Positions 1-64,000 of a stretch of 64,000 nt of DNA are shown here, piece by piece; the first letter of the stretch is position 1; each line of letters begins with the position of its first letter. Source of the stretch: Turritopsis dohrnii (Eukaryota; Cnidaria; Hydrozoa; Anthoathecata; Oceaniidae); assembly GCA_027922465.2 (NCBI GenBank), contig BQMF02000039.1:372001-436000 (forward strand), in the 5' to 3' direction. The notes beneath the pieces were generated by a model that was given only the letters and a program-made list of their open reading frames with translations, did no database searches and was not told the DNA's origin. The position numbers were made by a program, and so were the translations under genes.

Positions 1-540
1 ACCTTGAATTTGATGAAAGGACTATTGTGTGTTTTAAACAATTTTGAAATTAGTATATTAAGATACTTGAGAGTGTTCACACCTGGCGATTGGCGACTAT
101 GATAATTTCTTTAATCGTCGTAACCGTCAGGTCTGAACCAGGCTTAAAGTGAAAGCGATAAAAAATTGTTATATAACTGTTTTTGTTTTCAGAAATTGAT
201 CTTAATTGATCGTTGAAAATTTAATGATTTTTCTAAACTTGTTTTTTCAATTTTCTCTTCTTCTACTTTTCCATTTCCTACATGAAATACATCATGAGAA
301 AGACAAAAAGATTCCATCGATATAAAATGGATATTTTCTCCAAAAACTGCAATGATATTTTTTAAATCCAATTTTTTGAAACACACTGTATCGTTCAGAC
401 CTGACGATTACGACGATTGAAAAAATATCAATCGTCGTAATCGTCAATCGCCATGTCTGAACACTTTTGAAGTATCTCAAAATACTAACTTCAAGATTGC
501 TTCAAACCACACACAATACTTCTTTCCCTTGGTAAGTTTT
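1..540. mobile_element. TIR element running off the left edge
   Basis: Bases 1-135 are an imperfect inverted copy of about 400-535. The inner part of the arm carries GTTCA..CTGGCGATT..GACGATTACGACGATT and the outer part matches down to the first base, so the left end lies outside the window. The centre (about 140-400) shows no recognisable coding sequence. Long arms and a short core fit a non-autonomous DNA transposon (MITE or foldback). The superfamily cannot be assigned because no target duplication is visible. Confidence 0.7.
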
Positions 541-599
541 GAAGCACGTGCCCACACCAACTTAACAATAGAATTGACGTAAAATTCAATGGATTTTCA

Positions 600-776
600 C
601 ATACAATAGAGCGACTACGACGATAAAATATCAAAATGTTTAGATAATTTGTCATCGTAAACGCTAGGCGTTTATGACGATTACGAGGATTACAAAAGTG
701 TTCACATTAGACGATTATGGCGATTACGACGATTACACTAAGTTTTAATCGTCGTAATCGTCAGGTCTGAACCAAC
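600..776. repeat. Fragment related to the left-edge TIR element
   Basis: Repeats the ACGATTACGACGATTA and AATCGTCGTAATCGTCAG motifs of the left-edge element arms in both orientations, ending in the same GTCTGAACCA as seen near 131-140. It is probably a rearranged copy or a second family member. Confidence 0.55.
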
Positions 777-1420
777 CTTTAATAGTGAGCATGCCTTTTG
801 CAATGATTTTTTTGTTTTCTTCTGTAAAGCCATTAACTATAACCTTTTGGTTTTTGAGCATACTGTTTGCGCTGACTTTAAGGCCTATGGACTTCTAGTC
901 CTTAAGCAGATTTACAGACATCAACTTCTATTTAAGTGGGGTAAGTGGGGTGAGTATAACTTTTAGATTTGCATTTATGAAAGACCAGGAAAAACTTTGC
1001 ACAAACTACTTTTCAAAAAAAAAAGCAAAAGTGCGATTGACACGGAATCTTTGTTACTTCCGCTTCGGTTAATCAAGGTACGTCGTGTCTCGTTACAAAA
1101 CAGAAAATAACTAAGATTTTCAGTTCAAATGTTTTATGCTCGAATAACTTGCTAGCTTTACACAATTTTTCTTAATTCCAAAAATGATAATGCATAGAAA
1201 ATTATTTACCTAAGATTTTGTTTCAATAAAATATAAACCTTTTGCAAAAATAATACCAAACAAACAAGATTATGTAATTAGCTTATTAAAATATTTATCA
1301 ATTATATCGATATTAAAACATTTCTCGATTGGTCACTAAGTTGGGGTAAATCTCGGTTTCGTTATCAAGTACATAATTTGTGAGCTATCCCTGGCGAAGT
1401 TTAAGAAAATGTAAAAACTA
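777..1420. other. No recognisable feature
   Basis: AT-rich sequence downstream of the minus-strand ligand gene. I see no coding exon, repeat array or element end. Confidence 0.5.
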
Positions 1421-1423
1421 ACT

Positions 1424-1429
1424 TTTATT
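1424..1429 (-). promoter_or_regulatory. Possible polyadenylation signal
   Basis: AATAAA on the minus strand, about 270 bases past the stop codon of the ligand gene. It is the first canonical hexamer I found, but chance occurrence is common in such AT-rich DNA. Confidence 0.35.
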
Positions 1430-1695
1430 ATTTCCACAACATTTCTTTCTCTAGACCAAAATGTTGCATTTCAGTATGTCTCACTGATGAATAAGCTGAA
1501 ATCAAAATCTTCGATGATTGGTTAAGAAACTTTCAAACTTTCAGGCACAGATAAACCAGGCATTTGTCAGAATAGGATAAAAATGGGTGCGAATATTCAA
1601 TAAGAAAACTTGTTGAACAAACCCTAAACTTTACCAGTTAATTCCCAATGTTTATCAGAAAAGTGCTTTTACTTATAAACTGTAATGGTTAAATA

Positions 1696-3402
1696 TTACG
1701 TATTTGAATTTCCGACGAAATAATCATCGATCAGTGATCCAGATAAACACTCGCATTCACAGGATGTATTCAGGTACTGTTGATAAGGTGTCCACAGTTC
1801 CTTTCCAGCATCATCGGTTCCAGTTAACGCTTGAAAGGTATAATATATAATCTTCTGTGTACATGTACCATCTCCATTCAAGCAGTTAGGCGCCGAATCG
1901 TCACATTCAATACTATTTGCAAATTGCGGTGTACTGAAAAAGAAGTCATAAAAAAAATTATGAAAATCTCTATAGCAACAGGCAAGAATATAAAAGAACC
2001 GTGAAAGTTGTATGATTCGCTTGGAAAGACAACAGGATTAGACTTACAACAGAAAGACAGTGCATGAAATACGTTGCAGGCTATCCCAATCAACGTTACT
2101 TTAACTGTATCAGTATGGGAAATCAATTTTGCAATATCATAGTTGTACATTTTAAGCATTCTTGAATCATTTCCGAAAAATATAACGAAAATGAAAAATT
2201 TACATTGTGTCCTATGGTGCAATTACACGTTTTTTAAATGAGAAATAGTACAAATCCTTTGTGATGATTTTGCAGCCTCAAATGATGCTCAGTTAATGCT
2301 TCTGGAAACTGATGACTGACGGTTAAGATGACAGATGAGAACACAATGCCACTAAGAAATTGTTGAAACTTTCGAAATAAGCATTTTTTTAATCTTTGCG
2401 ATGCAACCTGAGCCTCGATTTGATACTTAAAAATATGCATAAATATAAATATGCATTATCAATTCTGAACCTAGCCATGACGATAGCTATGAATCAAGGC
2501 AAAGGATTAAGGCATCGAACTTACACATAATCACCAAAATCAATTTCTTTGGTACACGTTGCACACAATCTGATAGTGCTGGAAGTTGTGCCTTCATCGC
2601 CTTCTCCGTAGCAGCTAGACACTCCGGTGTAGGTGAATGCAGCACCATCGTTTTTCATCGCTTCAGGATCATAATCCATTTCCACACCAGAAACAGCGTA
2701 TGGATAGTTATCATTTCTGTCAGAGTTATCTTCCTCACTCAAATGCGCATGATAATTTCTGTTGGTTTCTTTGTAATCCTGTACATTATCTCTGATGTCG
2801 TCGTCGTTGTCGTCGTTGTCGTCTTCATTAAGTTCTGTTATGACATCAGAAAACAAATGATTGAAGTAGCGTTCCGCAGCACTGTCCAGATTCCGTTTTT
2901 CCCGACGATTTACTAGATATCGCCTATTTACACGATATCTTCGTAAGTAAGTACGTACATTCCTTTGTTCAAATCTCCTTTTGGCCCATCCTTTGATCTT
3001 TTCCAATTTCAATGAAGAATCAGGCTCACCTGACATCGCTATCTTAACAAAATATGATGCCAATTTTAACTGCTCAACGTATCTGTCCCTATTAAGTTCG
3101 TTCAAAGCTCTTCCGTATATTCTTTCAGAATCAGTTCGATTTTTGGGTTTTGGGTTCTTTTTTCTTCGTTTTTCCGTTCGATTAAATGGTTTACCTTTTA
3201 CTTTGGTGTAATTGAGCAGATCATTTTTACTGTAAAATATGAAGTCAGGTAGTGGACCATCATTGCCGTAGAGTTCTTTCAATTTGAGTTCCAACTCATC
3301 TTTGCTCGATACGGTTATGGTACTGTTCACTTCTTGAAAATTTCGTATGATTACCAACACGAACACAACAAGAATTGCATATATTTGTAAAGAATGTTCC
3401 AT
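1696..3402 (-). CDS. Secreted cystine-knot-like precursor (Spätzle/neurotrophin-like)
   Basis: Two coding exons, 3402-2525 and 1933-1696 (371 residues). Exon 1 ends at a perfect GTAAGT donor in phase 2, and a TTTTTCAG acceptor at 1934-1936 restores the frame. The start is the ATG directly after a possible acceptor (TTTTTAG), so a 5' UTR intron is likely. Residues 1-27 look like a signal peptide. A basic prodomain follows, with a furin-type site REKR at 167-170, then an acidic stretch (192-204). Cysteines cluster at the C-terminus: 264, 280, 283, 303, 310, 317, 351, 353, 355. The spacing EC..C..C.QK.IYY..QAL, then W..Y.....SCECEC, resembles the ends of Spätzle-type Toll ligands, which share the neurotrophin cystine-knot fold and are made as cleaved proproteins. 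That assignment is by motif only. IL-17 or another small cystine-rich ligand is the alternative. Secreted precursor: confident. Family: tentative. Confidence 0.7.
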
Positions 3403-4245
3403 CTAAAAATCAAAACAAACATACATTTTAAATATTTTCACTAACAGTCTGATATTTTAACCAAGATTTGAGAATATTTTCAATAACTTCGATCTAAAAG
3501 TGTTACAAATGTCTGCTTCGAATGAAGTGAGTTACCTCAAAATGTGTGGCTGGATAAAAACATTCCTCAGTGACTGATGATAACCAATTGGTCACAGTTT
3601 GTTTAGAAAAGACTTATACAAAATATATTCCTTATGCTTTGTTTTTGTTTTTGATTTATTTTCGATTTTTGGATGACGTGTTTATTAAGACAGCGAAGAA
3701 TGGTAGTTGACGTGTTTATTAAGAGCAGCGAATAATGGCAGAAGATGGTAGTTCTGCGCAAGTTCCTGTCCAGAATATTCTATTATTTTCATTTTCCTTT
3801 AAGTTAGAATGACCTTTAACGTACCTTCATTATTAATGTAACGTATTGTTTCCTGACTTCCCAAGCTTGTTTTCTGAGTTGTTCACAAAAATTGTTTAGG
3901 ATTTTTATAGGGTTATTTATAATAGTAAAAAAAATATTTTTACAGATGGCAAAATTGGTATGGCTGTAAACAGAAAATTGTCAAAATTTGACCTTGAATG
4001 AATCCGGCCTTAATAAATTGTTTAGAAAATATGAAATGTAAATATTTTAACATCGAAATATCAATAAGATCAGTAAACACATTACATATAAGGGCGTTGG
4101 TTGGCGCCATACTTGAAACAACGTGTACTTGTGATTAAGCGTAATGAATTGGTATCCATGTTTGATGCGAATGCTATCATTCAGATTAGGTTGACAATAA
4201 AAGAATATGAAAACCCTGGGTATCACAAATTTCCAGAATGTGAAA
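3403..4245. other. Upstream region of ligand gene, nothing else recognised
   Basis: Contains the likely 5' UTR intron and promoter of the minus-strand ligand gene, but I cannot place the first exon or a TATA element with confidence. A short direct repeat (GACGTGTTTATTAAGA) occurs at about 3675 and 3710. Confidence 0.4.
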
Positions 4246-4393
4246 ACATATTCTGCCTTGTCACCAGTGAAACATAGCAAAAACATATTCTGCCTTGTCA
4301 CTAGTGAAACATAGCAAAAACATATTCTGCCTTGTCACCAGTGAAACATAGCAAAAACACATTCTGTCTTGTCACCAGTGAAACATAGCAAAA
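4246..4393. repeat. 37-bp tandem repeat, four copies
   Basis: Unit begins ACATATTCTGCCTTGTCACC; copies start at 4246, 4283, 4320 and 4357. They differ by single substitutions (for example CACCAGTG versus CACTAGTG). The apparent minus-strand reading frame across it is an artefact of the array. Confidence 0.9.
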
Positions 4394-5582
4394 GTTATGA
4401 TATATACTAAAAAGTCATTCTGTGAATAAACTTCTAATCTCAATAGTTAATGGGATAGTGGGAATCCTAAAAATAAATATCCCTTCAAACGAAAAAATCG
4501 GTTCAAGTGACTTGGTAAGTTATAAATGATACTCGAAGAAACTAGTTTACTTACTTCGCGTCGATTCTGTCATACGATAAGATTCATGGTTCGTTGTGTC
4601 TCTTCTTAACAGAGGAACAATTTTTTAAACCTCCGCTTCTTTAATATATTAAATGATTTCAATAATTTCTTTGTCGAAATTTGTGTATTATCTTTCGTAA
4701 GATCTTAAGAATCTTTTATTTTTAATCCTTCGAGAAGTTTTTTGTTGAATCAATAGAAAATGCATAACAAGTTTTTAATGAACTAAAATAAAAAGGCTAT
4801 CAAAAAAAGCGCTTTATAAAAACCCTTGGGAAAATAAGAAACAAAAAGTGCCGCAGATGCAATAACTCGGAAGTGTGAAATGTCAGAGAAGAAAAGTAGG
4901 CGAAAAGCGGCTTTCAGATCATCTAAACCTCCGGTGGAATCCTTGTAAAATTTGTTTGGAGAAGTGAACATTTGGTAACATTATGCGTTGTTCTTTCAAA
5001 ATCTGTTGTAACAGTATTCATCGAAGAGCTAGATGGTTTGAAATTGTTAGATCAACATACGTATGATCCTTCTTAATTAATTACGTCACAGCAATCATAG
5101 CCTCGTTCTCAATCTGAATATTAATGACGTTTGTTTGGTTTATAGAAATTCATTCGTTACTGTTGCTTACGAACTTAAAAACGAAGCGGAGAATGTAATG
5201 ACGTAATCAATGAAAAGGCGTATTGTAATTTTCGTAGAATCACCACAATTAGAGATATATTTATAAATAATTTTACTTGAGATTCATACATCAAAATAAG
5301 AAAAAAGAATGCATTATTAATGCCTCTGCAAAGGAGTCGGAGTTTATGCGTAGTGTTAATCCGGATTTCCACTGGAACATCTATTGAGCAACTTCGGTAT
5401 CAGTGCATGCGCAAACTCAATAACTAAAATCAATTAAAATTATCAGCACATTAAAACATGGGAACCATGCCGACGAAAAAACATTTATTCTGTGTTAATA
5501 TACGTCACGGATTATTGCCCCCACAGCAAGCAAGGAAGCATTGTAGTTTCATAAGATAGGCAAAAGTCAGTTTTCGATTTTG
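4394..5582. other. No recognisable feature
   Basis: Only short reading frames without recognisable domains or convincing splice pairs. Confidence 0.45.
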
Positions 5583-5610
5583 TTCATCATCATCATCATC
5601 ATCATCATCG
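5583..5610. repeat. (CAT)n microsatellite
   Basis: About nine CAT units. Confidence 0.9.
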
Positions 5611-6184
5611 TTCAAATTTTCGTGTTGCTGTTACACGGTAGTATTCTACTTAATCGCTTTACGATTTTTCGGACGTGAGAGAAAAAATACGAAGTTCATG
5701 AGCATGGTATTCTTTTTAACTCACTTCAGAAATGAATCGTGATTCAATCTTCAAACCCGTAGCTTCAGTCAAAAATAGCTATATGGATGCTTTGCTTTTT
5801 TAGATAATTTAAAGAAGCTTTTGACTGGCTGGCTGACTGAAATAGATATCGGCAGAGGGATACATTCTCGAACATGTTTTTACTGACTTATTTTACATTT
5901 TTGTTACCGGCCTCCTAAGTATAATTGTGAAAGTATTTTTACCACAGCGTGGCTTCCTTCCATCTTCTTTCAATGTTGATGCCGTTATTATGTCCTTACA
6001 AATATTTCAAATTCTCATGCTAGCTGTTCAGTACTCACTTTTCTAATGCACAGCAGTATTTACCTCTAGCAGCGTCTACTTCGCAGTAGTCATCCCACTC
6101 TTCTTCATAATAGACAAGCTTTATATTCATATTTGTGTCAAGGGATTCATGCAGAAATACACTGTGAGATGGTGGGGAATTTTG

Positions 6185-6356
6185 ATAAATTTATCGATCG
6201 GTTTCGTGTTTTCTTCCTTCAATTACTCTTTATCCTTTCCATTTCATGAAGGAAAAATACGGCGTTGTAAAGATTTTGCAAGAGCTTTCTCCTCATTAAA
6301 AAATTTATACTGCCACAAAGTTGGATATCTTCTATGGTTCCAATTATTTTGAGACC
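6185..6356. mobile_element. One end of a Tc1-like TIR element
   Basis: Closely similar (reverse complement) to the first 185 bases of the element at 19215-20424. It includes the terminal GGTTCCAAT.ATTTTGAGAC, ending in CCTGTGTA where the better copy has the CACTG end. Only one end is present, so it is a truncated copy. Confidence 0.7.
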
Positions 6357-7259
6357 CTGTGTAAATATATAGAAATGAGGCCTCATTTGACAACTAGGCA
6401 TTGATACTGTGTTTGGACAGAATTCGGAAAAGTCTATTTCTTAACCAAGCCCCTAGGTGCTTATCGCGAACTTACAGACGTTTTGGGGATTGCACGTTAA
6501 GGGAGGGGCGCTTTTTCATGCATCGTCTTCAGTGACGTTACTGGATTTTCTGCTGTTAGTACACAATTTGGCAACATACGGCGAGAAATTACAATCCAGT
6601 GGCGGATCTAGAGGTATGTCGAAATTTGTGCGGGGGCATTTTTAGCTAAAGCTACATGCTAGTAACTAGCATACCTTTCAAAAAGTGTAAATGAGGCTTA
6701 ACAAGTATTATCAGTAAGTATTTGCGACAAACAAAAGAAATGTGTGAACTGAAACATGGATATGTATTTTATAATCAAAGTAAGATTTGTTAAAGGAGAA
6801 TTAACGTCAGTTAAGTTTCTCTTCTTATAAAAAAATGTACTGATTTTCTTTTTCACAACATGTGCGCCTGAATTTTTGATTTAATGTTTTTGTTTTTCAA
6901 TGAACATTATAACTTCTATACGTATGTATGCAAGGCGTGGTTTCTACTAGATAGATGAAATCGCAATTCCAATAATGCCGATAATGCTTTTAGAAATCTT
7001 CAAAATAAAAGAAACCAGGTCAGATAGGAGGAAAAATCTCAAGGAACATTTGTTAAGAATGCGCAAGTCTCTGAACACATTACCGTGTCTTTTTTTTTAT
7101 TAGTTTTTAAAAGATTCTTTATGAAAATTGGAAAATACTGGAGTAAACCATGCCTTGTGTTAAAAAAATTCACAAACAGAGCATTTACAGAAATTGAATT
7201 TTAAAAACACTTTACTTTTCTTAATCACTTTGTTGGACCTCTTGAAAGAGCTAGGTTTT

Positions 7260-7577
7260 TTAGAGCTCACGGTTTTCTCCATTCATATTTGTGATGTTGA
7301 ATACTATATCTTGGAAAATTGTTGGTACCGCACCAGCTTTCAATGTTCTTTTCTTCGGCATATAACCTAGCACGTTTGCCATATTATCAACTTCAAAACA
7401 GTTTTCATGAAAATGCTTGCTCCAAACTAAAGTTTTAACAGTGTTGTTAAGCCATCTTTCAGCTCTCTGTTGTTCTTTGACAAGATCAGGAAAACGAAAA
7501 TATATTCTCTCATCACGAATTGTCTTCGCTACGTGATTTGTAAAAACTACAGCTGGATATCCAAGTGCAACTGTGAC
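7260..7577 (-). pseudogene. Decayed THAP-domain fragment
   Basis: The minus strand reads IYFRFPDLVKEQQRAERWL, then W-SKHF--NCFE, then LKAGAVPTIF before a stop at 7260-7262. These match the THAP (C2CH zinc) domain: HRFP near the N-terminus, the conserved W, the SxHF zinc histidine and the terminal AVPTIF box. The two N-terminal cysteines expected upstream are not in place and no start is clear, so zinc binding is probably lost. It lies between the inverted repeats of a transposon-like element. I call it a remnant rather than a host gene. Confidence 0.65.
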
Positions 7578-7765
7578 ATCATATTTTTTAGTTTTGATTA
7601 AACTTCAAACTTAAATAACTAACGAAAGAATTGTGTAAATTGAATGAAACTTTGCAAAAGGTCGCCTTCCACAATTTAAAATCGATTCATTAAAAAAAAA
7701 AACGTTACATAATTTTGACGTTAATTCTCCTATTCCACCGTGTAACGTCAACACGAAAGTTGGAG

Positions 7766-7771
7766 GATGAA

Positions 7772-7823
<52 letters not shown>
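7766..7823. repeat. (GAT)n microsatellite
   Basis: About 19 GAT units inside the dispersed repeat. A shorter (GAT)4-5 sits at the same place in the related copy near 8757, so the tract belongs to the element and has expanded here. Confidence 0.9.
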
Positions 7824-7825
<2 letters not shown>

Positions 7826-7960
7826 GAACAAAATCGGAAACTGACATTCGCCTATCTCGTGAAGCTACTATGCTTCCTCGCTCGCTTACGCTCGCTGCGG
7901 GGGCAATTTACTTTTTATTACTAGCATGTAGCTTTAGCTAAAAATGCCCCCGCCCTCAAG

Positions 7961-8880
7961 CATTCCAATTTGTACACACAGCAAAGCTATACATTGCAAG
8001 CTATACAACGGAAACAAAAACAAAGAAAAACTTTGTTACTTTTTTTTATCTCTTGGTCCTATGTCACATTAATGCTAATTTATAACTTTCAAAAAGTGTA
8101 ATTAAGGCTTAACAAGTAATATCAGGAAGTATTGGCTACAGACAAAAGAAATGTGTGAACTGAAACCATGGTTACGTATTTCATAATCAAAATAAGATAA
8201 ACATTTGTTAAAGAAATTCTGTTAGAGCCAAAAGAAAGAAAAAAAACTTTTTCAAAAAAAAAAAATTAAAGCGAAAAATCCATTAGAAATCTGCGTTTCA
8301 AACTTTGATTCGAAACAAGAAATAGCCAAAGTTTACATAAAAAACAAGAAAAAAATATAAGAAGGTTTTGATGATCATGATCACACCAGGTTTGGGGGAC
8401 AGAAAGAAGGAAAACACGAAGAACGACTTTGCATGCTTTTTTGCATACACAAAAATCCAATTAAAATCTTTTTAAAGCAAGATCTGCCAAAAATCAGTGC
8501 ATTGAATAAAATTTATCGAACGCAAGATTATTAAGAACTAAAACATATACAAAAATAAAATGTTGTTGGCAAAATTTCAGATTTCAAGCTGTGCTTCAAA
8601 ATCCTAGTCGTTCACTTCACTAAAACAACACGAAAGTAATATAAAACATGTCTAAGCAATTTTAGCATACGAACTTCCTAAATAACATAGTATAATATAC
8701 TAATAAATTAGGAAAGAGATACGAAAAAACATTTCACTTACACCAAAAGTTGGAAGATGATGATGATGATGAAGAACAAAATCGGAACTGACATTCGCCT
8801 ATCTCGTGAAACTACTATGCCTCCTCGCTCGCTTACGCTCGCTGCAGGGGCAATTATTTCTTTATTTCGTGTTGACAAAA
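7961..8880. repeat. Further copies of the THAP-element family
   Basis: Bases 8085-8215 repeat 6675-6790 in the same orientation (AAGTGTAAnTnAGGCTTAAC and AAAGAAATGTGTGAACTGAA). Bases 8750-8870 repeat 7758-7910, including GACATTCGCCTATCTCGTGA and the GC-rich TCGCTCGCTTACGCTCGCTG. No coding remnant is visible. Confidence 0.65.
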
Positions 8881-9435
8881 ATTAAAATAGGTTTAAATTA
8901 AAATGGTAAAATTAAAAAAACTAGCTCAAATGATGTTGGCTAATTGAAGTCAACAACTATAAAAATAATTCGCAATGAATAAATCAATTAAAACGAACAA
9001 ATTAAAATGAGTCATAAATGGTAAATGTAGAAATGATGAAACTAAGGATATTAAACAATATTGAACATGACAGCACTCAAACAAATCTATATCTCGAATG
9101 TATGTTTTGCATAGTCGACATAGTTCGTTTTTTTTATTTTTACCACTGCGGACAAGCTGTAATCCTAAACCTGGAGAAGTTTGGGTGGAGTGTGATCGAT
9201 GGTGATGTGAAACCTATCTGGTTTTTCGGAGAAACAATTCAGAATTGTTCGAATAAAACTTAAAAGAGTCACGCCTAGAATATCTTTTCATTTCCTGCAT
9301 CAAATTAAACTCTAAACATAATTTTTCATAAATTCGGGGGTCATCATCAGAATGAAATCAGAGAAAATATTGCCTACAACATGTCTTCTCCGTATACAGA
9401 TTCTTCGTAAGACCATAGAAATACGAAAAGAGATA
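8881..9435. other. No recognisable feature
   Basis: Low-complexity AT-rich sequence; one plus-strand reading frame at 9018-9263 has no recognisable domain. Confidence 0.45.
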
Positions 9436-9438
9436 TAA

Positions 9439-10233
9439 AGGCTAAAATACACGATCATTTTAAAATGACATTTTTTAAATGATCATTTAAAACCGATCGT
9501 GTAAACGCTCAAAAAATGACGAAAAGTACCCGTCATTTGCAACTGTCATTTAAAAATGATAACTCAAACATGTTTGAGTTTTCATTTAAAAAATGATGGA
9601 ATTTCTCTATTGAATTACGTCAGTTTTACTCACTTTAGTATAGTCACGCGATGAGTTTTTGCAGCTTATGAAGTAGAGAAACAAAGTGATAGTTTGCATA
9701 ATAAACATGTCGTTGGTTAAGTTAGCATCAACTGACAAATTTATTAATTTGTGGCAGGAAGAGGAGTTTTTGTGGAATGTTTCGTCCACAAATTACAAAC
9801 ATAAGGACCAAAGAGGAAAGAGTATAACGCATTACTGTGCAATGTTTCTCGATAGATGGACTTATATAGTAAACTTCGTATTTCTTCAAAACTTTCCGGC
9901 GAAATTCTTAACAACTTTGAATATTCGTAATGATCTTCTCCTTGAAATTCCCTCACAAGCGTGTTATAAATTCCTAAGAAGTTTCGTTTTTGAAGCCAAG
10001 GTGAAACCCAATGTCTTCGTTTCTGCCTTTCATTTTTCCTCTTTCGTCATTTGGACATAACAGCAACAACTACGTTTGCTGCCGCCGGACTCCATGACTA
10101 AAAAGTACTCTTACCATAAAAAATGTTGTAATCATAAATGATCGTGTAAACAGATGTTCTAATCATTTTTTAAAGGATTAAAAAAATTATCATTTGTCAT
10201 TTATCATTTTAAAATGATCGTGTATTTCAGCCT
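9439..10233. mobile_element. PIF/Harbinger deletion derivative
   Basis: TIRs begin AGGCT(A/G)AAATACACGATC and continue into TTTTAAAATGA, with TAA on both flanks (9436-9438 and 10234-10236). A 3-bp TWA target duplication is the signature of PIF/Harbinger elements. Internally it keeps only the N-terminal part of the transposase on the minus strand, so it is non-autonomous. Confidence 0.85.
9744..10040 (-). pseudogene. Harbinger transposase N-terminal remnant
   Basis: The minus-strand frame reads RRHWVSPWLQKR, then LVREFQGEDHYEYSKLLRIS, then PESFEEI. This matches the conserved N-terminal region of Harbinger-type DDE transposases (R-W-V-x-PW, then a YxxLLRMxxxxFxxL-like segment). A possible ATG-led portion starts at 9956. 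The DDE catalytic core is absent because the element is internally deleted, so no transposase activity is expected. Confidence 0.75.
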
Positions 10234-11365
10234 TAAGAATATCAACATTTTCAAAGTTATTTTCAAATTTCTGTTCAATTTTCAAGCAACATGGATTTGT
10301 GCGTGTTGCCTCGCTTCATTCTCCTTTATGTAATAAGTGTAATTTTTTAAGGATAGACCATCTTTATTAGCAGTTCAAAAATCGGAACCAAATTTGTTGT
10401 TTCATTTTTCAGTTATCATGAAAAGCATATTTTCGGTTTTTCACTGAGATACTTCGACAAGTGTTTCATTATCTCAAGAACTAAAAGCGTTTTTTGTCTG
10501 CCATTATCTGAACTGCCGCACTCTCCAGTACTACTAGTACGAACTCCTGAAAGATTTTCCTTATCCTGTTGTAAATATCGGAATCAAATATACTTGGCAA
10601 CCTTTTAATTAGGTTTATGAACAAAGTTCATACGAATAATTATAAAACCAACCAATTAGAATCTGCCACGTCAGATAATTCTGAGAAAAGGTTATGTTTC
10701 TGCCAAATCAGTTTCCGATAATGAAGATATTTTAGCACATTTTAGATGAAGGATTTCCATCCACTTTTAGTCGGAAAATACATGAACTTGCGGAGATATA
10801 AATGCCATTTATATATATATATATATCAAGGCAACACAGATTCTTTTGTAAATCTCTTGCCATTTAGGACAAAGCAGTGAATGATCTCTGCTTTACAAAA
10901 TTAATAATTGGAAACCTTACCGGAGAAATTTGTTCATGTTCGTTCAAATCCTCAACAGAAAATATCAACAGGAATCAATCAAAATCAATTCATAACATTC
11001 GTTTTAGAAAGAATTGATAAAGGACCTTAAGTCACATATTTTGACAAAAATAAGCAATAGATCTCAAGTTTAGTGAGTTGTGAGTTTGTCCGACTTTGTT
11101 TTGTCCGATAAGGTATACGACTTAATCTTGTATGTTATATCTTATCCATCAAAACTTTCTTATTTGCCCTAGCAACCTCATCACGCTCATCACGCGGTTT
11201 TAAAGATGGCTTGTCACGTGAATGAAAAGCCTAGTTTAAGAGTGTTTGGAATGCAGAGGGTAGATCCTTCCACATAAATATTTTAGAAGTTCACTTATTT
11301 TCATATAGAAAACACAATGGCTCTTTCGTGTCTACTGAAAATGGGGACACACACTGTGTCAAGAT
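10234..11365. other. No recognisable feature apart from a short (TA)n
   Basis: A (TA)n tract lies at about 10811-10826. No exon, element end or domain is recognised. Confidence 0.45.
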
Positions 11366-12410
11366 GTCCCAAATATAATTTTGTCATATCTGCTGCAAGA
11401 TTCGATCACAATTACAGCAGATTACTGGAACTGGGAACTGGGAATCTCGACACACAATGGACGGCTGAGATTGGAAGCTGTTGAAAAGAGTGTTTGCCAA
11501 AATTTGCCAAACATTAGGCATCCTCAACATAGCCGTGTTTGCTTCGACAGTAAACAATCAGCTTCAAAGGTATTACTCTTGGAAGCCGGATCCATACAGT
11601 CAGGGGACGGATGCAATGCAACAGGATTGGACAAGAAAGTTCCCTTACGCATTTCCCCCATTTTGCATGATAAGTGCTGTTCTGGCACAGAAGAGCAGGT
11701 TCTTTGTCAAATTACGAATCGTCCTGAAGACTCTGGACTGGCTGGTGTAGTAAACAATCGATTGATCCTATTCGATTTCCTATAATTGATATTTAGAATT
11801 ACGTCTCATTCTTGTATGATAATGGATTGGAATATGGGACGATAATTAACCATAGGCCAGCTATTTGGGCATACCATGAGATGGTTTATGGTAAAAGTGT
11901 AGGAAAGCAGCCGCTTTTTGTTCTCTTTTAAGGGGGGTGTCCAACAAATAGCCGCCAAAACCACGTTTGGAGTGTAAATGATGCTCTGAGATATTTCCAT
12001 TTCCAGGGTGAAACAGATTTACTATTCGAAAATGATTTGACCTTAAAATTGACAATACTTCTAGCGTTATCGTCCGCCTCCAAAGCATTGGCAATTCACC
12101 ACTTGGATATCCGATACATGGTAAAGGGAGAGAGCTATGTTTTCTTCTCTGACAAATTGCATAAAGATTGGCAAATAGGCAAATCTCTACCACAAGTTGT
12201 ATATTTTGTATACCTAGAAGACAGAATCTCGTGCGTGGTAACTGCTTTGGAAGAATCTGAAAGGTTCTACTAAAGATATCATGGAAAGAGAGTGTTAATC
12301 TACCTGGCAAAAAATTTTTAACAAGGACATCAAGTCTTTAGTGCATCAGGAAATATTGATGCCAAATTGAGCTTTGAACAGAGGTGGGAAAGGAGCTCCG
12401 CGAAGTTGAT
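11366..12410 (+). pseudogene. DIRS-like retrotransposon, 3' coding remnant
   Basis: Frame-broken plus-strand sequence. First comes an RNase H/linker part with VNNQLQRYYSWKPDPYSQGT, then YAFPPFCMIS, matching the DIRS signature (FAS..N.QL..Y.SWKPDP..... F.AFPPF.LI). After stops and frame changes comes a tyrosine-recombinase part: a GVSNK-PPKPR-like box near 11935, LTLKLTILLALSSASKA, then IHHLDIRYMV (about 12037-12130) and the CVVTALEE segment near 12235. DIRS elements use this recombinase instead of a DDE integrase. No intact catalytic Arg/His/Tyr set is readable and at least three interruptions exist, so it is dead. Its 3' part stops just before the LINE insertion. Confidence 0.8.
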
Positions 12411-12412
12411 AT

Positions 12413-12453
12413 GGAGCACATAGTTGGAAGAATGCCTTGTTATATCGTACGGA
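12413..12453. repeat. Left copy of a direct repeat flanking the LINE
   Basis: GGAGCACATAGTTGG, then a variable stretch, then TTGTTATAT.GTAC recurs at 16126-16166. The pair brackets the LINE and its upstream sequence. It may be a diverged long target-site duplication. Confidence 0.5.
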
Positions 12454-12456
12454 GAT

Positions 12457-12459
<3 letters not shown>

Positions 12460-12487
<28 letters not shown>
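12460..12487 (-). repeat. LINE 3' poly(A) tail (poly-T on plus strand)
   Basis: About 28 consecutive T, followed by AATAAATA read on the plus strand. It marks the 3' end of the minus-strand LINE. Confidence 0.85.
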
Positions 12488-12491
<4 letters not shown>

Positions 12492-15460
12492 AATATAGTA
12501 ACAAACATATAGGACAAAAGGCTTGAACACCTCCGAAGCATCCGAAGGTGAGATCGCCAGGTATTCAGTCTAAGAAGTAACACAGAGTAAATGACATATA
12601 AAAGCATGGAGTTCGATCTCTAAAAAACAGTATCACTGAAAAGTGATTGACTGTAACGCTCAGTCCCCTTGATATATTTAACTGTCAAACTAAGAATCTG
12701 TCGGTTAGTCATCTCATCAAACATTGGGTTTCCATATAAAGGAATTCTGACTATAGCGTTTCCACAAAAAGGCAAGATAGGAATGTTCGCGCTTTGCAGG
12801 TCTTTGAATAAAATACTCCTTAAATTTGAAAAGTTCAAGCAGTGAAGAAGGTAGTGCTTCGTTGTTTCCTCTGCATTAGTCCGACATGAGCATATCGGAT
12901 CAAGTGAATCTTGGAAGTTATGCCTAAATTTATGTGTTTTCAGGTGACTAAAGTCTACTCTTAGGAGGGTAATGAGAGTCACACCCGCTATGTCATTCAG
13001 CCTATAAACTGAGTTCTGCAATGGTTTGCGACCTTAAAATTTCTCTTTTGAAGAACAATAGATTTGGATTAGACATCCTTCTACAATACCTTCGATCCGA
13101 CAAAGTTTCAAGTCCAAGTTCAAGATAAAGTTTTACGCGGGAAGTTCCAGAGAAGCATCCAGATATCGCCAAAGCAGCACTGTATTGAATGGATTCCAGA
13201 CGTTGAGTAAAGGAATCAAGGGTTGTCGTACATAATATCCCCATAATCGAGATTAGGCCTTATATAAGATTTATATATTGTCAAAAGTGTATCCCTAGGA
13301 AGAGCACTTCGCAACCTCTTTAACATCCCGATACCGGTATTGACTTTGGAGATCTTCTCATTCAAATGATGACGGAAGTTTAACTTACAGTCTAAATGTA
13401 AGCCAGGATGTAACTAGACATCTTGACGCACAACAGGTATGCCATTGAAATATATGTCATGAGGGTCAGAAATATTCAATCTTCTCGAGAATAACACTTC
13501 AACGGCTTGTTTAGAAATATCCGGATTAAAGGACATTTTCCATTGGCGAGCCCATTTATTCACTTGACTAAGATCATCATTTAACTCACTAGCCGTAAGA
13601 AACGGATTAATTACCAAGGAAAAAAGGGAAGTGTCATCAGCAAAGATATCGACTGTCGATTTCATATTGTCGGGAAGGTCATTTATGTAGACTAAGAAAA
13701 AAAGTGGACCAAGAATTGAACCTTGGGGAACGCCAGCTAAGATTTTTTGCCATTCAGATTCCTTACCATTCAAGACAACCCTTTGAAATCTATCTGATAA
13801 AAAGTCTGTCAATAAATTCAAAAGTTTTCCAGTGATACCGTAAGTTTTGAGTTTAAAGACTAGGCCCTCGTGCCAAACCCTGTCGAAAGCTTTAGATATG
13901 TCTAGGAAAACCCCACGAGTGTCCAACGGTGGATTAGCATTAAAACCTTGGTAAATGTTATGCGTGATGGAAAGTAACTGGGATATACAGGAATCATTCT
14001 TGCGAAAGCCAGATTGATCCCCCTTTTTGTGTCACGGCGTGAGGATTACCTCTTTTCCAATAATCAGGATATATCCCATTATCTTGTGAGGAATTAAATA
14101 TGTCAATTAGTGGCTTCACTATGGAGTTATCACAGATCTTGACCATTCGAACAGATATCTGATCCCAGCCATGGGACTTATTTACGTCAAGTGATCTGAT
14201 AATTTTGAGCACCTTGTCTGGTTCAAAGGATATTTTATCCAAACGATGATCGGTTAAAAAAAGAGGCTCAGGCAAACTACTATCCGTTAGCACTGGAGTG
14301 CACTGATTAGCGTAGAAAGTGTTGAAGATGTTTGCCTTTTCAAGAGGATCGGTTATAACCCTGTTTTGATGGTGAATTGGAGGAATTTGAACTTGTTTAA
14401 GAATCGATGTATTATAGAGCAGTATCTCTTCGGACCAATGTTAGGATCATTGAGGGATTTGCCAAGGTTTGCATAGTAAATATCCTTGACCTGTTTAATT
14501 GCTACTTTACAGCGAGATTTGATTGCACGCAGCTGTTCGAAGTCAGACATCTTGCGTCCATGTTTAACATAACGTCGGTATATCTTAGCTTTCTCAAGAA
14601 TCATCCCCTTAATCTCAGTTGTCATCCAAGGCGCATCCTTATCCCTAATCGTTATGATTTTTTTAGGGACGAAGTTACTGAAAACGTTACGGACACAATC
14701 TGATAGGAATTCGACCCGTTCACTGGCATTGAGATGTAAAAAGGTTCTCTCCCAATTAATGGTATCAAACGCATTCTGAATGGCAGTTTTATTAGCTTTT
14801 TCAAAATCCCAGATACGGTAGGCCGGCGGAAAAGGAATTTTGAAATCAACAGTCGCATAAATCACTTGATGATGACATCTGGGATACAGTGATGGAAAAA
14901 CATTGTGTTGACAAATCCAATTTTATTGTTACAAATTTTCGGTGGCTTCCGCATGATGGAAAAACCCCTGAGTTTACAATATAACTATCGGCTGAAGTAA
15001 AGATGAGGTCAATGCAGGAGCTTGAATTCTGCAGTAAATGCGTAGGCTCATCAATAATTTGAGATAAGCCGTTTTGAGAAGTTAAGTCGGATATTTCAAC
15101 ACCCTGTGGCGTAGTTGTATCACCGTCCCACCAGTCCGCATTTCTGGCATTAAAGTCCCCCAGATAAATAGAACAGTCAGGCGAGTAACTATTGATGTTT
15201 ACAATAGTGTTCTCCAACTTGTCCCTAAAGTTTGAAATTTCCTCTGCGTTTTGGCTCGGGGAACGATAGAGACCAGTAAGGCATAACGTTTTAGAGCCAA
15301 ACTTCAATTCGCACACCACGCATTCGTCTAGGGTTGTAATGTTAGATTTGCGGACTAGCGGTAAGTGTTCCTTAAAATAAATACAAACTCCACCTCGTTT
15401 TGTGTCGAATGGGTGATCGCAACGTAAAATGCTACTGTATCCTGGAAGAACAAGTCGTCG
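12488..15460 (-). pseudogene. Non-LTR retrotransposon ORF2 (Jockey/CR1 type), frame-broken
   Basis: Read from high to low coordinates. An APE-type endonuclease (about 15460-14846) has GLYRSPSQ, the LGDFNARN motif and IDEPTHLL. A linker (14865-14353) has PWMTTEIK. The reverse transcriptase (14293-13414) has FLDISKAFDRVWHEGL, AGVPQGSILGP and FADDTSLF. The thumb and C-terminal part (13244-12620) ends in a CSC-ETTKHYLLHC finger. At least four frame changes or stops separate these pieces, so it is inactive. The region order and the poly(A) tail fit one Jockey/CR1-superfamily insertion. No ORF1 was found upstream. Confidence 0.88.
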
Positions 15461-16125
15461 GAGATTTTACGAAGTATAATTAGACAGTTACGCAAGGCCA
15501 CCATGTAATTGCGTTTTTAAGAATAAATTCGGAGGACGATATAACAATCCCACCTCCCGACCCACATCAACCGCTAAAACATGGATTTTTCTTTCTCTTT
15601 AGGTTTTACGAACTTTCGATGGAGAAGATAAACAGATAAAGAGATTTTCTGCTGAAAAATAATTCATTTAATCTCGTTGTGTTTCTCATTGATCATTACC
15701 TTTGGCAATTGTATGTGAGGATCAAGAGCAATTATTCTTGTGACCTGGCCTGGATAATCAATTTAATAATCAATAATGATCAATCTCTGCTTTATTTTTA
15801 CCCTGATGAAAAGGGGGAAGGGATGCAAAGTGGACGAGAATAGGTGTGAATAAAGGCAGGAATGAGATGATAACAATGATAAATGAGGGCTGGATACTCA
15901 GATTAGAATATTTGAATCTCGCTCTAAATAGATTCATACACGGGGTTTTCCGTTGCATTTAGATTTAGTCTGCCTGGACAAATCGTTAAGCATTGGTTTT
16001 GCCATTGTCATATGAGCGGACAGAGTGTTGCAGTTTTACCAGGCTTTCATCAAAGTAAACGTACACAAAATAAAAAAAACAAAAAACAACAATAACAACA
16101 ATAACAACAAAAAATCGCTTTCTAC
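15461..16125. other. LINE upstream flank, nothing coding recognised
   Basis: Could be LINE 5' UTR or older flanking DNA. An A-rich tract with repeated CAACAATAACAA lies at 16060-16115. Confidence 0.4.
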
Positions 16126-16166
16126 GGAGCACATAGTTGGTTATACATTGTTATATTGTACTCTGA
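16126..16166. repeat. Right copy of the direct repeat flanking the LINE
   Basis: Partner of 12413-12453: the first 15 bases are identical, the middle is diverged, and the end is again alike. Confidence 0.5.
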
Positions 16167-16508
16167 CTTTATTTATAAAATCGCAATTATCTTGATGGCA
16201 CTTTGCGGTCTTACGAAATTACGAACTTGTTAAAGATTTCATGTAAACGTTGCATGAAATCGTTCATAACTTGGAGTAGTAGTAGTGTTAGCTGTAAAGT
16301 TATCATAATTCGTTTGTTTTCGTAAATTAACTGGTAACTCATTAAAGCATTTACGAGCGTCACCTTGAAACATGTTTTTAAGATCTGTGTACGAGAGTTT
16401 GAATTGACATGAATCTATTCTCGTGCTATTTGTTTTGATTAATGGTAATGGTAAGTACTCAGGTCACTCTTCCGAATGCAGAGCTTTAAAAGCGAATTTG
16501 CTTGTGCT

Positions 16509-16686
16509 CTGTGGTAGAAAATAATAACCCCATAGATTATTTTGACCTCCCGTGGTTTACGCTTATGGCTTGTTAAATTTTCTTTGTTATTGTTGGGTTA
16601 GGGTTAGGGTTAGGGTTAGGGTTAGGTCATAAGCGTAAACCACGGGGAGTCAAAATAATCTAAGGGGTCATTATTTTCTACTACAG
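16509..16686. mobile_element. Palindromic MITE with a telomere-like core
   Basis: Arms of about 55 bp (TAGAAAATAATAACCCC, then GATTATTTTGAC, then CGTGGTTTACGCTTATG) form near-perfect inverted repeats. Between them lie five and a third TTAGGG units (16595-16626). A piece of the arm (AGGGGTCATTATATTCTAGT) recurs at about 53441-53461. No target duplication was resolved. Confidence 0.75.
16595..16626 (+). repeat. Interstitial (GGGTTA)5 telomere-like repeat
   Basis: Five perfect GGGTTA units plus GG, inside the MITE core. TTAGGG is the telomere repeat of most animals. Here it sits inside a small mobile element rather than at a chromosome end. Confidence 0.9.
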
Positions 16687-16777
16687 CTCCACTTTATACG
16701 CTCTTCGATAGGAAGCCAGCCAAGACTCGTAACTTTAATTGGTTTGCAATATCGGTTTAAAATGTAGTCAGTCGAAA

Positions 16778-16817
16778 CGTAAAGGAGATGAAAAAGGAGA
16801 TGAAAAAGGAGATGAAG
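16778..16817. repeat. 12-bp tandem repeat, three copies
   Basis: Unit GGAGATGAAAAA. Confidence 0.8.
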
Positions 16818-17456
16818 GCTTGCTTGTTAATCAATTGCTTGTTAATTTCTATCAGCTACTCAGGGGATTGTCTAAAAAAATTTTCAGTGGAAGCCAAGGC
16901 ACTTCATCGTACGTGATTTATCAATTCTTTGTTGCTTCCTAATTGTATAAATCGTGTGGCCATGCATATCGCCATGATATGACACTCCATGTTACATTTT
17001 CAGAACGTAAATTACAAACAAGTGATACACTAGCCATCACAATCTGATAATTTCGGCGCAGATGTTTTTCTTAGAGAGAAAACTCAGCCTTGTTCGACGG
17101 ACACAATGTGTTAGGACACATGCAATAATCAGTTTTATGAATGTGGTAAGAATGAAAGTATCCTTTGGAGAAGAGAGAATCAAATTCATACTAGTGTTTT
17201 ACAGTAAAACTTAATGAGTTATCTAGTTTAATGTGTAGGAAAGGTCACTCCTCGGCTTTTCTACGTCACGGGAAAAACATTACCGTGTTTTCCAATAAAT
17301 TTAACGTACCTTCACAGAAATCATCTTTGTTATAAGTTATGTAGAAGCCAAAGAAAAAGACAAACATTGTATTAGGACACCATTTAAATCTTATCTGATA
17401 TTGTGCATTGAAATGCAAATTAATTAAAACTTATGTGACAATTAAATTATGCTTTG

Positions 17457-17462
17457 TTTATT
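17457..17462 (-). promoter_or_regulatory. Polyadenylation signal of MS4A-like copy 1
   Basis: AATAAA on the minus strand, about 50 bases past the stop codon. Copy 2 lacks a canonical hexamer at the matching place. Confidence 0.6.
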
Positions 17463-17513
17463 TACAATATGTACAAATTTCTTTCAAGTTTCAATTTGCT
17501 TTGAAAGTGGATT

Positions 17514-20500
17514 TTATAAAACGCCCAATTGAGCTGTTTGTTCATGGTACATGGGAGGTTTTCCAGAATCTCTTCCCTGCACAACATTCACAGATGGTAC
17601 GGTTGCAGTCACAACAGGTTGGTTTGGCGCAGGTGCTTGCATTTGGGACAGTGGCACCAATACAAACTGCTGACCAGAAGAACTGGTAACAACTTCAGCT
17701 TGTTGCGTGGGCGAAAAACCGATCTGTTGATTGGGTATTTGTTGTAGGTATGATGGATTTGGATGTTGAAATTGTGCTTGAATATAGCCCTGTTGCTGCT
17801 GATGCACTTGAAATCCCATCGTATTCACTGGCTGCATCTGGTATGTTTGACTAGTACGATCTATGCAAATTTCACATTGAACATTCTTATTATGTATAGG
17901 AAAGAAATGCAGGAAAAAAGCAATTAAGCTGTAACCCGAACGCTGAGAAGCTGTTGAATCTTCAAGTACTTTAATGTTTAACAGATGTCTGACAGTTTTT
18001 CATGGTAATGGGACGTTAATGATTGAAAATCGTCAACATTCGAATGGACAATTTTTCATAAATTATGGCCTGTCCTGAATAATTAATTCATTTTGACAAA
18101 AAGAACTTCGTAGTGTACTTTTAACAGTTTTTTAGAAAAATCTTCAGATGGCACATTTAAACGAAATATTATTTCAAAAGGATATGATGTAAACATACCT
18201 TTATTCTCACAATCACAATTGCAACCGTTTGCACTCTCGTCGTAACACCCAGTGCAGCAATTTCCTGAACTGGCACAGCAATTAAATACTCGAAAACCAT
18301 ACACAGCCGATACAATCGAAAAGATCAGTTCAAGAGTGCTTAATGCAACCAACATTCCATAAATCGGTTGGCCGATGTCTCTGATGGTTTTAGACCAACA
18401 TTCAAATGGATCGTAATAATTGATATACGAATAATAAGTATATCTGTAGTAGTAGTAGTAATGAGTAGAAGGATACTGTCCAATCAGTTTGCAATCGTAG
18501 TATCTTTAAAAAACAATTGATATCGAGACGTATTTTCAATAATAATTGCAGCGCTCGGTTTATATTGACTGTTGAAGATTAAATAATGAGGTGGGCTTAT
18601 ATTCTTTTCGATTTTTGTTGGAAACCTTTCCTTATATTCTGTTGAAACACGGTGGTAATGCTATCTTATTCAATCTCACCTCGTTTCTATATATTCTTCT
18701 AATTAATTTCTATTTTTATTTGACCGTAGGATAGTTAAAATCAACATAAAACTTTTAAAACGAAGACATACTTGCTGGCTTAGTCAAAACACAATGTCTG
18801 AAGAGAAAATTAGGAAGATCTATGGACAAACATTTTTGAAATCGTTCAAACGTTCAATAAAATAAAGAACTGCAATCACTTACTTGATACCAAATGATGA
18901 TGCAATGAGGATACCTGCTGACAAACACGATGAAATGATGGCAAACGCATTATGAGAGATAACAAGGGCACGATTCTGTGGCTGACAAAAAACCACAACA
19001 CCAAGGATGCCTGTAACTAAGAAACTAGCAATGCCCCAAACAGGTGTTGCATGTGCATTCAATTCACGGTTAAGATTAAACTTGGCAAGTACCACTACAC
19101 CAAACGAAAATATAAGAACCGATGTAATGATATGTAGAATACCTGTAACAAACATAAAACAAGATTGCTATGACTGGCAGTTGTGAGGAAGGAATTATTA
19201 AGTAAGGAGGTATACAGTGTGTCTCAAAATGATTGGAACCAGAAAAAGTATCTCATTTTCTGGCAAAGTTATTTTTCGAAATATAATAAATCTTATATTA
19301 GGAGAAAGCCCTTGAAAAAATCTTTCCAACGCCGTATTTTTCTTTCATGAAATGAAAAAAGATAAAGAATAATAGAAGAAAGAAAATACGAAACCGATCG
19401 TTAAATTTTCAAAAGTCAATTATCACATAGAGGTATAAAACAGAAGGAGAACGAACTCAAAATCTGCTATTGTACTATCCGTGATGCGCTGCATTGTTTA
19501 AGTCCTCAGTGTGTAATAACATATAATTGCTATCATCTTGCATAATTTTTATAATTTTGGCGTTCTTGCGTGAAAATTTCGTTCATATCAATTCTCCAAT
19601 GTGATTAAAGATCGTTAGGGTAAAGTTCTTAGCATGCATAATCTGTAGGAATTGGGAGAATTATGCAAAAACATCACAAATATGCAACGAAAACATTGCA
19701 ACTTTAGGTCTATATATCTCGTGATCCCCTCAAGCAGTTTCGCCGAGCTTCAGTTTTTGAAGAGAGAATAATCCTAAGTTTTTGCACGTACCGCGGCACT
19801 ATCGAGGCGCATTTAAGTCAGAAGATATGTAGATTGGAACTTATACATGAATTACGCGATATCTTCAACTCTGTATAAAAACATAGATTTTCATTTGTTT
19901 CTCAAGGAAGCTTTAGGTTTAATAATCTGCTTGTCACTATGCAGCAAGTTGATCCGTTGTTATAATGGATGATATTTGGTTTTTAAATTGTCGTTAATTT
20001 TTAAAAAAGTATTCGTTTCACCGACAAGCAGCCGAAAGCGCATCACGGATGACATCAAAGTGATACCGCAATGAATAGAATAGTCATTATCTGAATAATA
20101 GAAAAATAAGAGTTCGTTCTCCTTCTGTTTTATACCTCCATGATTATCACAAGATTTAATGACTTATCACTCTTTGTTTCAAGGTATTGAATTCATTGAA
20201 ATAAAAGATTACATCTTTATCTCTGCTGTGAGAATTCTACCTCTTCTACCTCAATTTTCTCTCTTCCATATTTCGTTATTCTTTTCCCCTCCATGTGCGA
20301 AAAATACAGCATTAGAAAGATCTTTTTCTGAGCTTTCTCCTAATATAAGATTTTTTATATTTCGAAAAATAACTTTGCCAAAAAATAAGATATTTTTTCT
20401 GGTTCCAATCATTTTGAGACACTGTATAAAGTCAATCCCTTAGAACTATTGTCTATTCAAAATGTCAAGAGAAAAAATATTTCTGCAGTTAATTGCTTCT

Positions 20501-21647
20501 GAAAATCTGTTTTTGGCAATTAAGAAGGTTTTGCGCGGTATCTGCTATTGGAATTTTTACCGGACATTAGGCTTTTGTAACAAGCTCTGCAACACATCTG
20601 CACAAAACGAATGAGAAAAAGAATCGCATGGTGCAAAATGGTAGCAGCATTTTGAAACTAATATGCGATACGAAACTCCATCCATCTGAATCAGTGCCTT
20701 ATATTATTTACACTCACGCCATTTTAGATTTTAAAATGATATGTAAGTGTAAACATAGAAATAGTAAATGTCTATGGTGTAAATGAAGCTGAAAGATAAT
20801 GAACTGTTATGTATAGAGCTGAGTGTTGCACTGTGCTGATGTAAGTAGAAATAGAACAATTGTAGTGATGGTCTTGAACGAAAAGCTGATTATTATTAAC
20901 AAAGCCCTCAAAGAAAGTAAAAAAATGATTCGCTTCCTCGTGGGGATTATCTCACAAGAAAACCGCTGACACTAATTTTTCTCAATAAAAGATAACAACG
21001 AAAATTCTATCCAAAATACTTCAAAACAAAGTAAGCAAAGCCAATAGACGGATCGAAGTTAGGGTTAAAAATTAAAACCACTTCTACTGAAGCTTCTTAA
21101 CTGAGGTGATCTTCGAAGCACGAGACATTACTAACACCAAAAGCGTAAATAACGTCGAATTAGAAGTAACTTAAATCCTTCTTTCTGTTTTTTTTCCTTA
21201 TGGGTAAGATCCATTTTATGCGATTAAAAGAGGAAAGATATAAAAACAAACAACAAAGCACTTTATAGAATGTTTTGATGAGCTTTTGAAAAAAATCCTA
21301 GCCTGCGTACCTTCATTGTAATATATATACTTTCGTTAAGGGAATTTTGCTGACTGTTAGCGTAGGCTAACTGCCATTTCGGCAGTTTCGGTATTGGTAG
21401 TAGCCCAAGAGTGCTTTAATACGGTAGTCGCTTTCACTGCTACCGTAAAAAAGATCAACTTTTATATAAAAGGATATTTGAAGTTTTTGACAATTAAATG
21501 TTTTCAAATTTATTGATTAGAGCAGAGTTACATATTATCGACAAGGTTTAGGAGTAGATGCACTTACCAAATATTTGGACTAACCTCACATTCTTTCGAT
21601 TTGGATTCGAAATGAACGTCTGTTGATGCATCCTTGCTTATTAATCA
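17514..21647 (-). CDS. MS4A/CD20-like four-pass membrane protein, copy 1
   Basis: Four coding exons: 21631-21568, 19142-18884, 18503-18199 and 17860-17514 (324 residues), all with GT/AG junctions in phases 1, 2 and 1. A TTTAG acceptor 16 bases before the ATG (exon edge 21647) implies a 5' UTR exon. Membrane segments are at about 22-42, 55-74, 81-105 and 155-180. The PVWG at the second segment and the small-residue third helix resemble the MS4A/CD20 family. The loop between helices 3 and 4 is tyrosine-rich (HYYYYYRYTYYSYINYY). A cysteine cluster follows helix 4, then a Q/P-rich cytoplasmic tail. MS4A proteins act at the plasma membrane as receptor-associated or chemosensory components; no specific role is inferred here. 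Intron 1 (2.4 kb) hosts a Tc1-like element. Family: fairly sure. Gene structure: very sure. Confidence 0.85.
19215..20424. mobile_element. Tc1/mariner-like non-autonomous element in intron 1
   Basis: Terminal repeats CAGTGTGTCTCAAAATGATT and complement ATCATTTTGAGACACTG, flanked by TA on both sides (19213-19214 and 20425-20426). Similarity of the arms extends over roughly 230 bases. The TA duplication and CAGTG end fit Tc1/mariner. No transposase is readable inside; the plus-strand reading frame at 20159-20443 lies within the arm and is not a gene. Confidence 0.85.
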
Positions 21648-22059
21648 CTAAAGCGATAATCAATAATTTTAAGAAGTATCGGTCTCCATATCTCCATATC
21701 AACACAAATTGGCGCTACAATAATTTTTGACATGCTTCATCCAAGAATGCTGTTTCATAGGTTGTTTTGGTCAAATTTCAAATAAGCCGAAAAACAAAAT
21801 AATCAATGGATGAGTAAAGAAAACACAGAAACATCTGAGAATTAAACCTCATATTAACAGCAGCTTTTAATAAAAGTAGTCATAAAAAATATTGACAGAA
21901 GGTTCACTCTTTATATTACAGGAAGCTACCAATTTATAAAATTGGTCATTTATGAAGACGAAATTGACCTCCCACAACTTTTTTAAGGATACAGGTAATA
22001 AGTATTAACATCCGCTAAAGCGAGTCTAAGTTTTTTTTGTGTAGATTTGTTTTGTTATT

Positions 22060-22420
22060 TTAAATATTTCCTTTCAGAAAACAGGATCTCAAATCCTTTG
22101 ATCCAGTAATATACAGGCGAACGATGTTTCATCTAAGCAATTCAGGTTATGCAAGCCAAATCTCTATTAAACGTCTAGTCTCAGTTTCTTCGATAAAACA
22201 AGCTTCTTAGCTACTTTTTTCAATTTCACTTACACTTTTTTAAAATTTTTTTGATGTAAATACTGAATTATTTAATATCGTCCGCATTTAATTATTCATA
22301 GGGACATTAGAAATAGTAAATCAGTTAAGACTTTCTTTCAATGGAATAATACTAAGAACGATGTTCCTTCTCAGTTTCCAATACACGTTGTTCTTTGCAT
22401 AATTCAGTTTCATTATGAAT
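22060..22420 (-). promoter_or_regulatory. Putative 5' UTR exon and promoter of MS4A-like copy 1
   Basis: This stretch is conserved with 46110-46510 upstream of copy 2 while the DNA between is not. A GTAAGTGAAATTG donor occurs in both (exon edge 22234 here, 46272 there), matching the need for a non-coding first exon. The block TTTAATTATTCATAGGGACAT (plus strand) is shared almost unchanged and may cover the start site. Confidence 0.6.
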
Positions 22421-23312
22421 GCTGTGCTTTCAGCTAATGATTACCCAAACAAGAAACAGATCAATTTATGCTGATCCATGTATTGGGATGTGTCCTTGCT
22501 GAAAACAAACTACAACCAAACTTTCAAAGCATGAACTATGTGTCAAAATTAATGAGAGAGTAACTGTTAAATAAACTCCCTTACATTCGTCGATAAAGAT
22601 ATTTCTATTTAACAGATGAAGTTGCTTCAATGTTCACCAAATAAATCTGAATCATTATCAAACCAGCCAACTGCACAATCTTATGTTAGCGATACTATTC
22701 CTCCAATCAATTAAGAAAAATGTTTCATCTGTGGAGAAACTGGTCATACGAAGGCCAATGGAATATACGATTAAATTGGATATGAATGCCATCGCTACAG
22801 GAGACCCCTCAAAAGACATAGCTTGTGTGGCAACATGGACGTAACCAAGGCACGAACTCAAAGAAAGTATAGAAATTTTTCATGCCAAATGGTATTTGCT
22901 TGATTTCGGCTCTTTCCAGCTGGACAACACAACATCGAGCCCAATTGTTTGTCGCGCCTCTAAATGTGCATTCTGGAGAAGTTGTGAAAAGGGCATTCGT
23001 TTAATATCACAAACTCACTACAAAGCCAAATTTTTCTTTTCTGGATTACCGTACTTCCTCTAATAAACGCCGCCCTCTGATAAACGCCACCCTCCATTAA
23101 ACGGCGCATCTTGAAAAGCGATTAATCTTTTTCAAATTTTCGATTCTAACGTCAGCAGAAGCTAGGAAACTTTTCATGTAGTTAAAGAGGACGGCGACAA
23201 TGATATTGATGTTCTTTAAAATTTTTGTGTAATGTGAATATGTCTTTCGTTTAAAACATTTTGTGAAACAGCGTAACCATAGAAACAATCAATGAAATCA
23301 AACTCAGTCAGG
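22421..23312. other. No gene recognised
   Basis: A piece with repeated AAACGCC motifs at 23055-23105 resembles motifs near 57690-57790 and may be an element end. Confidence 0.4.
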
Positions 23313-23726
23313 ATGTTATTAAATGCGCTAGGAAAGAACACATGTTATAAAATGCGTTAAGAAAGAACACATGTTATTAAATGCGCTAGGAAAGAACACA
23401 TGTTATTAAATGCGTTAAGAAAGAACACATGTTATTAAATGCGCTAGGAAAGAACACATGTTATTAAATGCGCTAGGAAAGAACACATGTTATTAAATGC
23501 GCTAGGAAAGAACACATGTTATTAAATGCGCTAGGAAAGAACACATGTTATTAAATGCGCTAGGAAAGAACACATGTTATTAAATGCGCTAGGAAAGAAC
23601 ACATGTTATTAAATGCGCTAGGAAAGAACACATGTTATTAAATGCGCAAGGAAAGAACACATGTTATTAAATGCGTTAAGAAAGAACACATGTTATTAAA
23701 TGCGCTAGGAAAGAACACATGTTATT
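23313..23726. repeat. 29-bp minisatellite, about 14 copies
   Basis: Unit ATGTTATTAAATGCGCTAGG plus AAAGAACAC, 29 bases, in perfect register. Two main variants alternate: GCTAGG in most units, GTTAAG in the 2nd, 4th and 13th; one unit has GCAAGG. Variant spread shows recent unit-level amplification. Confidence 0.95.
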
Positions 23727-24438
23727 TTGTTAGTAAATTTTAGTTGAATTTGCTACCTTTCCTTAATCAATGTTCACATCGTTTTTGGTGGCAATTTTGA
23801 ATGTATAAAATGCAGCTTAATAAGGTTTCGGTCTAGTTACCAATTAATTTTTGAAGAGTCCACATTTATTCATATATTCAAATTTCTCACTACACATTTA
23901 AAGTTTTTTTTTAAGTTTATTTTCCTGGAATGCTGGTAAATATATTTATCTATCATATTACTTTTTACTCATGTCCTAATGGTAGAAATTGTCGCTCATG
24001 TTAATTTTTGCGCACAACAAAAAGTTTTTTTCGCAAATTTTATGTTTATTTGGCGCGCATCATTTTCACGCAAGTCGCATTTAAGAAAATGAAACTCATC
24101 AAAATAATCTTCGGAGCTCAGGAAATTATGATTCTCGGTACATTAAACAAAAAAGAGAGTGGACAAGCTTAGTACTATTCAAAACAATTCAAGAAAAAAT
24201 GATTTGCCGAAGACAACACTTAAACGCAATTCTTCAAAGCTAGTTCCGATGGGCATTCCACGTTTGTCATTGAAATGAAGCCTATTTTAAAGCCAATATC
24301 ATTTTAAGGGATTGAAAAATGCATAATTATATGAAAAAAACAATAACACCCTTCACTAGCCATTTTGAGTAGTGGAAATACCTACACGAGTGACACAATC
24401 TAACTCATAATCAGAATAAAAAGTCTTAAAGAAGGCTA
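23727..24438. other. No recognisable feature
   Basis: AT-rich sequence without a readable exon or element end. Confidence 0.45.
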
Positions 24439-24616
24439 CCTTATCGGGGATAATTTCGTCGGCGAAAATTTACGTCGGGGAAAATTTCGTCATTTTGCAA
24501 AATTTTACTAATACTTTCTTATAAATTTCACTTTTTCAAATATTTCGTCGGGGAAAATTTTCGTCACGAAGCAAAAATTTCGTCACTTTTCCCCAACGAA
24601 ATTATCCCCGATAAGG
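24439..24616. mobile_element. Palindromic MITE, CCTTATCGGGG family
   Basis: Ends CCTTATCGGGGATAATTTCG and complement, flanked by TA duplications (24437-24438, 24617-24618). The interior repeats GTCGGGGAAAATTT in both orientations. A relative lies at 59885-60020. Confidence 0.85.
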
Positions 24617-24639
24617 TATATAGTAATCATAAAGGGAAA

Positions 24640-24890
24640 CGAAAAAATTTGAGCACATTGGAACATTGGAATTGTTGCCAAGCTGCTACCGGGAAGGGAT
24701 GGAATTGTGCGAGCAGTGCCATTGGGAGCTGGACACGTAGAGCATCTAATCCCATTAGAACTTCAATCGACAAGAAGAAAGGTTAGATCCTATGGCAAGT
24801 GAGTTTCATAAAAAAAAGGCAGAACAGCAAAGGCAGTCACTCACTGCGAAGTTCCGATTAAGAAGAGTAGTAGAAGGAACTGAATAAACT
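24640..24890 (+). pseudogene. BEL/Pao retrotransposon pol C-terminus remnant
   Basis: The frame from 24668 reads GIVAKLLPGRDGIVRAVPLG followed by HLIPLELQS. This matches the conserved end of BEL/Pao integrases (PGRDG.VRAV, then a LYPLEL-like box). Only the last ~80 residues remain and no LTR was found. Similarity to Gypsy integrase ends is weaker. Confidence 0.7.
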
Positions 24891-26782
24891 GAAGTATGTC
24901 AAAATTTGGACAGGAAAGCGAGGGAGTATAAATGGAATAAAGGTGGTACATTAAGATAGCGTACGTTTATATTTTCACGGAATTTGGTCTAAAATAGAAA
25001 ATATCATTCAAATGTTGTAAATTCTTTTAGATTTCAAATTCTCAAGCTAACCGTTCAGTATTCACTTTTCTAGTCCAACAGCAGATACCTTGGAGTCCTC
25101 ACTTGGGTTACAGGGTGGGATACTTGGGTTACAGGATGGATGCATGTAATCACCCATTTGACAGCGAAAACAAAGATTGCACGTACACTGGATCTTCAGT
25201 CATTTAAATTCATGGGAGCAGCTTGAAAAAGCATAGACATGAACACTTAATGAAAAAATGGGGAAAAAAGGAAACGGTCATACTTTCTCACGAGATAAGT
25301 AAATCTTAGTCGCAAGTTTCTACAACGTGTTTGCAATTATGAGTTTATTCTATCCTTAAATCAAACTGGTTGCAGTTATGAGTTTTGGGAGCGTGAAGTG
25401 GAGACGGAAAAGGGAAGGAGTAACAAAAGAAAACAGATTGTTTTATGTGTAGCAATCAGATTATACAGATTTAGAATTTCATACATCATAGCATTTCTTT
25501 TCATGGTTGTTTTTCAGAGTCAATCACATGTCGCAACTACATCAAGCAATAAGAGATTCGATCTAAAATATGTTACAGCAAGTTAAATCATGGCTTATCG
25601 ATTTAAATACCCTGAAGAAATGGCGTTTTTCATTGCTAAACTCCAGGGACCTGCCCCAAGGAAAAGTAACTCTGAAGTGCTGCCATTTTTCACCACTCAT
25701 TACAGTAACTTCTGTTACAATCAAACAGCGATAAACTACTTACTAATTCCGCTAATGACAAAAAATGCTAAATACAAAAAAAATGTACTTTCCTTACGAC
25801 AACCACGAAACTTATCACGTGTTGCTACTCACGAAATCAAATTTTAATTCTAACTTACAAAATGGCATTTTTAAATGTAAGGATAACAGATGCCGTATTA
25901 TATGAACAGTATTTACGATATTATCGTTATCACCGCAAGAACACACTATGAAAAGTCAAAAGCCACGTTAATTACCATAGCAAAAATGTCATAAATTACT
26001 TGGTTAATTCATGTAACACCGAAAGCTGTCGGAAAAACCGATTGCTTGAGACTCCGGAATAACAACCATATTTCTGCCGATATATTCGGCAACCATGGTT
26101 TTAATTGCGATCGCAATAAAGGAGTAATATCGGAGCATCCCTATTTTAAACTCTATAATTTATTGACGAATGAAAACCATTTACACGAGTAGAAATTAGA
26201 CACCATGATTTCCAAATAAAGCATATTCCCTAGTGACTACAGTGACTACAGATGATGCCATCCATACATATCGTCATTTTATTGTTATGCACTTACTGAT
26301 GAGCTTGAAAACGTTTTAGCATGCAGTGACAACTTTAGGAGAGTCAATATGAGAACTGTAAGGGATTCATTTCAGAGTGCCTGTGGCGACTCCTTTTGCG
26401 AGTCATTTTGACTCCCTTACGAGTATCTTTTTTTACTCCCTTTAGCTTCTCATTGCTATGAATGACTACCTTTCAGTTCTCAAAAATGGTGATATTCGTG
26501 ACCCCTCAAAGGGAGTCATTTGAAAATGAATTAACGCTCAAACAAGAGTCATTTTTGATCACCTTTAGAGCTTCAATCTGCTATGACTCCCTTCAGAGCA
26601 TTGTGTGTTGATATCAAATGACGCCCTTGCGGGTATAATGCGTTAATCTTAAATGACTCCCAATCCAGTATCATAACTTTGAGGCACTTCCAACGCTTGT
26701 GTCATCTTGCTGATCTCGCTCCCGGATTTTACGGTGAATCTCAGGATAATTAAGAAAACAATGTCATTTACTTGAAATCATA
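24891..26782. other. No gene recognised
   Basis: Two plus-strand reading frames (25398-25586 and 25590-25847) lack recognisable domains and splice signals. Bases 25035-25075 resemble 6000-6045, a minor dispersed repeat. GAGTCA/TGACTC motifs recur irregularly at 26380-26660 without a fixed period. Confidence 0.4.
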
Positions 26783-26997
26783 CAGTGTGTCTCAGAATGT
26801 TTTATCCACAAACTTTCAATGCGTTTTTTTCAAAAATCATTTGTCAAATTTTTGCGATTTATGTACCATATGAAAGCTCTTCTCAAGCCCTTTCACAAAA
26901 TATAAAATTTGAAGCAAAATGATAATTCTTCCGAAAGTTATTGAGGAAAATATCATGGTTTCAGATGATTAACTTGTTAAAGATCAATTAGCGCTTG
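26783..26997. mobile_element. One end of a Tc1-like element
   Basis: Begins TACAGTGTGTCTCAGAATGT, the same terminal signature as the 19215 element. It is cut off at 26998, where the LINE tail repeat begins. Confidence 0.6.
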
Positions 26998-27000
26998 TAT

Positions 27001-27059
<59 letters not shown>
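26998..27059 (-). repeat. (TTTA)15 microsatellite at a LINE 3' end
   Basis: Read on the minus strand it is (TAAA)n, directly after the LINE 3' UTR. CR1/L2-like LINEs end in short tandem repeats instead of poly(A), so this probably marks the insertion's 3' end. Confidence 0.85.
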
Positions 27060-29830
27060 CGAATATTTTAACAGGATATGCCAATCTGTCTTATCTGATG
27101 TTATGTGGGTCCTGTGTTAAAAATATATAAGAAAATCTAAAATATAAGAAGGAATCGATAAAATAACTAAAATGCGACATGAAACAAAGTAAGACGATTT
27201 AGTACTGAGAGAAGGTGGGAATGTAAAATGGAACAGCGTTCATTGAGTTCAAATACACAACGTTGTCACCAATCTGTGCTGTATTAGCAGGGATTTTAAA
27301 GAATAGTCGTTATGAAATAACATGGTATCATCTGCAAATAGGTTGACATCCGCATAAAGAATAGCATTGGCGAGGTCATTGACATAAAGTAGAAAGAGCA
27401 GAGGGTCAAGAACAGAGCCCTGTGGGACTCCGTGAAGAATGCGTCTAAGTTTAGATTTAAATCCAGATGCAGAGACAGACTGTGAGCGATCAGAAAGAAA
27501 AGAACGAAACCAATCAAGTGGCAATCCTCGAATACCATAGAACTCAAGCTTTGAAAGAAGAATATCATGCTCAACCGTGTCAAAGGCCTTTTGCAAGTCA
27601 ATGAAGATGGAACAGCCGAACTTGCCATTGTCAACAGCTTTGTACATTTTTTCGATGCAATGAAGGAGAGCAGATTCGGTTGAGTGGTTAGAGCGAAAGC
27701 CAATTTGATTAGGATATAGAATTTTGGAATACTGGAGAAATTTAGACAGACGTTTAGGCATGAGTTTCTGGAAGATCTTGTCAAGATTTGACAAGAGAGA
27801 AATAGGTCTAAAGTTTCCAACTTCAAGAGAAGAGCCTTTGTTCTTAAAGATGGGGATGACACTCGCCTCTTTCAGCTTAGAAGGAAAGACACCACTGGAG
27901 AAAGAAAGATTTATAATGTTGGAAAGAATGTTTGAAAGACTATTTAGAACAGATGAGATCAAAGGATATGGCAGGCTGTGTGGTCCAGAAGCTTTGTGAC
28001 CGTTCAGAGATAGCAAAAGTTCAGAAACTTCCTGTGGAGAAGTAGGGGAAGTAAAGAAAGAATTAGGGTTCCTGTTTTTGAGCCATTGAGAAAAATGATG
28101 TCGAGTAGGAGGAATTTTAGAGCGAATTTTGTCAGCAACAGAAGAATAGAAGTCATTGAAAGCCTCAGAGACAAGTGAAGGTTCAGAAGTGATTGAGTTA
28201 CCCAATTTCAAGGAAATGACAGAGGAGGAATTTGAAGATTTTAAGGAAATTATTTCCCTGACACCCATCCAAACTTTGCGCAAATTATGAGAGTTTGATT
28301 GAAAATATCGAGAATAATGAAGTTTTTTACTCAGACGAAGTAGAAAGACAATCCGATTGCGATAAAATTTGCATCTTGATTGAAGAAAAGATTTTATGTC
28401 AGGAGAAGTAGCAGAAAGAAAGTCACGAAAAAGATTATCTCTAACTTTCATAGAAGAAAGAAGACCCTTGGTAATCCATGGTTTATCAAAAAGTTTAGAT
28501 TTACGCCGAGTGATTTTTACCAAGGGAACGTGTTAGTGGAAACCAAAAAAGAATCGAAAGTAGAATTCACGTCACCATCCTCCATCCATTTTTAAAATTT
28601 CATCCCAATTCAGAAGTTCAAATTCAGTTTTAAATTTTTCTTGATCGAACTTTGACCAGTCACGACGGAATCCCAAAGTAGGTTTTTTGTTCTGCCGGGG
28701 TTTGGAGTCCAAAAAAAGGAATTGAGGAAGGTGATCTGATATAGCAACAGTGAGGTTACCGGATAAAATTTCAGAATCAGAAGTAGTAATGAAGATGTTA
28801 TCGATAAGCGAGCTAGAAGCTGAAGTGAACCGAGTTGGAAGAGAGATTGAAGGTAACATCTGATAAGCACCAAGAAGATCAAGAAAATTAGCATGAGATG
28901 TTTCAGATTCACATGTCAAAAGATCAATATTGAAGTCTCCCAGCAAAGTTAGAGATTTGCCTTCTTTATCGACTGATTTCAAGAGAGGAGAAAGGTGAAG
29001 ATTACTAAAAAGATCGGCATCCATACTCGTAGATACAGCCAACAATGACGTTCTTCCGGTTTTTAAAAGTGATTTCAGCAAAAACAGATTCAAGGTACCC
29101 ATCATTAGAACACACGAGTTTCGACAGATCTTTACGAGGCTCAGAGGAGAAAGATTTAGAAATGTAAAGTGCAGCACCACCAACAGAAGAAACGGCAGGA
29201 GTATGAAGAAATTTATAACCTTCGAGAGAAATTTTGGAAGAAGGAGAAGATAGAATTCTGGTTTCACTGATACCAATGACATCGAAATTATGATTAAGTC
29301 TTGAAAAAAGAGATGTCATTTCACCAAAATGTAATTCGAGAGAAGCAATGTTGAGATGAAAAAAAGATAAAAATTTGGATTTAGCAGGAATAGAAACAAA
29401 GTCTTCAGGAGAATAATATTTACAGTTGATTTTTGAAATATTATCATCATAATCTTGGTGTTCGTCAGTCTCGGCTTCAAAATTAGAAACAAATGTGTCA
29501 GATATTGAATTTAAATATGTGAAATAGGATTTCAAGTAACTCAAATTCTTACCAATAGGTTTTTCATCTAAAGGTTCACCAAACGGCAAAATTTCGTTTC
29601 TGCAGAATTTACAGAGCCAATGCGATGCGAATTTATTAACCATATCATTACACTTGGCATGTGATCGTCTCTTACAGACCGAGCAGTAATGTGATTTGTT
29701 AATCTTAATTTTTTTGTCGCACACAAAACAAAATTCGCTTTCTGTATTCATTCGCTTTATTACGCTAAGCCTATAACGCAATATTAGAATAGGAAACAAT
29801 GAAGTGCTAAAAAGAACAAGATGCCCTACC
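27060..29830 (-). pseudogene. CR1/L2-like LINE ORF2, frame-broken and 3' deleted
   Basis: From high to low coordinates: a PHD-like zinc finger starting MNTESEFCFVCDKK with seven further Cys/His positions (about 29755-29600); an APE endonuclease with FFHLNIASL, DVIGISET, LLGDFNIDLL and SDHLPQF; then a reverse transcriptase (28523-27249) with IFIDLQKAFDTVEHDILL, HGVPQGSVLDP and FADDTMLF. The usual GPL after GVPQGSVL is DPL here. A frameshift near 29050 and another near 28550 split the frame. The RT is cut shortly after the FADD box, followed at once by 3' UTR, so the thumb is deleted. Inactive. Confidence 0.88.
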
Positions 29831-31025
29831 GGGCAGAAGGATTTCTGCACGCTTTGCTGCTGAAAATGCCACACTAGCACACTAGTCCTGCAAAACTAAG
29901 ACAGTCACATCATTCAGCTCGAGAAGCATCAACATTAAATAAACAAAAATATTAATGCGACTGACAATGTTCGTCAAGAAAGTCAGCCTACCATAACATA
30001 AAAAAGGGGCTTTTCTTTATGCTATCGCGGAGATCATTTATGAAGATCTGTTTTTTTGTACGAATAAGCTGAATGATTGTTACTGGATATTTGCCACCCA
30101 CGTACTCCAAAAAAGTGCATCCACACAATACGAAACTTTAATTTAACCACATTAAATATAACGAGTCCGATAAAAAGATTGTGTATACTGGCGGTAACCA
30201 ACATATCCTTTGGGCAGCACAAACTAATATATAAAGTTTCTATATTGATCTCCTCAGTATGAAAAATATAAATATCACAATAATAATTACTTAGAAATTA
30301 AAGCTCATATCTAATCTAAAAGTTAAAAAAAATACAACATACGTAAGGAGAAAAGAGATAAGCTGATATAGCCAGAATACATCCAAAAATTGCTACTAAA
30401 TATAGTATAAATAGCTGTATAAAGTGCATATATGTTGGTGATGTTGGGGAGGAGCTGAAAGGAAGCTAAGCTGAGCTTTAAAAATCCAAAAGCTTCTAAA
30501 AATCGACTTCAAACATGCATACACATACAAAATACACGAAGGTCTTTCATATCTAAAAAGGCTTGGAGCAAAAAATAAAACAAGAAATACCTTTTCTTCC
30601 ACACACCATGTATTGGCACTGTTTTCATATTTTAAACTTCGAGAAAACTTCTTTCAAAAAACAGAATAACCACACTGTAATTTAATTTTGTGAACATGAT
30701 AAGTTCCCAACAGTAATGCAATTCTTTATATAAAATTATAAGCTGTATTAACTTCTTTTAAAGCCATATTTCCATCAAAGAAACTTTTAGCAAACTAGTC
30801 ACACGTTCTTTCGCTGCCATTTTTAAAACGTTTTGTGGACGATCACATGGCATGGCGAAAATCAGCCAATAAACTATCGCTATTTAAGTGGAGGTGGCTA
30901 AATTAGCACCCTTTCGTAGAAATCGGGCATTATGCACCAATCACGATTGAGACGGCTTTTTTATGAACCAATGAAATTTAAGAAACAAAAATGCGTAGGT
31001 TTGGACAGTAAGATGAAAAAAAAAA
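29816..31025 (-). repeat. 1.2-kb tandem repeat, unit 1 (next to LINE 5' side)
   Basis: Begins ACAAGATGCCCTACCGGGCA and ends GTAAGATGAAAA. It is about 97% identical to the next unit by eye. It overlaps the upstream end of the LINE frame, which reads through into it. Short frames in the unit (30034-30222, 30396-30602, minus) are preserved in both units but have no recognisable domain. Confidence 0.85.
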
Positions 31026-32247
31026 CAGAACAAGATGCCCTACCGGGCAGAAGGATTTCTGCAAGCTTTGCTGCTGAAAATGCCACAAAAATGCAACACT
31101 AGCACACTAGTCCTGCAAAACTAAGACAGTCACATCATTCAGCTCGAGAAGCATCAGCATTAAATAAACAAAAATATTGATGCGACTGACAATGTTCGTC
31201 AAGAAAGTCAGCCTACCATAACATAAAAAAGGGGCTTTTCTTTATGCTATCGCGGAGATCACTTATGAAGATCTGTTTTTTTTGTACGAATAAGCTGAAT
31301 GATTGTTACTGGATATTTGCCACCCACGTACTCCAAAAAAGTGCATCCACACAATACGAAACTTTAATTTAACCACATTAAATATAACGAATCCTATAAA
31401 AAGATTGTGTATACTGGCGGTAACCAACATATCGTTTGGGCAGCACAAACTAATATATAAAGTTTCTATATTGATCTCCTCCTCAGAATGAAAAATATAA
31501 ATATCACAATAATAATTACTTAGAAATTAAAGCTCATATCTAATCTAAAAGTTAAAAAAAATACAACATACGTAGGGAGAAAAGAGATAAGCTGATATAG
31601 CCAGAATACATCCAAAAATTGCTACTAAATATAGTATAAATAGCTGTATAAAGTGCATATGTTGGTGATGTTGGGGAGGAGCTGAAAGGAAGCTAAGCTG
31701 AGCTTTAAAAATCCAAAAGCTTCTAAAAATTGACTTCAAACATGCATACACATACAAAATACACGAAGGTCTTTCATATTTAAAAAGGCTTGGAGCAAAA
31801 ATAAAACAAGAAATACCTTTTCTTCCACACACCATGTATTGGCACTGTTTTCACATTTTAAACTTCAAGAAAACTTCTTTCAAAAAACAGAATAACCACA
31901 CTGTAATTTAATTTTGTGAACATGATAAGTTCCCAACAGTAATGCAATTCTTTATATAAAATTATAAGCTGTATTAACTTCTTTTAAAGCCATATTTCCA
32001 TCAAAGAAACTTTTAGCAAACTACACACGTTCTTTCGCTGCCATTTTTAAAACGTTTTGTGGACGATCACATGGCATGGCGAAAATCAGCCAATAAACTA
32101 TCGCTATTTAAGTGGAGGTGGCTAAATTAGCACCCTTTCGTAGAAATCGGGCATTATGCACCAATGACAATTAAGACGGCTTTTTTATGAACCAATGAAA
32201 TTTAAGAAACAAAAATGCGTAGGTTTGGACAGTAAGATGAAAAAACA
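31026..32247 (-). repeat. 1.2-kb tandem repeat, unit 2
   Basis: Directly adjoins unit 1 head to tail. Small indels (for example extra AAAATGCAAC after GCCAC) distinguish it. Confidence 0.85.
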
Positions 32248-32249
32248 GG

Positions 32250-32346
32250 AGAAAGACGATCGTAAAGTATTTCTTGCTTACGCAGAAATCCAAAAAAACA
32301 CGGACGATCGTAAAGTATTTCTTGCTTACGCAGAAATCCAAAAACA
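32250..32346. repeat. Two-copy direct repeat of about 48 bp
   Basis: GACGATCGTAAAGTATTTCT, continuing to GCAGAAATCCAAAAA, occurs twice in a row. Confidence 0.85.
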
Positions 32347-32557
32347 AGACAAAGGAAACAATAGTAAATAAAGGCTGAAACACATCGTACATTCAACGGA
32401 CCAATCCAAACTGCTTGAGATAAAAGAAAACGTGATACATATAGCGAATTAAATAGAAATATAGTCCCCGTTGGCAAAGCCGTCATAAACATAACAATTC
32501 AAAACAATCTAAACTGATCCATTAAATGACGATTAAAAATCAGAAATCATGACGCAA

Positions 32558-32608
32558 ACTAAAAATCGACCTCACTAAAAATCGACCTTACTAAAAATCG
32601 ACCTCAGG
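32558..32608. repeat. 17-bp repeat, three copies, spanning an ORF1 stop
   Basis: ACTAAAAATCGACCTCA three times. On the minus strand each unit encodes the terminal EVDF-like residues and a stop, so the end of ORF1 has been triplicated. Confidence 0.8.
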
Positions 32609-33539
32609 GAAAAGATCGATTAGATCATTAATGTGTCTTATTTTGATTGGATCATCATTCTCATTCAGTAAGACATTAATGATACCATTGTAACACCAGG
32701 AGAATTTCACGAGTAGTTTCTTTTGTTTTAGTGATTTCGCTTTCCCCCAAAGAAACTTCGAATAATTCGATAAACTATTATTTATATAAATGGTTTCTTT
32801 CAGACCAGCTCTTTCTACAACTTCTTGATTTTTGAATTTTTTGCTGACACGTAGTAGCGACTCACATGTTTTTCTGTTCACGAATCGTCTTGGTGATTTC
32901 TGCCTCTTCTAAGACGATGACAAGCCTGTATGTCCTTTGGTTTTATCTGGACACCCGCTGCTTCACCAATATTGATCAACGTGTTTTGAACACGGTTACT
33001 TCCTCAGGTATACCACTTATTTCCACGTTATTTCTTCGGCTATACTGTTGGACGTCGATAACATCTCTTTCCAAGTTGACGAATTCCTCACGCGAGACCA
33101 TGTTTGATAATTTGCTTTTAACAAACTCCACATCCTCTCTCAACGAGTTTATAATAATTACTTTCTCCTCTAAATCTTTTTTTAGGGAAATGATTTCATT
33201 ACGGAGAGAGCGGTTTTCAATTTCGATTTGAATGTGAAAATCTTCTTTCATATGAATCATCTTCGTAAACAATTCTGATCTGTAAAGTCTTATTTGAGCG
33301 TAGAGTAACTCTAAAGTGACTGGAAAATCTTCATCTAGGCTTTCTCTACTGTCATAGAAAATATCATACTTGTTAGCCGAATCAGCAGGATTATCTTGAG
33401 TGCAATCAACAACAGCACCAGGTTGAGTAGCAGAGTCAGCATCAACATCTTGAGAAGTCTCAGAAACAATATCAGCTTGAGGCGGAGAAGCAACATCATC
33501 ATCACCAGTAGCAGCAGCCACTCTTCTAGTTTTTACCAT
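32591..33539 (-). pseudogene. LINE ORF1 protein, one frameshift
   Basis: Starts MVKTRRVAAATGDDD. An acidic/polar N-terminus is followed by a predicted coiled coil (about residues 85-160, heptads in LRNEIISLKKDLEEKVIII) and the VQQYSRRNNVEISGIPEE motif typical of LINE ORF1 (transposase_22-like) RNA-binding proteins. A frameshift near 32980 moves the rest into the frame with ESLLRVSKKFKNQEVV, ILLV-like strands and the final INDLIDLFPEVDF. ORF1 proteins coat the LINE RNA. The matching ORF2 could be 29830-27060, with the tandem repeats in between, or could be lost. Confidence 0.8.
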
Positions 33540-33641
33540 TTTCTTTGTTGTAAAGTTATATATTCATATAGAAATATAGTTAAAGAAAGGCTCAAGGCGA
33601 GAGTCAACGCCTACTTTTTTCCCGCTCAAAACACGTCTGAG

Positions 33642-36037
33642 CTACTCGACGCACAAAACGCGAATGTCATTCCCAGTAGCGTGGCGATTAAAGATGATGC
33701 GATATGCTCTTTTTTCGAAGTTTGAGACTTTTTCTTCGTATGTTTTGTTATAGGTGGTCAGAATCGAGCAGTATGTAAATATTGATAAAACCATCGACTG
33801 GTAGAGTTGAAGTGCTCCCTTTATTGTTAGTTGTGGTCGGACTCTTTTCAACAGGTAAAGGCGTCCAGTAGCTTTTTTGTAAGATGACTCCATGTAGTCA
33901 CGCAATGATAATGTTTGATCTAGTTTCACAACAAGATACTTATAAGCCACTGTAGGTGACAGTATGTTATGTCGATGCACGATAGTTAAAGAGCAATCCT
34001 TTACTTTTTGTGAAGTTCCGAAGAGCATGGCTTCGGTTTTACCTTTTTTCATATTGCACACCAAGTCCCTCGACTCAAGCCAAGTAGCAATTGCCTGAAA
34101 ATCTTCAGTCAAACACGTTTCAATATCCTTGAGTGATTTTCCTGGAACGTAAATGACAGTGTCGTCTGCATAGGTGATGATTTTTGACTTAGAAAGGACT
34201 GAGTCGATATTATTAAAGGTTAGCAAAAAGAGCAATGGTCCAAGGATGGATCCTTGTGGGACACGACATGTAACATAACTAGGTTTTGACATGACTGATC
34301 CATAACGCACGGCTTGCTTTCGATTGAAGAGATAATTCGTGAAGAGTTTCTTCTCTATTCCATGAATACCATAATTCGGAAGATTTTCTATGATTTGGGC
34401 GTGGCTAAGAGTATCAAATGCTTCACTCAAATCTATAAATATTGCTCCTGTCATTTTACCTGCGTCCATGTTGAAACGAATTTCATCGAGGAACAGCGTC
34501 CCTGCCATTTCTGTATTTCGTTTTTTTCGAAAACCAAACTGGGCTTGAGATAATATATCTTTTTCTTCAAGAAAGCGTGAAATTTGAGAATGAAGACATT
34601 TCTCATATTTTCGAGCATGTCGGCCCAGCAGGCACCAAACGTTATACTAACGTTAATGTTACGTTATTTTTTACGTTGTGGTAACGTTAGTGGTTGGTTA
34701 GAATGGAAGTCTTTTTTTAATTAGTATAACGTTAAAAACTTACGTTAGTATAACGTTAAATACTTACGTTAGCATAACGTTAGAAAGTTGTCCTGATGTA
34801 ACTTTCTAACGTTATACTAACGTAAGTAGTTAACGTTGGAATAACGTTGATTTTACGTTGGTAACGTTTAACCTAGAATCAACGTTAGACTAACGTTAAA
34901 TAAACGTTGGGTGCCTGCTGGGGGTAGTACTGTCACAGGGCGATAGTTGTCCAAATCGGATTTCGAACCAGATTTGAAAATAGGCGAGATAACGCCAAAT
35001 TTGAAGTTATCAGGGACGATTGCAGATTTAAGTGACATATTTATTACGTGTGCGAGAGGTGCAGCAATGTATCGAGCAGAATCTTTTAACATTCCTGGGG
35101 GCAGATCATCGTGACCAGTTGCCTTATTTCTCGAAAGTTTCTTAAGGTGTTTAAAAACGTCAGCAGCAAGAACTTCTTTAAAATGGAACGTAGAATAAGT
35201 TCTAGGATGTTGAACAATAGGTCTGGACCAAACAAAATTTTTCAACAGTATGGATTTCTCTTTAACACGTCTGGCCATGTTTGTAAAGAATTCACAAAAG
35301 TTTGAGGCTATTGTTTTAGGGCACGATGTTAATGATCCATCAATCAAGAAAGATTTTGCAGTGGATAGAACATTTTTCATTGGAAAAATTCTTTTCAATG
35401 TCTTCCAAAACTTTTTCGGGTCATTCGAACTTTCTGTCAATAGATTTCTAAACTGATTTCCTTTAGCTTTTCTTACTAGCACATTAACTTTATTCTTTTG
35501 TTTTCTATAGTTATCATAGTCCACTTCCGATCTCGAATTACGAAATTTTCGGTAAAAGCTATCCCGATTGTTCATTTCTGCTTTTATATCACGATTAAGC
35601 CAAGGTGAATTTTTGCCCTTCACGCGTTTGGAAATTATAGGGGCATGGGTATTGAAAACATTGATAAGAATCAATTTTAGAGCTTTCCAGGCTTTGTTTG
35701 GATTTTTCCTTGTATAAACAGATGAGAAGGCCTTGTTACGTAGGTCGTTTTGCATTGCTTCAGGAAGATGATTTGAGTAATCACGACATCGTATGGTTTG
35801 AGGACGTTCTTTTGTTTTTTTTCATTTTTCTAACACAACATATTGCATCATGATCACTTAATGCACACGGGATTACTTCATTATTTGACAAAAACTCGGG
35901 TTTGTTTGATAATATGACATCAATCAAGGAATGACTCGTAATTCGTGTTGGGCTTTGGATCTTTTGAATAAAACCATTCAACGATGACAAATCTTTAAAC
36001 GGTTTTTCGTGGTTAATGTCTAAATAATTACAGTTGA
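33642..36037 (-). pseudogene. Second CR1/L2-like LINE ORF2, split by a MITE
   Basis: From high to low: an endonuclease tail (DVILSNKPEFLSNNEVIP, ALSDHDAI) is truncated at 36037, where a Tc1-like end starts. A linker (35755-34923) has NSPWLNRDIKAEM, LSRNKATGHDDLPPGMLK and GSKSDLDNYRPVTVLP. After a 299-bp MITE come the remaining RT motifs (34608-33642): SQAQFGFRKKRNTEMAG, IFIDLSEAFDTLSHAQI, VPQGSILGPLLFLL and YADDTVIYV. The C-terminus ends about 100 bases upstream of the ORF1 start of a different LINE. Removing the MITE rejoins the reading at PVTVLP. A frame change near 35770 separates the endonuclease part. Confidence 0.88.
34624..34922. mobile_element. MITE of CCCAGCAGGCACC ends and AACGTTA repeats
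   Basis: Perfect 13-bp TIRs CCCAGCAGGCACC. The interior consists almost wholly of iterated AACGTTA/TAACGTT words, so the whole element can fold on itself. It interrupts a LINE reverse transcriptase, with at most GG duplicated at the target. Confidence 0.9.
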
Positions 36038-36039
36038 TA

Positions 36040-36480
36040 CAGTGTGTTTCAAAAAAGTGGCAACAAGAATTATAACCGCTTATATTTCAATAAATTCTGA
36101 TCATTGGATGATAATTTTTAATTTCCAATGATGTATTTTTTTTCGAAATTGGAAAAATAGAAGAGGAGAAAATCGAAAAAATAACTCTAGAAAAACTCAT
36201 TATTTTCTTAACTATAAGATAATTAGTTACTGTCTGCATGGCCGACCGTGTTTTGTGGCCCATCATCAGTGTTGTTTTGTTGTTCTTTAAAAGAAATTTA
36301 AGGAGTAAGCAAGCCAACTTATCATATAGAATGATAATAGCCGATTATTTAAGGACAAGAAAACAAACGAAAGAAAATGCCAGTCACACGGACACATTCA
36401 ATTCCGTCAAGAAGGGAATCCAAGAATAGTACAACTATATACCTCCTATTATGAAATATGTATATGTCACCAATGAAACC
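36040..36480. mobile_element. Tc1-like fragment truncating the LINE
   Basis: Starts TACAGTGTGTTTCAAAAAAG, the CAGTGTGT-type terminus. The right end was not located. Short reading frames inside are not recognised. Confidence 0.5.
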
Positions 36481-36592
36481 AACCAGTGAAGTTGATAAAT
36501 TATAGATTAATTTACAATTTTTGTGATTATATAAAGAAATATCTATACAAAACAGGGACGTAGATTTAGGGGGGGCTTGGGGGCTTGAGCCC

Positions 36593-36617
36593 TCCCCCCC
36601 CCCCCCCCCCCCCCCCC
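36593..36617. repeat. Poly-C tract
   Basis: About 25 C in a row near the left end of the hAT element. The same position is a G-run in the minus-oriented relative at 44922-44950. Confidence 0.9.
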
Positions 36618-36799
36618 AACTTTTTTGTCAAGCATAGTTGATTTTTTTTTTATATTTCTTTTTTCTACTCACAACTCATCAAAAGATCTCCAAAGGCAAT
36701 GACATTAGCACTCCCATCCTTTCGTAATAACAAGTATGTGATAAAACAAAGAAACCATTGGATATTGCGCATGAATAAAAAAAGACAGGAGTAGCAACT

Positions 36800-38424
36800 C
36801 GTTTTAAAAGCACAAATGAAAAAGCTCTATTTACCCACTGCTATGGCCATGCTCTGAATTTGGCAGTAAAAGATGCTTGCAGCCAAGTTTCTTGCTTAAA
36901 GAACGCTTTTTCTTGTGCGTTTGAGATCGTCAAACTTGTAAAAAACTCTCCACAACGTGAAACTATGCTGAAGCAGTTACGTGCAGACTCAAAGAATGAG
37001 GATAGGAGTGTCCACGCTTTCTGTGTTACTCGATGGACGGTGAGAGGTGAAATCTTGGAGTCACTTATAAATAACCACGAGGAATTGATGAGACTGTGGT
37101 CTGATGCTTCTGAAATCACAAAAGACCCAGACATGAAAGCCCGTATCATTGAATTCCCGTTTTTATTTGGTCGTTATCTCGGGGCAAAGATACTTAAACA
37201 AACTGATAACCTTAGTTCAACTTTGCAAACCAGTGAAATGTCAGCTGTGGAAGCTCAAGAACTCGCAAAGCTCGTTTTGGAAGTCCTTAGGAAAGATCGC
37301 TCAAATGATAAGTTCGACTTGTTTTGGGAATTGACCAAACAGAAGATGGAAAAGTTAGGTATTGATGAGCCAGTTCTCCCAAGAAAAAGAAGAATGCCTC
37401 AACGTTATGATGAAAATAGAACCGACTTTCATCATGGCTCTGTTAAAGAAATGTACCAGCAAATGTATTTAGAAAGATTTTGTCATTAATGCCATAACTG
37501 AACGGTTCGATCAACCTGATTAGAGTGCTTTAGCAACTGCAACGGCAACGTTGAGGACGACGTGAGCAAAACGAACAAAATAAATAATTACTACCAAATA
37601 AAAGTATGAATAACTTATTTTTGTTAGAGAAACAATTCAATTTATAAACTTATATCGATTGGAAAGTTATCAAGTTACTATAAAATCTTCATAAGAGAAA
37701 AAAATTTATCTCTGTAATCGCGTCTCCGTTGTCAACACGACTTCGAAGCATGATTTTTCACGTTGAGCATAGAACGTGCAAACATGTTAATGATGTAATT
37801 ATCTTCCCAATGGTGTCATAAGCGGTAGACTCTCTTTCTAAACAAATTCCACATAGAAAACAAAGCTTTTGTTTTAAACACGTCGCTGTCTTCGTTGCCG
37901 TTGCGATTGCTAAATCTCCCTATTATCAAATGTACGCGGCCATGCAAAACATCATTTTGTATGCAATTAAAGGAGATGGCTTCAAAAGCGAGATGACGAG
38001 ACCAGTTTTGAAGAATGGTCAGGTGTTATTTGCTGATCTGTACCATGATGACATCGATATGGTATCTTTAACAACCCAGCTGGAGCTACTGCCATCAGTT
38101 TTTAAAGAACCTTTAACAATACATAGTGTGTTTAAACAAGCAAGGGAAATGAGCTCAAGTAAGAGGAACCTTATCAGTCAGGTGGTTATCTTCATGAAAC
38201 TTATCATGGTAGCACCAGCAACAAATGCCGAGAGCGAAAGAATCTTTTCTGCAAAAGATCACAAAGATCGACTAAATGATCTGGATTTTGTTGAAATCGG
38301 CAACAACTTTGTGAGTGCCAATCAAAGGAGGAGAAACAAATTCGGTATTTTTAACAATTTAGATTACGGTAAAGTCCCTGAAATTACATCTACAAGAGAA
38401 TGTGCAGCGCAAACCGATGTTTGA
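36800..38424 (+). pseudogene. hAT transposase (ZMYM-type), N-terminally deleted and interrupted
   Basis: The frame reads FTHCYGHALNLAVKDACSQ, then CVTRWTVRGEILESL, then KRRMPQRYDE to 37489. This matches the central RNase H-like part of hAT transposases of the ZMYM1-like (DUF4371) group. The N-terminal zinc finger and first catalytic region are missing. A stop and frame change occur near 37485, and a 400-bp MITE separates ERFDQPD from YQMYAAMQ. The C-terminal part (37930-38424) has VAPATNAESERIFSA, the hAT dimerisation (hATC) motif, but the residues that usually follow are shortened. Not functional. Confidence 0.82.
37522..37921. mobile_element. MITE inserted in the hAT transposase
   Basis: TIRs AGAGTGCTTTAGCAAC.GCAA and complement (AGGGAGATTTAGCAA when inverted), sharing CAACGGCAACG. 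ATT (or ATTA) is duplicated on both sides. The host frame reads through cleanly if it is removed. Confidence 0.85.
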
Positions 38425-38919
38425 ATCACAGCCTAACATAATATATGTATTGTAATTTTTATTTTATGGTCAAAGTGAATACATACAAAAAATAAAACAT
38501 TTTCTCGTCCTTTACCTGTCAAATTAGCGAAAGTAGCTCCGAATACCGGTGAAAATAAGTTCAAAAAACATAGGTTAAAGTATGAAAAATCTTGATTTTC
38601 AGTGCTCAAATAAGCAATCTAGGGGTTGTAAAATTGAAAAATTTTCTTGGCCCTTCCGCCCCAACCATGGTGGGGCCTCCTTAGATACTAAACATGTTCA
38701 GCCCCAAGTCAAAACACTTTGCTACGTCCCTGCAAAAGAAATATTATTTAGTAAAAAGCAAAGAAAGTACCCCTAAAAGTTAATAAGTTAGGGTAGCTTT
38801 TAAATCTGAACTGATATAGTCCACTGAAAACTGAAATAATTATAACTAATGCAGTATTTAAACCATGCCTTGATATATTACAATATGTACAAAATGTGAA
38901 TGTGTTTTGAAACTGGATC

Positions 38920-40816
38920 TTATTTGATGTCCATTTCCGCAGTGTGTTCTTGGTACACGGGAGGTTTTCCAGTATCTACTCCTTGTACAACATTCACAGA
39001 TGGTACGGTTGCGGTCACAACAGGTTGGTTTGGTGCAGGTGCTTGCATTTGGGACAGTGGCACCAATACAAACTGCTGACCAGAAGAACTGGTTAGAACT
39101 TGAGATTGTTGTGTGGGCGAAAAACCGATCTGTTGATTGGGTATTTGCTGTAGGTATGATGGCCTGGGATGTTGAAATTGTGGATGAACATAATTGCGCT
39201 GCTGTTGATGCATTTGGTAACTCATCGCATTCGCTGACTGCAACTGGTACGTTTGACTAGTATGATCTATGTAAACATCACATGGAGTAATCTCATTAGA
39301 AAAAAGAAAAAAATCTGCAGTATTAACTATTAGAAGCTATTGAAAGATTAGGTTTTTTAAAGATTTACAGGCACACGAAATGATTTTTCATGGCAAGGGG
39401 ATGTCAATGAATATCTGTTGTCTATGTTCTAATGAACGATTTTAAAAATTATCATAAAGTAGACCTGTTTTGAATGTCAACCATAATTCACAATCACGAA
39501 AAGGATTTCGCGCTATGCTTTGTCCTTCTGTTATCATCAGTTTTATAAATTAAAACCTGAAAAAGCTTGCGATGGGACATTTAAATGAAACATTACTTCA
39601 AAACGTCATGTTGTAAACATACCTTGATACTCACAACAACAACTGCAATCGTTTGCACTTTCCTCGCAGCACCCAGTGCAGCAATTTCCTGAACTGGTGC
39701 AGCAATTGAATACTCGAAAACCATAAACAGCTGATACAATCGAAAAGACTAGTTCAAGGGTGCTTAATGCAACCAACATTCCATAAATCGGTTGACCAAT
39801 TTTTCTGATAGTTTTGGACCAACATTCAAATCGATCATAATGGAAGTAGCGATCAATATTTCCGTAGTTGTAATTATAATATGTGTATTTATTGTACAGT
39901 TTTTCGCAATCGTAGTATCTATAAGTAATAGTTGATATGAGGAAAAGTTGTCAATGGCAATTCCAAGGTTCAATTTTTTAACTCTAGTACGTTGTTTCAA
40001 ATTTGTCTTGATAAACTCGCAGAGTTTGGATATTAAGGTAGTGGTTAATCATTAAGGTGCTTGCTGTTTTTAGGGAGGTTCTCCCATGTTTCTGCATCAC
40101 CTTTTGAAAAACAGTTTCGAAGCTTTTCAGAAAATGATAAGATAAGAACCCTATTTACTTACTTGATACCAAATGATGATGCAATGAGGATACCTGCTGA
40201 CAAACACGATGAAATGATAGCAAACGCATTATGCGAAATAACAAGGGCACGATTCTGTGGTTGACAAAAAACCACAACACCAAGGATGCCTGTAACTAAG
40301 AAACTAGCAATGCCCCAAACAGGTGTTGCATGTGCATTCAATTCACGGTTAAGATTAAACTTGGCAAGTACCACTACACCAAACGAAAATATAAGAACCG
40401 ATGTAATGATATGTATAATACCTGTAACAAACATAAAACAAGATTGCTATGACTGGCAGTTGTGAGGAAGGAGTTAATGTAGCTAGTTAGAGGTATTAAA
40501 TGTTAATTCCTCAGACTTCTTTTCTACTATTTGGGGATGTGGTGAATGGAGCATTTGAAATTGTACTGAAATTGTTGTGGAGAAACCCCATTTTCAACAG
40601 ACTGACCTTTCTGAAATACATCATCCAAAAATAATGGGAGAAATGCTCAAAGGTTTAAACAAAGTGTTTTTCAAAAATCTTGATTCATATGTTGAGATAT
40701 GTGTTATCTACAGGGTTAATGATCTGACACACTTACCAAATATTTGAACTAGTTTCACATTCTTTCGATTTGAGTGCGGAAGGATTGCTTGTTGCAGCAT
40801 CTTTGCCTATTAATCA
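38920..40816 (-). CDS. MS4A/CD20-like four-pass membrane protein, copy 2
   Basis: Four coding exons: 40800-40737, 40421-40163, 39918-39623 and 39266-38920 (321 residues). Exon lengths 64/259/296/347 and phases 1, 2, 1 match copy 1 exactly except for nine fewer bases in exon 3. Membrane segments are at about 22-42, 55-74, 81-105 and 152-178. The extracellular loop (109-140) is again tyrosine-rich but differs strongly from copy 1. A cysteine cluster (180-203, NCCTSSGNCCTGCC) follows helix 4 and may be palmitoylated (inference). The tail (207-321) is Q/P-rich with QQIPNQQIGFSPTQQ. A 5' UTR acceptor lies 16 bases before the ATG, as in copy 1. No canonical AATAAA was found just downstream. Confidence 0.87.
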
Positions 40817-43800
40817 CTAAAATGACAATCATTTTCATATTCGTGTACACTCCTAATAAAACTTGAAACACTAATTCAAATCGCGGATACGCGAGGTGTT
40901 TTTGGAATGCAAACCGATCGTCGTCGTCGTGAAGCCAAAAAATAGCCTTTATGCCATTGCACCTGCAAATCACAGTCTAAGATATTCATGGTACGCACGC
41001 ATGCGATACCTTCAGCAATCAACTGTTTGAAAATAAACTGCAGAAAAAGTGCTTTTGAAAAATAGTAAGTTTCTATAATCGATTTGGTCTGTTACCATAA
41101 TTTATTTCATTTGATTTTTAAAAAAATGCAGATGAAAAAGATAATTCTTTTCTAAATTGAATTTCTCAATATTTTGTAAGCAGAGTGAAAAGGACACGTT
41201 TTATTTTTTTTGGAAAAAATATCTGAGATTTTCTAAGGCTCACAAAAGGTCTTTGGACTTTGCTTAAACAAGTTGTGTGTGTGGGTTGTAAAAAAGCCTT
41301 TTAAGCTTTGGACAGTACAGCTCAGCTCAATTTCCTCCTCAGCTCGAACATCAAGAATGCTTGTATGCTGCCATTTAGCTGCCCCCAGCCCCAATATATA
41401 TATTATATACTTTTTAACTTTTACTGTCAATGATCCTTATTACTGGAATCACCATAATAAATAGAAATTCAAAACACTGACTGCATATCCCCTACAAGGA
41501 TATCTTGTACCATGTGTAATTAGATTCATTGATGGTATAAAAAGTTAAACAAAGATTCCATGTATAACTGAATAAAATGTTTTGTGAGACAGAGCAATTA
41601 TTAGCAGCAACACCTGAAGAATTGACCATGTAGAATCATAATGGCCTTTCATTATGATATCTAATTTTAATATATACTCTACAAATGTCCTCCTCCTCTG
41701 ATTGACGTACAAAACTTTTTTATATATATATATTTGATTTATTTTATGATGAAATTAACTTTCTAGAATCATACCTCAGCTAATTTACAACCAGTCAAAA
41801 CCCTCTGTTTCATGTGATGGTATTACCAATATTACATGTGGCCATTTTTTTCTGTTAATATGGTTATCACTGTACACAGAGCTCACAAAAACAGTGTGTG
41901 GGTCCCAAGAGAACAGGCAATTTTAGAAGAAACTGTTGTAAAAGAAATCTTTGAAATTAAGAAAAATAAATTCTAACTGTAATTTTATTGCATTGAAATA
42001 AATATGCTTATCTCCGATTTAGAGGTTTATTTTATTATAGTTTGGTTGACAGTACGAGATGCGCCAGGGTCTAATCTAGGCCGAAAGAGAGTCTGTTGAT
42101 CGGACGCTGCCCTCTACGTTCTTTCGTTTTAAAATTTATTTCACTTTAAAAACTTCAAAAATCACTCTTGTATTGGGGGGTCACAGGTTTAACCCACCGA
42201 AATAAAGCGCAAGTTGACCTTTTTCTAATAAAAGTGCCCCTTGGATGTTCATAATGTTCCCTTTTTCCTTCTGCCGGTCACTGCCCTTCCATTCTAGATT
42301 AGATCCTGTGTGCCGTGTTTTTAATTTAAAGAATATGTTTTGTTTTGTGTCCGTAATTAGGAAGGCTGTCTGTAATTAGGAACATTGACAGTACATGACT
42401 AAAAATGTATGTCATACTGTCATCAGATATCCTTAATATTACATATTTCATACCAAAAAAACAGAATTTTGCCATTCAGAGGTATATACATTATATAAAG
42501 TTATTTTTGAATGCATGTAATAATGTAGACTTATATCTTGGAAGTCCTTGGTTATGAAAATCCACTTGTTCTTAAATTTGTAATTCTTAGATCTTCTTTT
42601 ATCATCTCTGGAGGGGAACACAAAGTTTTTTCACATTGTACAATAAATTCTTCACCGTCGTATAAGACACTTTATATTTGAACTAGTCTTCAGTTGTATT
42701 AACTTTAGGTGACTTCATAATTTCGGAGGTATGATAAATCATTGAGGTTGTTTTTACCTTATGCTTTATTTTTGCAATATCTATCTCAATATTTGCAGAT
42801 TAACTTGTGGTTTGAAGAACAAAGTTTTCAATTTGCACTGACTTTTTGATCTGTGATATACACTTTTTTTTAATTTTGTTTTTGTCTGTAGGAGTTCCTA
42901 ACATGATGTCGTCATTCCAAATTGATCAAGATTTTTTTATTTGTCTGTGGGTTAATAAAGGAAATTTGACATCTTATTCTTCCAAACAAAATTAACTTAA
43001 TTTCGATCAAAAGCATTCTTTTGGCTGCTTTTCTTCTTGCACATGTGCAGAAGGGATTGAATGGTTTTGAAATATTATTCATAAAACTTTTACGCGATTT
43101 GTTCAAATGCATAGCGTTTCTTGTTTTAATCTAAAACGGATTAAATTTCACAGCTGTGAGTCGAAGACACAACCATTTACAGTTGTTTTTTGATATTTTG
43201 TGCGACGAAATATAAAACCCAGTCAAAAATGAAGTAATTTACCCCCCATTTTTTAATCCAAATACCTAGACAACGAAATAATACCAGGTATGCCTTATGT
43301 TTTTTTAAAGTAATATTACAACAAAATATTTGTTTGCAACGCTATTTTTGGTAATTCATTGCAGAAGATGACAGAAGTTCATTTGAAATGACCTTATTTT
43401 GACATAACTTGTCATAATATACAAACTCTGCACAGAATACTAGACAAACACCATCAAAACCAATGCGTGTTCAAGAAAACAAGATGAAAAATTTGGAAAA
43501 AACTGCTGACATATAAGTGATTCAGAAGAAATAGATTTTGACGAGGACATATGCAATTCTCAATACGACCGTTATAAGTGATACTGTGATTATATACTGC
43601 TGAGTTTCCTTGCTAGCTTGCTTGATTTTGTGTTTTGTGTTATTAAATTGGTCAGGAGATATGAGAGCTCTGCTACCTCCAAGCCGGGGGCTATATACAT
43701 TATTATGGTGCATTACCTATGCATTCATTACATATGTTGATGTTATTATTTGTAATCTGTCATATAGATACATCCGTCAATTTAGAAGAGTTTTCAATGT

Positions 43801-44647
43801 GGCAAGCCTGATGATGAGTTTATTGACCAAGAAGAAGATGACATGGACAAATTTGATGGAAACGTTTTTGATTTATTCACTGATGTTTAGATGTTTAGAA
43901 AATATGTTATAGAAAATGATGTTCATCAGGAGTTCAGCCTACCATGTTTCTTAAATGTTTCTTAATTTTTCCCAGATTTCAGCCTCATGTTTCTTATATA
44001 AATGTTTCTTACATAAATGTTCCTTATATAAATGTTTCTTATATAAAAAAACACGTGTAATCAATAATATTCTGTGTTGGTTGTAATGCACTTATTATCA
44101 AGCAATGGATGCATAATGTTTATAAACTCTAATTATCACTTGAAATCCAGAATGTCTATTTTAATTCAGTATTTTAATTAACAAATTCCCTATATATATG
44201 AAATCATTATAAGTCTATTTTATAGTTCTTTCATAGTCTTGTCTTGTCACTCATGTTTCGTATAATCTTTTATGTTTTACTCTGTGTCTCTGCTTGGCCA
44301 GCATTCTCTACTTATTTTCTTAATCTTTAATAATCAGCAGTTGTTTTGCTTACTTTTTATTTTCAATGACAAATGACAAAAATGTGTGAAAGCCACATTG
44401 TCACACATACGAGCACAGTATTTTTTAATATTGTCATAAATTTTTAATGATCTATAGTCATTTCTTTTCGGAATTCATCTACATAGGGAGAGGTTTACTT
44501 TTGAACTTTTTGTGATCATGAAACACAAGGTCTGCATAGAATCTTTTGAAGTATAATCATAAACAGCTTTTTTAAAGACTTAATAACTTATTTTGACTTT
44601 AATACAAACTTTTTTAATCGAAATCAGATTTGTATTCACTTCAATTG
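40817..44647. other. Probable 5' UTR intron of copy 2, no gene recognised
   Basis: Lies between the coding start of copy 2 and its putative non-coding first exon. Frames at 43610-43912 and 42912-43112 show no recognisable domain. A (TA)n is present at 41720-41731. Confidence 0.45.
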
Positions 44648-44841
44648 CAGGGACGTAGCAAGACATTTTTAGTTGGGGGCTCAATAAAGCTCTATTATCG
44701 AAAGAGGCTCCACCATGGTTGGGGCCGATGCGCCAAGAAAAGTTTTGAAAAATACTACCTCTAGATTGCCTATAAAAGCACTCAAAATCTATAATTTCAA
44801 CATGATTTTCAATTATTAGGAGAGGCAAAAACAAATTTCTC

Positions 44842-44842
<1 letters not shown>

Positions 44843-44893
<51 letters not shown>
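44843..44893. repeat. (AAT)n microsatellite
   Basis: About 17 units inside the hAT MITE. Confidence 0.9.
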
Positions 44894-44894
<1 letters not shown>

Positions 44895-44921
44895 TCTCAT
44901 AATTGACAAAAAAGTTTGGGT

Positions 44922-44950
<29 letters not shown>
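44922..44950. repeat. Poly-G tract
   Basis: Almost 30 G, within the hAT MITE. Assembly length may be unreliable. Confidence 0.9.
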
Positions 44951-44952
<2 letters not shown>

Positions 44953-45244
44953 CTACATCCTTGAATTGAGAAAAAAAATCATATTTTGTTTGGAAAAGAT
45001 CTTCTATAAGTTAGTTTAGAGAAAACCATACATGAAAGTCTTTTTTATATAAAATTAATTTTAAATATTCAGGTATATACAAATAAGGCATTAATAAATA
45101 TTTGAATGCTTCGTATCTTTAATTTCTTTGGTAAAGATTTTATTGAATTAAGTTATGTTGTAATGATGCTGGTATATGCATTCTATTTTGAGAGGGTGCC
45201 TGTCTGCTTTTTTAACTGGAATGTGTTATTCTCTGAATCGCTGC

Positions 45245-45565
45245 CACTATATTGACCTTCCATGCTGCAAAAATGTTTTTCAATTTTGCTTCACAGTCCA
45301 ACATTTTTCAACTTTGCTGAAATCACTAACTTTTAGGCCTCATGTCCCGTTGTTTCTAAAATTAGCGTTATGTGTAGACATTAATGGTGCATTCATAAGT
45401 ATTTGAGTGAATGTGTTGTATATCTATGATTGTTTTGAATTAAATTTTACTATAATGATATACATTGCTTTATGAACTCGATATCTGTTTCAGATTTGAA
45501 CTGGGGTTTCTTATTCACTGTCACACTAGTTGTATCTCAAAAATTCCTATTTCAAGCTTCATGGT
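45245..45565. repeat. Dispersed repeat, uninterrupted copy
   Basis: Bases 45465-45560 (ATTGCTTTATGAACTCGATA onward to AAAATTCCTATTTC) match 53583-53621 plus 54379-54430, where a Harbinger element is inserted. Bases 45250-45350 match 54430-54535. Confidence 0.65.
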
Positions 45566-45887
45566 GATACGGTACGAACAACATAGAAAATCTATGTCAA
45601 GTTGTTTTGATTTTAGGGAAACGGCTGCCAAATCTATTGTTCTTTTCTCTCGATTTTAACTCGCGGACATCAGACATGGTTTCAGACTTTCTCACTCGAA
45701 TCGGGGCTGCGGGCATTCCATGGGTTTTATGTTTCGTTGTTTTGTGAGAAGAAAGAAATCGTAATAAGAACATTTCCTGACGAAATTCTGGTTAAGATAA
45801 ATAGGTATTGTGTTATTAATGAATTTCAATAATTATTGACAAAGTATCGGCAAAAACTTGGCGCTTGGTAGTTCTAGAAATAGTAAC

Positions 45888-45926
45888 AAACAAACAAACA
45901 AACGAACAAGTAAACAAACAAAAAAC
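45888..45926. repeat. (AAAC)n microsatellite
   Basis: Imperfect CAAA repeats. Confidence 0.8.
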
Positions 45927-46109
45927 AAATCAAAGAATCAAACGCATATTAAAGAACATGGCTTGCGAGTGATCAGTTATGACAAAGAAATCGACGGCGA
46001 AAAAGATTTTCTGAGGTTACGAAATTAGCAGCCCAAAAAAGCGAGTCGGAATTTATTTATGTTTTTTGTGTGTGTGTGTAGTTTTGTTTTTCTTTGTTTT
46101 TCCTTTTTG

Positions 46110-46510
46110 CTTTCAGAAAACAGAGTCTAAATTCACATCTGGATATACGTAAACAAAAACGTTACATGAAGGCAATTCAGCTTATGTAAGTAAAATCTCC
46201 ATAAAACTTCTGGTCCCAGTTTAGTGGGACAATATCTTCCATCTTCCATAACTTTCCTCAATTTCACTTACAAGTTGTTAAAAACCCTTCTCTCTGTTGT
46301 AAATACTAAATTATTCAAAATCGTCCACATTTAATTATTCATAGGGACATGATAGATAGTAAATCGATTTTGATTTTCCTTGAAAGGCATAATACTGAGA
46401 ACAATGTTTCTTCTAGTTTTTCTATTAAAATCAAAACTAAAAATGGCGAATTATATTTATTAAATGTTTCTCAGTTTGCCAATATACAACCTTTTTGCAT
46501 AATTAAGGTA
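46110..46510 (-). promoter_or_regulatory. Putative 5' UTR exon and promoter of MS4A-like copy 2
   Basis: Counterpart of 22060-22420: shared CTTTCAGAAAACAG, the GTAAGTGAAATTG donor (exon edge 46272), CATTTAATTATTCATAGGGA and TTTTTGCATAATTAAG-like stretches. If right, the 5' UTR intron of copy 2 is 5.5 kb against 0.6 kb in copy 1. Confidence 0.6.
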
Positions 46511-47819
46511 TTTCAAGTATATGTATCGGGGTCAGTGGGAACAATTTTTTGGAGACTTTAGAATTACTATGAAGTCAATTTGCTTAATCAAACATATTTT
46601 GCAGGCAATTTCAGTTAAGAAAATCATATTTTAGTTTTCTACCTGTATAGAGGATTCATGTCATATTGGGACCTGACAAAAGAAGCTTAATCGTTGCAGC
46701 AACCAATACACACCAGAGGATGCACCACCTAACCAAGTGCCATCTTATACCATGTTTCTGATGTTATTTTAATTGTTTTGATGAATCAGGACAAAATGTA
46801 TGTTCTTCTTTATTGACGATACTTGAACTTATTTAACGTATGGACTGAACTGGTGCCTTCATTGACAACAATTGAACATCTTCCGTCAAATCCTTGTTTA
46901 AAGATCTTGTTTGAAGGTTTATCCATGCCAAGCATTTTTTGCAGTCTTCGAGTTGAAAATTAGTCTTCCATTGACTCTATGACATGATAGACATTAAACT
47001 TTTCCACATTACTAGAATGACTTTTAGTCTTCACAAGACTAAGAAGAAGCGGGGATAAGGGCTTTGATTGCATGGCTTGAACAACGTCATCCTTTATCCC
47101 ATACCACTGCTTTGTAAGTTGTTGTCCTCTTAGGATGCTTTAATAAAAAGGACCAATGTACATAAGTATGTTTTGACTGTGTTATACAGTACAAAATGAA
47201 ATGAATGGGAACACTGGGAATTTAAACTAACATGTTTATTTTGTACAAACATTTGAAGAACTTCCCTTCGAATGTCGTCCACATTAAAGAAATGCCAGTC
47301 AATTTGAAGTTCTTGGAAACATAGCTGTGTCGCACTATTTTCTATTCCTACTCGAAATTATGAATGATTTCATGGAATATTTACATGCACTTGTTACAAA
47401 CAACATTTTGAAACATTTTGAAAGTTTTCAATTTTATTTTATAAATTGCACCAAGACTTTAACCCTAACAGGTATTTTGAACCAATAACAGGTACAAACA
47501 TTATACGACAGCCGACAAAATAGCGAAACAAACAATAGATTTATTATAATATTTAAGTATTTGCTATCCCTGTCTGTTAAGCAATCATAAGAATTGCGAA
47601 CTTCCCTATTATAAGTGATCAGTAAGCAACGAAGGGTCGAGGGTCCTGACTATGGTTCATGGTGTAGTCAGTAATTGATCATAAAAAATGGGAGTTATAA
47701 AATGTCGGATAAAATCCCTTAAATTTTAATGCCATTGGATAGCCCTTCTCTTTCTCGTTTTTGGTATGAAATTTTTCTTATTTCAAGAATTATGTCAAAC
47801 GCTACAGCGAATAATTTTT
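46511..47819. other. No recognisable feature
   Basis: AT-rich, without readable domains or repeat ends. Confidence 0.45.
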
Positions 47820-47945
47820 TCGGTAGCGTTTGTTTTGAAACACATTGTAGCTACATGGTTTCAGTTCACACATTTCTTTTGCTTGTAGCAAAAACGTTCT
47901 GTTATTACTTGTTAAGTCTTATTTACACTTTTTAAAAAATATATA
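47820..47945. repeat. Fragment of the THAP-element family
   Basis: Reverse complement of about 6675-6790: CATGGTTTCAGTTCACACAT, TTTCTTTTG, ACTTGTTAAG, TTTACACTTTTT. Confidence 0.65.
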
Positions 47946-48289
47946 AGCATCCGTGTGACTAAGCGATAGCAAAGTAATGTGCGGATTTACAGATGTTTAA
48001 GTTTAGATCTATTCGATTTGCATATTTCAAGTTTCACATGATTACACTACTCAAACTTTTCATTGTATTGTAAAACTTGTCCAACCATGGGTCTGCTTAT
48101 TTTCAGTCTGTTGCAGTGGCATTCATAGTAGTGAGAACTACTTGCGAGGTTGTAGACAGAACGATGGAGGGTGTTATAAAGATTTTTCTTTGCATTTGTT
48201 TTATGTTTCAAAACTTAATTCAGACATCAGAAGAACTATGTTCAAAATAGGGATTAAAATGGATTTATTTTTATTTATTTATTTGGTAT

Positions 48290-48833
48290 TGTTTTACGTG
48301 GCTAGCCTCACTCAGTTCCTATTGCATCTGCTTTCCAGGAGGGGCCACGGCTTAGGTTGGAGGCTCCGAAGTATTTGACACTCTCATGAGTGACACAAAC
48401 CCAATCAAGGACCTGTGCTCTTCTGGATGACCTCCTGCAACACCCGATGTATCATCTACCCAATTTCCCTCACATGGCATGGGTCGACCCGGCGCTATGG
48501 TGCATTCACTCGCGCATGGTGAATCGCCGCCAAGGGGAATAGACCTTTCCCGAATTTCTGTTTAAACACCGTGTTATGGCCTAGCTTCTAAGTTTCGCCT
48601 CTTTTTCAAACTCTTAATTACTTCTAATTATTCCACTGGGGAACTGAAAAAATGAGTAACTATTACTTACTGAGAACATTATGCAATTAGAAAAACAATA
48701 AAGAACATAGAAACGAGGCGAAACTTAGAAGCTAGACCATAACACGGTGTTTAAACAGAAATTCGGGAAAGGTGTATTGAACCCTGACCTCTCGCATGAA
48801 TTACGAGAGTGATAACCACTATACTACGGCGCC
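48290..48833 (-). mobile_element. tRNA-derived SINE, split by a MITE
   Basis: The minus strand from 48833 reads GGCGCCGTAGTATAGTGGTT, then ATCAC, an anticodon-like arm with 5-bp stem and TTC at the anticodon position, then GGTCAGGGTTCAA. This gives clear A-box and B-box promoter sequences, closest to tRNA-Val-like heads. Position 33 is A, not T, and two T-stem pairs are broken, so it is not a working tRNA. The sequence resumes after the MITE with TTCCCCTTGGCGGCG and a non-tRNA body toward 48290. Confidence 0.65.
48542..48774. mobile_element. MITE with 60-bp TIRs, GACCTTTCCCG family
   Basis: Arms GACCTTTCCCGAATTTCTGT through CTAAGTTTCGCCTC are almost perfect inverted repeats. TA flanks both ends (48540-48541, 48775-48776). 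Family members lie at 60104-60240 and, more distantly, 56718-56917. Confidence 0.9.
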
Positions 48834-48844
48834 ATCATGGCGCC

Positions 48845-49440
48845 GGATGAGGTGTTCTGTCTAACAAGTTGCCGCGCTTTATTTTATAAAGCTGGTAATT
48901 CCCGCAAATCTTATCAGAAAGCGTTCAACCTCCGGGTAAACATTGGTGAGAATTCTGAAAAAGACCTCAAGGAGCTGATTGGAGTTTCAAGCTAACAGGT
49001 ACGGTATACCTGTTTTTGAGCTCTACTGAGCTTTACTACTTAACCAAATTTCGTCACATTCCTTTTTATTATATTAAATGAACCAATGAAGTTTAATAAA
49101 TAAGCAAGATTGATTCTCCTAAGCAATTCGCGTTTTTCACAACATTTCACACTTAGTAAAATGAAAATTTCTAGTGAGAATCATTCCCAGAAATCGATTT
49201 AGAGGCCACTTTAGAGACTATGGAAAACAAAATGTTCTTTGTCAACCATGGTGAGCGACAGTTTTAGGCAAATTATTCCATTTTTTAACCATTAAATGGT
49301 ATATTTGATTTTCAAGAATTATTTGTTTGTTTTGTATACATCTGAAAAAAGTCGTTATTAGGATGTTGATTACTTCTCAGCGAATTTCAAGAACGCAGTA
49401 TAACGAACCAAAATTACGTTTTCTGGCTTTTGTTCTTTAA
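48845..49440. other. No recognisable feature
   Basis: Downstream flank of the minus-strand exon that follows; nothing else recognised. Confidence 0.4.
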
Positions 49441-49444
49441 TATT

Positions 49445-49631
49445 CTAACTGTAATTATGAAGTAGTTTCGCAACCCTTCGGGCAACGGGATCCAAATACA
49501 TAGGGTATGAACCTGAATCATCGGCCCATTTGGCCTTCCTTTTAAGACGGCGTGACGTTATAAAATAACAAAGCCCTAACAACAAAGCCCTAACAACAAA
49601 GCAGATATTGCCTAGCAAGAAACGTAAAACT
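49445..49631 (-). CDS. Terminal exon, membrane helix and short basic tail
   Basis: An acceptor TTTTCTTTCAG precedes VLRFLLGNICFVVRALLL, then GLCYFI, SRRLKRKAKWADDSG and a stop at 49445-49447. This looks like the last exon of a membrane protein with a helix and a positively charged cytoplasmic tail. A 15-bp direct repeat (GGGCTTTGTTGTTA-like) encodes part of the helix. Upstream exons were not found and the family is not recognised. A variant ATTAAA signal lies just after the stop. It could also be chance. Confidence 0.35.
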
Positions 49632-50066
49632 CTGAAAGAAAATGTGTGCAAAAGTTTCTAAACAAATTTAAGATTACTAAAAAAATATACTTACTAAAAC
49701 ACAAAAATCACAACACTTCACCTTTAAGATTAACATCGAAGGAATTTACAAAGACAGAATAAAAAAACTAATGTGGCTATAGATCGTTTAACTTGGCGAT
49801 ACAATAGAGTAACATGATTACACAATAACAAATAAAACAATGAAACTTCGAAGGAGAACCAAGTGCTCCCACGTAGAGAATAAGTTTACTCGCGCTTAAT
49901 GTGGGAAATCTATTCTCATTTAATCTGTTCTCATTTATTTATTTAATTTATTGATTTATTTATTAAACTATTTATTAATGTGAAGTAAATTCAAACCAAC
50001 GTACAAACATGCATTCGTTGACAGTTTAATTTAAAAACAACCCAGTTAGTTTCTGACATTATTTGC

Positions 50067-50072
50067 TTTATT
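50067..50072 (-). promoter_or_regulatory. Polyadenylation signal
   Basis: AATAAA on the minus strand about 35 bases past the stop of the lysine-rich exon. Confidence 0.5.
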
Positions 50073-50100
50073 TTCATATGATTAAAGAGGGCATAAGAAA

Positions 50101-50367
50101 TTATGTTTTCCTTTTCTTCTTTTCTATGGATTTCTGCACAGTTTTCGCTTTCCCTGGAGACTTGGTCGTCTTGTTCTTATTCTTTGAATTCTTCTTCTGT
50201 TTCTGTAGTTTCATCAACTGTACCATCTTTCTATAAACTTCAGTAGCTTTCAGTATTTGTTTTTCGATATTAAGCATGTCCAATTCCCTTGTATTTTCAA
50301 ATTGCTTTTCAAGTGGTTTGCCTTTCATCGTTCGGGAGCGAATAAACATATTTGCCTTGTCTAAAAA
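50101..50367 (-). CDS. Terminal exon of a lysine-rich coiled-coil protein
   Basis: An acceptor TTTCTTTTTAG at 50368-50378 opens a frame reading DKANMFIRSRTMKGKPLEKQ, then a helix-forming stretch (LNIEKQILKATEVYRKMVQL), then a tail of alternating K, N, T and P ending KKKRKT. A canonical AATAAA follows closely, so a real 3' exon is likely. The basic tail could be a nuclear localisation signal. Upstream exons were not identified. The transposon at 50450 sits within 90 bases of the acceptor, inside the preceding intron. Confidence 0.5.
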   Translation of the reverse strand, partial: FLDKANMFIRSRTMKGKPLEKQFENTRELDMLNIEKQILKATEVYRKMVQLMKLQKQKKNSKNKNKTTKSPGKAKTVQKSIEKKKRKT

Positions 50368-50449
50368 GAAACATTACATGGGAGCCTTTAAGAGGATTAT
50401 ATTAATCTTGATAGATCTGTTTGTGTAACAGTGATTTTGGTTGAACCTT

Positions 50450-52554
50450 CAGGGCCGTCGACACCAGTGGGCCAGGGGGGCATGCCATGCATATCATTGC
50501 TTTCTGTAAAATTTCCCATATAGTCCAGGGAAAGTGTGCAAAAATAGTGTTCAATTGTGCGTTTTTGAGTAGAAAGCATGAAATTTGATACAGTGGTTCT
50601 TTGGGTGGAAAGAAACATTTTAAGACTCAGACCCATTCCCAGAACACCTGTCCGTGTATTTTGCAGACCACAATGGCTGACTAATAAAAAAAGAAATTTT
50701 TTCTCCAGTATGACATGTTATATATCATTGGCAAGGCTTTTTAATACTGATTCCAAAAAACATTACAACCCATATCTGAAAATGGACTGGTGACGAGTTG
50801 AAAACAATCTCGGATTTTGAGCCAATCAAGAATTTTCTCTCAAATCGCGGGCACACTTTTCAGGCTTTCATCTACTGCTGTGCAAAGTTTTAAAGGAAAT
50901 GAGCCACTTGCTGGTAGGTGGAGCTCATAGAAGGTAGAACACTAATAATTTTTCATCACATAAACGACGATATGACAGCCTTTAATAAATTCACAAAGTG
51001 AGCTGCTAATTTAATTAATCGCCTTTTGATCATATAACAGATTGTATTAAAGGTTGTTAGAAATGTTGAATATCAAAAAATGCCCACAACTTTCACAAAA
51101 AGCATTATTTTTCGCTATAACTTTAAATGTAGTGTAGTAATAACCTAATGATTGCATCTGTCAAAAAAAATTTGAAAAATGAAACTTTTGAAACATACGC
51201 TGAGCCCTTAACTGGTTGTTTACGCGAACTTGTCACAGAAGCAGATGGAAGAAAAGTAGAGGAAGAATGTATCATTTTAGATGGAGCAGCAGTCGTGAAT
51301 ATGCTGAAACGCAGAAAAGTGCTGGAGGATGCAAGGGTTCCAGGAAATTGACAATCGTTCTTGCGAGTTGATGAAAACAAGGAAGAACTTTTTAGCTTTT
51401 TGGCAACCGAATCTATCAAAATCGTTACTCAGAAGAACATTATTAGCACCAAAAACAATTCTGTGATTTCCAACAATCACGACTGTTTGTCCCCGTCTCT
51501 ATGTAACCACGAAGAGGCAGATACGAGAATGTTTCTGCATGCAAAGGATGCGAGCAACTGTGAAGCAAAGAAGATTTGCATTAGGACCGTTGATACTGAT
51601 GTTGTTGCGATTGCAGTCGGGGTGTTTGCTCAACTTTGTGTCAATGAGTTGTGGCTATCATTTGGTGTTGGAAAAACCATCATCAATCGACCTGCAGAAG
51701 TCTTGGTGATGTCAAGAGTAGGTGTCGTCCAGCTTTCCATGCCCTAACTGGTTGGGGTCAGGTCTCGTTTTTTAATGGCAGGGAAAAGAAGAATGCACCT
51801 GGGGAAAATTCAACGATCTGACTGCTTGCCTGGATTTGATCAGTTACAATCATTCATCCATAATTCATGATGTAGAGTCATTTTTCTCCACCATCGAAAG
51901 ATTTGTAGTGTTATTCTACGATCGAACAAGTACAGATACGGAAGTAAATGTTTTGAGAAAACACCTCTTTGCAAACAAAGGAAGATCATTAGAAGGTATC
52001 CCTCCCACAAAAGATGCATTATTTCAGCATTTTAAGCGGGCTGGAAATTGAGCGACCAAGAGAAGTATGAGATCGCTTGGACAACCTTACCTGAGGCTTC
52101 AAAAATGTCAGGAACTTATCAAATGTGGCTGTAAAAAGAGAAAGGGTGCGAAAGTCGATGCAAATGCAAAAAAGCCTCTTTGGAATGCAAGGAACTTTGC
52201 AAATGTGGTGGAGACTGTGTCGACCCATGATTTTTTTAGACATCAGTAAATTACATCCGTGACGTATAGCGCGCTTTCTGTGACGTAAAACTGGTCCCCA
52301 GTCCATTTTCAGATATGGATTGTAATGACGGGTGTTCTGGGAGTAGGTCTGAGTCTTAAAATGTTTCTGTCCACCCAAAGTACCTCTGTACCAAATTTCA
52401 TGCTTTCTACTCAAAATCGCACAGTCGGTGCACACTTTCCCTGGACTAATACTCAATGTACACACATGGGATTTAAAACATTATCATGGTGTGTCCTCCT
52501 ACGTCACTGATTATGTGTGGCCCCTCCAACTTTGACATCGTGTCGACGGCCCTG
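50450..52554 (+). mobile_element. DNA transposon, 15-bp TIRs, 5-bp target duplication, uncertain superfamily
   Basis: Ends CAGGGCCGTCGACAC and its exact complement, flanked on both sides by ACCTT. Subterminal inverted similarity continues for about 350 bases (GAGTCTTAAAATGTTTCT, TTTCATGCTTTCTACTCAAA). The 2.1-kb element carries one plus-strand coding remnant. A CAGGG end recalls hAT elements, but those duplicate 8 bp. The 5-bp duplication and this protein do not fit a superfamily I can name with confidence. Confidence 0.8.
51148..52245 (+). pseudogene. Transposon-encoded protein with PIN/FEN-like motif and Cys-rich tail
   Basis: A broken plus-strand frame. Key pieces: EECIILDGAAVVNML; after an in-frame stop at 51349, CNHEEADTRMFLHAKDAS and ICIRTVDTDVVAIAVGVFAQ then NELWLSFGVGK; after a frame change, ERFVVLFYDRTSTDTEVN, LEGIPPTKDALFQHFKRAG; finally a Cys-rich end (CQELIKCGCKK and further CxC pairs). 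HEEADTRM and RTVDTDVV place paired acidic residues on predicted strand ends, as in PIN/FEN-type nucleases (inference). I recall similar proteins from repeat-derived gene models in many animals, without a settled name. At least two disruptions, so inactive here. Confidence 0.6.
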
Positions 52555-52666
52555 ACCTTACTATCTCCATCAAACTTAATTCAAACATATAGACAAGATG
52601 ATTACTGATTTACTTAAAGAAACGTTTTCTTTCATTCCTTTATAAATCAATGTGAAAATTTTCTAA

Positions 52667-53438
52667 AGCTTGGTCCCCACTACGACGATGAATCTTCATC
52701 GCTTTCATGTTTCGCGGCGATGGTTTTTAATGCCATTGGTGGGGATGAAAAGCGACAGGATTTTAAAATTCTTTGCCTAAAAAATGAAGCGATAGCAAAA
52801 GCGATGAATATCAAAACTTTTTGATATTTTATCGCTTTTTCTATTGCCTTATTTTCATTGTTTTTCAATCTCAAAGAAATACCGCCTATAAATTCAATGG
52901 AGATTAATAACCATTTTAATATTTAAATGCGCAAAAGTATTGTTTTTGAGCACGTGGTATCTGAAGCTCAACATTTTGGTTTTGAGCAATAAAAACATTC
53001 TGTATACTTCAGAAGTTAGGATAACTGTGATAATAATGAAAAAGAAATTAACACAATCGGTCGTAACTTGCTTTCATATTTCGCTTTAATATTTTCAAGC
53101 GTAACTCTTGGATAATTTGGATTTGGATGTATGCGCCACGTTTTTCACATTGTAAAAAAAATCTTATGAACCCAAAATCTTTCGTTCGTCTTCGAATTTC
53201 TCGAATTAATCTCGTACAAAGAAGCAGTAAATTTTCTCTTCTTTCCAACATGATGTAACACTTCAACATACGTACATAAACGTAAAAATTGTCCATAAAG
53301 TATCTTTTTTTATAAAAAAGCGACAACACGTGGGGATGAAAAGCGACCAAGGAAGGCGATGAAAACAAAGCGAAGAACTTTCGAAAATTCGTTGTCTTTT
53401 AGGCGATGAACATTTACCGCTGTAGTGGGGACCAAGCT
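52667..53438. mobile_element. PIF/Harbinger-type element, copy A
   Basis: TIR AGCTTGGTCCCCACTAC, flanked by TAA on both sides (52664-52666, 53439-53441). Subterminal GCGATGAA words repeat in both orientations. The minus-strand interior retains a Harbinger transposase N-terminal fragment. Copy B lies 183 bases away in opposite orientation. Confidence 0.88.
53048..53368 (-). pseudogene. Harbinger transposase N-terminal remnant in copy A
   Basis: The minus-strand frame contains IREIRRRTKDFGFIRFF, then QCEKRGAYIQIQIIQELRL. This follows the RR+FWV.P...R...GAY..L..ELRL pattern at the start of Harbinger transposases. The catalytic domain is absent. In copy B the same stretch reads TNERFWVHKIFF on the plus strand before a stop. 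Confidence 0.65.
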
Positions 53439-53621
53439 TAAGGGGTCATTATATTCTAGTACATAGCAGCTGATCTTTCATTAGCGTTTTAATACCGAGG
53501 TTTTATGTCCTCGATTGTAGGCTGAAGTCTGTTGTAGGCTAAATCAGAGGCTATTTTCGAAGTATGGTTTAAATTTGATTGTATTGCTTTACGAATTCAA
53601 TATCTGTTTTTTAACGTCTTA

Positions 53622-54378
53622 AGCTTGGTCCCCACTACGGCGATAAATGTTCATCGCCTAAACGACGACGAATTTTCGAAAGTTCTTCGCATTATTTGCA
53701 TCGCTTTCCTTGGTCGCTTTTTATCCCCACCTGCGGTCGCTTTTTTAAATAAAATATTTTATGCACAATTTTTACGGTTATATACGTATGTTGAAGTGAT
53801 ACATCTTGTCGGGAAAAAGAAAAAATTTATTGATTCTTTGTATGATATTACTACTAAGAAAAATTCGAAGACGAACGAAAGATTTTGGGTTCATAAGATT
53901 TTTTTTTACAATGTGAAAAACGTGGCGCATACATCCAAATCTTGAAAATCGAAATATTAAAGCGAAAGATGAAAGTAAATTACGACCGATTGTGTTAATT
54001 TCTTTTTCATTATTATTACAATTATCGTTACTTCTGAAGTATACGGAATGTTTTTATTGCTCAAAACCAAAATGTTGAGCTTCAGATACCACGTGCTCAA
54101 AAACAATACTTTTGCATTTAAATTTTAAAATGGTTATTAATCTCCATTGAATTTATAGGCGGTATTTCTTTGAGATTGAAAAAACAATGAAAATAAGGCG
54201 ATAGAAAAAGCGATAAAATATCAAAAAGTTTTGATATTCATCGCTTTTGCTATCGCTTCATTTTTTAGGCGAAGAATTTTAAAATTCTGTCGCTTTTCAT
54301 CCCCACCAATGGCATTAAAAACCATCGCCGCGAAATATGAAAGCGATGAAGATTCATCGCCGTAGTGGGGACCAAGCT
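53622..54378. mobile_element. PIF/Harbinger-type element, copy B (inverted)
   Basis: Same TIRs, flanked by TTA on both sides (53619-53621, 54379-54381). It is the reverse complement of copy A at roughly 90% identity by eye. The uninterrupted paralogous sequence at about 45503-45515 shows the single TTA before insertion. Confidence 0.9.
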
Positions 54379-54539
54379 TTATTCGCTTAATCACTGTCAC
54401 TCTAGTTATATCTCAGAAATTCCTATTTCGACCTTCCCACTGTAAAAATGTATTTCAATTTTTCTTTGAAGTCCATCATTTTTCAGGTTTGCTTAAAGCG
54501 CTGACCTTCAGGACTCAGGGCCTCTTGTTTAATATAGCT

Positions 54540-55170
54540 TTGTGAAAATTTGCCCCCTAAAATCTTTGCACATCATTAATTCCCGGAAAAGTATGTGACA
54601 GGAATCTTAGAAGTACTTAAGGAAGCGATGTCCAAAAGTGGTCTTTTGGGTATTTGATCCTAAAAATCTGCAGATGCTTAAAGTTGTTTAATTTTGTGGT
54701 TTAATTATGAACTTAAATAACTTTAATTTTCAAAATTCCACTGCCACTTTAAGATGAAACATTCCTTTTATTAACATTTTATATATTGTTGCATTTTATA
54801 TGTTGTGCCCCAATTTGGAATACTTCCACTAATTTGTAATACTTCCACTAATTTGTAACAAATTGCCTGTGATTTGTGATAAAAGCTTGTTGGAAAAATG
54901 TGACGTAATTTTCTAAGGATGAAAAATATTTGGACCTATGGAAATGCTCATTCAACCAATTTTTTCTTTGCATCAGATCATTACCATGAAAGAATTTGAA
55001 CTTTTGTTCAACTAAGGATTTAGCCTGGAATTTCTTGTCCCATAAGGTATAACTTATGGTATGCAGGGTTATGCTGTAACCCTGTCATAACCTGTTGGAT
55101 ATCCATAGTCATTATTGGTGCAGTCAAATTCCTGATCAGTCAATTTAGTAAGTGAGTAAAGCGCATTGGA
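54540..55170. other. No gene recognised
   Basis: A short repeat ACTTCCACTAATTTGTAA occurs twice at about 54822-54856. Nothing else recognised. Confidence 0.4.
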
Positions 55171-55174
55171 GTGG

Positions 55175-55260
55175 AGTATCGAGATACGACAAGACTGGAC
55201 TCGAAAACCGGTCGCAGTGGTCGCACTCAAAGGTACTAACCACTACACCATCGCTGCATA
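55175..55260 (-). mobile_element. tRNA-derived SINE head
   Basis: The minus strand reads GCAGCGATGGTGTAGTGGTT, AGTACC, then GGTTTTCGAGTCC: A-box and B-box at tRNA-like spacing. Acceptor and T stems pair poorly, so it is a SINE head or pseudogene rather than a tRNA gene. Confidence 0.55.
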
Positions 55261-56715
55261 ATTTAAAACATTTCATTGTTTTAATACGACTAGGTATCTT
55301 TGAATGGTTCTAAATTATTCCTACAGAGATCCTAAGATAAGGCATGTGTAAAATTACATTTTGGAACAGTCTAAAAAAACACTGACCTCAAAAATGTCAA
55401 AACATGTTGATATGAAGCCTGTCTGTTTTAAAACAAGGCGTTAATTTTATAAGCTTTTGAGCTTTTGATTTTGAGATTGCAAACTATGATGGTAGCAACT
55501 TATTAAACAAACGGACAGAAATCATAGCGAAATGTCGACATCGCCTAAAGTATGAACTATTGAGACACCGATATGACGCCAACATCACGTAACGTCAAAT
55601 GAAAGACAACGCATTGTATTTTTCGAGAGTAAACTGTAACGTTTTTATTTGGCTGAAGATTGTCCACGAAAGTGGGCATGAAACTTTAAGTACCAATAAA
55701 AAACTGTCTTCTTTACCTATAAGCTTTTGTGCAAATTTATAAAGTCATATACACTCCTGCATCATAAGAGAAGACGCGGTCCCATGATCATAGCCATCTA
55801 TGTTTCGTGCCTGTTAGTCTGAACGAGTATTCAATCTCAAAGATTTTTAATTTTCCTATGCTAGAAGGTATTAACCATAAACATATAGATACGAATACAA
55901 AAATAGGTTTACTTGAAGATAACCCAATGTCCATCAGTGACTTGAGAGGAAATTCTTTAATAATTGGACCAAGTTTTTCTTTAGTGGTTGTTCTTCGTGG
56001 TGATCGTTTGTTAGTCCGGGTTGGTGGGGTAACGGCCAACGTATGACTAATCTGTGTGATACGTGTCGGTAGCCGGTGCACGTTCTTTACGTGACATCTT
56101 GGAACGTGATAAATAAGAAGAAGTACTGTGCAATACACGAACTTCTAGACATAATAAATGAACAATCAAATCTAAGGAAGTTGTAAGAACATGAAGATAT
56201 CTGAACGCTTCTTTCTACAGGTTATTAGAATTATGCCTTCTTAATATTTGAGTCCATTTCTGCTCTAATTCTCACTAAACGCTTTGTTGCAGATATTGTC
56301 ACTGACGTCTAAGTTTCCCTTTAATAACAAATTATACAATAGTCTATTTCTTCATACTTTGACTCTACACTTCTCCTCTTTTCTTCACCTTCTATGTACA
56401 CTAAACACTATAGGAACTTTACATCTATTTTTAAGGTCAGTTTTATACAGCATGCCTTCTCTAGTTTTAATTCCTTAGACGATTGATTACACAATCGCAA
56501 CTTTATAGTTTTAGTACGTTGTAAATACACAACCCCGTTAAGTCGGACTCTCAAGGGTCCGAAAAAATCGGTCCTTATTTAGTCTGTAGGAGGGGGAAGG
56601 TATTAGTCCGACTTAAACGGTGTCCGGGATTATACTGTATGTATCGGTTTTCATACGAATTGAACAACTTTTCATGATTTCATGTTTGCTTCTTGATATC
56701 AAAAGATCCTGTCAA
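55261..56715. other. No gene recognised
   Basis: Overlapping frames on both strands at 55788-56138 lack recognisable domains and splice signals. The region may hold 5' exons of the ADAM gene that I could not find. Confidence 0.35.
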
Positions 56716-56717
56716 TA

Positions 56718-56917
56718 GACCTTTTCGGAAAATACGTCAGAGCAGATCTTACCTCGCTTTCAACCCAAATAATAGTGGCATTTGTGTTGTTTTTGAAAAG
56801 AAATGATACCCGAGAGGAAACCTTACACGAACTTTTTTTATGATTTTTAATTACGTAAGTAATTAAAAACATTTGAAACGAGGCAAGATCTGCCGTGACG
56901 TAATTTCCGAAAAGGTC
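56718..56917. mobile_element. MITE with GACCTTTTCGGAAA ends
   Basis: Arms GACCTTTTCGGAAAaTACGTC to CAGATCTTACCTCG repeat inverted, with TA flanks at 56716-56717 and 56918-56919. Related to the GACCTTTCCCG family by its ends. Confidence 0.85.
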
Positions 56918-57679
56918 TATTGTCACTCCAACTCGAACAGAAATATCATAAGGTTTGACTTCCCCTCTTTGTGAACTGACCCATAATACGCCTATGAAAA
57001 ATTATGCCGCAGAAAGTTACAGTGAAAGACTAGTAAAAGAATTCATATAAGCGAAGATTTGACATCATTTATGTAATTTGAATAGAATTAAAAAGTATAT
57101 TATAAATATACCTTCAGAGACGCATCCATATTGTTTATAAGAACTAGAAAATTGGAATCAAACACAAAACATGATATATGATAATTCTGTCTTCTGTACG
57201 TGAAGAAGAATATTGATTAAAAAGAAAGAAGTTATGAATTACAGTTCTGATACATCAATATCACCTGGTTCTAATGTTTGTTCAACATTTTTCTACGTTC
57301 CTTCATAAAAACAAACAATCTATTGTAATTGATGATAAACAGTAATATAAAGCAATGTAGAAAGAGCAGTTAAAAAGCTATTGGTTCGGTGATACTTTCA
57401 AATGACATTTACACAGCTGTGACGATAGTGGGATCAGCATATAGTATTCTCAAGGAACCTCCCGTCCCACACAAACACTAGGAAGGTGCAGATCACTTTG
57501 ATTTTGAGTCATACATTTTTAAAAATTAAAAACCTAATTTTGTGAAAAATTTAGTTTTGTACCAGTAGCTAACCTAATTGGTTTGTTGGGGAAACAGTAA
57601 CATTTGAACTTAACAATACTTCAGGTAGTGTTTCAAGCGTTTGATACTTTTTGGCATATCTGCCAAGATTTTGCCTTTT

Positions 57680-58110
57680 TTCCTAGGCATACCATGTTAA
57701 TAAGCGCCCAGGCGCTTATTTTCCGTATTCGAACTTTTTCAGAATTTTGGCGGCGCTTATTAAAAAAGGGGCCGTTTTAAATGGGGGGCGTAGCAGTTAT
57801 AAAAGTAGTTATGTCATTTAACCGACAATTCTCAAATTCTTTGATTCTACCCTATGTTGGTTATAGCTTCAATTCTATAGAAATTTATTCTTTAAAGATC
57901 TCATTTATATTTTTTCTCTTGATAGGAACCATTTCTGTATCTCAGGTAAAAAAAATCAAAAAAATCATTGAACTGTATAATATTTACAAGTTGCTGTTAC
58001 GGTGACAAAACAGAAAACAATCTAAAGGTTATTTTTTGGTGTATTATTTGGTGGGCTGGCGTTTTTAGAAGGGGCCTTTAAAAGTGCGTGGGCGCTATAG
58101 TGGATAAATA
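57680..58110. repeat. Probable TIR-like repeat with GGCGCTTATT motifs
   Basis: AAGCGCC.AGGCGCTTATTTTC near 57700 and GGCGTTTTTAGAAGGGGCC, GGGCGCTATAGTGG near 58060-58105 look like paired degenerate ends; similar AAACGCC motifs occur at 23055-23105. The boundary is unclear. Confidence 0.35.
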
Positions 58111-59554
58111 ATTCTTCACAAGAATCTCCATTGATGACCATAATAGCAGTTCTCCCAACATTGATAATAACAACAACAATAACAAGGATAACAAAAATAT
58201 TACAAAGAAAACTGTTTTCAAAAATGTGTATTTCGATCTTTATGAACATTGATATTTGACCAAATTGGTAATATCAATCACACAATTCAATAAAAAAATC
58301 GACATTTTATTCACACCATAACTCCCTTTTGAGCAGCTCCAACATAAAACTGCATCAACTAAACTAACCTTGGTTTTCAATGACATCGTATGCAGTTGTG
58401 AACAAATCTAGATTGCATCAAGTCATTATGATCACTTTCTGTAACGGTGTATTAGTTTTTTTCATTTTAACAGGATCAGGTATGCATTAAGAACTATAAC
58501 CCTATTTTATGATTGTTCCCCTTCGATCAGTTTGCAAGATGCTGTAGGTTTCTATCAGGGGTGAGGAGGAATGGGGAGAGGAAAGGAACTGAATTTGATG
58601 TCACTTTTTGAAATTTTCCGCAAATGTCCAAGGATTTCCCATGCTAGGTAACAGATTGTTTCTCGGGTAGTCAGGAAGAACAGCAAAACTACATATGATA
58701 GTGACTGTCGATTATATTATACTTTATGTTTAGTAACTTCGAGAATGCTGGATGTTACTTCGTACGAAATAGTGAGAAAAATTTTGATGAAAATTGGAGA
58801 AGAAGAGAAAGACCAATGGACAGACACAGTATTATCACACGTTTTTGTTTATAAGATCCTTAATTTTCTCGGCAGTTTCTTATTGATTCAACGTAAATCT
58901 ATTACAAAAGTTCATATTGAAATGTTTGGGGACTTGTATTATGTCCGAGAAAAAAAATAACCAAAGTTTCGATGCATAACGTGAACTCATTAGATGTGTT
59001 TCTTAGGTTGCTGACCTTCAGTTTCATATTAAAATAGTGCTGTATTTTGTATTTTAGCCTTCTATGTTTCGTGTTATTTGCCAGTGTGAAGGGTTATTTA
59101 TCCATGTGCAAGTTTAATGTGGGCGTCATATTAACAAGCTGAATATTTTTAATCTGATTTCATTTGTCCAGACTGATTTGTTGAAGTGTTTCTGTGTCAC
59201 AGTGGGTTGTACCAAATAAAAAAATATCATCCTATTAAAATGGGGTGGATCAAATATGATCAAAAATTTCTGTTAGATTATGTAACTTCTGTGACTCACA
59301 AACCAAATATTTCTCGAAATCAATTTTTCTTGAATGGATGAGTTCGTAATAACTACGGTAACATCCTACAAGAGACTTTTGAATTTCAAGTGGGGATGTT
59401 CCGGATTCCTAAGTCCCAGTCCTGTTATATCATACCCCACACGGTAGTCTTAGCAGCGTATTAGCTCATCAGGAGTGCACTCCACAAAGATGGTCAAAAG
59501 AACCGGGTTAGAAATACTTTAAAGGGAGGTACTTAAGCAAGATTTTGTTTTCAG
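58111..59554. other. Likely intron of the ADAM gene, nothing recognised
   Basis: Precedes the first ADAM exon I can identify. A signal-peptide-like stretch ending at a CAG|GTAAAA donor occurs at about 57895-57948, but I cannot link it. Confidence 0.35.
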
Positions 59555-62500
59555 GATGCATGTGATGCCGGCAATATTGAGCTTTATGTTTCAACTTCCG
59601 CTCGGACATACTACATGATCCTTCGAAAGAAAAAGTAAGAACATTTGAACGTGTTATAACTCTTAATGTTAGTCAAAATAAGACGTATCACATAGGGAAA
59701 AAAAAGTCGATAAAAAATTTAGTTGGGGAAAAATTTAGTTGGGGAAAATTTTAGTCACCTAAGGAAATTTTAGGCATTCTTTCCCCGACTAAATTTTGAA
59801 ATTAGTCACTTTTCACTGACTATTTATTTTCAGTATGAGAAGAAAATAATCAAGATATTACAATAACGTCTGAGTTATTACATACCTCATCGGGGAAAAA
59901 AAGTCGGGGAAAATTTTTGGTCGAGTGCAGAAAAGTCGGGAGAAAATTTGGTCGGGAAAAATTTTATTCACCCGCCAAAAAAATTGGTCACTTTTCCCCG
60001 ACTTTTTTTCCCCCGATAAGATATCTCAATGCGCGATTAAATCTACTTATTGAGTCATCTTTGTATAGTATAACTTTTGCCATTTTTGACAAACCTTTTG
60101 ATAGACCTTTCCCGAATTACTGTTTAAACGTTGCATTGTCGCTGAGTTATCGTGTCTAACCTCGCTGAGTTATCGTGTCTAACATCGCTGACAAGGTTAG
60201 ATATGAAACTCAGACACAATTCAGCGATTCGGGAAAGGTCTATTAAACTGAGACCGGTTTTAAAAATTTTGTACATACTGCAATAAAAATGCTGTACATG
60301 TCCAATCCACACGTCTATTGAATTAAATTTGGTGCGGAAACGTTATGCGTTATAAAGCTGCCCTCATAGACATAATAGACATTTGGCTGGCTTTAGACAG
60401 CGTAACTTTCAGCTTGCCTATTAGACAAGGCAAAAGTCACGCAAAGTTACTTTTATATCGCTTAATTAAACGAGAAAGTTTCATCATTCCATTTTTTTCA
60501 GATACCTTGTTCATCCAAAATTCATTTTACGTTTCCAAGACAGCAGTAACTACTGGATTATGAATGAGTCGCATGTAAGTGAGACAAGTGATAACAGCTA
60601 CATGTCTGAATGTGCTTTTGAACTCACTGTTGAGATACATAATAAAAGGGGATAGCATGATAATTAACATGGATTGTTATGAATTCCTTTACCACGTCAA
60701 ACTTCTCTCAGGCCATATAGGCAGTATCGCCCCCAGAGCGTTTTGGCCTTTTTGATATGAAAAGAAGGTAGACAAGCCATGGTGATGAGGTTGACCATAT
60801 AAGCAGCTTCTCGAAGGTTTTTCAATGTTTATAGATGAAGAAGTTTTAGAAACAGCGACACAATTCAATCGAAAAATCGAACGTCAATAACATTGCCCAC
60901 AGCCGATCAAACTTTCAGAAAGTATTTGCTATGGTTGCTATGGAGATATATAGTCACGAAACATAGCCTCATTTTGATGGGGAAATACTGATAAACCTAT
61001 GATTGCAACAAAAAGTTCTCTGAAAAAAGTTTAACGATAAGATAGAAATTAAGTTTCCTAGCATGTTCAATCAATTACTGCTGATTAGTGAGTTCTTCTC
61101 TTGTGAATGTTTATAGCCAACAATAAAACACTGCTTCTACAATGGCTACCTATCAGGAGACCCCTTATCGCAGTTGGATATGGATCTCAGCGAGGGAAAA
61201 GTAAAGTATGGTTCGATTTTTATTTTATTTACAGATAAAATAATGAACAGTTATAAAGATTATGAGAAACCTGAGCAATCAGTTTTCTCCAAGATGAAAT
61301 CTCCACGAGGGAATCTCCACGAGGGAATCTTTGTTCATCTCGCTCATTCGTCATTTTAATGTGAACTACCTAGAATATCTTTCTGAAAAGCAAAGATCAG
61401 TAGCGGATCTTGATGGAAGTCATAATTTACGGAATAGAGTCGAGCTATAAAACTGAACACTTCAGATTGGGAAGAAATTTGATTACACTGTATTCCTTCA
61501 CTTTCTTTGACTACACCATTTGACTACACTGTATTCCTTCACTTTCTTTGACTACACCTGGATCAGCCTCTGGAGTTTATTTATTAAATATGCCACAACC
61601 TTTTTCCTCGTAGAGGCATGATGAAACTTTCTAGTGGAGAAACAATACGCATTGAACCAGTTTCGGTGAGAGTAAACAGCTTGTATAGTAATACACTCAA
61701 ATATTGCATCTTAAAGAACATTCTATTCACTTTCAACCTTAAGGGAGTGATGGGTGAACATATGGTTCATAACGTCAGTGACATAATCACAACACAACAA
61801 TGGATTGATGAGTTGCATAGGAGAAACATATCAGGTATTTAGTTGGTTTTTAGTTAGTTTTTAGTTACTTCTATCTTTACGTGTATGAATTTTAAAAGAT
61901 TGTTTGGATTTTTATACTTTTCTTACCACATCGAGGTTAAATAGTTGTTGCTCATTTCAAGCTTTGTCTGCAATCACTTTGAAGAATCCTTTTCCCGTTT
62001 TTTGTAAAAAGTTTACTCATCAGAGCAAGTTGTCGTCACAAAACAATACCCCGTGGCAAACATATTGAAATCACTGCGAAGGAGTACATTTCTATAGAAA
62101 GATCCACACCATTTTAATAAAAATGCTCTTCGTCGAATTGAGTTTTTGACGATTTTCCTACTTGACGATCATATTTTTAGAAATAAACAAGCGACAGGTT
62201 GGTAAAGATTTTGCACGCAACAGAGTAGGTATTTTCTGTAAAATCGTTCATCTGTTTGTCGATTTGACCTGCCATCATTCATAAACATTATTGTTCATGC
62301 TTTTAGTTTCGCAAATCACTGCTGGCAACATTTCACTACATCAACACTGCAGTCGTTGTTGACAAAACTTTTGTACGTCGCCATTTTTTTAAGAAAGTGC
62401 TTTCTTTTGAAACAATGTAATTTCACCTCTCTATCACACGACAAAAATACTACATAGGATTATCAATTATGATATCGAGACTGTTTGGTGACAGCAGGTG

Positions 62501-63521
62501 TTGCTGATAATAAATCATTTTAACCTATTTCAATTTAACATAAATTTTCTTTTCAGTATATGCAACACGGAAATGACAGCTCTAATGTTATCTCGTATAT
62601 TTTGGCAGTCTTTAATTATGTTGACATGGTGAATACTTTTATTTCATTTTTCTGTATTGTACGGTCTTTGTCTTTTCTGCAGTGACATGAAAAAACAAAC
62701 ATTTCCCTTTTGAACCTATCATCTTAAAAATCGTCAAATAATCACTACAACGAAGAACATTTTCATTGAAATAATGTGTATAGTTCTGTAGAAATGCACT
62801 CCTTCACAGCGATTCAACAAATTTGTCCACTGTCTCGCTGAGTTTTGAACTCTCTTTGTTTTTGGTCGTCACGTAGCGGGAACGTTCAATCATTAACGAT
62901 TTTGTACAAAAAAGCATATATTGAACAGATCGGCAAGTAATGAGCTTTAGCGATGTCCCTTTTGCTTCTTATATAAATGAAAGTGACTTATCTCCATTGC
63001 TTAAACTTTACTTATCTTTCCTGTCATTCAAATGGCGCTATTTCTGTTTAGGCTTATAAAACAGTTGATTTCCGGGTTGCTGTAGTATCTATTGAGATTT
63101 GGAACGCCAGTGATTTGATTAATATGACGCAACAGACGAGTCAAAATCTTTATCGCTTCGTAGAATATAACAAAAATGAGAAATTGATCAAAAGAAAGGA
63201 ACGTCACGATACAGCTGTTCTTTTGACGTAAGTTGTCACGATACAGCTGTTCTTTTTGACGTAAGTTGTCAGGATTTTATTAAAACTTTGCAAGAACGTT
63301 TTTTTGTTTGGCGAACTGTTTCCCTGAACGTTTTCATTAAACTGTTTGTCTTTATTAGAAAAAAATACATAGGCTGAACCGATTACCCATACATTGTACC
63401 AAACAATAACTCGCTTTTATAGCAAATTTTGACAACTTTTCAATGAACTAGCCTAGCGGAAATGTTCGGCAATACAACAAATCGGACAGTCTGCAAAGTA
63501 CTTGATTTAAGTGAGGGAATG
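59555..63521 (+). CDS. ADAM-family metalloprotease (prodomain and start of protease domain), partial
   Basis: Exons: 59555-59634, 60502-60574, 61117-61205, 61614-61665, 61744-61834, 62181-62197 (tentative), 62307-62372, 62557-62628, 63052-63227, 63452-63521. All join in phase. The prodomain reads NIELYVSTSARTYYMILRKK, then HCFYNGYLSGDPLS (the Cys-bearing HCxYxGxV motif of ADAM prodomains), then KLSSGETIRIEPVS. A basic INKR may be the convertase site. The reprolysin domain starts at YINTAVVVDKTF, continues through YMQHGNDSSNVISYILAVFN, FRVAVVSIEIWN and HDTAVLLT. The zinc site HExxHxxGxxHD, disintegrin, Cys-rich and transmembrane parts must lie beyond 64 kb, and the signal-peptide exon was not found upstream. 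ADAMs shed membrane proteins at the cell surface. Catalytic competence cannot be judged here. Confidence 0.85.
59695..59835. repeat. Degenerate copy related to the CCTTATCGGGG MITEs
   Basis: TTAGTTGGGGAAAATTTTAG and TTTCCCCGACTAAATTTT occur in opposite orientation, without clear ends. Confidence 0.5.
59885..60020. mobile_element. Palindromic MITE, CCTTATCGGGG family, in ADAM intron
   Basis: Ends CCTCATCGGGGAAAAAAAGT and TTTTTCCCCCGATAAG; the left flank is TA, the right end has lost the last base pair or two. Same family as 24439-24616. Confidence 0.75.
60104..60240. mobile_element. MITE, GACCTTTCCCG family, in ADAM intron
   Basis: Ends GACCTTTCCCGAATT and complement, TA on both flanks (60102-60103, 60241-60242). 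The core holds a 24-bp direct repeat (CGCTGAGTTATCGTGTCTAA). Confidence 0.85.
63203..63268 (+). repeat. Tandem duplication of an exon end and its splice donor
   Basis: TCACGATACAGCTGTTCTTT, continuing through the GTAAGT donor, is repeated immediately, so two identical GACGTAAGTTGT donor sites stand 33 bases apart. Only the first keeps the ADAM frame. Confidence 0.85.
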
Positions 63522-64000
63522 GTAAGCCTCAAACATCAGTATTTGTGGTTTACCTATGATGAACTTCATAAAAACAATGACTGCAAGTGCTATAGGATTT
63601 CTATGAAAAACGATTCTATTTATTCATAAACCTAAAACTACATCGAAGATATTCTAGTCATACTTCCTGTTAGGAATGGGAGATAGAAAAACATACGATA
63701 CTGAGGAATTTATGTTTATTTTGAAACTTTCTGTTTCTTTAAAGTTCCGTTAACCAAGTTGGTAACTTGGTTGGTCTAGCGCAAATTGGATCCATGTGCT
63801 CTATGTCATCAGTAGCTGTATGCCAGGTAAATCCAGGTAAACATCATCATCAGCAGTTGTTGATGATGATGTCTTATGGCCTTTAGGCACGAGAATCCAA
63901 ATAATATGACTTCATTATCATCATCAATTTGAGTAATTTGAGTTCTGGTGTCAAAGGGTTATCGTCATCAATCAACAGTATGTCAAGTAGGCGTATACAT
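63522..64000. other. ADAM intron, nothing recognised
   Basis: A small hairpin of CATCATCATC and GATGATGATG lies at 63843-63872. The next exon is beyond the window. Confidence 0.4.

Follow-up and report, generated by a model that had tools for sequence, protein, structure and literature searches.

Perfect terminal repeats and a perfect target-site duplication enclose a protein-coding remnant at positions 50450 to 52554 of the window, a 64,000-nt stretch of the Turritopsis dohrnii genome (C39:372001-436000 in an assembly of 436 Mb and 891 contigs), which raises the question of whether these ends and this protein belong to the same mobile element. The original prediction took them for a single complete DNA transposon of unclear superfamily. 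Here we find that the apparent single transposon is two ordinary DNA transposons, one of which splits the other, and that it very probably arose through two nested insertions, that of a short non-coding element and then, inside it, that of a deleted Academ-like transposon, probably of the AcademX type.

A non-coding outer element supplies the 15-bp ends

The 15-bp ends (CAGGGCCGTCGACAC) and the ACCTT duplication were found exactly as predicted, the ends without mismatch, in forward orientation on the left and reverse orientation on the right, and both features belong to an outer element of 174 bp in total (50450-50520 plus 52452-52554) that is non-coding (Table 1). The 15-mer has three matches at ≤3 mismatches in the window against 0.16 expected from shuffles, and 32 exact copies genome-wide (14 forward, 18 reverse) against none for the reversed control, indicating that it is not a chance pattern. 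Of the 32 exact outer ends, 19 were read. Exact 5-bp duplications border the outer element in the window (ACCTT), at L005/L010 (TAATT, one site) and at L004 (TATTC), where the second outer end departs from the 15-mer at six positions, and at L044 four of the five duplicated base pairs match, with one mismatch.

A looser scan for outer ends also returned pairs spanning 1.9-2.0 kb at L043 and L049, as well as a second partner over 597 bp at L004; having one mismatch in the five duplicated positions and five to six mismatches in the TIRs, these pairs were rejected as chance. Separately, tandem arrays with a 30-bp period, built from the outer 15-mer or a variant with one mismatch, occur at L007:1455-1515 (three copies) and L046:159-249 (four copies), and are possibly a satellite seeded by the outer-element end.

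Table 1 Features of the nested insertion, in window positions
Feature	Position	Strand	Evidence
Left 5-bp target-site duplication of the outer element (ACCTT)	50445..50449		Flank reading
Left part of the MITE-like, non-coding outer element, with its 15-bp TIR (50450-50464)	50450..50520	+	TIR scan; part positions 38-71 97% to L005/L010
Inner element, left copy of 3-bp duplication ATA (original target triplet of the outer element)	50518..50520		Single ATA in L004, L005, L010, L047
Inner Academ-like element, derived from the 6,463-bp L051 element by internal deletion	50521..52448	+	Block alignment
Left terminal inverted repeat of the inner element, perfect over its first 20 bp	50521..50799	+	92% to L051 element 1-281; self inverted repeats
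Inner stretch matching neither L051 nor L011	50800..51189		BLAST, E≤1e-5
Fourth coding block remnant (ILDGAAVVNML region)	51190..51310	+	93% to L051 element 4605-4721
Fifth coding block remnant, EXO1/FEN1/XPG-like nuclease (HEEADTRM, RTVDTDVV, ERFVVLFYDRTS), frameshifted	51306..52043	+	90.9% to L051 element 4980-5737
Cys-rich tail remnant	52038..52234	+	93.5% to L051 element 5808-6007
Inner right terminal inverted repeat, shortened	52243..52448	+	96% and 92% to L051 element 6147-6231 and 6342-6463
Inner element, right copy of 3-bp duplication ATA	52449..52451		Flank reading
Right part of the outer element, with its 15-bp TIR (52540-52554)	52452..52554	+	88-94% to L042, L004, L050, L005, L047 over 100-109 aligned positions
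Right 5-bp target-site duplication of the outer element (ACCTT)	52555..52559		Flank reading

The coding element lies nested inside the outer element

Inside the outer ends lies a second pair of ends, TAGTCCAGGGAAAGTGTGCA, perfect over 20 bp, at 50521 and 52448 with ATA on either side, and the BLAST match to a related element at locus L051 begins at 50521 and ends at 52448, not at 50450 or 52554. When the outer flanks are joined without the insert and a single ATA is kept, they align across the junction with L004, L005, L010, L042 and L047; the single ATA is read at the junction in L004, L005, L010 and L047, and L042 has a 2-bp gap or difference there. These five insert-free loci amount to four insertion sites, as L005 and L010 share flanks and are counted once. 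Given that these related copies are continuous across the junction without the insert, the 174-bp outer element is the older of the two and was split by the inner one. The coding remnant is part of the inner element, not of the outer, and the nesting, both duplications and the deletion relation are direct observations; also shown here are the fold of the nuclease, by structure prediction, and the conservation of the acids. The locus would accordingly have formed in two steps, in which a non-coding element bounded by CAGGGCCGTCGACAC entered the site and duplicated 5 bp of it (ACCTT), and an internally deleted Academ-like copy, with long inverted repeats of its own, later inserted at ATA with a 3-bp duplication.

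Two readings would keep the unit whole. A single 2,105-bp transposon with CAGGGCCGTCGACAC ends and 5-bp duplications, carrying the PIN-like protein, would explain why exact 15-bp ends and an exact 5-bp duplication enclose the coding remnant, but the existence of outer copies without the insert refutes it. Inner ends with 3-bp duplications also occur at other loci without the outer ends, and the 6,463-bp relative at L051 has no outer TIR beside its ends (≤3 mismatches at those positions), leaving this reading very improbable. The prediction of one complete transposon thus fails on the inner ends with their ATA duplications and on the insert-free outer copies, and its assignment of the 15-bp ends and 5-bp duplication to the protein-bearing element fails because the coding element has 3-bp duplications. 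The window alone would also permit the outer duplication to be parsed as 3 bp (CCT) beside a 16-bp TIR starting with T, making the whole 2.1-kb unit an AcademX element. However, the base preceding CAGGG varies among the other copies, L005/L010 and L004 bear out the 5-bp parse, and the coding element has its own ends; this parse was dropped once the other copies had been read, and we consider its chance of being correct negligible.

The inner element is a broken deletion derivative

Within the nested arrangement, the inner element aligns with the L051 element at block identities of 91.8, 93.4, 90.9, 93.5, 96.5 and 91.8% (BLAST), and lacks L051 element positions 281-4605, which comprise the N-terminal, the DDE-like and most of the linking part. 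It is therefore a broken deletion derivative that keeps only the nuclease and the Cys tail, and it owes to the loss of its DDE-like part the appearance that was originally described as not a DDE layout, since full-length relatives have an N-terminal domain that conserves a D, a D and an E and arranges its strands and helices in an RNase H-like order, although it matched no solved transposase. The motifs HEEADTRM, RTVDTDVV and ERFVVLFYDRTS and the Cys-rich end that had been predicted are all present on the plus strand, in broken frames, with the coding remnant interrupted by frame changes and stops. Compared by eye with the relative P0121, the window copy is missing the WDxY segment and its TGCD is not intact, so that, judging from its sequence, it should encode no working nuclease. 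The ~390 bp at 50800-51189 had no match to L051 or L011 by BLAST, and a comparison of the element with the rest of the window gave short weak matches only (best E 0.11).

Elsewhere in the window, open frames with RT-like motifs (FADDT, YADDT) at 13414-15466, 27249-29895 and 33642-35821 (-) are probably remnants of non-LTR retrotransposons. Two further open frames, at 36779-37489 and 37822-38424 (+), resemble parts of a hAT transposase and contain the motif ATNAESERIFS, which we take to be a hAT transposase signature.

Relatives of the inner element point to recent movement

The T. dohrnii genome contains at least 111 matches to the protein family. The L051 element (C420:72001-81500, locus positions 626-7088) measures 6,463 bp, has 408-bp inverted repeats that are 94% identical and TAGTCCAGGG ends, and is flanked by the repeat TGG. 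Its protein similarity falls into five blocks between 1554 and 6622, with long open stretches of 516, 139, 205, 294 and 352 codons in the matching frame, and it codes for a protein of ~1,400 residues with N-terminal cysteines, a DDE-like domain, a predicted EXO1/FEN1/XPG-fold nuclease and a cysteine tail; the coding region that the original prediction expected of a full-length element is present here.

Duplications of 3 bp were found in all five elements of the inner family with both ends read, namely in the window (ATA), C420 (TGG), C460 (TTA), C780 (CAA) and L002 (TTA), a length that differs from the 5 bp of the original prediction, which had named such a difference in other copies as a refuting result. 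Six further elements, on C242, C3, C294, C43, C222 and C314, showed a single end, no second one being present in the sequence taken from the predicted place. The C460 element (L011, 1035-3176) is a 2,142-bp derivative of the L051 element with an open nuclease frame of 360 residues, and its two matching blocks are 99.8% (1,602 bp) and 100% (548 bp) identical to it. That copies so alike occupy different sites, each with its own duplication, indicates recent movement of the family, deleted copies included.

Two loci were found on contigs of prokaryote genomes: L001, filed as a Planctomycetota MAG, which starts within the coding region so that no left end is readable, and L002, a distant relative on a contig filed under a Bathymodiolus (mussel gill) symbiont. 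Both are presumably animal contamination. No relative was found on viral contigs.

A widespread animal protein with a predicted nuclease fold

The HEEADTRM-frame query retrieved 143 relatives at E≤1, and the read-through of the remnant 780 at E≤1e-5, and the original description of such proteins as common in animal gene models is right. The best read-through match was P0121 from Clytia hemisphaerica (53% identity over 94% of the query), whose best identity within the T. dohrnii genome is 80%. Full-length relatives, 1,340-1,430 residues long, came from a longer query and include P0324 (Capitella teleta), P0266 and P0328. Among the sources identified by name are hagfish, lobster, crab, coral, sponge, mussel and pearl oyster; the nuclease family is widespread in animals and poorly named. 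The full-length motif order is N-terminal cysteines, VDNIDH, DQPLY, GGLHIE, YARW, HEQNN, LDGAA, WDxY, HEEADTR, TVDTDVV, TGCD, GKGKK and Cys tail. In an alignment of 78 sequences, the candidate D, D and E were kept in 11/11, 53/54 and 63/63 of the sequences that have a residue at the position. For the acids of the nuclease the figures were 70/71, 72/73, 78/78 (at each of four positions) and 77/78.

Structure prediction, with comparison by Foldseek and VIA-align, confirmed an EXO1/FEN1/XPG nuclease fold, so that the PIN-like, Cys-tailed protein of the original prediction was right; the matches cover the nuclease part only. The N-terminal domain of P0294 has conserved D53, D227 and E449 and a strand and helix order like that of RNase H, and may act by DDE chemistry. 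Foldseek with the whole model matched no solved transposase to the DDE-like part. One PDB sequence search gave no match and another two weak, unrelated matches; no XPG family was among the Pfam matches of 57 and 40 relatives, and DUF6589 was the sole Pfam model that recognised the family. The protein is thus tied by no sequence profile to XPG/FEN1 or to a transposase, which counts against the preferred explanation, as do the six elements with a single end found, the unmatched stretch at 50800-51189 and the L042 difference at the junction.

Proposed mechanism and implications

Full-length members very probably encode a single spliced protein. In the mechanism that we consider likely, its DDE-like domain would bind and cut the TAGTCCAGGG ends and join them to the target across a stagger of 3 bp, and the structure-specific nuclease fused to it would trim flaps or branched ends as the element excises or the gap is repaired. 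Deletion derivatives, including the window copy with its lost DDE part, would then be mobilised in trans by full-length copies. As copies of the L011/L051 type appear to have moved recently, the role of the nuclease is open to testing.

These results remove a false candidate for a new superfamily, and illustrate how nesting can leave a protein flanked by flawless ends and a flawless duplication that are not its own. They also tie a very common, unnamed family of animal gene models, marked by HEEADTR, TVDTDVV and a Cys tail, to an Academ-like transposon whose nuclease has an EXO1/FEN1/XPG fold, which should aid annotation.

Comparison with known systems

The outer element resembles hAT5-like non-autonomous elements. 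CAGGG-type ends are a hAT signature, and its ends start with CAGGG. Its duplications are likewise 5 bp long, the trait that defines hAT5 according to the title of a cited reference, and it has no transposase itself.

For the inner family, the closest counterpart is the AcademX lineage of the Academ superfamily, which reportedly goes back to Kojima in 2020. Like AcademX, with its XPG-like nuclease, the inner family encodes a nuclease; its full-length relatives carry a DDE-like domain that may correspond to the DDD/E transposase of the Academ type. The window copy differs as a derivative reduced to nuclease and Cys tail. PMC10045372 places AcademH and AcademX in one superfamily, Academ, and gives duplications of 3 or 4 bp for AcademX and 9 or 10 bp for AcademH, tied to the encoded nuclease or helicase. 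At 3 bp in 5/5 elements with both ends read, the inner family lies within the AcademX range and differs from AcademH, from which it also differs in the helicase, no helicase family being among the Pfam matches of 40 relatives at E≤0.1. As in Academ, the full-length element is long, 6,463 bp against a mean of 5,565 bp for 100 curated bivalve Academ elements in PMC10294476. We consider it probable that the inner family is AcademX, a placement set by duplication length and nuclease against the description of AcademX, the literature search having met no sequence-level account of that lineage. Of the original claim, the mobile element with exact ends stands, and the under-described system gives way to a probably known type.

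The inner family could instead form a separate, undescribed superfamily that combines a DDE-like domain, an EXO1-fold nuclease and 3-bp duplications, as might be argued from its recognition in Pfam by DUF6589 only and from a literature search that met no transposon name for the family. This is unlikely, however, as Academ elements in Repbase code for an XPG-like nuclease together with a Cys8 finger. A nuclease with 3-4 bp duplications is, moreover, the combination stated for AcademX in PMC10045372. More doubtful still is a superfamily of its own in which a DUF6589-related DDE-like domain is fused to an EXO1-fold nuclease that is directly involved in 3-bp-stagger transposition; if true, the nuclease-only derivatives (window, L011 and the mussel L002) would have retained the nuclease for its action in trans.

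The inner nuclease can also be set beside the EXO1/FEN1/XPG nucleases, with which it is predicted to share the same fold and has motif counterparts of all seven catalytic acids. We assume FEN1 numbering for these counterparts; D86, D181 and D233 of FEN1 are named in the titles of matched PDB entries. The inner family differs from these nucleases in lacking detectable sequence-profile similarity to them, and in that its nuclease is built into a Cys-tailed transposon protein.
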